From contig JAEBUN010000007.1 in the NCBI GenBank assembly GCA_023014365.1, positions 434,001 through 498,000 on the forward strand: 64,000 nucleotides of DNA, in the 5' to 3' direction. A program made the position numbers and the translations under genes. Within the stretch, counting starts at the first letter, position 1; each line of letters opens with the position of its first letter. Under the pieces are notes generated by a model, which saw only the letters and a list, made by a program, of their open reading frames with translations, did not search any database and had not been told where the DNA came from. This document shows positions 1 through 64,000 of the stretch, piece after piece. Origin of the DNA: Lepiota brunneoincarnata (Eukaryota; Basidiomycota; Agaricomycetes; Agaricales; Agaricaceae).

Positions 1-275
1 GGATCTCGATCATGAACCAGCTACTGGGTAATGGGAAGGTGGTCTGGGGGTCACACCCTGGGTAGCCACTGGGCCGTAGCAGTTCATTCAGAGAATGGTG
101 AACTGGCTCGAGAGGTCAAGATCTGCTGTCAATTGATCCCAGGTAAGATCTGGGTTTATTGGTTTAAGTTGTTACCACGTCAGTCATTCTAGCATGAGTC
201 TGTGGGGTGAGTGGCAGAGTTTAGCCTGCCTTGTACACCCTTTAGGAAGGCTTCGCACTGACCTACTACCCTGGG

Positions 276-662
276 TGTTATCAGAAACCACATCAGAAGG
301 ATGGTTACTTTTAGTTTACATTCCCATGTCACTATGAAACCATCAATAGTGTACATCAGAAGGACTATTCTTAGTATACGCCTCATGTTCTCTTATCTCT
401 GACTCATAGTTACTCTGGTCTGACCTATTATAGTAGGAGTACAGCCACACTTAGAAGTATATAAGAATACAGTACAATACCTTGTATCCTTATCTTAGTG
501 TTATACAGTTCTTGCCTCCTATATCTCTTCGCCTTTAAAACCAGCTAGACTATAGTGCTCTGTCGTCTCTAAGTCACGCATAGTAGGACAGGACCAAGTC
601 TGTATAGACATCCTGTGTCGAACTCCATGCTACTCAAGAGCGAACCCCTAACCCGGGTAACA
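276..662 (+). repeat. Solo LTR, gypsy-1 family (387 bp)
   Basis: It starts TGTTATCAG and ends GGGTAACA, and is flanked by the direct repeat CTGGG (271-275 and 663-667). The uninterrupted LINE leader near 58650 reads straight across this point, which confirms an insertion with a 5-bp target duplication. It is close to the LTRs of gypsy-1 copy b (37933-38316, 54730-55112). It keeps a TATA-like box near 458 and the block TATCTTAGTGTT at 491-502, which in full elements pairs with the primer site. There is no internal sequence, so it is a recombination product of a full element. Confidence 0.92.
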
Positions 663-951
663 CTGGGGATTACCTAGTTGGGAGGGCAATAGGTTTGGGG
701 TGTTCTGTGTTTTTGTGCCGCCTCATGTAAGTCCAGCCTGTTGGCTTTAGTGCTGCACTAATTAGGGAGGCTGTTAGTGTGCTGTCCCATGCCTCCAGGC
801 ACACCACCTATAGGGGAGGCCCCCGCCTGTGTCTATGGCAAGTAAAGCTCAGTCTGGCATGGGAGTAATGGGTGCCATAGCACTCATCTTATGCCAAGTG
901 GACTATGTTGGGATTACATGGAGTTTGCCTGCAAGGAACTCCTTGGATGGG

Positions 952-1533
952 CTGTATTGAATACTCTCCCTGTGCATGCAGAGAGGGCATGGTACCCCTT
1001 CTCAACTTTGGAGCTCAAGGACACCTTGCATTCTTGTGTGAAGAGGTCTGCTCCCAGGCCTGACCACATTATGTGGTCATACCTGAAGGACATTGTGGTG
1101 GACCGAGCATCCTGCCACGTGTTTGTCAGTCTTGCAAATGCCTGCCTTTTGGTGGGGCACTGGCCTGACTATTTCAAGGAGTCTAACTTGGTGGTCATAC
1201 TGAAACTGGGGAAGCCCTCATACTCTACGCCCAAGGCCTTTAGGCCTATCATGCTTCTTAACACATTGGGCAAACTTGTGGAGAAGATGATCTCCAACTG
1301 CCTCCAATTTGACTGTATCAGATGGGGGGTGTTTCATTCCAACCAGGTTGGTGGCATATGCCAGAAGTCCACTGAGGATGCCAGGTTGATCCTCACCCAC
1401 CTCATTTGTGCAGGGTAGGCATGGGGGCTGTGAATGAGCATTGTTGCTTTTGACATTGCTCAGTTCTTCCCTTTGCTGAATCACAATATGGTTCTGGTGA
1501 TCCTTTCACAGTTGGGGTTTGCGCCAGAGCTGG
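952..1533 (+). pseudogene. LINE A reverse transcriptase, N-terminal part (broken)
   Basis: This is the start of the reverse transcriptase domain. The readable stretch 952-1418 has the family block APRPDHIMW (usually APGPDH), then a VVILKLGKP block and FRPIMLLNTLGKLVEKMI, which are RT motifs 1 and 2 of LINE-type enzymes. A TAG at 1416-1418 and a further stop follow. Homology then continues (AFDIAQFFPLLNHN) up to the insertion at 1534. The reading begins at a join with the 5' leader, so the endonuclease domain is absent. No function is expected. Confidence 0.85.
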
Positions 1534-2172
1534 TTTTTTTTTTTTTTTTTTGAAATCAACAATTTATAATGTGGTGCTCAAACACAGTCCACATGCACTA
1601 GCTACAACAAAGCAACTAATACATGGTATAACTACCAACTAAGGTAGGGGAGAAAGCCCTGCTGGCTTGAAAGGCTACATTCTGTAAAGAAGTGCATGTG
1701 GGTGAAGAGTTCACTACCCTGACAAAAAAACCAGGGTGCAACAGACGAGGGGTGGATAGGGCCAACAGGTCCCCCCCCTGACAGGGGTTAGGAGTCAATT
1801 CTCCGCAAATCCCTACACCCCACAGACAGAGGCTCTAAGAGCTTTGGATCCCCACCCTTATCGGGTGTTAGGAGTCAATTCTCTGTAAATTGCTACACCC
1901 CACCCAAAAGCAAGGGATGAATAACCATAGGCTCCTCAAGGCTAAAGCCTGTAAGGGGGAAATAACCCAAAGGCCCTCCCCAGCTATCCCACTCCCTCCA
2001 GGGGGTGGGATTGGAACAAAAATGCAGAAGGATTTTGCTCCAGAAAGCCCAGGAGGGCATCAAGGTCATGGGATAAGCTGCCATGTCATGTGTACCAGGG
2101 GGGTAGGATTGAAATGAAAATGCAGAGGGATTTTATTCCAGGAAGCCCAGAAGAGCATCAAGGTTGCAGGAG
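1534..2172 (-). mobile_element. 5'-truncated LINE 3' fragment inserted in LINE A
   Basis: The poly-T at 1534-1551 is the reverse complement of the LINE poly-A tail. It is followed by the conserved 3'-end block GAAATCAACAATTTATAAT and the shared 3' UTR. A 13-bp target duplication flanks it: GCGCCAGAGCTGG (1521-1533) and GCACCGGAGCTGG (2173-2185), differing only by two CpG-type transitions. The uninterrupted relative near 27475 reads across this point. Inside, about 75 bp near the C-terminal end of ORF2 (around 2003-2080 and 2100-2170) is duplicated. There is no intact coding sequence. Confidence 0.9.
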
Positions 2173-2185
2173 GCACCGGAGCTGG

Positions 2186-2805
2186 TACAATTCTTTGGCT
2201 CCTACTTGGTTGGGAGGTTTACCACTTATCTGTGAAACTCCTTCCAGTCCAATCCCAGCCAGGTGGACATGGGTGTGGGGCAGGGCTCTGCTCTGTCTCT
2301 GGTCCTGTCTGCTCTGTACCTTGCCCCTCTGGTGTATCTTTACTACCAGAGGACCCCTGGCCTCGGTGTTGACATGATTTCATATGTTGATGACAGGACC
2401 CTCATAGTCCAGTCCAAGACTTGGGAGGACAATGTTACTGCCCTGCAGATAGCCTACCGCTGCATGCATGGGCTCTTTGAATCTTTTGGCCTCACACTTG
2501 AGCATACCAAGTCTGAGGTTTTCCACTTCTCTCACAACCTGAGAGATGCCAATCTGCCTATTGACCTGGGCTTCCATCCATACATGGGGGATACCCCTTT
2601 GAAACCCAAGCCATTCTGGTGGTACTTGGGCTTCTATTTTGACTGTGCTCTCACTTTCCACAAGCATGTACATTACTATTCTAACAAGGCTTTCTCCATG
2701 GTTGGTGCAATGGGGATGCTTGGTAATTCAACCCAGGGGTTGCTTCCCAACCAGATGTGCCTCCTTTACCGGTCCTGCATGGTCCCTATAGCCATGTATG
2801 GGTTC
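2186..2805 (+). pseudogene. LINE A reverse transcriptase, catalytic part (broken)
   Basis: This continues the RT after the 1534-2172 insertion. It contains GVGQGSALS, the catalytic box SYVDD near 2380, and the thumb region up to SCMVPIAMYG, where the next LINE inserts at 2806. The open stretch is about 180 codons. Upstream of it an in-frame stop follows GRFTTYL. It belongs to the same enzyme as 952-1533 and 6125-7171. It is inactive because it is split. Confidence 0.85.
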
Positions 2806-3250
2806 TTTTTTTTTTTTTTTGAAATCAACAATTTATAATACAGTACTTGAATGCAGTCCATGTACACTAGCTACATACAAGGCAACTAATACAGGGTATA
2901 ACTACCACCAAAGGTAGGGAAGAGAGTCCCACTGACTTGAAAGGCTACACTCCATAAAGAAGTGAGTGTGGGTGAAGAGCTCACTACTCCAATGAAAACA
3001 GGGGCACGACAGACAAGGGGTGGATAGGGCCAGCAGATCCCCCCCCCCGAAGGGGGTTAGGAGTCAGTTCTCCATAAATCCCTACACCCTGTAGTCTAAG
3101 TCTCTAAAAGCTTTGGGTCCTCCCCTTAGTGGGGTTAGGTGTCAGTTTGCTGCAAATCACTACATCCTGCCTGAAAGTGGGGGGCAAATAACCATCAACT
3201 CCTCAAGGATGAAGCCTACAAGGGGGGAATAACCTGAAGGCCCTCCCCAT

Positions 3251-5090
3251 TTATCCCACTCCCTCAGGAGGGTGGGATTGAAACAAAAACGCAGAAGGAT
3301 TTTGCTCCAGAAAGCCCAGAAGGGCATTGAGGTCACAGGGTAAACTGCCATGCCATGTGTACTTTGGACAAGAAGTAAGTATGTGAGTGCAGGTTTCAAG
3401 CTGCAGCCCACAGGGACAGGAGTGATCCTCCTGGGGATGGAATCTAGTGCAGTACTCCCCTATAGGGGCATGACCGAGTATAGTGCAGGCTGCCCATGCT
3501 GTACCAGCAACAGACATCTGAGGACCAATTTCCTGGAGCCAAGTACCTCTGGAGAGGTACGAGGGTTGGAGAGGCTTCCCGAAGGAGTCCAACAGAGGGA
3601 GGAAATGCCTACCCCAATACAAGGGTGAGCAAAACATGTTCACCCACTTGTCAACACACCCTCTCATGACCTCAGCCTGGAGAGAGTCAATAGTAGTTGC
3701 TAGGTGGACGTCCAGTGATACACAAAGTTCCTTTGCCATTGCAACAGCATTGGAGTGAAGTTCTGCAACAGAGCCCAAGGGCACCTGCCAGAAGGTAACA
3801 GTCTGCTGGGCCTTGGCAGACAACCAGCAATCCAGAGATCGACACACCTCCAAGGAGTGAGCCTGGCCAGTGTGAACAGAAGGGTCCACAGCTCTGCAGG
3901 CAGAGCCCATAGAGCTAGTGTAGATAAAGATGTGGTCAGTTTCAGCACAGTCCAGGACCATGCCTACTCTCAACCAGATGGAGTGAAGCTCCACATCAGC
4001 AAGCAGAACCTTCCCTGCAGTCTGCCTGGCCTGTCTGACCAAGCATCTGCCTGCAAACATGCAAGCTACCAAGATGGCCTGCAGTCTCCTGCATGGCAGC
4101 CAGTGGGCACTGGCTGCTATGCAAGCAGATGATGGGTTGGCCTGCACTCTCTGAATGGAGGCATGTAGTCTGTCGAGATGCCGCTGTTTCAAATCCTCCT
4201 CCAGATCAATGGTGTATAGCCTAAATTTGATCTGCTCCGAGAAGTGGTCCAAAAGATGGAGACCAGGCCTGTTTTTGTCTGTGAATGGAGAGAACAGCTC
4301 AGTAAGCTGCAGAAGCACATTCTGTACCTCCATAAGAGCACTCTTCACCTTGGGCTGAAGTGCCAGGGTGAGAGATGAAATAGAGTGGGGGTGCCCCAGG
4401 GAGCTCCCTCTGAACTTGTGGCCCAGCAAGGGCTGAAGCAGATGATTCACAGCAAGGGTGGTGACCCAAAAGATTGTATGGGATGCCAACTTCTTGAGGT
4501 GCAACCGGAAGGGTAGAAGGCCTGCAAGGGCCTTTGCCCCCCCTGTAGGGGACATGTGGAATGCACCAATAATCCAATTAGTGGCTTGCTGCTGCATGGT
4601 GTTAAACATCTTGAGGATTCCCTTGTTACAGAAACCCTCATGATACCACATGTGGAATCCATATGTGGCTATAGGAACCATGCAGGACCAGTAAAGGAGG
4701 TGCTTCTGGTCAGGATGCAGTCCCCGGGTTGAATTGCCAAGCATCCCCATTCCACCAACCATGGAGAAAGCCTTGGTAGAATAGTAATGGACATGCTCAT
4801 GCAAAGTGAGAGCACGGTCAAAATAGACACCCAAGTACCACCAGGATGGCTTGGGTCTCAAAGGGGTATCCCCCATGTATGTATGGATGGATGCCCAGGT
4901 CAATGGGTGGGTTGGCATCCCTTGGGTTGTGAGAGAAGTGGAAAACCTCAGACTTGGTATGCTCAAGCATGAGGCCAAAAGAGTCAAAGAGCCCATACAC
5001 ATGGTGATATGCTGCCTGCAGGGCAGTAACATTGTCCTCCCAGGTCTTGGACTGGACTATGAGGGTCCCATCGTCAACATATGAAAGCAT
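3251..5090 (-). pseudogene. L2 reverse transcriptase / RNase H-like / CCHC region
   Basis: This is the longest LINE coding remnant in the window. A 593-codon open frame (3251-5032) covers the RT thumb, a connection, an RNase H-like segment (FIYTSS, then AVDPSVHTGQAHSLEVC, then VTFWQVP) and a C-terminal cysteine-histidine motif CPCGLQLETCTHILTSC, as in other LINEs. The RT palm with SYVDD lies in another frame at 4818-5090, so there is a frameshift around 4870. The first RNase H acidic residue is not obvious, so that label rests on overall pattern. The product would have driven target-primed reverse transcription; it is now broken. Confidence 0.8.
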
Positions 5091-5422
5091 GTCGACACCA
5101 AGGCTGGGGGTCCTCTGGTAATAAAGATAGACCAGAGGGGTGAGTTACAGAGCAGACAGGAAAGGAGACAGAGCAGAGCCCTGCCCCATGCCCACATCTG
5201 CCTGTCTGAAGTCAGACTGGAAGGAGTTCCACAAATAAGTGGTAGACCTCCTGACCAAGTAAGAGCTGAAAAATCACACCAACTCCGGCATGAACCCTGA
5301 CCATGAAAAGATTGCCAGAATCATATTGTGATTCAGCAAAGGGAAGAACTAAGCAATGTCAAATGCAACAACACTTGTCTGCAGGCCCTGCACCCACCCT
5401 GCATGAATGAGGTGGGTGAGGA

Positions 5423-5904
5423 TTAACCCAGCATCCTCAGTGGACTTCTGGTGTATGCCACCAACTTGGTTAGGATGAAACACCCCCACTTGACACAGTC
5501 AAATTGGAGGCAGTTGGAGATCATCTTCTCCACAAGCTTGCCCAATGTGTTAAGAAGCATGATAGGCCTAAAGGCCTTGGGTGTAGAGTACAAGGGCTTC
5601 CCCGGCTTTGGTATGACCACATAATGTGGTCAGGCCCAGGAGCAGACCTCTTTGCACAAGAACACAAAGCATCCTCAAGCTCCAATGCCAAGAAAGGATA
5701 CCATGCCCTCTCCACCAGTGCAGGGAGAGCATCTAATACAGAGGGATCTACAGCATGGCCAGAGGCCACATTGTAGGTACTGTGAAGGGTATCCCAGAGG
5801 GAGTCCATATCATGACATGGCACACCATTGTGCTGAATTGTGTCACAGGCTGGAAGCTTGTGCTGTTTAACCCAGGCCATGAGGTCCCAGGGGCACTTGT
5901 TCAT
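5423..5904 (-). pseudogene. L2 RT N-terminal fragments
   Basis: Two frames carry the start of the RT region. Positions 5521-5904 carry the linker and SAPGPDHIMWS, and 5423-5620 carry VIPKPGKP and FRPIMLLNTLGKLVEKM. About 90 bp present in LINE A (the KDIVVDRASC to GHWPDYFKES segment) is deleted between them. The segment 5091-5422 holds degenerate RT sequence with stops. Confidence 0.75.
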
Positions 5905-5937
5905 GGAGGCAATCTCCTCAATCTTCTCATCAAACCC

Positions 5938-6124
5938 TGCTCAAGTGCACTAAATCTTCTGTTGGTTTTCCTGACTGACTAAGCCAGGTTAGAGTCTAAG
6001 TTGATTCTGGGGTCTGGTGCATCCAGTGCTTGCCTCACAAGAGCGCATAGCAATAGGGTCCTCCCTCATGGAGGGCCCTATACCTTGTAAATTGTTGATT
6101 TCAAAAATAAAATAAAATAAAAGA
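5938..6124 (+). mobile_element. SINE-like insert with a LINE-type 3' tail (tentative)
   Basis: About 185 bp matches no LINE coding sequence in the window but ends with TAAATTGTTGATTTC and an A-rich tail of (AAAAT)-like repeats (6088-6122). That tail is the same 3' end used by the LINEs here. The head has a possible B box GGTTAGAGTCT (5987-5997; consensus GGTTCRANTCC) and a weak A box TGCTCAAGTGC (5938-5948). This would fit a tRNA-derived SINE that borrows the LINE 3' end for mobilisation. The A box is poor and only one copy is visible, so a 5'-truncated divergent LINE remains possible. Confidence 0.4.
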
Positions 6125-7171
6125 GCTGCTAATTGGATTGTTGGTGCATTTTGCATGTCCTCTACCAGGGGTGCAGAGGCCCTTGCGGGTCTTCTGCCCT
6201 TTCGATTACATCTCAAGCAGTTGGCCTCCCATACAATATTCCAGGTCACTACCCTTGCTGCAAATCATCTGCTTCGGCCCTTGCTGGGCTGCGAATTCAG
6301 GGGGAGCTCCCCAGAGCACCCTTGTTCTATTTCATCTCTCACCCTGGCACTTCAGCCCAAGGTGAAGAGTGCTCTCATGGAAGTTCAGAATGTACTCCTG
6401 CAGCTTACTGAGCTGTTCTCTCCATTTGTGGATGAGAATAGGCCAAGTCTCTGCCTCTTGGACCACTTTTTGGAGTGGATCAAGTTTATGCTATACACCA
6501 TTGATCTGGAGGGGGATTCAAAGCAACAGCATCTTGATGGACTGCACACCTCCATTCAGAGAGCACAGGCTGACCCATCATCTGCTTGCATAGTGGCTGG
6601 TGCCCACCGGCTACCATGTGGGAGGCTGCAGGCTGTTTTGGCAGCTTGTGTGTTTGCAGGCAGGTGCTTGGTCAAGGAGGCCAGGCAGGCCGCAGGGAGA
6701 GTTCTGCTTGCTGATGCAGAGCTCCACTCCATTCAATTGGGAGTAGGCATAGTCCTGGACCATGCTGAAACTGATCACATCTTTATCTACACCAGCTCTG
6801 CAGGAGCTGTGGATCCTTTTGTTCACACCAGCCAGGCTCACTCCCTGGAGGTGTGTCGGTCTCTGGACCGCTGGTTGTCTGCCAAGGCCCAGCGGACTGT
6901 CACTTTCTGGCAAGTGCCCTCAGGCTCTGTTGCAGAGCTTCACTCCAATGCTGTTGCGATGGTGAAAGAGCTTTGTGTATCCCTGGGCACTTGTCCAGCA
7001 ACTACTATTGACTCTCTCTGGGCTGAGGTCATGAGAGGGTGCATTGACAAGTGGGTGAACATGTTTTGCTCACCCTTGTATTGGGGTAGGAACTTCCTCC
7101 CCCTGTTGGACTCCCTTGGGAAGCCTCTCCAACCCTCATATCTCTCCAGAGGTACTTGGCTCCAGGAAATC
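6125..7171 (+). pseudogene. LINE A thumb and RNase H-like region
   Basis: An open frame of about 345 codons (6155-7195, of which the last codons are poly-T of the next insertion) continues LINE A from an AANWIVGAF-like block through GLLPFRLHLK, FIYTSSAGAVDP, AHSLEVCRSL and VTFWQVPSGSVAELH to GTWLQEI. It stops where L3 inserts, so the C-terminal CCHC motif is lost. It corresponds to the middle of the 593-codon L2 frame. Confidence 0.82.
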
Positions 7172-7866
7172 TTTTTTTCTTTTTTTTTTTTATAATCAAC
7201 AATTTATAATGCAGTGCTCAAACACAGTCCACGTGCACTAGCTACAACAAAGCAACTAATACATGGTATAACTACCAACTAGGGTAGGGGAGAAAGCCCC
7301 GCTGGCTTGAAAGACTACACTCCGTAAAGAAGTGTGTGTGGGTGAAGAGTTCACTGCCCCAACAAAAACCAGGGTGTGACAGATGAGGGGTGGATAGGGC
7401 CAACAGGTCCCCCCCTTAATGAGGGTTAGGAGTCAATTCTCCATAAATCCCTACACCCCATCTGAGAGTGAGGGGTGAATAACCATAGGCTCCTTGAGGC
7501 CAAAGCCTATGAGGGGGGAATAACCCAAAGGCCCTCCCCAGTTATCCCACTCCCTCAGGGGGGCGGGATTGGAACAAAAACGCAGAGGGATTTCACTCCA
7601 GAAAGCCCAGGAGGGCATTGAGGTCACAGGGTAAGCCACCACGTCATGTGTACTTCAGACAGGAAGTGAGAATGTAAGTACGGGTTTCAAGCTGCAGCCC
7701 ACAAGGACAGGAGTGATCCTCCTGGGGATGGAATCTAGCGCAGTACTCCCCAATAGGGGTGTGACCAAGTATGGTGTGGACCACCCACACTGTGCCAGCG
7801 ACAAACATCTGAGGACCAATTTCTTGGAGCCAAGTACCTCCAGAGAGGTATGAGGGTTGGAGAGGC

Positions 7867-8523
7867 TGTCATATCCATGCCAAACCCAGAGCTTAACCAT
7901 TATACTTCAGCTTCTCAACTCCATGTGCGCTCCACATAACAACCCTCTGCCCTCCAACTCAGCTCCAACTCGCTCCAACCATAACCCATTACCCCAATCA
8001 TGCGACCATCTCCACATGTGCCATGGTCACCTGACCCTCAGTGCTACTTTCCAGTTCTCCATTCTCCATCTGTAACCAAGAGACATTATCAGTCTCCATA
8101 CCCATACTGGTCTCCATTCCATTTGTAGTCCATTTGTAATCTGTTTGTAACCATATCAGTCTCCGCTTTGCTCCATCTGTAGTCAGTATGAGTCATAGTT
8201 CATAAGACCAGTAGTATATATACCATAGGTACTTGGCTTGTACTCCTCAGTCTGATAATTGAATTGAGCAGCGGACCGGCTCCCTATTTCATATCCTCCT
8301 CTCTCTGCCTTGCTCCGCTTCAGCCCTGACCTCCTGAAATACAGACTCAGACAGTAGGAGAGCACAGCACATAAGCTGAGGCTGCAAGTCCAACCCCCTG
8401 CCCAAAGTACTCCACCTCAGTCCTGAAGTCTACATACTGACTTTGCCCAGTCCCCCGGTTACCTTATATCAAGGATACCATTCTGACCCTCTGCTTTGGT
8501 CCCAATCTGCACTGGCTCTAACA
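7867..8523 (+). repeat. 5' LTR of gypsy-2a (657 bp)
   Basis: It begins TGTCATATCC and ends GGCTCTAACA. It contains a TATA run in the stretch just before 8225, about 30 bp ahead of the predicted transcript start AGTCTGATAAT (8249). It is rich in TG/CA where copies b and c have CG. Confidence 0.92.
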
Positions 8524-8577
8524 GTATTATCAGACTCAAACTCCTCCTGTCCACCACACTCTGAATTTTTTCTAACC

Positions 8578-9977
8578 ATGGTCTCTCAAACAGTCACTCA
8601 CCCTGGCACCTTGGTAAATCCAGCTGCTCACTGTAGCAAACACATAACTTGACAACCTCCTTCTGAGGAACTGCAACCAGACTCCCCAAGGGCTTCTCGC
8701 TCTCGCCAACAATCGGTCACGCCCTCAACTCCAGACTGGTTTTCTGAAGATATACAACCCTCACTGTTCCAGACCCCCAATGGCCCTGACGACGGCCCCA
8801 ACCCCAATCCTGATCCCAGTGACCCTAGTGATCCCAATGACTATCCTGACAACGGGATGGGCCCCCAGGCGATGACAAACCATCAGACAATGGCAACAAC
8901 AACAACATCCCACCTGGCAATAACTGAGATGACCATAATAGACTCCTGCTCCAAGTTTTCCAATGCATAGCCAATCAAATGGACAGCCATGGGAACTCTC
9001 AAGCCCCACAGCCTCCTTGAACTCCCTGTACCAAAGCTCACGAACCTGACATCTTTACAGGTTCTGACCCTGCCAAACTCAAACCCTTCCTCTTCCAATG
9101 TCAGCTCTACTTCTGTACTAACCTGGCCCAGTTTGCTATCCCTGCCACCAAGGTCAACTTTGCATTGACATACCTTATGGGCATGGCCCAGCAACACTTT
9201 GAAATCGGCCTCAACGAGGCTGACAACCATGGAATAATGCATGACTGGATCGAGGACTGGGACCAGTTCACCCTGGAACTGCAGATCAATTTTGGTCCTG
9301 CGGATCTGACTGGAGAAGCTGCTGAGCAGCTTGACTCCCTCCAAATGTGCTACGACAAGAAGATCCCTGTTTACAATGTTGATTTCCTCCGTCTAGCTGG
9401 CCAACTCTGCTAGGGTGACAAAGTATTCTGTCACCGCTACTACAAAGGCCTCCCCAACTGCATCCAGGACATTCTGTCCAATTGGCCCAATGGCAAGCCC
9501 GACACCTTCATTGAAATGTGAGCAGCAGCAATGAAGATTGATGCTTACTACTGGGAGTGCCAACACGAGAAGGCCCGCACCAAAGCCACTTCAGACCTGA
9601 CCACCTCTAGGAAACCTGGAGGCAATCCATCCCCTTCCACCTCGACCAACCCCCAACCTGCCGCCAAGCCTGCCAATAGTAACAACAAAGGCAGCACCCC
9701 CAACAACAGCTTCAAGGGCAATCTGCCCAACCTGTCCACCAGTCAGAAATTGGCCCCGCCCAAATCCAACCTTACTAGTAAACTTGGTAAGGATGGTAAA
9801 TTAACCCCCAAGGAATGTCAATGATGTTTTGACAATAACCTCTGCCTTGTCTGTGCAGATCCCAATCACAGGGCTGCTAACTGCAACAAGAAGAAATTCC
9901 CTGATGCCAAGGCTAAAGGCTGACAGGCTCAGCTCCCCAAGACAGATGCGCTGGCTCTCCCAAGCTCAGAAAAATAG
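8578..9977 (+). pseudogene. gag of gypsy-2a (broken)
   Basis: The start ATG is in the same context as the intact gag at 29299. Readable pieces include the capsid block of the retrotransposon gag family (LTYLMGMAQQHFEIGL) around 9165-9413 and a basic Pro/Ser-rich tail. The zinc-knuckle region (NLCLVCADPNHRAANC in the intact copy) is recognisable around 9838-9890. Several in-frame TGA/TAG codons replace CGA/CGG, and the start and stop lie in different frames. It ends at the same AAAAATAG as the intact copy. Confidence 0.85.
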
Positions 9978-12900
9978 TCGGCGGTCCTCAGGCCTCTGCA
10001 CAGACTGAGGATTGCATTGAACTCTACTGTGCTCCAGAGAGCTTCCATCTCAATGCGTCTGCTCTTTCCGACCCAAACTCTTTTCACATTACATTAACTT
10101 CTCTCTTAGTTACTTCTTTATCTTCTGTTTCCACTTCTGTACTCTCTGCTTCGGACCTGCTTTCTACAATGGACAATGTAGTTAGTTCTGATTTCTCTTC
10201 TCTTTCTCCTTTCAAAGCTCTTGTTGATAGTGGTTCTACTCACTGTTTTGTGGACTCATCTTTTGTTCATTCTCATAGTATTCCAACCTTGTCCATCCTG
10301 GCTATTGAACTTTGGTTATTTGATGGGACCTCAAATGCCTACATTATGGAGCTTGTGCAACTGCCTGTATCTTTCCCCTCTGGTGAATCTATTATCTTGG
10401 ACACTTATGTCACCCGGCTCAACTCTTCCTGTTCTGTGGTCTTAGGACACAACTGGCTCACCCGCTACAATCCATTGATTGACTGGGCTTTGGGCAGTAT
10501 CACTTTCCAGCCATCCCTATTCAAGAATCCTGCTTCAGTCTCTACCTGCATTGCACCTGCATTGGCCCTGCCTATGGCCACCCCTGACACTCCTGACCTA
10601 GGTTCACCACCCCTGTCCGGGACCTCATCCCAATCTGTTCCTATTGCAAAACCACACATCTCCCTGATAAACGCCCCTGCCTTTATCTGTGCTACCAAGC
10701 TCCCTGGTTCCCAACAATTCTGAATCAATATCTCTGCCACCTCCATATCGGCTGCGTCCTCTTCTATCTCCAAAGACCTGGCTGGCCTCTTGTCCATCCC
10801 TGAGGAATACCATGAGTTTGCTGATGTTTTCAGTAAATCGCATGCTGACACACTCGCTCCACACCACCCTTATGACCTCCAGATTAACCTTGGGGATGGC
10901 AGTCAACCTCTGGTCGGTACCATTTACTCCCTTTCACAATCAGAGCTTGGAGCTCTATGTGATTTCATTGACAAACATTTATCTATTGGCTTCATTTGCC
11001 TCTCCACTTCTCCTCATGGAGCCCCAGTCCTCTTCATAAAGAAAAAGGACAGCTCCCTCCATTTATGTGTTGATTTTAGAGGTCTCAACCATATTACCAA
11101 GAAGGACCGTTACCCCCTTCCACTCATCTCTGACCTTTGAGACTCCCCTTGCAAAGCCTGTGTATATACCAAAATTGACCTCCGTCATGCATACCATCTA
11201 GTCCGCATTGCTGATGGCAACAAATGGAAGACCGCCTTTTGGACCCACTATGGCTCCTTCAAATGGATGGTTATGCCTTTCAGCCTCACCAATGCCCCTG
11301 CCACCTTCTAGCAGTTCTTGAACAATATATTCAAAGACATGCTCCATGTCTGCATTACTATCTATCTTGACAACATTCTGATATACTCTGACAATCATAG
11401 TATCCATTGTGACCAAGTCAAGGAGGTCCTCAAGTGGCTCCAACAACATGGTCTATACGCCCACCCCAACAAATGCCAGTTCCACTCTGACACAGTGGAA
11501 TATCTCGGCTACATTCTTTCCCCCAACGGTCTCTGAATGGACCAATCTAAGGTCAAGACCATCCAGGAGTGGCCTGAACCTAAGAAAGTCAAGGACATCC
11601 AGTTCTTCTTATGTTTCGCTAATTTCTATCATCACTTCATTCACGGTCATTCCAACATTGTTGTTCTGCTCACCTGCCTCATCCACAAAGATGTGAAATG
11701 GAATCCCACTGACAAATGCCACAAAGCCTTCAGTTCCCTGAAGGAAGCATTCATATCTGCCCCTGTCCTCACTCCTTGGGCCCCCAATGCTCAGATCATT
11801 GTTGAGACCAATGCCTCCAACTATGCCCTTGTGGCTATTCTCTCTATCATCACCAATGATGGGGAGGTTCACCCTGTTGCATTCCAGTCCCACACCTTTA
11901 ACATGGCTGAACTTAATTATGACACCCACGACAAGGAACTCCTGGTGATATTCAAGGCTTTTCATATCTGGCAGCACTATCTTGAGGGTGCCCCTCTTAC
12001 TATTGATGTAGTCACCGACCACAAAAACCTCGAATACTTCTGCACCACCAAAATCCTTACTCACTGCCAAGCTCATTGGTCCAAGTTCCTGTCCCAATTC
12101 TACCTTGTCATCCAGTTCTGACCCGGCCACCTCGGCACCAAGCCTGATGCCCTAACTAGACAATGGGACATCTACCCTAAAGGGGGGAATAGCAACTATG
12201 CATCAGTCAACCTGCACAACTTCCGGCCTGTGTTCACTCATGAACAGCTTGCAGCCTCCATCCGTGCCACCACTCTTTATGCCCCTTCCCTTCGTGCAGC
12301 TGTAGTCATGGATCTTGACCAGCTACACTGCAATATCCTCACCGCTCTACCAGTGGATCTGACTGCCTCCGCCTATCTTGCTAGCCCAGAGGGCCATTGG
12401 TCAGTTAATGACAAAGGTTTCCTCCTCCTAGACGACAGAATCTACATCCCTAATGCTGACAATCTCCAACTTTGGGTCCTCCAGTACAAGCACAATCATG
12501 TCCTAGCCGGCCACTTTGGTCAGAATAAAACGCTGGAACTCATCCAGCACGAATACACCTGGCCTAGTGTCCACACCTTCATCAAGGATTTCTGTAAGTC
12601 TTGTGTCATCTGTATGAGGTCTAAACCCCAGCGCCACCACCCCTACGGTCTCCTCAAGCAACTCCCCATCCCCAAATGACCTTGGAATCCAATCTCTATG
12701 GACTTCATTGAAAGACTCCCTGCCTCCTCCAGCTACGATGCCATCCTAGTAATAGTCAACAGACTCACCAAACAATCCTTATTCATCCCAACTTATGATA
12801 CCGTCACCTCCTCCGACCTTGCCTGCCTATTTGTCCTCCACATCTTCTCCAAGCATGGTGTACCTGAACAGGTTACCTCTGACCGCAGCTCTGAATTTGT

Positions 12901-13776
12901 CTCTCACTTCTTCCACTCATTGGGACAAGCCCTCGACATGAAACTACACTTCACTTCAGGCTACCACCCAGAAGGTGACAGACAGACAGAATGCACCAAC
13001 CAGACCCTGGAACAATATCTCCAGGTCTATTGTAACTACCAACAGGACAATTGGTCCAAATTACTACCACTAGCTGAGTTTGCTTACAACAATGCTCCTA
13101 GTGCCACCACCAGTATCTCCCTGTTCTTTGCTAATAAAGGATACTATCCAAACATTACAGTTCATCCTGACCACAACCTCACCTCCGCTCAGGCCCACTA
13201 TTTGCAGTTGATCTTGACGACCTACATACCACCTTGAAGTCGGAAATAGCGTTAGCCCAGCAACAATACCAGACCTCTGCTGACACCCACTGTGTCCCAG
13301 CTCCAGACTTCAAGGTTGGGCAAAAAGTGTTCATTAAAGCTCAGTTCTTCCGCACCACCTGTCCCTCCAAAAAACTCTCCAAAAAGTTCCTTGGACCCTA
13401 TGAGATCATTGCCCAAGCAAGTACCCACTCCTTCACCCTCTGACTCCCCAACTCCATGCATGGAGTACACCTAGTTTTCCATGTTTCTATGCTTGAACTG
13501 GTCACACCTAATACCATACTCACCCAATTGGACCTGCCACCTGTGTCAGTTTCTATTGACAGCAAACCTGAATACGAGATTGCTTGCATCATTGACTCAA
13601 AGATTGATTGGCACTGTGCATACAAACTCCTCTACAAAGTCTTTTGGTTATGTTATGAAGACACCGAAGAAGAGTCTTTGTGGTTACCAGCTACCAAACT
13701 TGAACATGCCATAGATCTAGTAGAGGCTTTCCATTCCTCTTACCCTGCTAAGCCTGGCCCCCTCCATTCACTCTGA
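9975..13776 (+). pseudogene. pol of gypsy-2a (broken)
   Basis: Protease (ALVDSGSTHCFVD near 10220), RT, RNase H (around 11800-12060), integrase HHCC (12490-12620), integrase core and the C-terminal chromodomain region (up to 13776) are all recognisable by comparison with the intact copy at 30696-34499. Nonsense codons break it into at least eight frames. The RT catalytic box has changed from YLDD to YLDN at about 11367-11378, so even the local fold is disabled. The internal polypurine copy CCCTAAAGGGGGG is retained at 12175-12187. Confidence 0.87.
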
Positions 13777-13853
13777 GTTTTCCACTGATCACCCATCACA
13801 CCAAGAAACAACAAGATTTATCAAAAAAAAAAACTACACAAACTACTACCAAA

Positions 13854-14629
13854 TTACTTATCATCTCCAGAGGGGCCAGGCAACTGTGCAGCATCATCTT
13901 CCATTAAGCCCCGCACCTCCTCCTCTGAGGTGGCCCTGACACTCTCCTCCAAACCCTCCATCTCTGTAACATTTCCACTTGACCAATTATAATCCACCTG
14001 CACCTCCCAATGCTGCAGTTGCTCATAATGGCCCACCACCTGCTCCACCTTGTCCACCTTCTCCCCCAATCAAGCGATGGACTGCTCAAGTTGTACCTCC
14101 AGGATGTTGACCTTCTTGATGGTCTCCTGGTGCTTTTCCTCAATGAGCCGTTTCAACTCTACAACACCCACTGATTAGTGTACATCACAATACAGGACTC
14201 CTCACTTACCCTCAAACTGTTGGCCTGACAACCTGCCAGTCCCGCTCAGCTCTGTCTCCTCTTGGCTTCCACATCATTTCTTCATTTTACTACACCGACA
14301 GCAACTCCTGGTGTTACTAAACCCCTATCAGTATGTATCCCAGAAAACTTTCAAAAATGACTCACTTGCCAGCGACCTCACACTGGACCCCATCTCACTT
14401 GCACCTCCAGCAGGGGTTCTCACCCCCAAATATGTTTGCATGGCCCTGTCGCGGGGCTGCCCTTGCCCTTGCTTTTCCCTTACCCCCTGTGTCCCTGGAG
14501 TCCTCTTTGCTCCTCCTCTTCCAACCTCTCGATTTCCAGCTGTTCCTGCTCCTCTCACTCAGCCTTCTCCCTCAGCAGTTGCACCTTGTGCTCTGTGGCA
14601 GTCAGTTGCCAGGATGGTTGTCTGCTCAT
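13854..14629 (-). pseudogene. Antisense accessory gene of gypsy-2a (decayed)
   Basis: This is the minus-strand counterpart of the gene at 41704-42789. The ATG is at 14627-14629 with a TATAAAAA-type box upstream (about 14678-14686). The first codons (MSRQPSWQLTA) match, but a TGA appears after about 20 codons. The C-terminal coiled-coil and acidic tail remain open as a 71-codon frame (13854-14069). Its presence in this old copy shows that the antisense gene and its promoter box are an ancestral part of the family. Confidence 0.8.
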
Positions 14630-14761
14630 GGGAGTATGGGGTTAAGTTGTGCTCTCCCAACTTGAACCAGTTCACCTGTTTTTATACCCCAGCAGAGTTT
14701 TCTGATGGGCCCTGGTCTAGACCACCTAAGGCCTTGAGGCTTGGCCCTAAAGGGGGGGCAC

Positions 14762-16722
14762 TGTCATATCCATGCCAAACCCAGAGCTTAACCATTATAC
14801 TTCAGCTTCTTGACTCCATGTGTGCTCCACATAACAACCCTCTGCCCTCTGACTTGGCTCCAACTTGCTCCGACCATAACCCATTGCCCCGATCATGCAA
14901 CCATCTCTGCACATGCCATGGTCACCTGACCCTCGGTGCTACTTTCCAGTTCTCCATTCTCCATCCATAACCAAGAGATGTTATCAGTCTCCATACCTGT
15001 ACCAGTCTCCATTCCATTTGTAATCCATTTGTAATCCGTTTGTAACCATATCAGTCTCCACTTCACTCCGTCTGTAGTCAGTACAAGTCATAGTTCATAA
15101 GACCAGTAGTATATATACCATAGGTACTTGGCTTGTACTCCTCAGTCTGATAATTGAATTGAGCAGTGGACCAGCTCCCTATTCTATATCCTCCTCTCTC
15201 TGCCTCACTCCGCTTTGGCCCTGACCTCCTGAAATACGGACTCAGACAGTAGGAGGGCACAGCACATAAGCTGAGGCCACAAGTCCAACCCCCCACCTGA
15301 AGTACTCTGCCTCGGTCCTGAAGTCTATGTACTGACTTTGCCCAGTCCCCTGGTAATATGCCGATTTCACAACTATACATGAATTCCATACTCCGGAACA
15401 ATTCTCTACATAGAATCATTGGCTATATCATTAAAGAACCCTATAGAGGATTGGTACTATGTCCCATAGTAGCCAGTTTGACTGAACTGAGGATATTCGA
15501 GCCTCGGGAGTGTTCAAACCAGCTCATTATCACTAAGCTTAGTGAACCAAGCTATCAGAACGCTCTCCGGAGGGATTCCGGACTTTACATAGCCTATCGA
15601 GTATACTCTGGTCGCATCAAGGGACCTTACAAGCAGTTTTCTGATGAACTCAGATTTGTTGGAACCTAAAGAATGTACATAGCAGCTGTCGCAGGGGTAT
15701 TACACCCATAGCGAGCCCAATAATGATGACTGGACCATGGAACGGAATGTCCAATGTTCGGGAGGTGACACCCGATGCCCAAAACCCTAGACATATCAAA
15801 GACTCATAATTAATGAGTGCTTTGTGGGTCCCGGCACCTTGGCATACTGCCTGACTGAGATTAATTACAACAGATCAAGGGATTGTACATATGCCATACA
15901 TTCTGATCATAATTGATCCAGAGGCTTAATGTGCTCATGTGGATGCAGAATAATGCAGATGAGCACAGAACACGTCTGGCTGGATTGCCATTTGTCAATC
16001 AGAGAAAAACCCGTAACCCAGGGCAAGGTAGAAATGCTGCCGAACCTTCCAAAATATTCTGCAGTACCTGTAACAATTAAGCTTATTGTTTTCTATTTCA
16101 TATTTACTATCTCTCGCATGTATCTAAACAATATAAATACGGTTGCGCTTGTTCGTGGAGAAGCAAGAAGTCTCACCCCCACTTCCACATGCAAGTCTGT
16201 GAACTGTGATCAAGAACAGTTTCAGAGGACTATTTAGTGTGCGTCGTTAAGTGTGATTTCTTTGGTCATCGACCAACCCAGAGACAGAGACAGAGAACAG
16301 AGTACAGAGTTTAGAGTTCCAGAGTGCTAGAGACAGAGACAGAGACAGAGAACAGAGTTCAGAGACCAGAGATCAGAGACTAGAGACCCCATGCTTTGAA
16401 TTGACAGGGATTGTCCTTTCACTGTTGCACCATATGGCTAAGATAACTTCAACGGCTGTTTGTTAACCTCTAAAAACACTATTCTCTTGAATTTTGCTGT
16501 CAGAATGCACCCCCAGAACACCCTAAAAGACGAAACTGTTCATTATCTATCTCATACTACTTGTATTAACTTAAGCTTATTGAATTTCGACTAAGCTTAG
16601 TGAGAACAAGCCATTTATCTATATTAAAACCCATGAACGTTTCCACCTTTTCACTGGTTACCTTATATCAAGGATACCATTCCGACCCTCCACTTCAGTC
16701 CCAATCCGCACTGGCTCTAACA
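14762..16722 (+). repeat. 3' LTR of gypsy-2a, split by E3a
   Basis: The LTR runs 14762-15353 and resumes at 16658-16722, ending CTCTAACA and followed by the target duplication GAGGC. It is preceded by the polypurine tract AAAGGGGGGGCAC. The interruption is the 1.3-kb element E3a. Confidence 0.9.
15354..16653 (+). mobile_element. E3a: 1.3-kb TG...CA element, probable solo LTR of an unseen family
   Basis: A 1300-bp insert in the gypsy-2a LTR is flanked by CTGG on both sides (15350-15353, 16654-16657). The same unit, 1308 bp, sits at 50410-51717 with a different 4-bp repeat, so the ends are well defined: the complete copy starts TGATACGCC, and both end CTTTTCA or CCTTTTCA. It has a TATA-like ATATAAATAC (16131-16140), a CAGAGA-type microsatellite (about 16275-16385), and AAGCTTAGTG palindromes. 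No transposase or RT is present. A long solo LTR fits the TG/CA ends best. A non-autonomous element is the alternative. Confidence 0.6.
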
Positions 16723-16727
16723 GAGGC

Positions 16728-17067
16728 TTCCTGAGGGAGTCCAACAGGGGGAGGAAGTTCCTACCCCAATACAAGGGCAAGCAAAACATATTCACCCACT
16801 TGTCAATGCACCCTCTCATGACCTCAGCCCAGAGAGAGTTGATAGTAGTTGCTGGGTGAACACCCAGCAAGACACAAAGTTCCTTCACCATTGCAACAGT
16901 GTCGGAGTGAAGCTCTGCAACAGAGCCCGAGGGCACCTGCCAGAAAGTGATGGTCCGCTGGGCCTTGGCAGACAACCAGTGGTCCAGAGACTGGCATACA
17001 TCCAGGGAATGAGCCTGGCCAGCATGCACAGAAGGGTCCACAGCTCCATGGGCTCCGCCCACAGAGC
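16728..17067 (-). pseudogene. L3 RNase H-like fragment
   Basis: On the minus strand it reads AVDPSVHAGQAHSLDVC, VTFWQVP-type and WVNMFCLPLYWGRNFL blocks, the RNase H-like to C-terminal part of the LINE ORF2, interrupted to the left by gypsy-2a. On its 5' side it joins abruptly to the leader sequence at about 17067 (CTCCTTGGATGGG in sense orientation). Confidence 0.78.
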
Positions 17068-17418
17068 CCCATCCAAGGAGTCTCTTGCAGGCAAACTCCA
17101 TGTAATCCCAACATGGTCTGCTTGGCATGAGATGAGTGCTACAGTGCCCATTACCCCCATGCCAGACTGAGCTTTACTTGCCATAGACACAGGCAGGGGC
17201 CTCCCCTATAGGTGGTGTGCCCAGGGGCATGGGATGGCACACTAACAGCCTCCCTAATTGGTGCAGCACTAAAGCCAATGGGCCAGACTTACATAAGGTG
17301 GTACAAAAACACGGAACATCCCAAACCCATTGCCCTTCCAACTAGGTAATCCCTGGAGTAGCAGGTTGGTGCGAAGCCTTCCTAAAGGGTGGACAGGGTG
17401 GGCTAAACTCTGTCACTC
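17068..17418 (-). other. LINE 5' leader segment of L3
   Basis: This is non-coding-looking sequence homologous to 668-951 and to the part of the leader before 58929, read on the minus strand. No domain or clear ORF was found. It is the leader half of the leader-body join discussed in the findings, and it is cut at its 5' side by the L4 tail. Confidence 0.75.
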
Positions 17419-17515
17419 TTTTTTTTTTTTTTTAAAAAAATCAACAATTTATAATGTGGTGCCCAAACACAGTCCACATGCACTAACTACAACAAAGTAA
17501 CTAGTACATGGTATA

Positions 17516-17572
17516 CAGTCAACATGATAACTTTTACCAATTAGCAGAATATATTCCACTAAATGTTCTCTG
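17516..17572. mobile_element. 57-bp TA-flanked insert with short inverted ends (MITE-like)
   Basis: All other LINE 3' UTR copies read GGTATAACTACC here. L4 has 57 extra bp between TA and TA. The ends are CAGTCAACAT (17516-17525) and the complement of CAGAGAACAT (17563-17572), matching at 8 of 10 positions. TA duplication and CAGT ends are typical of Tc1/mariner-type elements. The unit is very short, and no second copy is present in the window. Confidence 0.45.
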
Positions 17573-18027
17573 TAACTACCAATGAAGGTAGGGGAGAAAG
17601 CCCTGCTGGCTTGAAAGGCTACACTCTGTAAAGAAGTGTGCATGGGTGAAGAGTTCACTACCCTGACAAAAACCAGGGCATGATAGACAAGGGGTGGATA
17701 GGGCCAACAGGTCCCCCCCCCCAAAGGGGGTTAGGAGTCAGTTCTCTGCAGATCCCTACACCCTGCAGACTAAGGCTCTAAGAGCTTTGGGTCCCTGCCC
17801 AATCAGGCATTAGGAGTCAATTCTCCATAAATTGCTACACCCCACCTGAGAGTGAGGGGCGAATAACTGTTGGCTCCTCAAGGCTGAAGCCTGTGAGGGG
17901 GGAACAACCCAAAGGCCCTCCCCAGCTATCCCACTCCCTCAGGGGGGCAGGATTGGAATGAAAACACAGAGGGATTGCATTCCAGAAAGCCCAGAAGGGC
18001 ATCGAGATTGCAGGGTAAGCTGCCACA

Positions 18028-19662
18028 TCACGTATACTTTGGACAGGAAGTGAGTATGTGAGTGTGGGTCTCAAGCCACAACCCACAAGGGCAGGAGTGA
18101 TCCTCCTGGGGATGGAATCTAGCATGGTACTCCCCAATAGGGGCATGACTGAGTATAGTGCAGACTGCCCACACTGAGCCAGTGATAGACATCCAAGGAC
18201 TGATTTCCCAGAGCCAAGTACCTCCAGAGAGGTACAAGGGTTGGAGAGGCTTCCTGAGGGAGTCCAACAGGGGGAGGAAATTCCTACCCTGATACAAGGG
18301 TGAGCAAAACATATTCACCCACTTGTCAATGCACCCTCTCATGACCTCAGCCCAGAGAGAGTCGATAGTAGTCACCAGGTGAATACCCAGTGAGACATGA
18401 AGCTCCTTCACCATTGCAACAGCGTCAGAGTGAAGTTCTGCAACAGAGCCCAAAGGCACCTGCCAGAAGGTAACAGTCCGCTGGGCCTTGGCAGATAACC
18501 AGCAATCCAGAGACTGACACACCTCCAGGGAATGAATGAGCCTGGCCAGCATGAACAGAAGGATCCACAGCTCCTGCAGAGCTGGTGTAGATAAAGGTGT
18601 GATCAGTTTCAGCATGGTCCAAGACCATGCCTACTCCTAATCAAATGGAGTGGAGCTCCACATCAGCAAGCAGAACTCTTCCTATGGCCTGCCTGGCCTC
18701 ACTGACCAAGTGCCTGCCTGCAAACACACAAGCTGCCAAAATGGCCTGCAGTCTCCTGCACGGCAGCTAGTGGGCACCAGCTGCTATACAAGCAGACAAT
18801 GGGTCAGCCTGTGCCCTCCGAATTGAGGAGTGCAGTCCGTCAAGATGCCATTGCTTCGAATCCCCCTCTGGATCAATGGTGTAAAGCATGAATTTGATCC
18901 ACTCCAAAAAGTGGTCCAAAAGATAGAGACCTGGCCTGTTCTCATCTGTGAATGGAGAGAATGGCTCAGTAAGCTGCAAAAGCACATTCTGCACTTCCAT
19001 GAGAGCACTCTTCACCTTGGGCCAAAGTGTGGGGGTGAGAGACAAAATAGAGCGAGGGTGCTCTGGGGAGCTCCCTCTGAACTCATGGCCCAGCAAGGGC
19101 CAAAGTGGATGATTTGCTGCAAGAGTGGCAACCCAGAATACCATTTGGGAGGCAAATTTCTTGAGATGCAACTGGAAGGGTACATGTGAAAAGCACTGAC
19201 AATCCAGTTAGCAGCATGCTGCTGCATGGAGTTGAACATCTTGAGGATCCCCTTGTTATGGATACCCTTGTGATACCACATGTGGAACCCATACATGGCT
19301 ATAGGAACCATGCAGGACCGGTAAAGGAGGCACTTCTGGTCAGGAAGCAAACCCCGGGTTGAATTACCAAGCATCTCCATCACACCAACTGTGGAGAAAG
19401 CCTTGGTAGAATAGTAGCAGACATGCTTGCAGAAAGTGAGAGCACAGTCGAAATAGAAACCCAAGTACTGCCAAAATGGCTTGTGTCTCAGAGGGGTATC
19501 CCCCATATACGGATGGAAGCCCAGGTCAATGGGCAGGTTGGCATCCCTTGAGTTGTGAGAGAAGTGAAAGACCTTGGACTTGGTATGCTCAAGCATGAGG
19601 CCAAAAGAATCAAAGAGCCTATGCACACAGCAGTAAGCCACCTGCAGGGCAGTAACATTGTC
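18028..19662 (-). pseudogene. L4 ORF2: RT to RNase H-like and CCHC parts
   Basis: Three minus-strand frames together give the RT region from the LEHTKSEVFHFSH block (19012-19662) through YRSCMVPIAMYGFHMWYH, then the connection (18767-19171) and the RNase H-like and C-terminal part (18028-18615), which ends near the Cys/His motif. Stops and frameshifts separate them. Gypsy-1a interrupts the RT at 19663, just after DNVTALQ. Confidence 0.8.
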
Positions 19663-20081
19663 TGTTATCAGAAGTCCCCTTAAACTCCCCTTATCAGAAG
19701 CCTCACCGGAAGGAACTCTTATCAGAAGCACCCAAGTAATATAAATAGATAGAAGACCTGTCATCCTGAAACCATCAGAAGAACTATCAGAACAATCTAT
19801 ACTTAGATAGATAAGGATATGACTCACTTACCTGGGTCCAGACATATATAGTAGGAGCACAGCCACACATAGTAGTATATAAGGATACTGTACCATACCC
19901 TTGTATCCTTATCTTAGTGTTATACAGTTCTTGCCTCCTATACCTCTTTGCCCTTAAAACCGGCTGGACTATAGTGCTCCGTCGTCTCTAAGTCACGCCT
20001 AGTAGGACAAGACCAAGTCTGTATAGACATCTTGCCACGAACGCCATGCTACTCAAGAGCGAACCCCTAACCCGGGTAACA
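19663..20081 (+). repeat. 5' LTR of gypsy-1a (419 bp)
   Basis: TGTTATC...GGTAACA. Its upstream half differs from the 384-387 bp LTRs at 276-662 and in gypsy-1b, while the downstream half (from about 19830) is shared, so these are two LTR subfamilies. Confidence 0.95.
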
Positions 20082-20094
20082 AAACACTAAGATA
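19876..20094 (+). promoter_or_regulatory. Promoter and self-primer pair of gypsy-1a
   Basis: A TATA box, TATATAA, is at 19876-19882. About 34 bp downstream lies TATCTTAGTGTT (19910-19921), the predicted mRNA 5' end. Its exact reverse complement AACACTAAGATA occurs at 20083-20094, directly after the LTR, where a primer binding site must be. This 12-nt match is the known Tf1/sushi self-priming arrangement, in which the mRNA 5' end folds back to prime minus-strand DNA. The same pair is in copy b (54888-54899 and 54717-54728). Confidence 0.8.
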
Positions 20095-20110
20095 CTCTGC
20101 TGCTTATCTC

Positions 20111-20440
20111 TTGCTCGCCCTCTACTCTGCTCTGCTTTGCCGACGTACTGAACGCGTCGAGGTACCCTGGTCGTTCAAAACGACGTACGAAAGAAAACCA
20201 CCTCTCTGTGTAGCCATCGCTACGTCCCTCAACCTCTCCCCGCCAGACGACCTGGCTTACCTACTCATCTTCGTCTTCACCTCTACCGCCACCCTCATCG
20301 CCTATCGAATCATCACCTTAGAACTCGAACGTATCACGTGCCCCTGTCACTGTTGCGTCATCAGATCGCGGAATCTATACTCAGGGATATCCATAATCGC
20401 CACCCAATTCTTCATACTTCTAGCGATAATCGATCGCTAG
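20111..20440 (+). CDS. Small conserved ORF upstream of gag (109 aa), unknown function
   Basis: This open frame ends only 12 nt before the gag ATG. The encoded protein has a Ser/Leu-rich start, then hydrophobic stretches around residues 52-71 (LAYLLIFVFTSTATLIAYRI) and 94-106 (ISIIATQFFILLA), so one or two membrane segments are possible. The same 109-codon frame is open in the diverged copy b (54371-54700), even though gag and pol there are riddled with stops. Whether it is translated is unknown; it could also act as an upstream ORF that controls gag translation. I do not recognise a domain. Confidence 0.4.
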   Translation: MLALYSALLCRRTERVEVPWSFKTTYERKPPLCVAIATSLNLSPPDDLAYLLIFVFTSTATLIAYRIITLELERITCPCHCCVIRSRNLYSGISIIATQFFILLAIIDR

Positions 20441-20452
20441 ACAAATATCACC

Positions 20453-22255
20453 ATGCCTCCAAAGAAATTCTCGGCCCGAGAATCCCCATCACCTCCCCCT
20501 CCTCCCAAATCGAGAAACAGAATCTCAGGATCAGGAACCCAAAATCCGGATCCCAGAAGAAACCCTATCCCCACTCAGACACCATCCCCATTCTACCCCC
20601 CATCTCCATTCGACTCACCCACTCCAAGTACATCAACATGTACAAGAACAAGCTTTGCTGACGAACTAGCAGAACGACAAAGACTACAACAAGAAAGAAA
20701 ATTAAAAGAACACTACAAACAAGAAGAAAGAAGACACAAACAAGCCGAAGAATACCGTGCTAAAGTAGACCCATTAAACGACTACGAACTCCAAAGACTC
20801 AAATTCGCCCTCAAACAACCAAGAGAACTTTCCCGATCAGAAGAAAACCTACTTACGCATCACGAATACGCAGTAGATCAAGGAAAACCCCAAGAAGACA
20901 ACGACTCCGACGTCTATATAACAGACGACAACCAATCGGATCCCGATCCACAACCACCCGCCTTACCAGCACCAACCGTACCCTTAGCCCTACCGGCTCC
21001 ACCTTTGCGACCAACGCAACCCCCATCACCACCATCGCCGCCGCCACCCGGACAATTACAAATAATGGCTGCCGCAGCTACCCCAAAGGAGTTAGGACTC
21101 CTCAAACCCATCGCCTTTGATGGAAGCAGAAGACTATTCGAAGATTGGATCTTCCAATGTGAAGTTTACGTGCTCGCCAATGCGACCACTTACAACACCG
21201 ACCTCGCTAGGACCCTATTCGTCCTGTCGACAATGCAATCAGGAGACGCCCGAGCCTGGGCCAGACAATACCTCCACGAGAGAAACGCCCAAACTCCACA
21301 AGGGCAAACCATAGTCATGGAATCATGGGACAACTTCACTGCCCGACTTAGGGCCGACTTCACTCCAGTGGACGAACATGCATACACGCATACCAAACTC
21401 CAGACCCTGCACCAAACGGGCAAACCAATGACTGAATTCAATGCTCAGTTCAAGGAACTCGTCCGTCAATCCGGACTCACAGAAGATCGAACCCTAATCG
21501 ATCTATACCGCAAAGCGATTGACCGCCGCATTGCCATGAAAATCGATGAATCGGAAAACCCTCCGACAACTATTGCCGCTTGGTACACCTGAGCAAACAA
21601 ACTCGACGACAATTTCCGCCGAATTAACGCCCTTTATGGCACCCCCAGAAACACGTTTCCTCAAAGGAACCAATACCAACCTAACCGCGGACCAAGTTGC
21701 CCAAACAACAACGTGCCCTACGCCCAATTCTACCAAAGGAGTAATGCTCCACGATTCACCCCACGCGACCCGCATGCCATGGAAGTAGACCATGTCACGA
21801 TAGAAGAAGGATTCGAAGATCCTTATCCCGAAATCCCACAACCGGAATACACCGAAGAAAACTCCGCACAAGAACCACTGGAGTTAGATGCTGTTGTCAC
21901 TGGACAACAAATGAAATCATACCAAAACCAGGAATGCTTCCGATGTGGAGCCAAAGATCATTGGGTCAGCAAATGCCCCCAACCACCGCCAGCTAGACGC
22001 TTCCCAGGAATGCGCACTAATCCCCCTCGCCCTGCGAGAAACCCCAACCGTCCCTTCCCTGGACAACAAAACACTCGTCCCGGATTCCCAAACCGGAACG
22101 CCCAACAATCACTGCAACGCAAGTATTCCCTTGCCGTCGCAGAAGTCGCATCTCAGATGCGCCAAATGGTCGATGACCTTGACCCTGAACTCCAACAAGA
22201 ACTCCACTCTGCGCTAGCCGAAGACCCGGAGATGCGTCCCTTCCAGGATTTTTAA
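20453..22255 (+). pseudogene. gag of gypsy-1a, one in-frame stop
   Basis: This is the structural protein of the retrotransposon particle, 600 codons. In order: a Ser/Pro-rich start (MPPKKFSARESPSPPPP), a charged coiled-coil-like stretch (residues about 75-115, ELAERQRLQQER and following), a Pro-rich linker, a retrotransposon-gag capsid domain (about 210-375, with LFEDWIFQCEVYV and LYRKAIDRRIAM), and a C-terminal zinc knuckle CFRCGAKDHWVSKC. A single TGA at 21590-21592 (CGA to TGA) interrupts an otherwise continuous frame. It ends TTT TAA with pol open in the -1 frame. The start is chosen at the ATG after the small ORF. Confidence 0.9.
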
Positions 22256-25200
22256 AACGGAACACAGACCGATGCGCCCCTGCTCGTTCCCAGAAGGACA
22301 CTATATATTCTCACTCTCAGAAGGACACTTTCTCGATAAATTCTGTACAACTACGACTCTCCCCGAATAAACGCTCTCTCTACCTACCCATCGAGATTTG
22401 GAGTGAACGGACATCAAAACCCGTGGCCATCACCGCCCTGATAGACTCAGGAGCCCAAGGGAACTTCATCTCCCACAAAGTTGTTGAACGACATGGTTAT
22501 CAAACCAAACGGCTGGACCAACCAATTCCACTCAGTAACGTTGACGGAACTGATAATCAACATGGCAAGATCCATGAATACATCAAAATCAAAACCATCA
22601 TCGATGGAAGAGACTGCACGCTAGAAGCGTACGTTACAAACACTGGTGAGAAGGACCTCATCATCGGATTTCCCTGGTTGGAACAATACAATCCCGACAT
22701 CAATTGGAAGACCAAGACATTCTCTTGGAAACCACAAATCGACCACCAGGACTTCTCGAAACTCCTCAGAACCCTACGACGACCTGTCGAACTCAACTCC
22801 ATTGCCATGGACATAATGGCTGGAAAAACCTCTCAACCCGAGGAAAACCCCGAAGAATACGTCAACCTGTCAAACGTTGACCTCGACACCTTCTCTTTAG
22901 AAAGAGAAATGAACCCGATGCTTCTAACCCCATTAGAAATAAACGCTAAAGCAACACACGCCACAACGCTCCACAATGAGCAACACAATCTGACAAAATC
23001 GGCAAACCAAAAAGGAAAACAACCAGAATCAAACAAGGAACCACCCGAGATCCCTCGAAGATTCGCCCGATGGGCTAAAATATTCAACAAGAAAGCCTCC
23101 GAACGATTCCCACCATCAAGAACGTTTGATCACGAAATCGAACTAAAAATGACATTCAAAGCAAAATCGATGAAACCTTATCAAGTGGCACCTGCCGAAG
23201 AAAAAGCGCTGAAGGAATTCATAGACGAAAACCTCCGAAAAGGCTATATCCGCCCCTCAAAATCCCCTATGGCATCACCCTTCTTCTTTGTTGCCAAGAA
23301 AGGAGGAGACCTCCGACCCTGCCAAGACTATCGTTATCTAAACGATCACACCGTCAAAAATGCTTACCCAATCCCCATGATTTCCTCTATCATGGATAAA
23401 CTCAAAGGAGCTAAGTACTTCACCAAACTCAATGTCCGCCTAGGATACAATAATGTCAGAATCAAAGATGGCGATCAGTGGAAAGCAGCGTTCAAGACTC
23501 CCATGGGTCTTTTCGAACCAACTGTTATGTTTTTCGGACTTTGCAACAGTCCCGCGACGTTCCAACACATGATGGACACGTTATTCTCCGAAATAATGGA
23601 GAAAGGAGGAATCATCATCTACATGGATGATATCCTAATCTACGGTAAAACCCAAGAAGAAACCGACCAACTTACGGAAAAGGTACTGCAAATCCTGCAG
23701 GAAAACGACCTCTACCTCAAAACGGAGAAATGCAAGTTCAACAAACAACGACTCGAATATCTTGGCATGATCATCACACCAGATGAGATCAAAATGGATC
23801 CCGGAAAACTCAAGGGAATAGAAGACTGGCCAGTACCAAAAACAGTCCGACACATTCAGAAATTCATCGGATTTTGTAACTTCTACCGGAAGTTCATCTG
23901 CAGCTACTCCCACCACACCAAACCCCTGAACCAACTCCTTTCCAAATCAAACAAATTCGAATGGAAAGAAGAACAGCAGAAAGCGTTCGAAACGCTCAAG
24001 AATGAATTCCTAAAGGAACCGGTACTCCTCATGCCCGACTCCACAAAACCCTTCGAAATAGAAGCCGATGCTTCTAAATTCGCATCAGGAGCTGTCCTGT
24101 ATCAATACGACATTAATGGAATACGGAAACCCGTATCATTCTACTCAAAGACGTTCGGACCAGCGGAACGAAATTACGACATCTATGACAGGGAACTCCT
24201 CGCTATTATCCGAGCCCTTGAAGAATGGCGCCACTACCTCCTTGGCAGTCCCCACACCGTCCGTATCAGAACGGACCACCAAAACCTCACATACTGGCGT
24301 AAACCCCAGAAAATCAACCGCTGACAAGCACGATGGGTCCAGACCCTCGCCGACTACAACTTCAAATTAGAACACGTCCCAGGATCAAAGATCCCTGCAC
24401 CAGACGCCCTATCAAGACGTCCAGACCACATCCCTGATGAAGATAACGACAATGAAGACGTCACTATGCTTCCAAACAACCTCTTTGTTGCCACCGCCGA
24501 CATAAAAGATCAAAACTTGATCACAATACTCCCAGAACACCTCTTTATCACCACCGTCGATATGGAACTCCAAGAAAGAATCACGGAATCACCCAAATAT
24601 GACGCTAGAACCACCGAAGCATTCAAACTCCTCAAAGAAACCCACCCTAATGCCGCCGATAAAGACTTCGGAACAGTTCCAACCTCAAATGGTTCACTCC
24701 TCACGTTCCAAGAACGTGTCATCATCTCAGAAGATCTCCAACTCAGACGCGATGTCATTGCAAGATACCACGACCACCCTACACATGGTCACCCTGGAGA
24801 ACAAGAAACGTACCGCCTCGCCAAGAAAGAAGTGTATTGGCCAGGAATGTCGACATTCATAAAGAATTACGTCAAAGGCTGTCCAGAGTGTCAGCAACAT
24901 AAAATCATACGCAGACCGGATCGCGCACCGACCCAACCGATTCCTCCACCAGCATCTAAATGCCCATTTGCCCAGATCTCATGGGATCTTATCACCGGTC
25001 TACCACCTAGCGCCGGTCATAATGCGATATTGTCCGTGGTGGACCACGGCCTTATGAAGGGGGTAATTTTCATCCCAACCTCAGATTGATCAAACACCGA
25101 TGACATCGGACGACTATTAATAGAAAAAGTCTTCACCAGATTCGGACTACCCGACAAAATCATATCAGATCGAGACCCCAGATTCGCCGCCAACTCCCTC

Positions 25201-25587
25201 CGAGAGCTAGCCAAACGCCTTAATATCCAACAAGCATTCTCAACCGCATACCATCCCCAGACAGATGGTTCCACAGAACGATACAATCAAGAAATCGAGA
25301 CCTATCTCGCTATATACTGCACCAGAAATCCCCTCGACTGGTCAGAAACCCTTCCTATCGCCGAGTTTGCACACAACTCCAAAATACATGCCTCAAGGCA
25401 GAAATCCCCATTCGAACTCATCATGGGATATAACCCTCCACCGATACCCACGGTAATGGAAACTTCGAATTTTCCATCAGTAGATGAATGCATCAGACTC
25501 CTTGATGACGCCAGAAAAGAAGCACACGCGGCACACCAACTCTCCGCCGACATTATGAAACAAAGAATCAGAAGAACTCCGCAATAA
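22252..25587 (+). pseudogene. pol of gypsy-1a (two stops and a C-terminal deletion)
   Basis: The polyprotein in the -1 frame relative to gag carries aspartic protease (ALIDSGAQGNFI near 22434), RT with YMDD near 23620, RNase H (EIEADASKFASGAVLY), integrase zinc finger (HPGE...CPECQQHK) and the DDE core (SWDLITGLPP, ISDRDPRF, HPQTDGSTERYNQ). TGA codons at 24322-24324 and 25087-25089 are CGA transitions. After RRTP the frame ends at 25587, because about 300 bp carrying the linker and most of the chromodomain, present in copy b, are deleted. The RT-RH-IN order places it in Ty3/gypsy. Confidence 0.93.
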
Positions 25588-25701
25588 CACCGATGAATAC
25601 TTGGAAGAGTATAAAGAGATACATCAACTCAACAGCAATGACCAGGAACTACCCAGAACCTACCAGAAGCAACTTCGCTCTACCAACAAACGTACTCAAC
25701 A

Positions 25702-26724
25702 ATGTCCATGAACAACCTCGACCTCGTCCGTCCCCAATCCACTCCTCCCTTCTCCTCCTCCTCCACTACCTCTTCCGTCATCATCATTGACGATCCCAAT
25801 GTCGAAAGAAACTCCCCGACTCCAATCCCAAGGCCATGCCCATTCATGCCCTCCAATGCCTTCATCAACGTCAGAGACAAAACTCCTGATCCCAACGCTA
25901 CACCTGAACCAGAACCGGTAGCCGCCTTACCCATCCACTTCCATACAGCCAGAGTAAAGAACATCGAACCAATCACAACAAACGTAGAAGACTTACGCAC
26001 CATCGCTTCTACTCAATTCCTTACCGACAAAGTCAACAAAGCCCCTATCAGCGACTACGACCGAGAAGTATGGTCGAACTACACCCATCATGTCAAACAG
26101 ACAAAACTCCTCCATGATGCCTTCCACGCCCAACGAAAGTGGACCGAAAACTATGAGGCATTCCTCCTCACTCGTCAAGGACTCATGTCCCAAATGCCAA
26201 GAAAGAAACAAACCAATACGGCAACTCCCAACAAAAACACTCCAACCCCCACGTCAGGAAGGAAAAACCCTGTCGGAAATAATAACCCCTTCCGCAAAAA
26301 TACCACCAAACCAACCCCAACACGGAATTCCCCTGCTCCTATCCAACAAATTCCAAACCCTAAACCCAACGACAGATCCCGATGCATTCAATGCAAACAA
26401 GTTGGACACTGGGCGATGGACTGCCCCCAATTCACATGCCTCGGTTGCAAACAATATGCCCCGGGCCATTACTCATACGATTGCATCAAATATAGATGCC
26501 CACACTGCGGAGTATTCCAACCCCGCCACAAACGAACTGAATGTCCCTCGAAAGGAACGAGACATACACCATACAACAGACCTATGGTAACTCAACCCCA
26601 AAATATCCCATCCACCCATTACCAATATTCGGGACTTGAATACCCTGAGGAAGACGACTTTGACGACGGATACAATAATATCGCCATGTCCAACATATGC
26701 GGAGAACCAGTAGGAGATTTCTAA
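25702..26724 (+). CDS. Gypsy-1 third ORF (340 aa): three tandem zinc knuckles
   Basis: This intact frame lies between pol and the polypurine tract. The N-terminal half is Ser/Pro-rich with a conserved middle (DYDREVWSNYTHHV). The C-terminal third has three Cys/His motifs in a row: CIQCKQVGHWAMDC (a retroviral-type CX2CX4HX4C knuckle), CLGCKQYAPGHYSYDC and CPHCGVFQPRHKRTEC (both CX2CX6HX4C). An acidic tail follows (EYPEEDDFDDGY). Copy b has the same ORF (38598-39716), starting 8 nt after the pol stop. Nucleic-acid binding is a fair inference; a role as a second nucleocapsid-like factor is speculative. It is not part of the usual gypsy gene set. Confidence 0.7.
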   Translation: MSMNNLDLVRPQSTPPFSSSSTTSSVIIIDDPNVERNSPTPIPRPCPFMPSNAFINVRDKTPDPNATPEPEPVAALPIHFHTARVKNIEPITTNVEDLRTIASTQFLTDKVNKAPISDYDREVWSNYTHHVKQTKLLHDAFHAQRKWTENYEAFLLTRQGLMSQMPRKKQTNTATPNKNTPTPTSGRKNPVGNNNPFRKNTTKPTPTRNSPAPIQQIPNPKPNDRSRCIQCKQVGHWAMDCPQFTCLGCKQYAPGHYSYDCIKYRCPHCGVFQPRHKRTECPSKGTRHTPYNRPMVTQPQNIPSTHYQYSGLEYPEEDDFDDGYNNIAMSNICGEPVGDF

Positions 26725-26802
26725 ACTCCACTTAAAAACACAAACAGAAGAAGAAAAAGACATAAACGGTTATAGTGGAATATAACCTTAGAAATGGGGT
26801 AA

Positions 26803-27221
26803 TGTTATCAGAAGTCCCCTTAAACTCCCCTTATCAGAAGCCTCACCGGAAGGAACTCTTATCAGAAGCACCCAAGTAATATAAATAGATAGAAGACCTG
26901 TCATCCTGAAACCATCAGAAGAACTATCAGAACAATCTATACTTAGATAGAGAAGGATATGACTCACTTACCTGGGTCCAGACATATATAGTAGGAGCAC
27001 AGCCACACATAGTAGTATATAAGGATACTGTACCATACCCTTGTATCCTTATCTTAGTGTTATACAGTTCTTGCCTCCTATACCTCTTTGCCCTTAAAAC
27101 CGGCTGGACTATAGTGCTCCGTCGTCTCTAAGTCACGCCTAGTAGGACAAGACCAAGTCTGTATAGACATCTTGCCACGAACGCCTTGCTACTCAAGAGC
27201 GAACCCCTAACCCGGGTAACA
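26803..27221 (+). repeat. 3' LTR of gypsy-1a
   Basis: 419 bp, near-identical to the 5' LTR; I saw differences only at two bases (ATAGAGAAGG versus ATAGATAAGG, and GCCTTGC versus GCCATGC). It is followed by the target duplication TTGTC. Confidence 0.95.
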
Positions 27222-27226
27222 TTGTC

Positions 27227-27698
27227 CTCCTTAGTCTTGGACTGGACTATGAGGGTCCTGTCATCAACATACAAGAGCATGTCAACTCCAACACTGGGGG
27301 TCCTCTGGTAATATAAATATATCAAAGGCACAAGGTACAAAGTGGACAGGACAGGCGACAGGGCTGAACCCTGCCCAATGCCCACATCCACCTGTCTGGG
27401 ATCTGACCATAAGGAATTCCACAAATAAGTAGTAGACCTCCCAACCAAGTAAGAGCCAAAGAATCGCACCAGCTCTGGTGCAAATCCCAACCATGAAAGA
27501 ACTGCCAGAATCATATCATGATTCAGCAAATGGAAGAATTGGACAATGTCAAAAGCTATAACACTTGTTTGGAGTCCCCGAGTCCACCCCATAGGGACAA
27601 GATGAGTGAGGATCAACCCAGCGTCCTCAGTGGACTTCTGGTGAATGCCACCTACCTGGTTGGGATGAAACACCCCCCATTTGACACAATCAAACTGG
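27227..27698 (-). pseudogene. L4 reverse transcriptase, catalytic part
   Basis: This continues the L4 RT beyond gypsy-1a. The minus strand reads FDCVKWGVFHPNQVGGIHQKSTEDAG, FDIVQFFHLLNHD, VGIGQGSALSPVLS and the catalytic LYVDDRTL. The frame is open over this stretch. At its 5' side (about 27698) it joins the leader sequence instead of continuing into the N-terminal RT and endonuclease. Confidence 0.85.
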
Positions 27699-28553
27699 CC
27701 CATCCAAGGAGTCCCTTGCAGGCAAATTGCATGTAATCCCAACATGGTCCGCTTGGCATGAGACGAGTGCTACAGTGCCTGTTACTCCCATGCCAGACTG
27801 AGCTTTACTTGCCATAGACACAGGTAGGGGCCTCCCCTATAGGTGGTGCACCTGGGGGCATGGGACAGCACACTAACAGCCTCCCTAATTGGTGCAGCAC
27901 TAAAGCCAATGGGCCAGACTTATATGAGGTGGTGCAAAAATGCAGAACACCCCAAACCCATTGCCCTCCCAACTAGGTGATCCCCAGGGTAGCAGGTCAG
28001 TGTGAAGCCTTCCTAAAGGGTGTACATGGTGGGCTAAACTCCACTACTCACCCCACAGACTCACACTAGAACAACTGATGTGGTAACAACTTAAACCAAT
28101 AAACCCAGATCTTACCTGGGATCAATCAATGGCAGATTTTGACCTCTCAAGCCAGTTCATCATTCTCTGAACAAACCGCTATGGCCCAGTAGCTACCCAG
28201 GGCATGACCCCTGGACCACCTTCCTGTTACCCAGCAGCCAGTTCATGATCGAGATCCAGTTGCCCAGATCTGTGATAAGCATGGATCCCTGTATAACTGT
28301 CCAGGCTTACCATCTTGCAGGGGCCGCTACTGGGATGGAAGTTGCAGCATGAGAGCTGCCCCGGAGTTTGGGTAATCCCTACTAATGTCCTACACCTGGC
28401 TGAACTTTACTTGCTTGGAATGCAGGAGGGGGGTGGCCTGTCCTTTTGGTCAGCTTGTTTTCACCTCATGCCCCCTCTTACCATCCCCTATCCTCTTGGT
28501 CCCTTGTAGGCATGCCCTCGTTTTCAAGCAGAAGACTCCCTACTCATGAGGGG
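27699..28553 (-). other. LINE 5' leader of L4, proximal part
   Basis: This is the reverse complement of the leader at about 58070-58929, with no recognisable coding domain. It continues at 57556 after the copia element. It is one of four leader copies in the window that end at the same sequence, CTCCTTGGAYGGGC. Confidence 0.78.
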
Positions 28554-28594
28554 GTATTTGTTGAACTGAGTAGAGTCAATAGTATCAGTGACAC

Positions 28595-29245
28595 TGTCAT
28601 ATCCATGCCAACTATAAGTCTAATCACTTAAACTTCGGCTTCTCGACTCCACGTGTGTTCCACACAACAACCCTCTGCCCTCCGACTCGGCCCCGACTCA
28701 CTCCGACCGCAACCCACTGCCCCGATCACGCGACCACCTCCACACGTGCCGTGGTCACCTGAACCTCGCTGTCTCTATTTCCCCGTCTCCATTTTCCGTC
28801 CGTAGTCAAGATACGTTACCAGTCTCCATACCCGTACCGGTCTCCATTTCGTTTGTAATCCGTTTGTAACCATATGGGTCTCCGCTTCACTCCGCACGTA
28901 GTCAGTACGAGTCATAGTTCGTAAGGCCAGTAGTATATATACCGTAGGTACTTGGCTTGTACTCCTCAGTCTGATAATCGAATCGAGCAGCGGACCAGCT
29001 CCCTGTTCCATATCCTCTCCTCTCTTCTGCCTCGCTCCGCTTCGGCTCCGACTTCCTGAAATACGGACTAGGACAGTAGGAGGGCACAGCACATAAGCTG
29101 AGGCCGCAAGTCCAACCCCCCGCCCGACGTACTCCGCCTCGGTCCCGAAGTTTACGTACTGACTTCGCCCTGTCCCCCGGTTACCTTATACCAAGGATAC
29201 CACCCCGACCCTCCGCTTCGGTCCCGACCCGCACCGGCTCTAACA
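28595..29245 (+). repeat. 5' LTR of gypsy-2b (651 bp)
   Basis: TGTCATATCC...GGCTCTAACA, with TATATATA at 28934-28941 and the predicted transcript start near 28968. Confidence 0.95.
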
Positions 29246-29258
29246 GTATTATCAGACT
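28934..29258 (+). promoter_or_regulatory. Promoter and self-primer pair of gypsy-2b
   Basis: TATATATA (28934-28941) lies 34 bp upstream of AGTCTGATAAT (28968-28978). The exact complement ATTATCAGACT is at 29248-29258, two bases after the LTR end. This 11-nt pairing at the primer site is the hallmark of Tf1/sushi-type self-priming. It is preserved in copies a and c. Confidence 0.82.
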
Positions 29259-29298
29259 CAAACTCCTCCTGTCCACCACACTCTGAATTTTTCTAACC

Positions 29299-30699
29299 AT
29301 GGTCTCTCGAACAGTTACCCGTACTCGCACTCTGGTAACTCCAGCCGCTCGCCGTAGCAAACGCATCACTCGACAACCTCCTTCCGAGGAACTGCAACCC
29401 GACTCCCCGAGGGCTTCTCGCTCTCACCAACAATCGATCGCACCCTCGACCCCAGACCGTTTCTCTGAAGATATACAACCTTCAGTATTCCGGACTCCCG
29501 ACGGCCCCGACGACGGCCCCGACCCCAATCCTGATCCCAGCGACCCTGGTGATCCCGACGACTACCCTGACAATGGGGACGGGCCCCCGGGCGACGACGA
29601 ACCATCAGACAACGGCGACAACAACAACAACATCCCACCTGGCAACACCCGAGACGACCATGATAGACTCATACTCCGAGTTTTCCAACGCATAGCCGAC
29701 CAAATGGACGGCCGTGGGAACTCTCAAGCCCCACAGCCTCCTCGATCTCCCCGTACCAAAGCTCGCGAACCTGACATCTTTACAGGTTCCGACCCCGCCA
29801 AACTCAAACCCTTCCTCTTCCAATGTCGGCTCTATTTCCGTACTAACCCGGCCCAGTTCGCTATCCCCGCCACCAAGGTCAACTTCGCATTGACATACCT
29901 CACAGGCGTGGCACAGCAACACTTCGAAATCGGCCTCGACGAGGCCGACAACCACGGAATAATACACGACTGGATCGAGGACTGGGACCAGTTCACCCTG
30001 GAACTGCAGACCAATTTCGGTCCCGTGGATCCGACTGGAGAAGCTGCTGAGCAGCTTGACTCCCTCCGAATGCGCTACGACGAGAAGATCGCCGTCTACA
30101 ACGTCGATTTCCTCCGTCTAGCTGGCCAACTCCACTGGGGTGACGAAGTATTCTGTCACCGCTACTACAAAGGCCTCCCCGACCGCATCCAGGACATTCT
30201 GTCCAATCGGCCCGACGGCAAGCCCGACACCTTCATCGAAATGCGAGCAGCAGCGATGAAGATCGACGCTCGCTACTGGGAACGCCAACGCGAGAAGGCC
30301 CGCGCCAAATCCGTTTCGGACCCGACCGCCTCTAGGAAACCTGGAGGTAACCCATCCCCTTCCACCTCGACCAACCCGCAACCTGCCGCCAAGCCTGCCA
30401 ATAATAACAGAGGCAGCACGCCCAACACCAGCTTCAAGGGCAATCCGCCCAACCCGTCCGCCGGTCAGAAATCGGCCCCGCCCAAATCCGACCTTACTAG
30501 TAAACTTGGTAAGGACGGTAAATTAACCCCCGAGGAACGTCAACGACGTTTCGACAATAACCTCTGCCTTGTCTGCGCAGATCCCAATCACAGGGCTGCT
30601 AACTGCGACAAGAAAAAATTCCCTGATGCCAAGGCTAAAGGCCGACAGGCTCAGCTCCCCGAGACAGACGCGCCGGCTCTCCCGAGCTCGGAAAAATAG
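29299..30699 (+). CDS. gag: gag of gypsy-2b (466 aa), intact
   Basis: This is the structural protein that packages the element RNA. It has a basic N terminus (MVSRTVTRTRTLVTPAARRS), a long acidic Asp/Pro/Gly-rich region (about residues 65-118), a retrotransposon-gag capsid domain (about 160-330; FLFQCRLYFRT, LTYLTGVAQQHFEIGL, FCHRYYKGLPDRI), and a Lys/Pro/Ser-rich linker. The zinc knuckle CLVCADPNHRAANC is near residue 425. The stop TAG follows GAA AAA, and pol is open in the -1 frame through this point. The start is the first ATG after the primer site, in good context (AACCATGG). Confidence 0.95.
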   Translation: MVSRTVTRTRTLVTPAARRSKRITRQPPSEELQPDSPRASRSHQQSIAPSTPDRFSEDIQPSVFRTPDGPDDGPDPNPDPSDPGDPDDYPDNGDGPPGDDEPSDNGDNNNNIPPGNTRDDHDRLILRVFQRIADQMDGRGNSQAPQPPRSPRTKAREPDIFTGSDPAKLKPFLFQCRLYFRTNPAQFAIPATKVNFALTYLTGVAQQHFEIGLDEADNHGIIHDWIEDWDQFTLELQTNFGPVDPTGEAAEQLDSLRMRYDEKIAVYNVDFLRLAGQLHWGDEVFCHRYYKGLPDRIQDILSNRPDGKPDTFIEMRAAAMKIDARYWERQREKARAKSVSDPTASRKPGGNPSPSTSTNPQPAAKPANNNRGSTPNTSFKGNPPNPSAGQKSAPPKSDLTSKLGKDGKLTPEERQRRFDNNLCLVCADPNHRAANCDKKKFPDAKAKGRQAQLPETDAPALPSSEK

Positions 30700-33600
30700 T
30701 CGGCGGTCCTCAGGCCTCTGCACAGACTGAGGATCGCATTGAACTCTGCTGTGCTCCAGAGAGTTTCCGTCTCAATGCGTCCGCTCTTTCCGACCCGAAC
30801 TCCTTTCATATCACATTAACTTCTCCTTTAATTACTTCTGTATCTTCTGTCTCCGCTTCCGTACTCTCCGCTTCGGACCCGATTTCTACAACGGACAATG
30901 TAGTTAGTTCTGATTTCTCTTCTCTTTCTCCTTTCAAAGCCCTTGTTGATAGTGGTTCTACTCACTGTTTTGTGGACTCATCTTTTGTTCGTTCTCATAG
31001 TATTCCAACCTCGTCCATTCCGGCTATTGAACTTCGGTTATTTGATGGGACCTCAAATGCCTACATTACGGAGCTTGCGCAACTGCCTGTATCTTTCCCC
31101 TCCGGTGAATCTATCATTTTGGACACTTATGTCACCCGGCTCGACTCTTCCTGTTCTGTGGTCTTAGGACACAACTGGCTCACCCGCTACAATCCGTTGA
31201 TTGACTGGGCTTTGGGCAGTATTACTTTCCGGCCATCCCTACTCGAGAATCCTGCTTCCGTCTCTACCTGCGTCGCACCCGCATCGGCTCCGCCTATGGC
31301 CGCCCCTGACTCCCCTGACCTAGGTTCACCACCCCTGTCCGGGACCTCGTCCCAATCTGTCCCCCTTGCGAAACCGCACATCTCCTTGATAAACGCTCCT
31401 GCCTTTATCCGCGCTGCCAAGCTCCCTGGCTCCCAACAATTCCGAATAAATCTTTCCGCCGCCTCCGCATCGGCCGCGTCCTCTTCTGTCTCCGAGGAAC
31501 CGCCTGACCTCTCGTCTATCCCCGAGGAATACCACGAGTTCGCTGACGTTTTCAGTAAATCGCGTGCTGACACACTTGCTCCACACTGCCCTTACGACCT
31601 CCAGATTAACCTAGAGGATGGCGGTCAGCCTCCGGTCGGTACCATTTACTCCCTTTCACAATCGGAGCTTGGAGCTCTACGTGATTTTATTGACGAACAT
31701 TTATCTATTGGTTTCATCCGCCCCTCCACTTCCCCTCATGGAGCCCCGGTCCTCTTCGTCAAGAAAAAGGACGGCTCCCTCCGCTTATGCGTTGATTTTA
31801 GAGGTCTCAACCGTATCACCAAGAAGGACCGCTATCCCCTTCCGCTCATCTCCGACCTCTTAGACTCCCCTCGCAAAGCTCGCGTATATACCAAGATCGA
31901 CCTCCGCCACGCCTACCATCTTGTCCGCGTTGCTGACGGCGACGAATGGAAGACCGCCTTTCGGACCCGCTACGGCTCCTTCGAATGGATGGTTATGCCT
32001 TTCGGCCTCACCAATGCCCCCGCCACCTTCCAGCGGTTCATGAACGATATATTCAAGGACATGCTCGACGTCTGCGTTACTATCTACCTTGACGACATTC
32101 TGATATACTCCGACAACCATAGTATCCATCGTGACCAAGTCAAGGAGGTCCTCAAGCGGCTCCGCCAACACGGTCTATACGCCCGCCCTGACAAATGCCA
32201 GTTCCACTCTGACACAGTGGAATATCTCGGCTACATTCTCTCCCCCGACGGCCTCCGAATGGACCAATCTAAGGTCAAGACCATCCAGGAGTGGCCTGAG
32301 CCTAAGAAAGTCAAGGACATCCAGTCCTTCCTAGGCTTCGCCAATTTCTACCGTCGCTTCATTCACGGATACTCCGACATCATCGTTCCGCTCACTCGCC
32401 TCACCCGCAAAGACGTGAAGTGGAATTTTACTGATGATTGTCGCGAGGCCTTTAACTCCCTGAAGGAAGCATTTATCTCCGCCCCCGTCCTCACTCCTTG
32501 GGTCCCCGACGCTCAGATCATTGTCGAGACCGACGCCTCCGACTACGCCCTTGCGGCAATCCTCTCTATCGTCACCGACGATGGGGAGGTCCATCCCGTT
32601 GCATTCCATTCCCGCACCTTTAACACGGCCGAACTTAATTATGACACCCACGACAAGGAACTCCTGGTGATATTCGAGGCTTTTCGTATCTGGCGGCACT
32701 ATCTTGAGGGTGCCCCTCTTACTATTGATGTAGTCACCGACCACAAAAACCTTGAATACTTCTGCACCACCAAAATCCTCACTCGCCGCCAAGCTCGTTG
32801 GTCCGAGTTCCTATCCCAGTTCCACCTCGTCATCCGTTTCCGACCCGGCCGCCTCGGTACCAAGCCTGACGCCCTAACTAGACGATGGGACGTCTACCCT
32901 AAAGGGGGGAATAGCGACTATGCATCGGTCAACCCGCACAACTTCCGGCCTGTGTTCACTCATGAACAACTCGCGGCCTCCGTCCGTGCCACCACTCTTT
33001 ACGCCCCTTCCCTTCGCGCAGCTGTAGTCATGGATCTCGACCAGCTACACCGCGATATCCTCGCCGCCCTACCAGTGGATCCGACCGCTTCCGCCCACCT
33101 TGCTAGCCCAGAAGGCCGTTGGTCAGTTAATGATAAAGGTTTCCTTCTACTAGACGACAGAATCTACGTCCCTGACACCGACAATCTCCGACTTCGGGTC
33201 CTCCAGTACAAGCATGATCATGTCCTAGCCGGACACTTCGGTCAGAACAAAACGCTAGAACTCATCCGGCGCGAATACACCTGGCCTAGTGTCCGCACCT
33301 TCGTCAAGGATTTCTGTAAGTCTTGTGTCACCTGTATGAGGTCTAAACCCCAGCGCCACCGTCCCTACAGTCTCCTCAAACAACTCCCCATTCCCGAACG
33401 CCCTTGGAATTCAATCTCCATGGACTTCATCGAAAAACTCCCCGCCTCCTCCGGCTACGACGCCATCCTAGTAATCGTTGACAGACTCACCAAGCAATCC
33501 CTCTTCATCCCGACTTATGATACCGTCACCTCCTCCGACCTCGCCCGCCTATTCGTCCTCCACGTCTTCTCCAAGCACGGCGTACCCGAACATGTTACCT

Positions 33601-34499
33601 CCGACCGCGGCTCCGAATTCGTCTCCCACTTCTTCCGCTCATTGGGACAAGCCCTCGATATGAAGTTACATTTCACTTCGGGCTACCATCCAGAAGGCGA
33701 CGGACAGACGGAACGCACCAACCAGACCCTCGAACAATATCTTCGGGTCTACTGTAACTACCAACAGGACAATTGGTCCAAATTACTACCACTAGCCGAG
33801 TTCGCTTACAACAACGCTCCTAGTGCCACCACCGGTATCTCCCCGTTCTTCGCTAATAAAGGATACCATCCGAACATCACAGTTCATCCTGAACGCGATC
33901 TCGCCTCCGCTCGGGCCCGCCATTTTGCTGTTGACCTCGACGACCTACACACCACCTTGAAGTCTGAAATAGCGCTAGCCCAGCAACGCTACCAGACCTC
34001 CGCCGACGCCCGCCGACTCCCCGCCCCGGACTTCAAGGTTGGACAAAAGGTATTCGTAAAAGCCCAATTCTTCCGCACCACCCGTCCTTCCAAAAAACTC
34101 TCCGAAAAGTTCCTTGGGCCTTATGAGATCATTGCACAAGCAGGTACCCATTCCTTTACACTCCGACTTCCTGACTCCATGCGTGGAGTACACCCCGTCT
34201 TCCATGTTTCCATGCTCGAACCGGCTACGCCTAACACCATACCCGCCCGATCGGACCCGCCACCCGCGCCAGTTTCTATTGACGGTGAACCAGAATACGA
34301 GATTGCCCGTATCGTCGACTCAAAGATCGATCGGCGCCGCGCATGCAAGCTCCTCTATAAAGTCATCTGGTTAGGTTATGAAGACACCGAAGAAGAGTCT
34401 TCGTGGTTACCGGCTACCGAGCTTGAACATGCCATAGATTTAGTAGAGGCCTTCCATTCCTCTTACCCCGCTAAGCCTGGCCCCCTCCATTTACTCTGA
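30696..34499 (+). CDS. pol: pol of gypsy-2b (about 1267 aa), intact chromovirus polyprotein
   Basis: It is open from the gag stop in the -1 frame, so it is probably made by frameshifting or reinitiation. Domains in order: aspartic protease (DSG at residues 85-87), RT (about 300-490, catalytic YLDD at 464-467), RNase H (ETDASDYALAA near 610), integrase zinc finger (HDHVLAGH...CKSCVTC near 838-880), integrase core (D in SMDFIEKLP near 909, D in TSDRGSEF near 969, E in GQTERTNQ near 1005), a basic C-terminal domain, and a chromodomain (EYEIARIVDSKID to EESSWLPATEL, about 1198-1255). The chromodomain places it among chromoviruses. No stop interrupts it. Confidence 0.96.
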   Translation: MVGGPQASAQTEDRIELCCAPESFRLNASALSDPNSFHITLTSPLITSVSSVSASVLSASDPISTTDNVVSSDFSSLSPFKALVDSGSTHCFVDSSFVRSHSIPTSSIPAIELRLFDGTSNAYITELAQLPVSFPSGESIILDTYVTRLDSSCSVVLGHNWLTRYNPLIDWALGSITFRPSLLENPASVSTCVAPASAPPMAAPDSPDLGSPPLSGTSSQSVPLAKPHISLINAPAFIRAAKLPGSQQFRINLSAASASAASSSVSEEPPDLSSIPEEYHEFADVFSKSRADTLAPHCPYDLQINLEDGGQPPVGTIYSLSQSELGALRDFIDEHLSIGFIRPSTSPHGAPVLFVKKKDGSLRLCVDFRGLNRITKKDRYPLPLISDLLDSPRKARVYTKIDLRHAYHLVRVADGDEWKTAFRTRYGSFEWMVMPFGLTNAPATFQRFMNDIFKDMLDVCVTIYLDDILIYSDNHSIHRDQVKEVLKRLRQHGLYARPDKCQFHSDTVEYLGYILSPDGLRMDQSKVKTIQEWPEPKKVKDIQSFLGFANFYRRFIHGYSDIIVPLTRLTRKDVKWNFTDDCREAFNSLKEAFISAPVLTPWVPDAQIIVETDASDYALAAILSIVTDDGEVHPVAFHSRTFNTAELNYDTHDKELLVIFEAFRIWRHYLEGAPLTIDVVTDHKNLEYFCTTKILTRRQARWSEFLSQFHLVIRFRPGRLGTKPDALTRRWDVYPKGGNSDYASVNPHNFRPVFTHEQLAASVRATTLYAPSLRAAVVMDLDQLHRDILAALPVDPTASAHLASPEGRWSVNDKGFLLLDDRIYVPDTDNLRLRVLQYKHDHVLAGHFGQNKTLELIRREYTWPSVRTFVKDFCKSCVTCMRSKPQRHRPYSLLKQLPIPERPWNSISMDFIEKLPASSGYDAILVIVDRLTKQSLFIPTYDTVTSSDLARLFVLHVFSKHGVPEHVTSDRGSEFVSHFFRSLGQALDMKLHFTSGYHPEGDGQTERTNQTLEQYLRVYCNYQQDNWSKLLPLAEFAYNNAPSATTGISPFFANKGYHPNITVHPERDLASARARHFAVDLDDLHTTLKSEIALAQQRYQTSADARRLPAPDFKVGQKVFVKAQFFRTTRPSKKLSEKFLGPYEIIAQAGTHSFTLRLPDSMRGVHPVFHVSMLEPATPNTIPARSDPPPAPVSIDGEPEYEIARIVDSKIDRRRACKLLYKVIWLGYEDTEEESSWLPATELEHAIDLVEAFHSSYPAKPGPLHLL
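32897..32909 (+). promoter_or_regulatory. Internal copy of the polypurine tract
   Basis: CCCTAAAGGGGGG lies in pol between RNase H and integrase and is identical over 13 nt to the 3' polypurine tract at 34892-34904. It is conserved at 12175-12187 and, on the minus strand, at 44449-44461. It may serve as a central plus-strand primer. Confidence 0.5.
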
Positions 34500-34560
34500 G
34501 TTTTCCACCGATCACCCACCACACCAAGAAACAAAAAAAAAATTTATTGGACAAGTACAA

Positions 34561-34776
34561 CTACCTGTCCGTATCGTTCCCAGAGGTGCGGGGCGGCGCC
34601 GCCGCATCCTCCATCATACCTCGCACCTCCTCTTCCGAAACGCCTCCGATGCTCTCCGACTCCTCCGACTCCTCCGTCTCCTCCGTCTCCGTAATACCCC
34701 TACTCGACCAGTTACCATCCAGTAACTGCGCCTTGCGCTCCGCCGCGGTTGGTTGTCGAGACGATTGGCTGCTCAT
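34561..34776 (-). CDS. Reduced antisense ORF of gypsy-2b (71 aa)
   Basis: This is a minus-strand frame between pol and the 3' LTR, with the same start (MSSQSSRQPTAAERKAQL) and same acidic C terminus (ASEEEV/VSEEEV-type, ending DTDR) as the 327-aa gene at 41704-42789. A large deletion removes the coiled-coil and the zinc cluster together with both introns, yet the frame is kept. A TATAAAAA box is retained upstream (34826-34833). It could be a translated short form or a remnant. It overlaps no sense gene; pol ends 61 bp away, tail to tail. Confidence 0.55.
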   Translation of the reverse strand: MSSQSSRQPTAAERKAQLLDGNWSSRGITETEETEESEESESIGGVSEEEVRGMMEDAAAPPRTSGNDTDR

Positions 34777-34908
34777 GGTGGTAGGAGGTCAAGTTGTGTA
34801 TTTCCGGACCGAACCAGTTCGCTGGTTTTTATACTCGGGCGGATGTCTTCCGATGGACCCGGTCTGGACCGCCTAGGGCCTCGAGGCTCGGCCCTAAAGG
34901 GGGGGCAC

Positions 34909-35559
34909 TGTCATATCCATGCCAACTATAAGTCTAATCACTTAAACTTCGGCTTCTCGACTCCACGTGTGTTCCACACAACAACCCTCTGCCCTCCAAC
35001 TCGGCCCCGACTCACTCCGACCGCAACCCACTGCCCCGATCACGCGACCACCTCCACACGTGCCGTGGTCACCTGAACCTCGCTGTCTCTATTTCCCCGT
35101 CTCCATTTTCCGTCCGTAGTCAAGATACGTTACCAGTCTCCATACCCGTACCGGTCTCCATTTCGTTTGTAATCCGTTTGTAACCATATGGGTCTCCGCT
35201 TCACTCCGCACGTAGTCAGTATGAGTCATAGTTCGTAAGGCCAGTAGTATATATACCGTAGGTACTTGGCTTGTACTCCTCAGTCTGATAATCGAATCGA
35301 GCAGCGGACCAGCTCCCTGTTCCATATCCTCTCCTCTCTTCTGCCTCGCTCCGCTTCGGCTCCGACTTCCTGAAATACGGACTAGGACAGTAGGAGGGCA
35401 CAGCACATAAGCTGAGGCCGCAAGTCCAACCCCCCGCCCGACGTACTCCGCCTCGGTCCCGAAGTTTACGTACTGACTTCGCCCTGTCCCCCGGTTACCT
35501 TATACCAAGGATACCACCCCGACCCTCCGCTTCGGTCCCGACCCGCACCGGCTCTAACA
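34909..35559 (+). repeat. 3' LTR of gypsy-2b
   Basis: 651 bp, preceded by the polypurine tract CCCTAAAGGGGGGGCAC (34892-34908) and followed by GACAC. Confidence 0.95.
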
Positions 35560-35966
35560 GACACACTGATCACTAGTCACTAGCTCAAGTTGATCAACAA
35601 TCACTGATGTATTCACATGTTGTTAATAATAGTGTGATTTGATAAGCCCACTGATTCAGTCAAGTGTAAAGGTTCTTTGTATGTAACTCCCCTTCACATA
35701 GTAGGATTTGGCTAGTCTAAGGTCCCATCCCATCAAAATGGACATGAGGTGTGAAACTCAGTGTCCACTAATTGACATCCCCAAGGGATGGGTGTACATA
35801 ACAACTAATTACCTATATATTATAATTTGTTACTAACTAATCAGTGATCTGTCACTTTATTTAACACAACCCCCTGACAGAACACTTCTTTAATTTGTGT
35901 AGTGGATCATCAATGCACAACCCCCTGATCCACTACACACCTTCACTTATCCAACTTCCTATTCCA

Positions 35967-37932
35967 TTATTTCCTTAAACCTATAAGATCACAGAACTTC
36001 TCCACCTTGACTTGGGCAAGAGGTTTTGTAAGCAGATCAGCTGGCATGTCATCAGTAGACAGGTGCTCAAGCTGTAGCTTTTTCATTGCCACCTTCTCCC
36101 TCAACCAATAATAACCCATGTCCAAGTGTTTCATCCTCCCATGGTGATCAGGGTTTTTGGCAACAGACATTGCAGACTGGCTATCAGTGTAAAGTATTGA
36201 TGGGGCATATGGAGTATATCCAAGCTCTCCTAGCAATTTTTGCATCCACAGGATTTCTTTTCCAGCTTCATTCCCAGCCACATACTCTGCTTCAGTAGTT
36301 GACTTGGTGACTACAGGTTGAAGCTTGCTTCTCCAACACACAACCCCCTGACCCAGCTTCACCAAGTATCCTGTTGTGGATTTGCGAGAGTCCTTGTCTC
36401 CTCCATGATCAGCATCACAATATGTCACAAACATCCTATCACCAATACTGGAGTCAGATCCATATGTGAGCTTATAGTCCAATGTACCCCTTAAGTATTG
36501 GAACAAGTGTTTAACAGCTGACCAATGAGCCATTCCAGGGTTAGCATTGAAGCGTGCTAGTACCCCTACAGCATAAGCAATGTCTGGACATGTTGTAGTG
36601 GCCAAATACATGAGAGAGCCAACAGCATTCATGTAAGGGATATTAACCATCTTTTACTTTTCCTCTGGAGTTTTTGGACAGTCATCTAGTGTAAGGACCT
36701 TATTAGGTATCATGGGTGTTGTTCGTGGTTTGCACTCTGTCATTCCAAACTCTTCCAACTTCTTTAGAATATATTGACTATCTTGTTTGATTTCAACACC
36801 CAATAAGAATGATGTTTCACCCAGGTCCCTCAATTTGAAATGTGAAGATAATTCCTCCACAAACTGGTCCATTTTCTCAACAGATTTTGATGCAATTGTG
36901 ATGTCATCCACAAACACAGGGACAATTACCTGTACATTATCCTGGGCATAGAGGTAAACTGATGGATCACTGTGCAACCTATGGAAATTCATTCCTTCCA
37001 TTACAGTTGCAAGTTTTTCACTCCACAGATGAGGTGACTGCTTTAATCCATATAGGGACTTGTTCAGTTTACAAACATACTCTGAACCCCCTTGCTCAAA
37101 CCCTTCTGGCTGCTTCATATATACTTCAGCATCAATATCACTATTGATAAAAGCATGAGATATGTCCATAGTATGCAGATTTAGGTCTTCAATAGCAGCC
37201 AGAGCAAGTATAGTTCAGATGGTACTCTGATGCATATTTGATGCAAAGGTTTCAAAATAATCTTGTCCTGGTTGCTGACTAAATCCCTTTGCTACAATAT
37301 GGGCTTTGTAATGCTCTATAGAGCCATCTGCATTGTGTTTAACCTTGAACACCCATTTAGACCCAATTGCTTTCTCCCCTGGAGGCAGTGGTACAAGTAA
37401 CCAAGTTCCATTTGTGAGGTGGGCATTAATCTCCTCCAGTGCTGCCTCATGCCATTTATCACCCTCACCATTTGGTCACTCTAATGCCTCAGAGTAACTG
37501 TGGTTCCATCTCTTGGCTAAACTGAGCATTCTGTTGTTCATCCTCTGATTCTGAGTCAGTGACCAGTGGTTTAGGCTCTCTATGCTTCCAATATCCTAGT
37601 GGGCGTGCCACATTCCATTTGGGCTTTTGAATAGCAATTGGTCTAGAGTCAATTTCAGGTTCACTTGGTAGGCCTTCTCTGATATCATCATCCAATTTAT
37701 CATTTGCTTCAACTTGTCCAGTTGGTGGTATTTGTACACATGGAGTCAATGGGTCAGTGAGTGGTACCAGGATTGGTTCAGGGGCTGGTGGAACAGGTTC
37801 CTTATCATTTATATCATTAGGTTGCAATTGGTGATGGAGAGGACCATTTAAACCAACATGCTTATCAAACTCTGCACATTCACTGATAACTGTTTTCTTT
37901 GTAACAGGATTGTAAAATTTCCACCCCTTATA
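35967..37932 (-). pseudogene. Copia RT and RNase H region (broken)
   Basis: On the minus strand, from the integrase C-terminal block YKGWKFYNPVTKK (at 37932, abutting the gypsy-1b LTR) through an acidic spacer, RT (MDISHAFINSDIDAEVYM, SLYGLKQSPHLW, catalytic FVDDITI) and RNase H (YCDADHGGDKDSRKS, STTEAEYVA, the ILYTDSQSA block, DMPADLLTKPL), ending at 35967. Stops split it at 36650-36660, 37169-37215 and around 37480. The FVDD box, the TEAEY motif and the order after integrase are diagnostic of copia. Confidence 0.9.
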
Positions 37933-38316
37933 TGTTACCCGGGTTAGGGGTTTGCTCTTGAGTAGCACGGCATTCGACACAGGATGTCTATACAGACTTG
38001 GTCCTGTCCTACTAGGCATGACTTGGAGACGACGGAGCACTATAGTCCAGCCAGTTTAAGGGCAAAGAGGTATAGGAGGCAAGAACTGTATAACACTAAG
38101 ATAAGGACACAAGGTATCGTACTGTATCCTTATATACTTCTAAGTGTGGCTATACTCCTACTATAATAGTCTGGACCAAGGTAACTATGAGTCAGAGATA
38201 AGAGACATGAGGCATATGGTAAGAATCGTCCTTCTGATGTACACTACTGATAGTTTCATAGTGACATGGGAAATGTAGCTAAAAATAACTGTCCTTCTGA
38301 TGGAATTCTGATAACA
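37933..38316 (-). repeat. 3' LTR of gypsy-1b (384 bp)
   Basis: The minus strand reads TGTTATCAG...GGGTAACA. The adjacent internal sequence (38317-38597, about 280 bp) is 3' non-coding sequence without a clear gene; it is longer than the equivalent in copy a. Confidence 0.92.
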
Positions 38317-38597
38317 TTAGATCTGTTTCTAGAGTTGTTTTCCATACAACTTGTTAATTTCCTTCTTCCGGGTATTCGGCTCAGTAGTTTGGTTCATAAT
38401 ATTCGATCTGAGTTTGGTCGGTAGAGTCTGGTCTGGGGGGAATGACTGGAGAGAAGGTGGGAGTGGGAGTTCTGTGGAGATTGAGTATAGTGGCGGTTTC
38501 TGGGGATGGGGGTTGTCCTGGATAGAAGATGTCGTATAGTAGGCGTCTGAAATGGGGACTTTCTATTCTTTCTTCTGGTGGGGTGGTTGGGTTTTCT

Positions 38598-39716
38598 TCA
38601 GAAAGAACCGCATGGTTCTCCTGTAATGTTTGATTTGGCCACGTCATCGTAGCATTCCTTGTAATAATCATTGTGAGTGAGGTCGATGTATCTATAATGA
38701 GTTGTGGGAGTGGTCGAGGGACGGGTTGTCTGATTTCTGGAGTAGGGGGCATGTCGAGTCTTTTGACTTGGACATTCGGTCCGTTTATGGCGCGGTTGGA
38801 AAACAGCGCAGTGGGGGCATCTGTACTTGATGCAATCATATGAGTAATGCCCTGGGGCATATTGCTTGCATCCGAGGCAAGCAAATTGGGGGCAATCCAT
38901 GGCCCAGTGTCCTGTGTGTCTGCATTGGATACAGACTGATCTGTTGGTGGTTCAGGGGTTGGTGAGTGAGTGAACGGGATTGGGGGAGTTCCGAATCGGG
39001 ACGTTGTTACTGGTGACAGTGTGGGTGGCATCCTTGGTGGGGGTGAGAAGTCTGAAGGGATTTCGGATACTGGTGGGCTTTCTTCCCTTGTTGGAAACGG
39101 TGGTGATGATTGCGGCAGTGGTCATCGTGGTAGTGGTGGGGATGGTTGCGGTGGGGGGGTGCGAGGTATGTACCTCATCTTGTTTGGGTAGGTTCTTTGA
39201 CACCTCAGACATGAGGCTTGATCTTGAGCGGAGAAGTCGCTCGAGTGATTCTGCCCAGGCATGTTGCATATTGTACGCAGTAGCGAGAGCCTTAGTCTGT
39301 CATATGTGGTGGGTATAGTCATACCAGAGTTGTCTGTCGTATTCTGAAATTGAAGTGTGTTCCAATTTAGTTGTAAAGGCTCCATCGGTGGCAGCCTCAC
39401 GTAGATCTCCGTCAGAAGGGTGATCTGGTCCATATGATTGTACTCCAGCTGTATGGTATCTAAGGGAGGCAGCTGGGGCAGCTGTTGGTTCTGGGGTGTC
39501 GTTGGGGTCAGGGGTCTCGTCCCTGAGGGAGGCGTATGTTGCGGCGAAGGTGTGAGAGGGGGTGTAGGGAGACGGGGCCGGAACGGGAGTTGTCTGAAGT
39601 GTAGTATGTTCGACGCTTGCATTGTTTATGATGATGACGGAGGATGATGAGGAAGTCAGCAAAGGTGTTGTTGAAAAAGGGGGAGTAGTTTGGGGGCGAG
39701 CGAGGTCAAGGTTCAT
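38598..39716 (-). pseudogene. Third ORF of gypsy-1b (frameshifted)
   Basis: This is homologous to the 340-aa frame at 25702-26724. It starts MNLDLARPQTTPPFS at 39716, 8 nt after the pol stop (39725-39727), and shares the SEYDRQLWYDYTHHI block and the tandem zinc motifs CLGCKQYAPGHYSYDC and CPHCAVFQPRHKRTEC. At least two frame changes or stops separate the N-terminal, middle and C-terminal parts. The first knuckle is partly lost (its last Cys is in MDCPQF). Preservation of the Cys/His spacing supports a real protein in the ancestor. Confidence 0.8.
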
Positions 39717-39724
39717 GGGCAGCT

Positions 39725-40915
39725 TTAAGTACGTTTGGTGTGGGAGCGAAGTTGTCTTTGGTTGGTTCTGGTGGGTTCCTGTTCTTTCTGGAGAATTCCA
39801 TGAGCTTCTTTATACTTGGTTAAGTATTCTTCAGTGTTTGTGTGGAGTGTTTCATCGGTGATCCATTCATTCTCCGTGTGGGGGTATCCTTTCCATTTGA
39901 TGTAGTATTGGAGTTTTCCGCGGTGTTGTCAGTGATTTAGAATGGCTTCTATTTCATATTCTTCTTCTTCGTTGATGATGTCTGGTGGTGGTGGAGTCGG
40001 ATGAGATCCGTATGCTTCTGTTTCGGTATATGGGGTTAGAAGGTTTCTGTGGAATACTGGGTGTATTTTCCATTTGATCGGAAGTTTTAGCTTGTAGGTG
40101 AGTGGAGATAAGACTTCTGAGATAAGGAAAGGTCCTAGTCATTTTGGGGATATTTTGTTGGAAATGAAGGGGAGTTTGAGGTTCTTGGCTTCTAGCCATA
40201 CTTTTTGACGTGTTTCAAGGGGTTTGACAGTTCTTCTGGTTCTTTGTTTCATAATATTGGTGGAGAGTTGATGTGCCACGTGTGCTTCTTTTCTGGCATC
40301 ATCAAGGAGTCTGATGCGTTTGTCTACTGATGGAAAGTTCGATGTTTCAATTACCGTGGGTATTGGTGGAGGGTTGTATCCCATGATTAGTTCAAATGGG
40401 GATTTCTGCCTTGAGGCGTGTATTTTGGAGTTGTGTGCAAACTCGGCAATAGGGAGGGTTTCTGACCAGTCAAGAGGGTTTCTGGTGCAGTATATGGCAA
40501 GGTAGGTTTCAATTTCCTGATTGTATCGTTTGGTGGAACCATCTGTCTGGGGATGGTATGCAGTTGAGAATGCCTGTTGGATGTTTAGACGTTTGGCTAG
40601 TTGTCAGAGGGAGTTGGTGGTGAATCTGGGGTCTCGATCTGATATGATTTTATCGGGTAATCCGAATCTGGCAAAGACTTTTTCTATTAGTAATCATCTG
40701 ATGTCATCGGTGTTTGATCGATCTGATGTTGGGATGAAAATTACCCCCCTCGTAAGGCCGTGGTCCACCATGGACAATATCGCGTTATGGCCAGCACTAG
40801 GCGGTAGACCGGTGATAAGATCCCATGAGATCTGGGCAAATGGGCGTTTGGAGGATGATGGTGGGATCGGTTGAGTTGGTGCGCAATCTGGTCTGCGTAT
40901 GATTTTGTGTTGCTG
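39725..40915 (-). pseudogene. Gypsy-1b integrase and chromodomain
   Basis: The minus strand carries the integrase core (SWDLITGLPPSAGHN, ISDRDPRF, HPQTDGSTKRYNQ), a linker (RRTVKPLETRQKVWLEAKNL) and a C-terminal chromodomain: EYEIEAILNH, a stop, then YYIKWKGYPHTENEWI, ending before 39725. The YIKWKGY...W pattern is a classic chromodomain and shows what copy a has lost. There are several TGA stops from CGA. The left edge of gypsy-2c interrupts just inside the zinc finger at 40921. Confidence 0.88.
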
Positions 40916-40920
40916 ACACT

Positions 40921-41571
40921 TGTTAGAGCCGGTGCGGGTCGGGACCGAAGCGGAGGGTCGGGGTGGTATCCTTGGTATAAGGTAACCGGGGGACAGGGCG
41001 AAGTCAGTACGTAGACTTCGGGACCGAGGCGGAGTACGTCGGGCGGGGGGTTGGACTTGCGGCCTCAGCTTATGTGCTGTGCCCTCCTACTGTCCTAGTC
41101 CGTATTTCAGGAAGTCGGAGCTGAAGCGGAGCAAGGCAGAAGAGAGGAGAGGATATGGAACAGGGAGCTGGTCCGCTGCTCGATTCGATTATCAGACTGA
41201 GGAGTACAAGCCAAGTACCTATGGTATATATACTACTGGCCTTACGAACTATGACTCGTACTGACTACGTGCGGAGTGAAGCGGAGACCCATATGGTTAC
41301 AAACGGATTACAAACGAAATGGAGACCGGTACGGGTATGGAGACTGGTAACGTATCTTGACTACGGACGGGAAATGGAGACGGGGAAATAGAGACAGCGA
41401 GGTTCAGGTGACCACAGCACGTGTGGAGGTGGTCGCGTGATCGGGGCAGTGGGTTGTGGTCGGAGTGAGTCGGGGCCGAGTCGGAGGGCAGAGGGTTGTT
41501 GTGTGGAACACACGTGGAGTCGAGAAGCCGAAGTTTAAGTGATTAGACTTATAGTTGGCATGGATATGACA
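40921..41571 (-). repeat. 3' LTR of gypsy-2c
   Basis: 651 bp; the minus strand ends CTCTAACA at 40921. The polypurine tract is at 41572-41588 (minus strand). Confidence 0.94.
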
Positions 41572-41646
41572 GTGCCCCCCCTTTAGGGCCGAGCCTCGAG
41601 GCCCTAGGCGGTCCAGACCGGGTCCATCGGAAGACATCCGCCCGAG

Positions 41647-41654
41647 TATAAAAA
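41647..41654 (+). promoter_or_regulatory. TATA box of the antisense gene
   Basis: TATAAAAA lies 50 bp upstream of the ATG at 41704 and points away from the 3' LTR, opposite to gag-pol. The equivalent box is kept in copies a and b on their opposite strands. Confidence 0.6.
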
Positions 41655-41703
41655 CCAGCGAACTGGTTCGGTCCGGAAATACACAACTTGACCTCCTACC
41701 ACC

Positions 41704-42789
41704 ATGAGCAGCCAATCGTCTCGACAACCAACCGCGGCGGAGCGCAAGGCGCAGTTAATGAGGGAAAAGGCGGAGCAGGAGGAGCGGATGCGGCTGGAGA
41801 TCGAGAGGTTGGAAGAGGAGGAACGGCGAGAGGAGGAACGGCGATTGGCGGTAGAGTGCCAAGAGGAAGAACGGCGACGGATGATTGAACTGCGTCAACG
41901 GCAAGCGGAGGAGCGGGCAAGGGAGCGACGGGCGGAAGAGATCAGGCGACAGCAAGAGGAAGCTGCTGAGGACGAACGTCGGGCGATCCGGGCCCGACTC
42001 GTCGCGATGACTACGACGGCTTCATCCAGCCGCCTGCCGGAGCAGCCTATGGAAGTCGACCATGAAGAGTCCGACCCAAATTACACGGGCGATGACGCGG
42101 CGAGGGACGAAGAGGAGGAGGAGGAGGAGGACTCCGAAGGTTCGGAGGTAAAGGGAAAGGGAAAAGGAAAGGCGAGGGCGGCCCCGCGGCGGGGCAACAA
42201 ACACGTATTCGGAGGCGATAACCTGTGCTGGAGATGTCAGCGGGATGAGGTCCGGTGCGAGATTGCCGGCGGGTAAGTAAATACAAGAGTTTCTGCGATG
42301 ATAATTGCTGACAAAGGCCCCAGCAACACTAGGAGTTGCCGACGGTGTAGCAAAATGAAGAAACGATGTGGGGGTCAAAAAGAGACGGAGCCGAGCGGAG
42401 CTGGAGGTTTGTCGGGCCAGCAATTCGAAGGTGAGTAAGGAATCCTGTATTATGATGGATGCCAATTGATGGACCTTGTAGAGTTGAAACGGCTCATCGA
42501 AGAAAGGCACCAGGAGACCGTCAAGAAAATCTACATCCTGGAGGTGCGAATTGAGTGGTCCATCGCTCGGTTGGGGGAAAAGGTCGACAAGATGGGGTCG
42601 CTTGCTGGCCGCTACGAGCAACTACGGCGTTGGGAGGCTCAGGTGGACGGAAATTGGTCGAGTGGAAATTTTTCGGAGACGGAGGGTTCGGAGGGGAGTG
42701 TCGGGCCCGCTTCGGAGGAGGAGGTGCAGGATTTGATGGAAGAAGTGAATGGGTCGCCCGGGCTCTCTGGAGACGACACCGATAGGTAG
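41704..42789 (+). CDS. Antisense spliced gene of gypsy-2c: coiled-coil protein with Zn2Cys6-type cluster (327 aa)
   Basis: It runs opposite to gag-pol, between pol and the 3' LTR. I infer three exons: 41704-42272, 42324-42430, 42482-42789. Both introns are 51 nt, start GTAAGT or GTGAGT and end CAG or TAG, with a CTGAC branch-like site in the first. Splicing keeps the frame and yields C-X2-C-X6-C-X9-C-X2-C-X6-C (CWRCQRDEVRC in exon 1, CRRCSKMKKRC in exon 2), the fungal Zn2Cys6 pattern. Before it lie a long Glu/Arg coiled coil (residues about 15-100) and an acidic patch. Exon 3 is a helical then acidic tail. DNA binding is inferred from the cluster. Its role in the element is unknown. Confidence 0.75.
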
Positions 42790-42858
42790 TTGTACGGGGT
42801 TGTTTTTTTGGTTTGTTTAATACATGGTTGTTTCTTGGTGTGATGTGTGGTCAGTAAC

Positions 42859-45800
42859 TCAAAGTGAGTGAAGAGGACCAGGCTTTGCAGGGTAAGAGGA
42901 ATGAAAAGCCTCTACGAGATCTATAGCATGTTCAAGCTCGGTGGCTGGCAACCACGAGGACTCTTCTTCAGTGTCTTCGTAACCTAACCAGATGACTTTA
43001 TAGAGGAGCTTGCACGCGCGGCGCCGATCGATCTTAGAGTCGACGATGCGGGCAATCTCGTATTCTGGTTCACCGTCAATGGAAACCGGCACGGGCGGCG
43101 GATCCGATCGGGCGGGTATGGTGTTAGGTGTGGCTGGTTCGAGCATGGAAACATGGAAGACTGGGTGTACTCCACGCATGGAGTTGGGAAGTCGGAGTGT
43201 AAGGGAGTGAGTACCTGCTTGTGCAATGATCTCATAAGGCCCAAGGTACTTTTCGGAGAGTTTTTTGGAGGGACGGGTGGTGCGGAAGAATTGGGCTTTC
43301 ACGAATACCTTTTGTCCAACCTTGAAGTCTGGGGCGGGGAGTCGGCGGGCGTCGGCGGAGGTCTGATAACGTTGCTGGGCTAGCGCTATTTCGGACTTCA
43401 AGGTGGTGTGTAGGTCGTCGAGGTCAACAGCAAAATGGCGGGCCCGAGCGGAGGCGAGATCGTGTTCAGGATGAACTGTGATGTTCGGATGGTATCCTTT
43501 ATTAGTGAAGAACGGGGAGATACCGGTGGTGGCACTAGGAGCGTTGTTGTAAGCGAACTCGGCTAGTGGTAGTAATTTGGACCAATTGTCCTGTTGGTAG
43601 TTACAGTAGACCCGAAGATATTGTTCGAGGGTCTGGTTGGTGCGTTCCGTCTGTCCGTCACCTTCTGGATGGTAGCCCGAAGTGAAATGTAACTTCATAT
43701 CGAGGGCTTGTCCCAATGAGCGGAAGAAGTGGGAGACGAATTCGGAGCCGCGGTCGGAGGTAACATGTTCGGGTACGCCGTGCTTGGAGAAGACGTGGAG
43801 GACGAATAGGCGGGCGAGGTCGGAGGAGGTGACGGTATCATAAGTCGGGATGAAGAGGGATTGCTTGGTGAGTCTGTCAACGATTACTAGGATGGCGTCG
43901 TAGCCGGAGGAGGCGGGGAGTTTTTCGATGAAGTCCATGGAGATTGAATTCCAAGGGCGTTCGGGAATGGGGAGTTGTTTGAGGAGACCGTAGGGACGGT
44001 GGCGCTGGGGTTTAGACCTCATACAGGTGACACAAGACTTACAGAAATCCTTGACGAAGGTGCGGACACTAGGCCAGGTGTATTCGCGCCGGATGAGTTC
44101 TAGCGTTTTGTTCTGACCGAAGTGTCCGGCTAGGACATGATCATGCTTGTACTGGAGGACCCGAAGTCGGAGATTGTCGGTGTCAGGGACGTAGATTCTG
44201 TCGTCTAGTAGAAGGAAACCTTTATCATTAACTGACCAACGGCCTTCTGGGCTAGCAAGGTGGGCGGAAGCGGTCGGATCCGCTGGTAGGGCGGCGAGGA
44301 TATCGCGGTGTAGCTGGTCGAGATCCATGACTACAGCTGCGCGAAGGGAAGGGGCGTAAAGAGTGGTGGCACGGACGGAGGCCGCGAGTTGTTCATGAGT
44401 GAACACAGGCCGGAAGTTGTGCGGGTTGACCAATGCATAGTCGCTATTCCCCCCTTTAGGGTAGACGTCCCATCGTCTAGTTAGGGCGTCAGGCTTGGTA
44501 CCGAGGCGGCCGGGTCGGAAACGGATGATGAGGTGGAACTGGGATAGGAACTCGGACCAATGAGCTTGGCGGCGAGTGAGGATTTTGGTGGTGCAGAAGT
44601 ATTCAAGGTTTTTGTGGTCGGTGACTACATCAATAGTAAGAGGGGCACCCTCAAGATAGTGCCGCCAGATACGAAAAGCCTCGAATATCGCCAGGAGTTC
44701 CTTGTCGTGGGTGTCATAATTAAGTTCGGCCGTGTTAAAGGTGCGGGAATGGAATGCAATGGGGTGAACCTCTCCGTCATCGGTGATGATAGAGAGGATA
44801 GCTGCAAGGGCGTAGTCGGAGGCGTCGGTCTCGACAATGATCTGAGCATCGGGGGCCCAAGGAGTGAGGACGGGGGCGGATATGAATGCTTCTTTCAGGG
44901 AACTGAAGGATTCGCGGCATTCGTCGGTGAAATTCCATTTCACATCTTTGCGGGTGAGGCAGGTGAGCGGAACGACGATGTCGGAGTAACCGTGAATGAA
45001 GCGACGGTAGAAATTGGCAAAACCTAAGAAGGACTGGATGTCCTTGACTTTCTTAGGTTCAGGCCACTCCTGGATGGTCTTGACCTTGGATTGGTCCATT
45101 CGGAGACCGTCGGGGGAAAGAATGTAGCCGAGGTATTCCACTGTGTCAGAGTGGAATTGGCATTTGTCGGGGCGGGCGTATAGGCCGTGTTGTCGGAGCC
45201 GCTTGAGGACCTCCTTGACTTGGTCACGATGGATACTATGATTGTCGGAGTATATCAGAATGTCGTCAAGGTAAATAGTAACGCAGACGTCGAGCATGTC
45301 CTTGAATATATCGTTCATGAACTGCTGGAAGGTGGCGGGGGCATTGGTGAGGCCGAAAGGCATAACCATCCATTCGAAGGAGCCGTAGCGGGTCCGAAAG
45401 GCGGTCTTCCATTCGTCGCCGTCAGCAACGCGGACTAGATGGTAAGCGTGACGGAGGTCGATTTTGGTATATACGCGAGCTTTGCGAGGGGAGTCTAAGA
45501 GGTCGGAGATGAGCGGAAGGGGGTAGCGATCCTTCTTGGTAATATGGTTGAGACCTCTAAAATCAACACATAAACGGAGGGAGCCGTCCTTTTTCTTGAC
45601 GAAGAGGACCGGGGCTCCATGAGGAGAAGTGGAGGGGCGAATGAAGCCAATAGATAAATGTTCGTCAATGAAATCACGTAGAGCTCCAAGCTCTGATTGT
45701 GAAAGGGAGTAAATGGTACCGACCGGAGGCTGACCGCCATCCTCTAGGTTAATCTGGAGGTCGTAAGGGCGGTGTGGAGCGAGTGTGTCAGCACGCGATT

Positions 45801-46662
45801 TACTGAAAACATCGGCGAACTCATGGTATTCCTCGGGGATGGACGAGAGGTCAGCCGGGTCATCGGAGACAGAAGAAGACGCGGCCGATGCGGAGGCGGC
45901 GGAAAGATTGATTTGGAATTGTTGGGAGCCAGGGAGCTTGGCAGCACGGATAAAGGCAGGAGCGTTTATCAAGGAGATGTGCGGTTTCGCAAGGGGGACA
46001 GATTGGGACGAGGTCCCGGACAGGGGTGGTGAACCTAGGTCAGGAGAGTCAGGGGCGGCCATAGGCGGAGCCGATGCGGGTGCGACGCAGGTAGAGACGG
46101 AAGCAGGATTCTTGAGTAGGGATGGCCGGAAAGTAATACTGCCCAAAGCCCAGTCAATCAACGGATTGTAGCGGGTGAGCCAGTTGTGTCCTAAGACCAC
46201 AGAACAGGAAGAGTCGAGCCGGGTGACATAAGTGTCCAAAATGATAGATTCACCGGAGGGGAAAGATACAGGCAGTTGCGCAAGCTCCGTAATGTAGGCA
46301 TTTGAGGTCCCATCAAATAACCAAAGTTCAATAGCCGGAATGGACGAGGTTGGAATACTATGAGAACAAACAAAAGATGAGTCCATAAAACAGTGAGTAG
46401 AACCACTATCAACAAGGGCTTTGAAAGGAGAAAGAGAAGAGAAATCAGAACTAACTACATTGTCCGTTGTAGAAATCGGGTCCGAAGCGGAGAGTACGGA
46501 AGCGGAGACAGAAGATACAGAAGTAATTAAAGGAGAAGTTAATGTGATATGAAAGGAGTTCGGGTCGGAAAGAGCGGACGCATTGAGACGGAAACTCTCT
46601 GGAGCACAGCAGAGTTCAATGCGATCCTCAGTCTGTGCAGAGGCCTGAGGACCGCCGACTAT
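42859..46662 (-). CDS. pol: pol of gypsy-2c (about 1267 aa), intact
   Basis: It is the same length as copy b and open throughout in the -1 frame relative to gag. Protease DSGSTHCF, RT YLDDILIYSD, RNase H ETDASDYALAA, integrase HDHVLAGH/CKSCVTC and DDE residues, and the chromodomain are all present. It differs from copy b by a scatter of substitutions. Its stop is 69 bp from the end of the convergent antisense gene. Confidence 0.94.
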   Translation of the reverse strand: MVGGPQASAQTEDRIELCCAPESFRLNASALSDPNSFHITLTSPLITSVSSVSASVLSASDPISTTDNVVSSDFSSLSPFKALVDSGSTHCFMDSSFVCSHSIPTSSIPAIELWLFDGTSNAYITELAQLPVSFPSGESIILDTYVTRLDSSCSVVLGHNWLTRYNPLIDWALGSITFRPSLLKNPASVSTCVAPASAPPMAAPDSPDLGSPPLSGTSSQSVPLAKPHISLINAPAFIRAAKLPGSQQFQINLSAASASAASSSVSDDPADLSSIPEEYHEFADVFSKSRADTLAPHRPYDLQINLEDGGQPPVGTIYSLSQSELGALRDFIDEHLSIGFIRPSTSPHGAPVLFVKKKDGSLRLCVDFRGLNHITKKDRYPLPLISDLLDSPRKARVYTKIDLRHAYHLVRVADGDEWKTAFRTRYGSFEWMVMPFGLTNAPATFQQFMNDIFKDMLDVCVTIYLDDILIYSDNHSIHRDQVKEVLKRLRQHGLYARPDKCQFHSDTVEYLGYILSPDGLRMDQSKVKTIQEWPEPKKVKDIQSFLGFANFYRRFIHGYSDIVVPLTCLTRKDVKWNFTDECRESFSSLKEAFISAPVLTPWAPDAQIIVETDASDYALAAILSIITDDGEVHPIAFHSRTFNTAELNYDTHDKELLAIFEAFRIWRHYLEGAPLTIDVVTDHKNLEYFCTTKILTRRQAHWSEFLSQFHLIIRFRPGRLGTKPDALTRRWDVYPKGGNSDYALVNPHNFRPVFTHEQLAASVRATTLYAPSLRAAVVMDLDQLHRDILAALPADPTASAHLASPEGRWSVNDKGFLLLDDRIYVPDTDNLRLRVLQYKHDHVLAGHFGQNKTLELIRREYTWPSVRTFVKDFCKSCVTCMRSKPQRHRPYGLLKQLPIPERPWNSISMDFIEKLPASSGYDAILVIVDRLTKQSLFIPTYDTVTSSDLARLFVLHVFSKHGVPEHVTSDRGSEFVSHFFRSLGQALDMKLHFTSGYHPEGDGQTERTNQTLEQYLRVYCNYQQDNWSKLLPLAEFAYNNAPSATTGISPFFTNKGYHPNITVHPEHDLASARARHFAVDLDDLHTTLKSEIALAQQRYQTSADARRLPAPDFKVGQKVFVKAQFFRTTRPSKKLSEKYLGPYEIIAQAGTHSLTLRLPNSMRGVHPVFHVSMLEPATPNTIPARSDPPPVPVSIDGEPEYEIARIVDSKIDRRRACKLLYKVIWLGYEDTEEESSWLPATELEHAIDLVEAFHSSYPAKPGPLHSL

Positions 46663-48065
46663 TTTTCCGAGCTCGGGAGAGCCGGCGCATCTGTCTCGGG
46701 GAGCTGAGCCTGTCGGCCTTTAGCCTTGGCATCAGGGAATTTTTTCTTGTCGCAGTTAGCAGCCCTGTGATTGGGATCTGCGCAGACAAGGCAGAGGTTA
46801 TTGTCGAAACGTCGTTGACGTTCCTCGGGGGTTAATTTACCGTCCTTACCAAGTTTACTAGTAAGGTCGGACTTTGGCGGGGCCGATTTCTGACCGGCGG
46901 ACGGGTTGGGCAGATTGCCCTTGAAGATGTTATTACTGGGGGTGCTGCCTTTGTTGTTACTGTTGGCAGGCTTGGCGGCAGGTTGATGGGTTGTCGCGGT
47001 GGAAGGGGATGGGTTGCCTCCAGGTTTCCTAGAGGCGGTCGGGTCCGAAGCGGCTTTGGCGCGGGCCTTCTCGCGTTGGCGTTCCCAGTAGCGAGCATCG
47101 ATCTTCATCGCTGCTGCTCGCATTTCGATGAAGGTGTCGGGCTTGCCGTCGGGCCGATTGGACAGAATGTCCTGGATGCGGTCGGGGAGGCCTTTGTAGT
47201 AGCGGTGACAGAATACCTCATCACCCCAGCGGAGTTGGCCGGCCAGACAGAGAAAGTCGACGTTGTAGACGGCAATCTTTTCGTCATAGCGCATTCGGAG
47301 GGAGTCAAGCTGCTCAGCAGCTTCTCCGGTCGGATCCGCGGGACCGAAATTGGTCTGCAGTTCCAGGGTGAACTGATCCCAGTCCTCGATCCAATCGTGC
47401 ATTATTCCGTGGTTGTCGGCCTCGTCGAGGCCGATTTCGAAGTGTTGCTGTGCCACGCCTGTGAGGTATGTCAACGCGAAGTTGACCTTGGTGGCGGGGA
47501 TAGCGAACTGGGCCAGGTTAGTACGGAAATAGAGCCGACATTGGAAGAGGAAGGGTTTGAGTTTGGCGGGGTCGGAACCTGTAAAGATGTCAGGTTCGCG
47601 AGCTTTGGTACGGGGAGATCTAGGAGGCTGTGGGGCTTGAGAGTTCCCACGGCCGTCCATTTGGTCGGCTATGCGTTGGAAAACTCGGAGTATGAGTCTA
47701 TCATGGTCGTCTCGGGTGTTGCCAGGTGGGATGTTGTTGTTGTTGTCGCCGTTGTCTGATGGTTCATCGTCGCCCGGGGGCCCGTCCCCATTGTCAGGGT
47801 AGTCGTCGGGATCACCAGGGTCGCTGGGATCAGGATTGGGGTCGGGGCCGTCGTCGGGGCCGTCGGGAGTCCGGAATACTGAAGGTTGTATATCTTCAGA
47901 GAAACGGTCTGGGGTCGAGGGTGCAATCGATTGTTGGTGAGAGCGAGAAGCCCTCGGGGAGTCGGGTTGCAGTTCCTCGGAAGGAGGTTGTCAAGTGATG
48001 CGTTTGCTACGGCGAGCGGCTGGAGTTACCAGAGTGCGAGTACGGGTAACTGTTCGAGAGACCAT
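46659..48065 (-). pseudogene. gag: gag of gypsy-2c with a single nonsense codon
   Basis: It has the same start (MVSRTVTRT at 48065) and end as the intact 466-aa gag. A CGA-to-TGA change at 47991-47993 stops it after about 24 codons. The rest, including the capsid domain and the zinc knuckle CLVCADPNHRAANC, is open (46659-47660 from an internal Met). Otherwise it is well preserved, so this copy lost function recently. Confidence 0.88.
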
Positions 48066-48118
48066 GGTTAGAAAAATTCAGAGTGTGGTGGACAGGAGGA
48101 GTTTGAGTCTGATAATAC

Positions 48119-48769
48119 TGTTAGAGCCGGTGCGGGTCGGGACCGAAGCGGAGGGTCGGGGTGGTATCCTTGGTATAAGGTAACCGGGGGACAGGGCGAA
48201 GTCAGTACGTAGACTTCGGGACCGAGGCGGAGTACGTCGGGCGGGGGGTTGGACTTGCGGCCTCAGCTTATGTGCTGTGCCCTCCTACTGTCCTAGTCCG
48301 TATTTCAGGAAGTCGGAGCCGAAGCGGAGCGAGGCAGAAGAGAGGAGAGGATATGGAACAGGGAGCTGGTCCGCTGCTCAATTCGATTATCAGACTGAGG
48401 AGTACAAGCCAAGTACCTACGGTATATATACTACTGGCCTTACAAACTATGACTCGTACTGACTACGTGCGGAGTGAAGCGGAGACCCATATGGTTACAA
48501 ACGGATTACAAACGAAATGGAGACCGGTACGGGTATGGAGACTGGTAACGTATCTTGACTACGGACGGGAAATGGAGACGGGGAAATAGAGACAGCGAGG
48601 TTCAGGTGACCACGGCACGTGTGGAGGTGGTCGCGTGATCGGGGCAGTGGGTTGCGGTCGGAGTGAGTCGGGGCCGAGTTGGAGGGCAGAGGGTTGTTGT
48701 GTGGAACACATGTGGAGTCGAGAAGCCGAAGTTTAAGTGATTAGACTTATAGTTGGCATGGATATGACA
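48119..48769 (-). repeat. 5' LTR of gypsy-2c
   Basis: 651 bp. The primer-site complement AGTCTGATAAT follows on the internal side (near 48106-48116), matching the ATTATCAGACT in the LTR on this strand. Confidence 0.94.
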
Positions 48770-48774
48770 ACACT

Positions 48775-50409
48775 CTGGACAGCCTTTGACATAGTTCTTT
48801 ATGAATGTTGACATTCCTGGCCAATATACTTCTTTCTTGGCAAGGCAGTATGTTTCCTGTTCTCCAGGGTGACCACGTGTAGGGTGGTCATGGTATCTTG
48901 CGATGACATTGCGTCTGAGTTGGAGGTCTTCTGGAATAATGACACGTTCTTGGAAGGTGAGGAGTGGACCGTTTGAGGTCGGAACCGTTCCGAAGTCTTT
49001 ATTGGCGGCATTAGGGTGGGTTTCTTTTAGGAGTTTGAACGCTTCGGTGGTTCTAGCGTCGTATTTGGGTGATTCCATGATTCTTTCTTGTAGTTCCATA
49101 TCGACAGTGGCGATAAAAAGGTGTTTTGGAAGCATGGTGACATCTTCATTATCATTATCCTCATCGGGGATATGGTCTGGGCGTCTTGATAGGGCCTCTG
49201 GTGCAGGGATCTTTGATCCTGGGACATGTTCTAATTTGAAGTTGTAGTTGGCAAGGGTCTGGACCCATCGTGCTTGTTGGCGGTTGATTTTCTGGGGTTT
49301 GCGCCAGTATGTTAGGTTTTGGTGATCCGTTCTGATACGGACAGTGTGAGGACTGCCAAGGAGGTAGTGGCGCCACTCTTCAAGAGCTTGGATAATAGTG
49401 AGAAGTTCCCTGTCATAGATGTTGTAATTGCATTCCGCTGGTCCAAACGTTTTTGAATAGAATGATACAGGTTTCCGTATTCCGTTGATGTTGTGTTGAT
49501 ACAGGACAGCTCCTGATGCAAATTTGGAAGCATCGGCTTCTATTTCAAAAGGTTTTGTGGAGTCAGGCATGAGGAGCACCGGTTCTTTTAGGAATTCGTT
49601 TTTGAGTGTTTCGAACGCTTTCTGTTGTTCTTCTATTCCTTTGAGTTTTCCCAGATCCATTTTGATCTCGTCTGGCGTGATGATCATGCCGAGATATTCA
49701 AGTTGTTGTTTGTTGAACTCGCATTTCTCTGTTTTGAGGTAGAGGTCGTTTTCCTGCAGTATTTGCAGTACTTTTTCCGTAAGTCGGTCGGTTTCTTCCT
49801 GGGTTTTAACATAGATTAGGATATCATCCATGTAAATGATGATTCCTCCTTTCTCCATTATTTCGGAGAATAATGTGTCCATCATATGTTGGAACGTTGT
49901 GGGACTGTTACAGAGTCTGAAGAACATGACAGTCGGTTTGAAAAGACCCATGGGAGTCTTGAACGCTGCTTTCCATTGATTGCCATCTTTGATTCTGACA
50001 TTATTGTATCCTAGGCGGACGTCGAGCTTAGTGAAATACTTAGCTCCTTTGAGTTTGTCCATGATAGAAGAAATCATGGGGATTGGGTAAGTGTTTTTGA
50101 CAGTATGATCGTTTAGATAATGATAGTCTTGGCAGGGTTGGAGGTCTCCTCCTTTCTTGGCAACGAAAAAGAAGGGTGATGCCATAGGGGATTTTGAAGG
50201 GCGGATGTAGCCTTTTCGGAGGTTTTCATCTATGAATTCCTTCAGCACTTTTTCTTTGGCAGGTACCACTTGATAAGGTTTCATCGATTTTGCTTCAAAT
50301 GTTGGTTTTAGTTCAATTTCGTGATCAAACGTTCTTGATGGTGGGAATTGTTCGGGGGCTTTTTTGTTGAATATTCTAGCCCATCGGGTGAATCTTCGAG
50401 GGATCTCGG
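48775..50409 (-). pseudogene. Gypsy-1b RT, RNase H and integrase zinc finger
   Basis: A minus-strand frame open over most of its length. It begins upstream of MKPYQVVPAKEKVL and carries FFFVAKKGGDLQPCQDY, the catalytic IYMDDILIY, RNase H (EIEADASKFASGAVLY, RTDHQNLTYW) and the start of the integrase zinc finger (RGHPGEQETY...GCPEC). About 150 bp is deleted between KLKGIE and EQQKAFETL, removing the RT-RNase H connection. The last codons before the LTR boundary are cut by gypsy-2c. Confidence 0.88.
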
Positions 50410-51717
50410 TGATACGCCGATTTCACGCCTATACATGAATTCCGTACTCCGGAACGATTCTCTACATAGAATCATTGGCTATATCATTAAAGAACTCTAT
50501 AGAGGATTGGTACTATATCCTGTAGTAGCCAGTTCGACCGAACTAAGGATATTCGAGCCTCGGAAGTGTTCAAACCAGCTTATTATCACTAAGCTTAGTG
50601 AACCAAGCTATCAGAATGCTCTCCGGAGGGATTCAGGGCTCTACATAGCCTATCGAGTATACCCCGGTCGCATCAAGGGACCTTACGAGCAGTTTTCTGA
50701 TGAACCCGAATGCGTTTAAACATAAAAGAATGTACCTAGCGGCTGTCGCAGGCGTATTACGTCTATAGCAAGTTCAATAATGATGACCGGACCACGGAAT
50801 GGAACGTCCAACGTTCGGGAGGCAATACCCGATGCCCAAAAACCTAGAAATATCAAAGACTCCTAATTAACGAGTGCTTTGGGGGTCCCGGCACTTTGGC
50901 ATACTGCTTAACTGAGATTAATTACAACGGATCAAGGAATTGTCCATCCGCTATACATTCCGATCATAATTGATCCGGAAACTTAACGCGCTTGCGTGGA
51001 CGCAGAATAATGCAGACGAGCACGGAACACGTCTGGCTGGATTGCCATTCGTTAATCAGAGAAAAACCCATAACCCAGGGTGAGGTAGAAATGCTGCCGA
51101 ACCTTCCAAAATGTTCTACAGTGCCTGTAACAATTAAGCTTATTGTTTTCTATTTCATATTTACTATCTCCCGTATGTATCTAAACAATATAAATACGGT
51201 CGCACTTGTTCGTGAAGAAGCAAGAGGTCTCACCCCCGCTTCCACACGCAAGTCTGCGAGCCGTGATCAAGAACGGTTTCAGCGGGCTATTTAGTGTGCG
51301 TTGTTAAGTGTGATTTCTTCGGTCGTCGACCAACCCAGAGACAGAGACAGAGACCAGAGTTCAGAGTTTAGAGTTCCAGAGTGTTAGAGACAGAGACAGA
51401 GACAGAGACCAGAGTTCAGAGACCAGAGACCAGAGACCAGAGACCAGAGACCCAGCGCTTTGAATTGACAGGGATTGTCCTTTCATTGTTGCACCGTACA
51501 GCTAAGATAACTTCAACGGCTGTTCGTTAACCTCTAAAAACACTACTCTCTTGAATTTCGCTGTCAGAACGCACCCCCAGAACACCCTAAAAGACGAAAC
51601 TGTTCATTATCTATATCATTCCACTTGTATTAGCTTAAGCTTATCGAATTGCAGCTAAGCTTAGTGAAAACAAGCCCACTATCTATATTAAAATCTACGA
51701 AAGTTTCTTCCTTTTCA
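50410..51717 (+). mobile_element. E3b: second copy of the 1.3-kb TG...CA element
   Basis: 1308 bp, with TGATACGCC start, CTTTTCA end and 4-bp duplication TCGG (50406-50409, 51718-51721). It interrupts the pol frame of gypsy-1b, whose uninterrupted relative at 23040-23060 reads across. It keeps the same TATA-like ATATAAATAC (near 51188) and CAGAGA/CAGAGAC repeats (about 51335-51450) as E3a. It has fewer CpG losses than E3a. No coding domain was found. Confidence 0.62.
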
Positions 51718-51721
51718 TCGG

Positions 51722-52541
51722 GTAGTTCCTTGTTTGATTCCAGTTGTTTTCCTTTTTGGTTTGCCGATTTTGTCGGGTTGTGTTGCTCATTGTGGAGCAT
51801 TGTGGTGTGTGTAGCTTTGGCATTTACTTCTAATGGGGTTAGAAGCATCGGATTCATTTCTCTTTCCAAAGAGAAGGTGTCAAGGTCAACGTTTGATAGG
51901 TTGACATATTCTTCGGGGTTTTCCTCGGGTTGGGAGGTCTTTCCAGCCATTATGTCCATGGCGATGGAGTTGAGTTTGACAGGTCGTCGTAGGGTTCTGA
52001 GGAGTTTGGAAAATTCTTGGTGATCGATTTGTGGTTTCCAAGAAAACGTCTTGGTCTTCCAGTTGATGTCGGGATTGTATTGTTCCAACCAGGGAAATCC
52101 GATGATGAGGTCTTTCTCACCAGTATTTGTGACGTACGCTTCTAGCGTGCAATCTCTTCCATCGATGATGGTTCTGATTTTGATGTATTCATGGATCTTG
52201 CCATGTTGATTATCAGTTCTGTCAATGTTACTGAGTGGAATTGGTTGGTCCAGCCATTTGGTTTGATAACCATGTCGTTCAACGACTTTGTGGGAGATGA
52301 AGTTCCCTTGGGCTCCTGAATCTATCAGGGCAGTGATGGCCATGGGTTTTGATGTCCATTCACTCCAAATCTCGATGGGTAAGAAAAGGGATCGTTTATT
52401 CGGGGATAGTCGTAATTGTACAGAGTTTATCGAGAAAGTGTCCTTCTGGGAGTAATAGTATGAAATGTCCTTCTGAGTTCTGGAACATGCAGGGGCACAT
52501 TGGTCGACAGCATTCCTTTTTAAAAATCCTGGAATGGACAC
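51722..52541 (-). pseudogene. Gypsy-1b protease region of pol
   Basis: Open minus-strand frame overlapping the end of gag in -1: PGFLKRN, then QKDTFSINSVQLRLSP, LPIEIWSEWTSKP, the protease active site ALIDSGAQGNFISHK and a linker to KQLESNKEL, where E3b cuts in. It is homologous to the first 270 codons of pol in copy a. Confidence 0.87.
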
Positions 52542-54358
52542 ATCTCCGGGTCCTTGGCTAGCGTGGAGTGGAGTTCTTGTTGGAGTTCAGGATCGAGATC
52601 ATCGACCATTTGGCGCATCTGGGATGCGACTTCTGCGACAGCAAGGGAATACTTGCGTTGCAGTGATTGTTGGGCGTTCCGGCTTGGAAATCCGGGACGA
52701 GTGTTTTGTTGTCCAAGGAAGGGACGGTTAGGGTTTCTTGTGGGGCGAGGAGGGTTGGTGCGCATTCCTGGGAAGTGTCTAGCTGGTGGTGGTTGAGGGC
52801 ATTTACTAACCCAATGATCTTTGGCTCCACATTGGAAGCATTCTTGGTTCTGGTATGATTTCATTTGTTGTCTGGTGACAACGGCATCTAATTCCAAAGG
52901 TTCTTGTGCGGAGTTTTCTTCGTTATATTCCAGTTGTGGAATTTGTGTGGAGTTTTCTTCGGTATATTCCGGTTGTGGAATTTCAGGGTAAGGATCTTTG
53001 AATCCTTCTTCTATTGTGACATGGTCTACTTCCATGGCATGTGGGTCACGTGGGGTGAATCATGGAGCGTTGCTTCTCTGGTAGAATTGTGCGTAGGGCA
53101 CGTTGTTGTTTGGACAGCTTGGTCTGCAGTTGGGTTGGTATTGGTTCCTTTGGGGAAACGTGTTTCTGGGGGTGCCGTAGAGGGCATTGATTCGGCGGAA
53201 ATTGTCATCAAGTTTATTGGCTCGGGTGTACCAAGCAGTGATAGTTGTCGGGGGGTTTTCCGATTCGTCAATTTTCATGGCAATACGGCGGTCAATTGCC
53301 TTATGGTACAGATCGATCAGAGTGTGATCTTCATTTAGTCCGGATTGGTGGACAAGTTCCTTGAACTGAGCATTGAACTCAGTCATTGGTTTGCCTGCTT
53401 GGTGCAGGGTTTGAAGTCTGGTGTGCATGTACGCATGTTCGTCTGCTGGGGTGAAGTCGGCTCTAAGTCGAGCAGTGAAGTTGTCCCATGACTCCATGGC
53501 TATGGGTTGCCCTTGTTGCGTTTGGGCGTTTCTCTCGTGGAGGTACTGTCTAGCCCAGGCTCAGGCATCTCCTGATTGCATTGTTGAAAGGACAAATAAA
53601 GTCCTAGCAAGGTCGGTGTTGTACGTGGTTGTGTTGGTGAGCACGTAAACTTCACATTGGAAGATCCAATCTTCAAACAATCTTCTAGTTCCATCGAAGG
53701 CGATGGGCTTGAGGAGTCCTAGCTCCTTTGGGGTAGGTGCAGCGGCCATTATTTGTAATTGTCCAGGTGGTGGCGGCGGTGGTGGCGATGGTGGTTGTGT
53801 TGGTCATAGAGGGGGAGCTGGTAGGGCTAAGGGTACAGTTGACGCGGGTAGTGTGGGTGGTTGTGGATCGGGATCTGATTGGTTGTCGTCTGTTATATAG
53901 ACGTCAGAGTCGTTATCTGCTGGGGGAGTTCTTCCCTGATTTACGGCGTATTCGTGTCATGTGAGTAAGTTCTCTTCTGACATGGAAAGTCCTCTTGGTT
54001 GTTTGAGGGCGTTTTTAAGTCTTTGGAGTTTGTAGTTGTTTAATGGGTCTACTTTAGCATGGTATTCTTCGGCTTGTTTGCATCTTCTTTCTTCTTCTTT
54101 GTAGTGTTCTTTTAGTTCTCTTTCGTGTTGTATCCTTTGTCGTTCTGCTAGTTTGTCAGCAAAGCTTGTTCTTGTACATGTTGATGTACTCAGAGTGGGC
54201 GAGTCAAATGGGGATGGAGGATAGAATGGGGATGGTGTCTGAGTGGGGATAGGGTTTCTTCTGGGATCTGGGTTTTGGGTTCCTGATTCTGAGATTCTAC
54301 TTCTCGATTTGGGAGGAGGTGATGGAGTTTCTTGGGCTGAGAATTTCTTTGGAGGCGT
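52520..54358 (-). pseudogene. gag of gypsy-1b (start codon lost)
   Basis: It is homologous to the gag at 20453-22255. The initiating ATG has become ACG (54356-54358), and TGA or TAG codons interrupt the N-terminal and capsid parts. The zinc knuckle CFQCGAKDHWVSKC survives (CFRC in copy a). It carries a tandem 13-residue repeat absent from copy a (IPQPEYTEENSTQ / IPQLEYNEENSAQ). It ends in the same TTT TAA. Confidence 0.87.
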
Positions 54359-54370
54359 GGTGGCAGTTGT

Positions 54371-54700
54371 CTAGCGATCGATTATCACTAGAAGAATGAA
54401 AAATTGGGTTGCAATGATGGATATCCCAGAGTATAGGTTCCACGATCTGACGATGCAGCAGTGACAGGGGCATGTGATATGTTTGAGTTCTAGGGTGATG
54501 ATTCGGTAGGCAATGAGGGTGGCGGTAGAAGTGAAAATGAAGATGAGTAGGTAAGCCAGGTCTTCTGGCGGGGAGAGGTTGAGGGACGTAGTGATGGCTA
54601 CACAGAGGGGCGGTTTTCTTTCATACGTTGTTTTGAACGACCAGGGTACCTCAACGTATTCAGTACGTTGGCAAAGCAGAGCAGAGTGGAGGGCAAGCAA
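54371..54700 (-). CDS. Small ORF upstream of gag in gypsy-1b (109 aa), unknown
   Basis: It has the same length and start (MLALHSALLCQRTE) as the frame at 20111-20440, including both hydrophobic stretches. It is open although the rest of this copy is full of stops. It has no recognised domain. Confidence 0.38.
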   Translation of the reverse strand: MLALHSALLCQRTEYVEVPWSFKTTYERKPPLCVAITTSLNLSPPEDLAYLLIFIFTSTATLIAYRIITLELKHITCPCHCCIVRSWNLYSGISIIATQFFILLVIIDR

Positions 54701-54729
54701 GAGATAAGCAGCAAAGTATCTTAGTGTTT

Positions 54730-55112
54730 TGTTACCCGGGTTAGGGGTTCGCTCTTGAGTAGCATGGAGTTCGACACAGGATGTCTATACAGACTTGGTC
54801 CTGTCCTACTATGCGTGGCTTGGAGACGACGGAGCACTATAAGTCCAGCCAATTATGGCAAAGAGGTATAGGAGGCAAGAACTTTATAACACTAAGATAA
54901 GGATACAAGGTATTGTACTGTATCCTTATATACTTCTAAGTGTGGCTATACTCCTACTATAATAGTCCAGACTGGGGTAACTATGAGTCAGAGATAAGAG
55001 ACATGAGGCATGTGGTAAGAATCGTCCTTCTGATGTACACTACTGATAGTTTCATAGTGACATGGGAAATGTAGCTAAAAATAACTGTCCTTCTGATGGA
55101 ATTCTGATAACA
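54730..55112 (-). repeat. 5' LTR of gypsy-1b (383 bp)
   Basis: The minus strand reads TGTTATCAG...GGGTAACA. The self-primer pair is AACACTAAGATA in plus orientation at 54888-54899 (LTR) and TATCTTAGTGTT at 54717-54728 (primer site). Confidence 0.92.
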
Positions 55113-57044
55113 TACCATGCCTCATATGTATGGTGTCATACTTGGCAGTACAGATGTGGGACAGCAATTCCAAACATGAACAAGTGCAGCAAGACATTCA
55201 CCCCAGTACCCCTTTGACAGATTAGCTTCTGAGATCATAGCTGTGATTCTTTCATTAAGTGTTCTGTTTGCTCGTTCAGCAACACCATTTTGTTGTGGCC
55301 TATTTCACACAGTATATTGTCTAGCAATGCCACAATCATCAAGGAACTTGATAAAGTTTGATCCCATATATTCACCCTCTTTGTCACATTGGAAGGTTTT
55401 CAGAGTGTGTCCAGTTTGATTTTCTGCAAACACCTTAAACTGCTTGAATGCATCAAATACATCACTCTTTCTCTTTAAGGGTATGACAACCCGAAATTGA
55501 GAGAAGTCATCAATAAATGTAACCCAATAATTGAAACCACCCAATGATGTTACTGATACTTGGTGAAGATCAGAGTGAACAAGTTCCAATGACTGTGATG
55601 CTCTATGCTCTGAAGGGGGGAATGGGTTTGCATGCATTTTTCCTGCTAGACATGGCTCACAGATTGGATCAGGCTTCTCAGATGAGCTTACTGTCATTCC
55701 ACTAACTATGTCACTTTTGATCATCCATTTGATGTCCTCATAGTTGTGATACCCAAGCCGTTTATGCCACAGAGATAGATTCAGAGGGAGAGTTGATGCA
55801 ATATGAACATTTTCTATATTTTCTACAGTAGAACCATCAAGATAACCAGTAGTACCTTTAACTGAACCAGTAAATAGTAATTGGTCTTTTTGGAAGAACT
55901 GTAGTTTATCAAGAGAAATGTGAACATCAATCCCTTTATGAAGAGTTAGGTATAGAACAGCAAGAAGATTACTCCATAATGCCGGAACATGTAGTACTCT
56001 GGTAAATTCAACATCTCTTTCTAATTGTCCATTAATAACTGGTCTGAAGATAACATGTCCAATACCCTCTGAATATACAATACTGTTGTCTGCAAGTCGA
56101 ACAGAAACTCTAAATGGAGTGTAATCTTGTAACCAGCTTTTATGAGGGGTCATATGAGAAGAGGCCCCTGTGTCTATAATCCAATGGAAACTATTAGATG
56201 ATGTAAAGCATGCCTCAAAACCAGAAAGAGTACTGGCCACATGAGCTGACTCTGGCATCTTCTCCCCACTTTCCTCAACTCTGTGTGCCTCTGCTGTATT
56301 TGTCCCAATTTTGTCTTTGCGATCATGACACACTCTCACAATATGCCCCACTTTGCCACAGACATAGCAAGTGACTACAACCCCTGGTATCTTTGGTTTC
56401 CACTTTTTCTTTCCTCCAAAGCCTCCCACCATTGCCTGATTGGCTATCTCTGTTCGCTTTTGACAATTGAGGTCCTCATTTCGGAAGGCAGCAAGGACAG
56501 TTGACTTGGTCAATTTGTCCTGTAGCAGTAGTGCTGTTGACAGGTGCCCATAGTCCTCTGGTAATGCTCAAATCAATGCCATGCATTGTAGTTCCTCATC
56601 AAGATTGGTAATGGTGAAACTGGTAGGACATAAATCCTGTATAGTTGCCATTGCCTTCTCTATTTGTGTCCCCAGATCAACTAATGATTCCTCATCATTC
56701 TTACAAATGGAGAAGAGATCATCATATGCATTGAATTGAGCACCAGGTTTCTTGGACTGATGCACCTCCTCAAGCTTCTTCCACATTTCAACTGGATCCC
56801 CCACTAAATCTCAAACATGCACCCTCTGGCCACAATCCAGTAACAGATATATGTCACCAGCAGCCTTTTGCACCTTCAATTCCCAAGCATCTATATTCCC
56901 CTGATCCTTTTCAGGCTTTTTCTCCTTCCCACTGACCACATTCCACAATCCCTTTGACATCAACCATGCCTGCATTTCACCTGACCACTCTCCATAGTTG
57001 GAGTTGGTAAGAGGTGTAATTCTAGCACTGACTGAGTCAGACAT
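55113..57044 (-). pseudogene. Copia gag-protease-integrase (broken)
   Basis: The minus-strand start is MSDSVSARITPLTNSNY at 57044. It carries a copia-type gag (NYGEWSGEMQAWLMSKGLW), a zinc knuckle CYVCGKVGHIVRVC, protease WIIDTGASSHMT, a GAG-pre-integrase block (LWHKRLGYHNYEDIK), and the integrase core (VHSDLHQVS, TFIDDFSQ, QCDKEGEYMG, QQNGVAERANRTLNE). Stops after RVHV, CMALI and RQYTV are CGA-to-TGA. It ends at the gypsy-1b LTR. Confidence 0.9.
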
Positions 57045-57200
57045 AGTGATATCCAATATGTAAATCCCCAATAAACTCACAATAAAAGCGCAATAAAATT
57101 GCAATGAACTTGCAATATGGTGGCAATAAGCCAATAGTCACAGTAGCAGCAATATGCAGCAGTATCCCCAACAATCAATGATTAAAATGGTGTAGAGCTG

Positions 57201-57212
57201 GGGCCCATAACC
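57201..57212 (-). promoter_or_regulatory. Copia primer binding site (initiator tRNA-Met half-molecule type)
   Basis: Directly after the 5' LTR the minus strand reads GGTTATGGGCCC, complementary to the anticodon stem-loop (containing CAU) of initiator tRNA-Met. Drosophila copia is known to prime from such an internal tRNA fragment. Confidence 0.7.
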
Positions 57213-57550
57213 TGTTGAACTGAGTAGAGTCAATAGTATCAGTGACACACTGATCACTAGTCACTAGCTTGAGTTGATCAACAATCACTGATGTATTCAC
57301 ATGTTGTTAATAATAGTGTGATTTGATAAGCCCACTGATTCGGTCAAGTGTAAAGGTTCTTCATATGTAACTCCCCTTCACATAGTAGGATTTGGCTAGT
57401 CTAAGGTCCCATCCTGTCAAAATGGACATGAGGCATGAAACTCGGTGTCCACTAATTGACATCCCCAAGGGATGGGTGTACATAACAACTAATTACTTAT
57501 ATATTATAATTTGTTACTAACTAATAAGTGATCTGTCACTTTATTTAACA
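57213..57550 (-). repeat. Copia 5' LTR (right, 338 bp)
   Basis: Plus-strand TGTTGAACTG...TTATTTAACA, followed by the target duplication GTATT (57551-57555). Confidence 0.94.
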
Positions 57551-57555
57551 GTATT

Positions 57556-57930
57556 TGGGGGAAGTGCACTTGCTACAGTTTTTGCAAGAGCTTGGTGAGG
57601 AGCGCAGTTGTCCCACTGCAAACCCACCCAGGACGTGCCCAAGGGGACTCCTAACCCATTTTGACCAGCCAGGGATCCACTGACTCCAGCAGAGACTGCA
57701 CAGAACTGCCAGCTCATCAGGTGGCCAGCATACCCAGCCATTAAGCACCTTTGCCAAGGGTGCATCCAACTCCCCAACAACATCAAACAGCCCCGGGATG
57801 CTTCAGAAGGGTGAAGAGAGTAGGAATAGTGTAGACAGCCCACTAAGAAAGGGATGGCTGCCTGTAGATTAAGAGTAGAAAATAATGTAAAGTGGAGATG
57901 ATGGTGGTAAGAGGGAAAGAAGTGAATGGT
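57556..57930. other. Distal LINE leader of L4 and an unassigned gap
   Basis: From 57556 to about 57840-57870 the sequence is the minus-strand continuation of the L4 leader. The first 140 bp are the reverse complement of 57931-58070. From there to 57930 (AT-rich, purine-biased) I see no feature; it may be the pre-insertion DNA between two head-to-head LINEs. Confidence 0.6.
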
Positions 57931-58929
57931 CTCTGCTGGGGTCAGTGGATCCCTGGCTGGTCAAAATGGGTTAGGAATCCCCCTGGGCACGTCCTGGGTG
58001 GGTTTGCAGTGGGACAACTGCACTCCTCACCAAGCTCTTGCAAAAACTGTAGTGAGTGCGCTTCCCCCAAATACCCCCTCATGAGTAGGGAGTCTCCCAC
58101 TTGAAAACAAGGGCATGCCTGCAAGGGACCGAAAGGATAGGGGATGGTAAGAGGGGGCATGAGGTGAAAACAAGCTGACCAAAAGGACAGGCCACCCCCC
58201 TCCTGCATTCCAAGCAAGTAAAGCTCAGCTGGGTGTAGGACATTAGTAGGGATTACCCAAACTCCAGGGCAGCTCTCATGTTGTGACTTCCATCCCAGTA
58301 GCAGCCCCTGCAAGATGGTAAGCCTAGACAGTTATACAGGGATCCATGCTTATCACAGATCTGGGCAACTGGATCTCGATCACAAACTGGCTGCTGGGTA
58401 ATGGGAAGGTGGTCCAGGGGTCACACCCTGGGTAACTACTGGGCCATAGTGGTTCATTCAGAGAATGGTGAACTGGCTCAAGAGGTCAAGATCTGCCATT
58501 GATTGATCCCAGGTAAGATCTGGGTTTATCAGTTTAAGTTGTTACCATGTCAGTTGTTCTAGCATGAGTCTGTGGGGTGAGTGGTGGAGTTTAGCCCACC
58601 TTGTACACCCTTTAGGAAGGCTTCACGCCAACCTGCTACCCTGGGGATTACCTAGTTGGGAGGGCAATGGGTTTGGGGTGTTCTGCGTTTTTGCACCACC
58701 TCATATAAGTCTGGCCCATTGGCTTTAGTGCCACACCAATTAGGGAGGCTGTTAGTGTGCCGTCCCATGCCCCTGGGCACACCACCTATAGGGGAGGCCC
58801 CTGCCTGTGTCTATGGCGAGTAAAGCTCAGTCTGGCATGGGAGTAACAGGTGCCATAGCACTTATCTCATGCCAAGCAGACCATGTTGGGATTATGTGGA
58901 GTTTGCCTGCAAGGGACTCCTTGGACGGG
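57931..58929 (+). other. LINE 5' leader of LINE D
   Basis: About 1 kb of non-coding-looking sequence shared with 1-951, 17068-17418 and 27699-28553. It ends CTCCTTGGACGGGC, where the LINE body begins. A Cys-containing stretch (SSCKNCSECASPKY in one frame) could be a relic of a first ORF, but stops surround it. Confidence 0.7.
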
Positions 58930-59799
58930 CTCAGAGTAGTGGGATCCTAATCGGGTCTCGCATCTGGGGATCACCCAATCTCTTCTGGAGGTTGAGATGG
59001 ATCTGGGTCTTGATTTGGTGCTTCTGGTGGTTCTGGGCCCAACTCACTTCCCACACAATACAAATCTGTCACCATCAGTGATCGATCTTGTCTTCCTCCC
59101 AATGGCCTGGGATCCTAATCTCAGGCCCCTGATTGATCTCAAGAAGTGTGGTCCTTTGGACCACACTCCTCTAACTCTGGTTCTTCTGGTCACTCACTTT
59201 ATGACTGGTGTGATCCATCAAGTTCTGAAGCCTGATCGTGACGAGGAGTTGAAGTTTGTGGTGCAGATATGTGAGAGGCTGGCTCCTCTGTGGCTGCCCT
59301 TGGACACCCCTGTGGAGGTGGAGCTTGCAGTCTTGGCTGTGGCTTGTATCATCTCCCAGGCCTGGGATGCCTTCTCTGAGGAGGTGTTCATTGTGGGGTG
59401 GTCTAATCCTTGGTGGAATGACGACTGCACTACCACCATTTGGGTGTATCAGATGTCCCCCTTGGGGGATGCATGGTTCAAGTTCCAACGTGTCATTAAG
59501 ACCATCAAGCACAAATTCTTCAATGATAAGATCGAGGAGATTGTCTCCACAAACAAGCGCCCCTGGGACCTCATGGCCTGGGTTAAGCAGCACAAGCTTC
59601 CAGCATGCGATGCAATTCAGCACAATGGTGTGCCATGTCATGATATGGACTCCCTTTGGGATGCCCTTCACAGGACCTACAATGTGGCCTCTGGCCGTGC
59701 TGTGGATCCCTCTGTATTAGACACTCTCCCTGTGCAGGTGGGGAGGGTGTGGTATCCATTCTCAACTTTGGAGCTTGAGGATGCCTTGCATTCTTGTGC
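58930..59799 (+). pseudogene. LINE D endonuclease C-terminus and RT linker
   Basis: The open frame 58997-59923 begins in the C-terminal half of an exonuclease-endonuclease-phosphatase type domain: SVIDLVFLP and, 30 residues on, LDHTPLTL, matching the S-x-IDL and SDH-type motifs of LINE endonucleases (Asp-His catalytic pair retained, Ser changed to Leu). The linker follows (WDAFSEEV, WNDDCTTT, RPWDLMAWVKQHKLPA, WYPFSTLELEDALHSC). It would nick target DNA. It is N-terminally truncated at the leader join. Confidence 0.78.
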
Positions 59800-60799
59800 A
59801 GCCCAAGCCATTTTGGTGATACTTGGGTTTCTATTTCAACCATACTCTCACTTTCCACAAGCATGTCTGCTACTATTCTACCCAGGCTTTCTCCATGGTT
59901 GGTGCGATGGGGATGCTTGGTAATTCAACCTGGGGGCTGCTTCCCAACCAGAAGTGCCTCCTTTACCGGTCCTGCATGGTTCCTATAGCCACATATGGAT
60001 TCTGCATGTGGTATCATGAGGGTTTCCATAACAAGGGGATTCTTAAGATGTTCAACTCCATGCAGCAGTGTGCTGCTAATTGGATTGTCAGTGCTTTTGC
60101 ACATCTCCCTCTGGGGGGACAGAGGCCCTTGCGGGCCTTCTGCCCTTCTAGTTGCATCTCAAGAAATTGGCCTCCTGAACAATATTCAGGGTTGCCACTC
60201 TTGCAGTGAGTCATCCACTTCAGCCCTTGCTGGGCCATGAGTTCAGAGGGAGCTCCCTGGAGCACCCTTGATCCATTTCATCTCTCACCCTGGTGCTGCA
60301 GCCCAAGGTGAAGAGTGCTCTCATGGAAGTGCAAAATGTGCTTCCACAGCTTACTGAGCCATTCTCTCCATTCGTGGACAAGAACAGGCCAGGTCTCCAT
60401 CTTTTGGACCACTTTTTTGAGTGGATCAAATTTATGCTGTACACTGTTGATCTGGAGGGGAACTCAAAACAATGGCATCTCGATGGATTGCATGCTTCCA
60501 TTTGGAGGGCACAGTCTGACCCATTGTCTGCTTGCAAAGCAGCTGGTACCCACTGGCTGCCATGTGGGAGGCTGCAGGCCATCTCAGCAGCTTGCATGTT
60601 TGCAGGCAGACGCTTGGTCAGGCAGGCCATGGGGAGAGTTCTGCTTGCTGATGCAGAGCTCTACTCCATTCAATTGGGAGTAGGCATGTTCCTGGACTGT
60701 GCTGAAACTGACCACATCTTTATCTACACCAGCTCTGCAGAGCTGTGGATCCTTCTGTTCACGCTGGCCAGACTTACTCCCTGGAGGTATGTCAGTCTC
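59800..60799 (+). pseudogene. LINE D RT thumb and RNase H-like region
   Basis: After the internal deletion, it continues from the LGFYFNHTLTFHKH block through SCMVPIATYGFCMWYH, connection sequences and FIYTSSAELW, up to the KH element at 60800. Frames shift near 60100 and 60290. Confidence 0.78.
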
Positions 60800-61140
60800 T
60801 GTAAGGGGACTGGCATTGTGCACTCCACATTGTGCTACCCCTTACGCAAGGTACATCTAGGGACCTGTGGTTGGACGTCCGTGCTCAGCCTTCTTAGCCA
60901 ATGCCTGATGCCCAAGCCCAGTCTCAGCCTTTGGCCACTCCCATCCCCAAGCCCGACCTGTGGACAACTTCTTACTATTAGTTGTTTGTTTATTGTTTGC
61001 GTGCGTTATTACTGGTAGCTACTGTAGTGTTTGGTTACCCGGTCTGTGTGCAGACCACTATGTACATATATAGCATGGGTGGTGATTACAATCACCATCT
61101 GAATATCAACTTGGTTCTGGTGCCATATCCTCCCCTAACA
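60800..61140 (+). repeat. 5' LTR of the KH element (341 bp)
   Basis: TGTAAGGGG...CCCTAACA. It carries TATATA at 61067-61072 and a short region downstream of the predicted start. Confidence 0.93.
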
Positions 61141-61152
61141 GAATATTCAGAT
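61067..61152 (+). promoter_or_regulatory. Promoter and self-primer pair of the KH element
   Basis: TATATA (61067-61072) lies 30 bp before ATCTGAATAT (61097-61106), the predicted mRNA start. Its exact complement ATATTCAGAT is at 61143-61152, two bases after the LTR. The 10-nt pairing and geometry copy those of the two chromovirus families. Confidence 0.68.
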
Positions 61153-61156
61153 CTCT

Positions 61157-62371
61157 ATGCAGACTTGCCATCCTAGCCCTCTGCACCCCACCTACCCTGT
61201 TTACAGCTCTACCGCCAGTATGCCTCGCCAAAAGTCCTCAGGCAAGCAGAAAGCGACTGCACCTACCCTACCAACAACAGCCCCTGCCTTGGCAGGACCC
61301 TTGCGCTCAGGTGAGGATATGCAGGCCTTATTGGCCCAGATCAGCAAGCTTAACTGCTTGATCAGTTTGCTCTCATCCCGCCTATGCACCCTCAAGGATC
61401 GTACCTTGATGGCTGCTGCCGGCCCTTCTCCAGCCATTATTCAGATGGCCACTACCCAAAAAGGCTGCTTGCGGATCTCCGCGGGTGTCCCACACACTCC
61501 TAACCACCCGGGCCCCACTCGCCCTGCAGTAAAAGGCACTACTACCGCCCTCCCGCTCTCAGCACACTACCTGCAGGAAGACCAGGCCGATCACTATCAG
61601 ACCACTCTTGTCATTGCCGACGGCTTGAGTGGTCACGTGATTGGTCGCGGCAGCTGTGGCCTCAAACAGGTTGCAGACATTAGCGGCACCCACCTCTGTG
61701 TCTATTCTGTGGCCATGGATGGTGCCGACAAGCGCCACGTCTCTATCAGGGGGACTGAGCAGCAACTCGGTGATGCCCTTGTGGTATTATGTAAGCGGAT
61801 TGCATGCAAGTGTGTCCATCTTCCCAAGACAAAGAAGGAGAAGACAACAGTGGTTTCCAGCCCTGCCCTGGCGGCCCCCAGACTGTCTGCTCCTGGAGCA
61901 GCCCAGGCTCCTGCCCTGGCCTGTATGGACCCCATTGCCCCCAGCTCTGCCACCCTGGTCCCTGACTGGGTGCACCCAGGTGCGCGGTCCTCCTTGCAGG
62001 CCCCTTCAGTCACACCCACTCCCCCTCATATCACTACCCCGGCTGGCGTTCCGTCAACAACTATGCATATGGCTGCATCTACTCCTACCCCTACCCATTG
62101 GCCCATGGTTTCTCAGCAACTGTTGCACGGCTCCCCTATGCCCATCTCTACCCCCTCCAGCATGTCTACTCCCGGAGTCCCATCAGTCCAAATGGGAAGC
62201 GCCACCCCTACCCCAGCCTTGACTCCAATGGAGGTCAACAGCATCCTCTCAACCTGGGGCTGGGGGGTTATGCCTACTGCCCCTGCCAACCATCATGATA
62301 TGGCCCATTCCCTTGTAGTGGATGGGTCTATCATTTGGTTAGCAGATGGCTGCTGGGCTTGCACCTTTTAG
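61157..62371 (+). CDS. KH-domain protein of the small LTR element (404 aa)
   Basis: An intact ORF; a second in-frame Met at 61220 (MPRQKSSGKQK) may be the true start, since 61157 is only 17 bp after the LTR. Residues about 52-82 form a leucine-rich, coiled-coil-like helix. Residues about 147-216 match a KH RNA-binding fold: GHVIGRGSCGLKQVADISG, then HVSIRGTEQQLGDALV. The GXXG loop reads GRGS, its last Gly replaced by Ser, explicable by a CpG-to-CpA change. A basic patch (PKTKKEK) and a 170-residue Pro/Ser/Thr/Ala-rich tail follow. RNA binding is inferred from the fold. Packaging of the element RNA is a hypothesis. Confidence 0.8.
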   Translation: MQTCHPSPLHPTYPVYSSTASMPRQKSSGKQKATAPTLPTTAPALAGPLRSGEDMQALLAQISKLNCLISLLSSRLCTLKDRTLMAAAGPSPAIIQMATTQKGCLRISAGVPHTPNHPGPTRPAVKGTTTALPLSAHYLQEDQADHYQTTLVIADGLSGHVIGRGSCGLKQVADISGTHLCVYSVAMDGADKRHVSIRGTEQQLGDALVVLCKRIACKCVHLPKTKKEKTTVVSSPALAAPRLSAPGAAQAPALACMDPIAPSSATLVPDWVHPGARSSLQAPSVTPTPPHITTPAGVPSTTMHMAASTPTPTHWPMVSQQLLHGSPMPISTPSSMSTPGVPSVQMGSATPTPALTPMEVNSILSTWGWGVMPTAPANHHDMAHSLVVDGSIIWLADGCWACTF

Positions 62372-62419
62372 GACGAAGGAACCAAGTCACCAGGTCGTCG
62401 ACCCTTAAGAGGGGGCTGG

Positions 62420-62760
62420 TGTAAGGGGCCTGGCATCATGCGCTCCGCATCGCGCTACCCCTTATGCAAGGTACATCTAGGGACCTGTGGTTGGATGTCC
62501 AGGCTTGGCCTTCTTAGCCAATGCCCGATGCCCGAGCCTGGTCTCGGCCTTCAGCCACCCCCATCCCCAAGCCTGACCTGCGGACGACTTCTTACTATTA
62601 GTTGTTTGTTTATTGTTTGCATGCATTATTACTGGTAGCTATCATAGTGTTTGGTTACCCAGTCTGTGCGCAGACCACTATGTACATATATAGTGTGGGT
62701 GGTGATTACAATTGCCATCTGAATATCAACTTGGTTCCGGTGCCATATCCTCCCCTAACA
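62420..62760 (+). repeat. 3' LTR of the KH element
   Basis: 341 bp, more CpG-rich than the 5' LTR, followed by GTCTC. Confidence 0.93.
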
Positions 62761-62765
62761 GTCTC

Positions 62766-63349
62766 TGGACCGCTGGTTGTCTGCCAAGGCCCAGTGGACT
62801 GTCACTTTCTGGCAGGTGCCCCCAGGCTCTGTTGCAGAGCTTCACTCCAATGCTGTTGTGATGGCGAAGGAGCTCCACATCTTGCTGGGCATCTGCCCAA
62901 CAACCACCATTGACTCCCTCCAGGCTGAGGTCACGAGGGGGTGTATTGATGAGTGGGTGAACATGTTTCACTCACCCTTGTATCAGGGTAGGAATTTCCT
63001 CCCCCTGTTGGACTCCTTTGGGAAGCCTCTCCAACCCTCATACCTCTCCGGAGGTACTTGGCTCCAAGAAATTGGTCCTTGGATGTCTGTCACTGGCATG
63101 GCATGGGCAGTCCGCACTATACTCAGTAATGCCCCTGTCGGAGAGTGCCATGCTAGGTTCTATCCCCAGGAGGATCATTCCTGTCCTTGTGGGTTGCAGC
63201 TTGAAACCCACACTCACATTCTCACTTCTTGTCCAAAGTATACACAGCATGGTGGCTTACCCTGTGACCTTGATGCCCTTCTGGGCTTTCTGGAACGTAA
63301 TCCCTCTGCGTTTTTGTTCCAATCCCACCCCCCCGAGGGAGTGGGATAA
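62766..63349 (+). pseudogene. LINE D C-terminal RNase H-like and CCHC region
   Basis: An open frame of about 190 codons (62777-63349): MSAKAQWTVTFWQVPPGS, TRGCIDEWVNMFHSPLYQG, GTWLQEIGPWMSV, and the C-terminal zinc motif CPCGLQLETHTHILTSC. It is the part of ORF2 missing from LINE A and ends at the natural stop before the 3' UTR (63350-63775). Confidence 0.85.
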
Positions 63350-63798
63350 CTGGGGAGGGCCTTCAGGTTATTCCCCCCTCATGGGCTTTAGCCTCAAGGA
63401 GCCTACAGTTATTTGCCCCCTACTTTCAGGCAGGGTGTAGAAATTTACGGAGAATTGACTCCTAATGCCTGGTTAAGGGTGGGGACCTGATGCTTTTAGA
63501 GCTATTGCCTGTGGGGTGTAGGGATTTATGGAGAAGTGACTCCTAACCCCCTTGGGGGGGGGACCAGTTGGCCCTATCCACCCCTTGTCTTTTGCACCCT
63601 GGTTTCCATCGGGGTAGTGAACTCTTTACCTACACTTCTCTATGGAGTGTAGCCTTTCAAGTCAGTGGGGCTTTCTCCCCTACCTTTACTGGTAGTTATA
63701 CCATGTACTAGTTACTTTGTTGTAGTTAGTGCACATGGACTGTGTTCAAGCACCATGTTATAAATTGTTGATTTCAAAAAAAAAAAAAAAAGAAAAAA

Positions 63799-64000
63799 GG
63801 TCTGCCACAATGTCCTTTAGGTATGACAATGTAACATGGTCAGGCCCAGGAGCAGGCCTCTTTGCACAAGAATGCAAGGTGTCCTCAAGCTCCAAAGTTG
63901 AGAAAGGATACCATGCCCTCACTGCCTGCACAGGAAGAGTGTCTAATATGGAGGGATCTACAGTATGGCCAGAGGCTGCATTGTAGGTACTGTGAAGGGC
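63799..64000 (-). pseudogene. LINE E fragment: RT N-terminal region
   Basis: After the LINE D poly-A, the minus strand reads the linker and RT start of another LINE copy (AVDPSILDTL, ALTLELEDTLHSCAK and APGPDHVT-type blocks). It is homologous to 952-1090 and 5600-5776, and it runs off the window. It is the target into which LINE D inserted. Confidence 0.75.

Follow-up and report, generated by a model that had tools for sequence, protein, structure and literature searches.

Within the window, the 64,000-nucleotide stretch of Lepiota brunneoincarnata DNA analysed here, a Ty3 chromovirus (copy c) lies on the minus strand between a 5′ LTR at 48119–48769 and a 3′ LTR at 40921–41571. Each LTR is 651 nt long, the two differ at 9 positions, and the TSD, seen beyond the 3′ LTR, is AGTGT. 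The polypurine tract of the sense strand (41575–41585, minus strand) adjoins the 3′ LTR. The gag frame (46659–47990, minus strand, stop to stop) overlaps the frame of pol (42859–46386, minus strand), in which a Pfam search identified RVT_1 (reverse transcriptase), RNase H, integrase and Chromo domains. The Chromo match (PF00385) scored 30.6 bits with a cut-off of 25.1, and copy c has both the Ty3 order of pol and the integrase chromodomain that characterize chromoviruses.

Structure of the antisense gene

We identified a gene at 41704–42789 on the plus strand, opposite in direction to pol and located between pol and the 3′ LTR, which is the position that defines aORF-3R genes. Exon 1 (41704–42272) encodes an E/R-rich stretch, an acidic linker, a basic patch and the first CX2CX6C half of a six-cysteine cluster. 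Intron 1 (42273–42323, 51 nt, GTAAGT..CAG) divides the two halves of the cluster, and exon 2 (42324–42430) encodes the second CX2CX6C half (CRRCSKMKKRC) and a linker. After intron 2 (42431–42481, 51 nt, GTGAGT..TAG), exon 3 (42482–42789) encodes a long predicted helix and an acidic tail and ends with the stop codon TAG. The spliced frame encodes 327 aa, and the codons of the cluster (residues 175–205) extend over 42226–42369 on the plus strand with intron 1 inside. A TATAAAAA box is positioned at 41647–41654 (plus strand), 57 nt before the ATG, and TATAAA is present at this place in 63/66 loci. The sequence-only reading had proposed an antisense gene in this interval with two 51-nt introns and a 327-aa product, and the sequence, the reading frame and the selection tests described below agree with it. 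Its TATA box is likewise conserved, at a distance corrected from the 50 nt that it had given.

A total of 139 combinations of GT-AG introns leave the frame of the antisense gene open, and an open frame alone is therefore no proof of introns. The predicted pair is favored because its splice sites are kept across the 66 loci. At intron 1 the donor reads GTAAGT or GTGAGT in 65/66 and the acceptor TAG or CAG in 66/66; at intron 2 the donor starts with GT in 65/66 and the acceptor reads TAG in 65/66. Introns diverge more than exons between groups of loci, as in the comparison of L001 with L027 (29/101 vs 150/984 sites). Given the life cycle of the element, an intron in antisense orientation would survive retrotransposition because splicing of the sense genomic RNA cannot remove it. 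A sense-strand gene in the same interval was considered and rejected, as the longest sense frame differs in frame between groups (six loci examined).

Copies in the genome and selection on the protein

The 55.6-Mb, 95-contig genome is probably that of an agaricomycete by its domain content, as DUF6534, a family typical of Agaricomycetes, has 31 matches, 27 of them above the cut-off. We searched this genome for copies of the antisense gene. The best 40 of 198 candidates from the DNA search were scored, all with at least 80% identity, and scoring the best 122 of 332 candidates from the protein search gave at least 189 matches. We used 68 loci, two of which (L031 and L037) repeat others (L017 and L019), yielding 66 distinct loci. 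All were picked by their similarity to the antisense gene (8 by hand among less similar rows), and because of this choice the conservation over the 66 loci is biased upwards. Loci were thus recruited through having the gene, and gene-free elements were counted solely as the type of copy b described below. An LTR is located upstream of the antisense gene in 68/68 loci, and pol is located downstream and opposite to it in 67/68, the stretch around L075 ending before pol. The same exon structure is found in several diverged lineages. The genome-wide search, which the sequence-only reading had named as a check, thus finds the gene in many copies.

Copies a and b in the window had been said to share the start, the C-terminus and the TATA box. 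Copy a (13765–14778, minus strand) is a diverged gene copy with a big deletion that cuts exon 1 to 264 of 569 nt. It has the ATG and the TATA box and, beyond the claim, all six cysteines and the GT and AG of both introns, but its aligned stop reads TTG. Its LTRs are ∼17% apart (119/698 compared columns, with approximate coordinates). Copy b retains only the start and the acidic tail of the gene.

The ATG is kept in 66/66 loci. TAG occupies the aligned stop in 66/66, and in two of these (L069 and L070) the frame ends slightly earlier. Each of the six cluster cysteines is present in 66/66 loci, while the non-cluster Cys52 is a cysteine in just 2/57 loci in which this codon is present. Indel runs are multiples of three in 100/108 cases within exons and in 9/102 within introns, counts in which runs inherited by related copies enter repeatedly. 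For exons 1 and 2 of L001 and L019, pN/pS is 0.18 (Fisher p 7e-32); four-fold sites agree as to direction, with 37/79 differing against 50/450 sites at codon positions 1 and 2.

Among 30 loci, dN/dS between groups was 0.13 (A–C1), 0.30 (A–C2), 0.39 (A–B), 0.15 (B–C1), 0.23 (B–C2) and 0.18 (C1–C2). Within groups it was 0.38 (A), 0.28 (C2) and 0.82 (C1; five copies, 10 pairs). These ratios come from a simple Nei-Gojobori count, which may overstate dS. Four pairs of loci provided a frame control, for which the frames expected from splicing are +0 (exon 1), +1 (exon 2) and +2 (exon 3). The expected frame had the lowest dN/dS of the six frames in 9 of 12 exon-by-pair comparisons, one of them a tie, to two decimals, with a reverse frame. 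The three exceptions (exon 3 of L001–L019 and exons 1 and 2 of L001–L018) rest on one to eight changes. The runner-up frames in exon 1 are the reverse frames with the same wobble position, as expected.

The cluster (residues 173–206) had the lowest omega of four segments in all eight pairs compared, which are not independent of one another. Its omega was 0.04–0.08 in six pairs; the other two values, 0.26 (L001–L018) and 0 (L018–L027), stem from two changes each. In the same eight pairs omega was 0.03–0.08 for pol and 0.14–0.39 for the whole antisense gene, and pol is thus the more constrained. Judged from sequence comparisons of this kind, the antisense gene is a real gene whose protein sequence is under purifying selection. 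The dN/dS test that the sequence-only reading had suggested comes out in favor of the gene between groups, group C1 standing apart within groups.

These data bear on two alternatives. A captured gene that hitchhikes in the element without a function for it would account for the 21/66 loci with a frame shorter than 300 codons (at least 300 are kept in 45/66), for the high ratio within C1 and for the amplification of a derivative that lacks the cluster. The low between-group ratios disfavor such a hitchhiker, the exon structure shared by several diverged lineages argues against it as well, and we consider it improbable. The antisense direction alone would yield an effect of the transcript itself, which could form double-stranded RNA or interfere with the sense transcript, a possibility named for plant elements in the part of PMC7264820 that was available. 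However, the codon-level selection, the in-frame indels and the six invariant cysteines indicate that the protein sequence is selected, making an effect of the transcript alone highly improbable.

The cysteine cluster and predicted helices

The consensus spacing of Zn2Cys6 clusters is CX2CX6CX5-12CX2CX6-8C, and the basic, DNA-contacting half, marked by a PROSITE-type signature, is normally the first. The cluster of the antisense gene has the spacing CX2CX6C-X9-CX2CX6C, with intron 1 between the halves. The whole spacing fits the consensus in 65/66 loci, some of which have a stop inside the cluster, and is lacking in L076. Where this spacing is present, the basic signature falls in the second half (65/65 loci) and never in the first (0/65). 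For comparison, 4 of 8 host loci had a full cluster, and the signature was in the first half in 4/4.

The whole 327-aa protein matched no Pfam family at E values up to 5. The isolated cluster matched a single Pfam family, PF00172, with scores of 14.5 bits (copy c) and 16.8 bits (L022), under the curated cut-off of 21 bits. In the best alignments, residues 29–46 of the copy c probe (second half) are matched to profile positions 1–18, and residues 1–19 of the L022 probe (first half) to positions 16–34. A probe with the halves swapped aligned as one stretch over profile positions 1–31, and its score was no higher (12.9 vs 14.5 bits). The cluster is Zn2Cys6-like, apparently with its halves swapped, and not a member of PF00172. 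Hence the label "Zn2Cys6-type" of the sequence-only reading is sound as to exact spacing and invariant cysteines and fails as to the Pfam threshold and the place of the basic half; the Pfam comparison it had proposed singles out the expected family for the isolated cluster, below threshold, and no family for the whole protein. A PDB sequence search with the whole protein found no relative, and no kin were found in an Rfam search of the window or in a search of viral contigs.

A cysteine cluster together with a basic patch could also bind RNA, and the product might be a nucleic-acid chaperone or a Rev-like factor for RNA export or packaging whose cluster binds the RNA of the element. The available part of PMC7264820 points to retroviral accessory proteins as precedents. 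This reading is quite unlikely, as the DNA-binding Zn2Cys6 signature agrees with both the spacing and the basic second half, and the sole Pfam match, a weak one, is PF00172.

The linker and tail are acidic (charges −16 and −11) and the basic patch has a charge of +7. The N-terminal region had been described as a long coiled coil, which is not upheld: this E/R-rich stretch is helix-like and its heptads are not significant (p 0.30). Heptads are weak in the stretch that follows the cluster (p 0.049, the best of five stretches and uncorrected; p 0.13 for its inner part). AlphaFold2 predicts for exon 3 alone a helix over residues 2–60 (59 residues), with block pLDDT of 90–97 for the first 40 residues and mostly low confidence in the tail (mean pLDDT 73.7, pTM 0.37).

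Exchange of parts, gene-minus elements and a candidate regulator

We compared mean divergence between groups along the element (57 loci). Groups A and B differ by 0.025 in the LTR, 0.019 in exons 1–2, 0.277 in exon 3 and 0.046 in pol, and groups A and C1 differ by 0.130, 0.231, 0.011 and 0.064 in the same segments. In both comparisons the divergence switches at ∼42354–42414, between the cluster and the putative dimer helix. By this pattern, group A, which includes copy c, is a chimera of a B-type LTR and putative DNA-binding part with a C1-type putative dimer helix, tail and pol end, and one recombination giving rise to group A explains both comparisons. The LTR and the putative DNA-binding part travelled together in this chimeric lineage, a point in favor of a regulator. 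Such a breakpoint may have been favored if the regulator is matched to its LTR, and plain physical linkage gives the same pattern.

The exchange also bears on a role in integration, in which the product would be a nuclear accessory factor that, jointly with the chromodomain integrase, anchors the integration complex on chromatin or at sites in DNA. The basic patch and DNA-binding-like cluster, the chromodomain in pol and the long predicted helix, available for a dimer or for partner binding, are consistent with such a factor. Against it, exons 1–2 moved with the LTR and not with pol in the single exchange observed, and elements that have lost the gene continue to multiply, although such a loss could be made good by help in trans. 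We regard an integration factor as unlikely.

Copy b (34561–34776, minus strand) is an in-frame deletion derivative of 71 aa, in which the first ∼18 codons are joined in frame to the acidic tail; the helix and the cluster are absent. Its 216 bases occur at four places with ∼100% identity, the others being G000:C52:12212, G000:C52:28928 and G000:C25:79609. Three of the four have clear and distinct TSDs (GACAC for copy b, TAACA and CAAAG), and the fourth, on contig 25, has one LTR end within the stretches examined. The LTRs of copy b differ at 2/651 positions. Elements without the cluster have moved recently, and the antisense gene is therefore dispensable in cis. Its role may be one in trans or one of restraint on the element, and the spread of gene-minus elements leans slightly toward repression over activation.

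We infer a route in which the gene would be transcribed in antisense direction from a TATA promoter of its own, next to the 3′ LTR, and spliced in vivo. The product, which comprises the E/R-rich stretch and acidic linker, the basic patch, the apparently half-swapped Zn2Cys6-like cluster, the putative dimer helix and the acidic tail, would enter the nucleus by means of the basic patch, bind zinc and DNA through the cluster and dimerize through the exon-3 helix. The dimer would then act in trans, positively or negatively, on transcription of its own element family via the LTR or adjacent DNA. That this spliced antisense accessory gene encodes a trans-acting, DNA-binding feedback regulator of its own element family is, in our judgment, somewhat more probable than not. 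The multiplication of the cluster-less derivative counts against a regulator, as does the chance that the linkage of the LTR and exons 1–2, which one recombination accounts for, is only physical. The empty Pfam and PDB searches with the whole protein, the stronger constraint on pol and the 21/66 loci with shorter frames also weigh against it. A fuller version, in which the element has its own transcription factor with a half-swapped Zn2Cys6 cluster, the DNA-binding part travels with the LTR that it recognizes, and elements that shed the gene are cheaters on an independent HBZ-like circuit, is tentative and rather doubtful. CCGA/TCGG was tried as a target motif in the LTR and dropped: it exceeds shuffles in 5/5 LTRs (p 0.002–0.042), and its 13 occurrences per 651 nt in the LTR compare with 6–14 in gag-pol windows.

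The proposed feedback would be comparable to that of the antisense protein HBZ of HTLV-1, a bZIP-type regulator of the LTR whose transcript is spliced. HBZ, an antisense-coded nuclear protein according to the available part of PMC11963269, resembles the product described here as an antisense-coded protein of an LTR element whose nuclear role, in our case, is predicted. The two differ in having a bZIP and a zinc cluster, and the antisense-gene protein has no bZIP match in Pfam up to E 5; the resemblance is one of convergence, not kinship. Gal4-type Zn2Cys6 factors (PF00172) share the six cysteines with exact spacing, a predicted helix after the cluster and an acidic tail. Unlike in these factors, the cluster of the antisense gene scores below the cut-off, has the basic signature in its second half and lies in the middle of the protein.

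The sequence-only reading knew of no such gene in fungal chromoviruses, a claim that goes too far in view of the gene brtn of Boty in Botrytis cinerea. As far as the cited parts of the sources go, brtn (Boty/BcGypsy1; Zhao et al. 2011, as cited) is encoded antisense in the interval from pol to the 3′ LTR (PMC7264820), the same place and orientation in a fungal Ty3 element. The gag-pol of Boty is said to contain a CHROMO domain and to be accompanied by brtn-106 (PMC4227169). The comparison is by description only, and the cited descriptions mention no introns. Excerpts from two further papers report that brtn is absent from the latest B05.10 genome annotation (PMC8365987) and that a Monilinia transcript is similar to truncated Pol and BRTN (PMC5987419). 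The plant aORF-3R genes (Grande gene23, RIRE2, Retand TRP28 and PvRetro13) have the same place and orientation in the passages available; there, gene23 has its own promoter, a nuclear or DNA-binding role is suspected for plant aORF-3R (PMC7264820, PMC11963269) and a regulatory role is proposed for Retand TRP28 proteins (PMC11963269). Retand, unlike copy c, belongs to a non-chromovirus lineage according to a published abstract, and TRP28 and SMC are the domains named for plant aORF-3R proteins, in contrast to the zinc-cluster-like motif found here. The word "intron" is absent from the main text of PMC7264820 and PMC11963269, and none of the open-licence papers among the matches listed announced, in its title or the start of its abstract, a fungal element with an antisense zinc-cluster gene. 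As far as these searches extend, a recognizable cluster, introns and measured selection are apparently new among antisense genes.

The consulted part of PMC7264820 states that the function of antisense accessory genes of LTR retrotransposons is not known and that their proteins have no clear similarity to others described, except for SMC and TRP28 domains in two. A recognizable, selected DNA-binding-like cluster in a multi-copy element with natural gene-minus derivatives makes the question of function testable in a fungus.

Some features of the elements lie outside the antisense gene. The gag and pol frames of copy c, taken from stop to stop, overlap by 61 nt at 46659–46719 (minus strand) in different frames, as programmed frameshifting would need, and codon 25, counted from the first gag ATG (start near 48065), is a stop. 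All LTR-LTR differences are transitions (9/9 in copy c, 2/2 in copy b), a pattern suggestive of a RIP-like process or of methylated-cytosine deamination. The LTR of L027 changes at about base 250 to other sequence that begins with TGTTATCAG and ends with GGGTAACA, like an inserted solo LTR of another family. An open stretch of 307 codons, from stop to stop, runs antisense to gag at 46836–47759 on the plus strand of the window.
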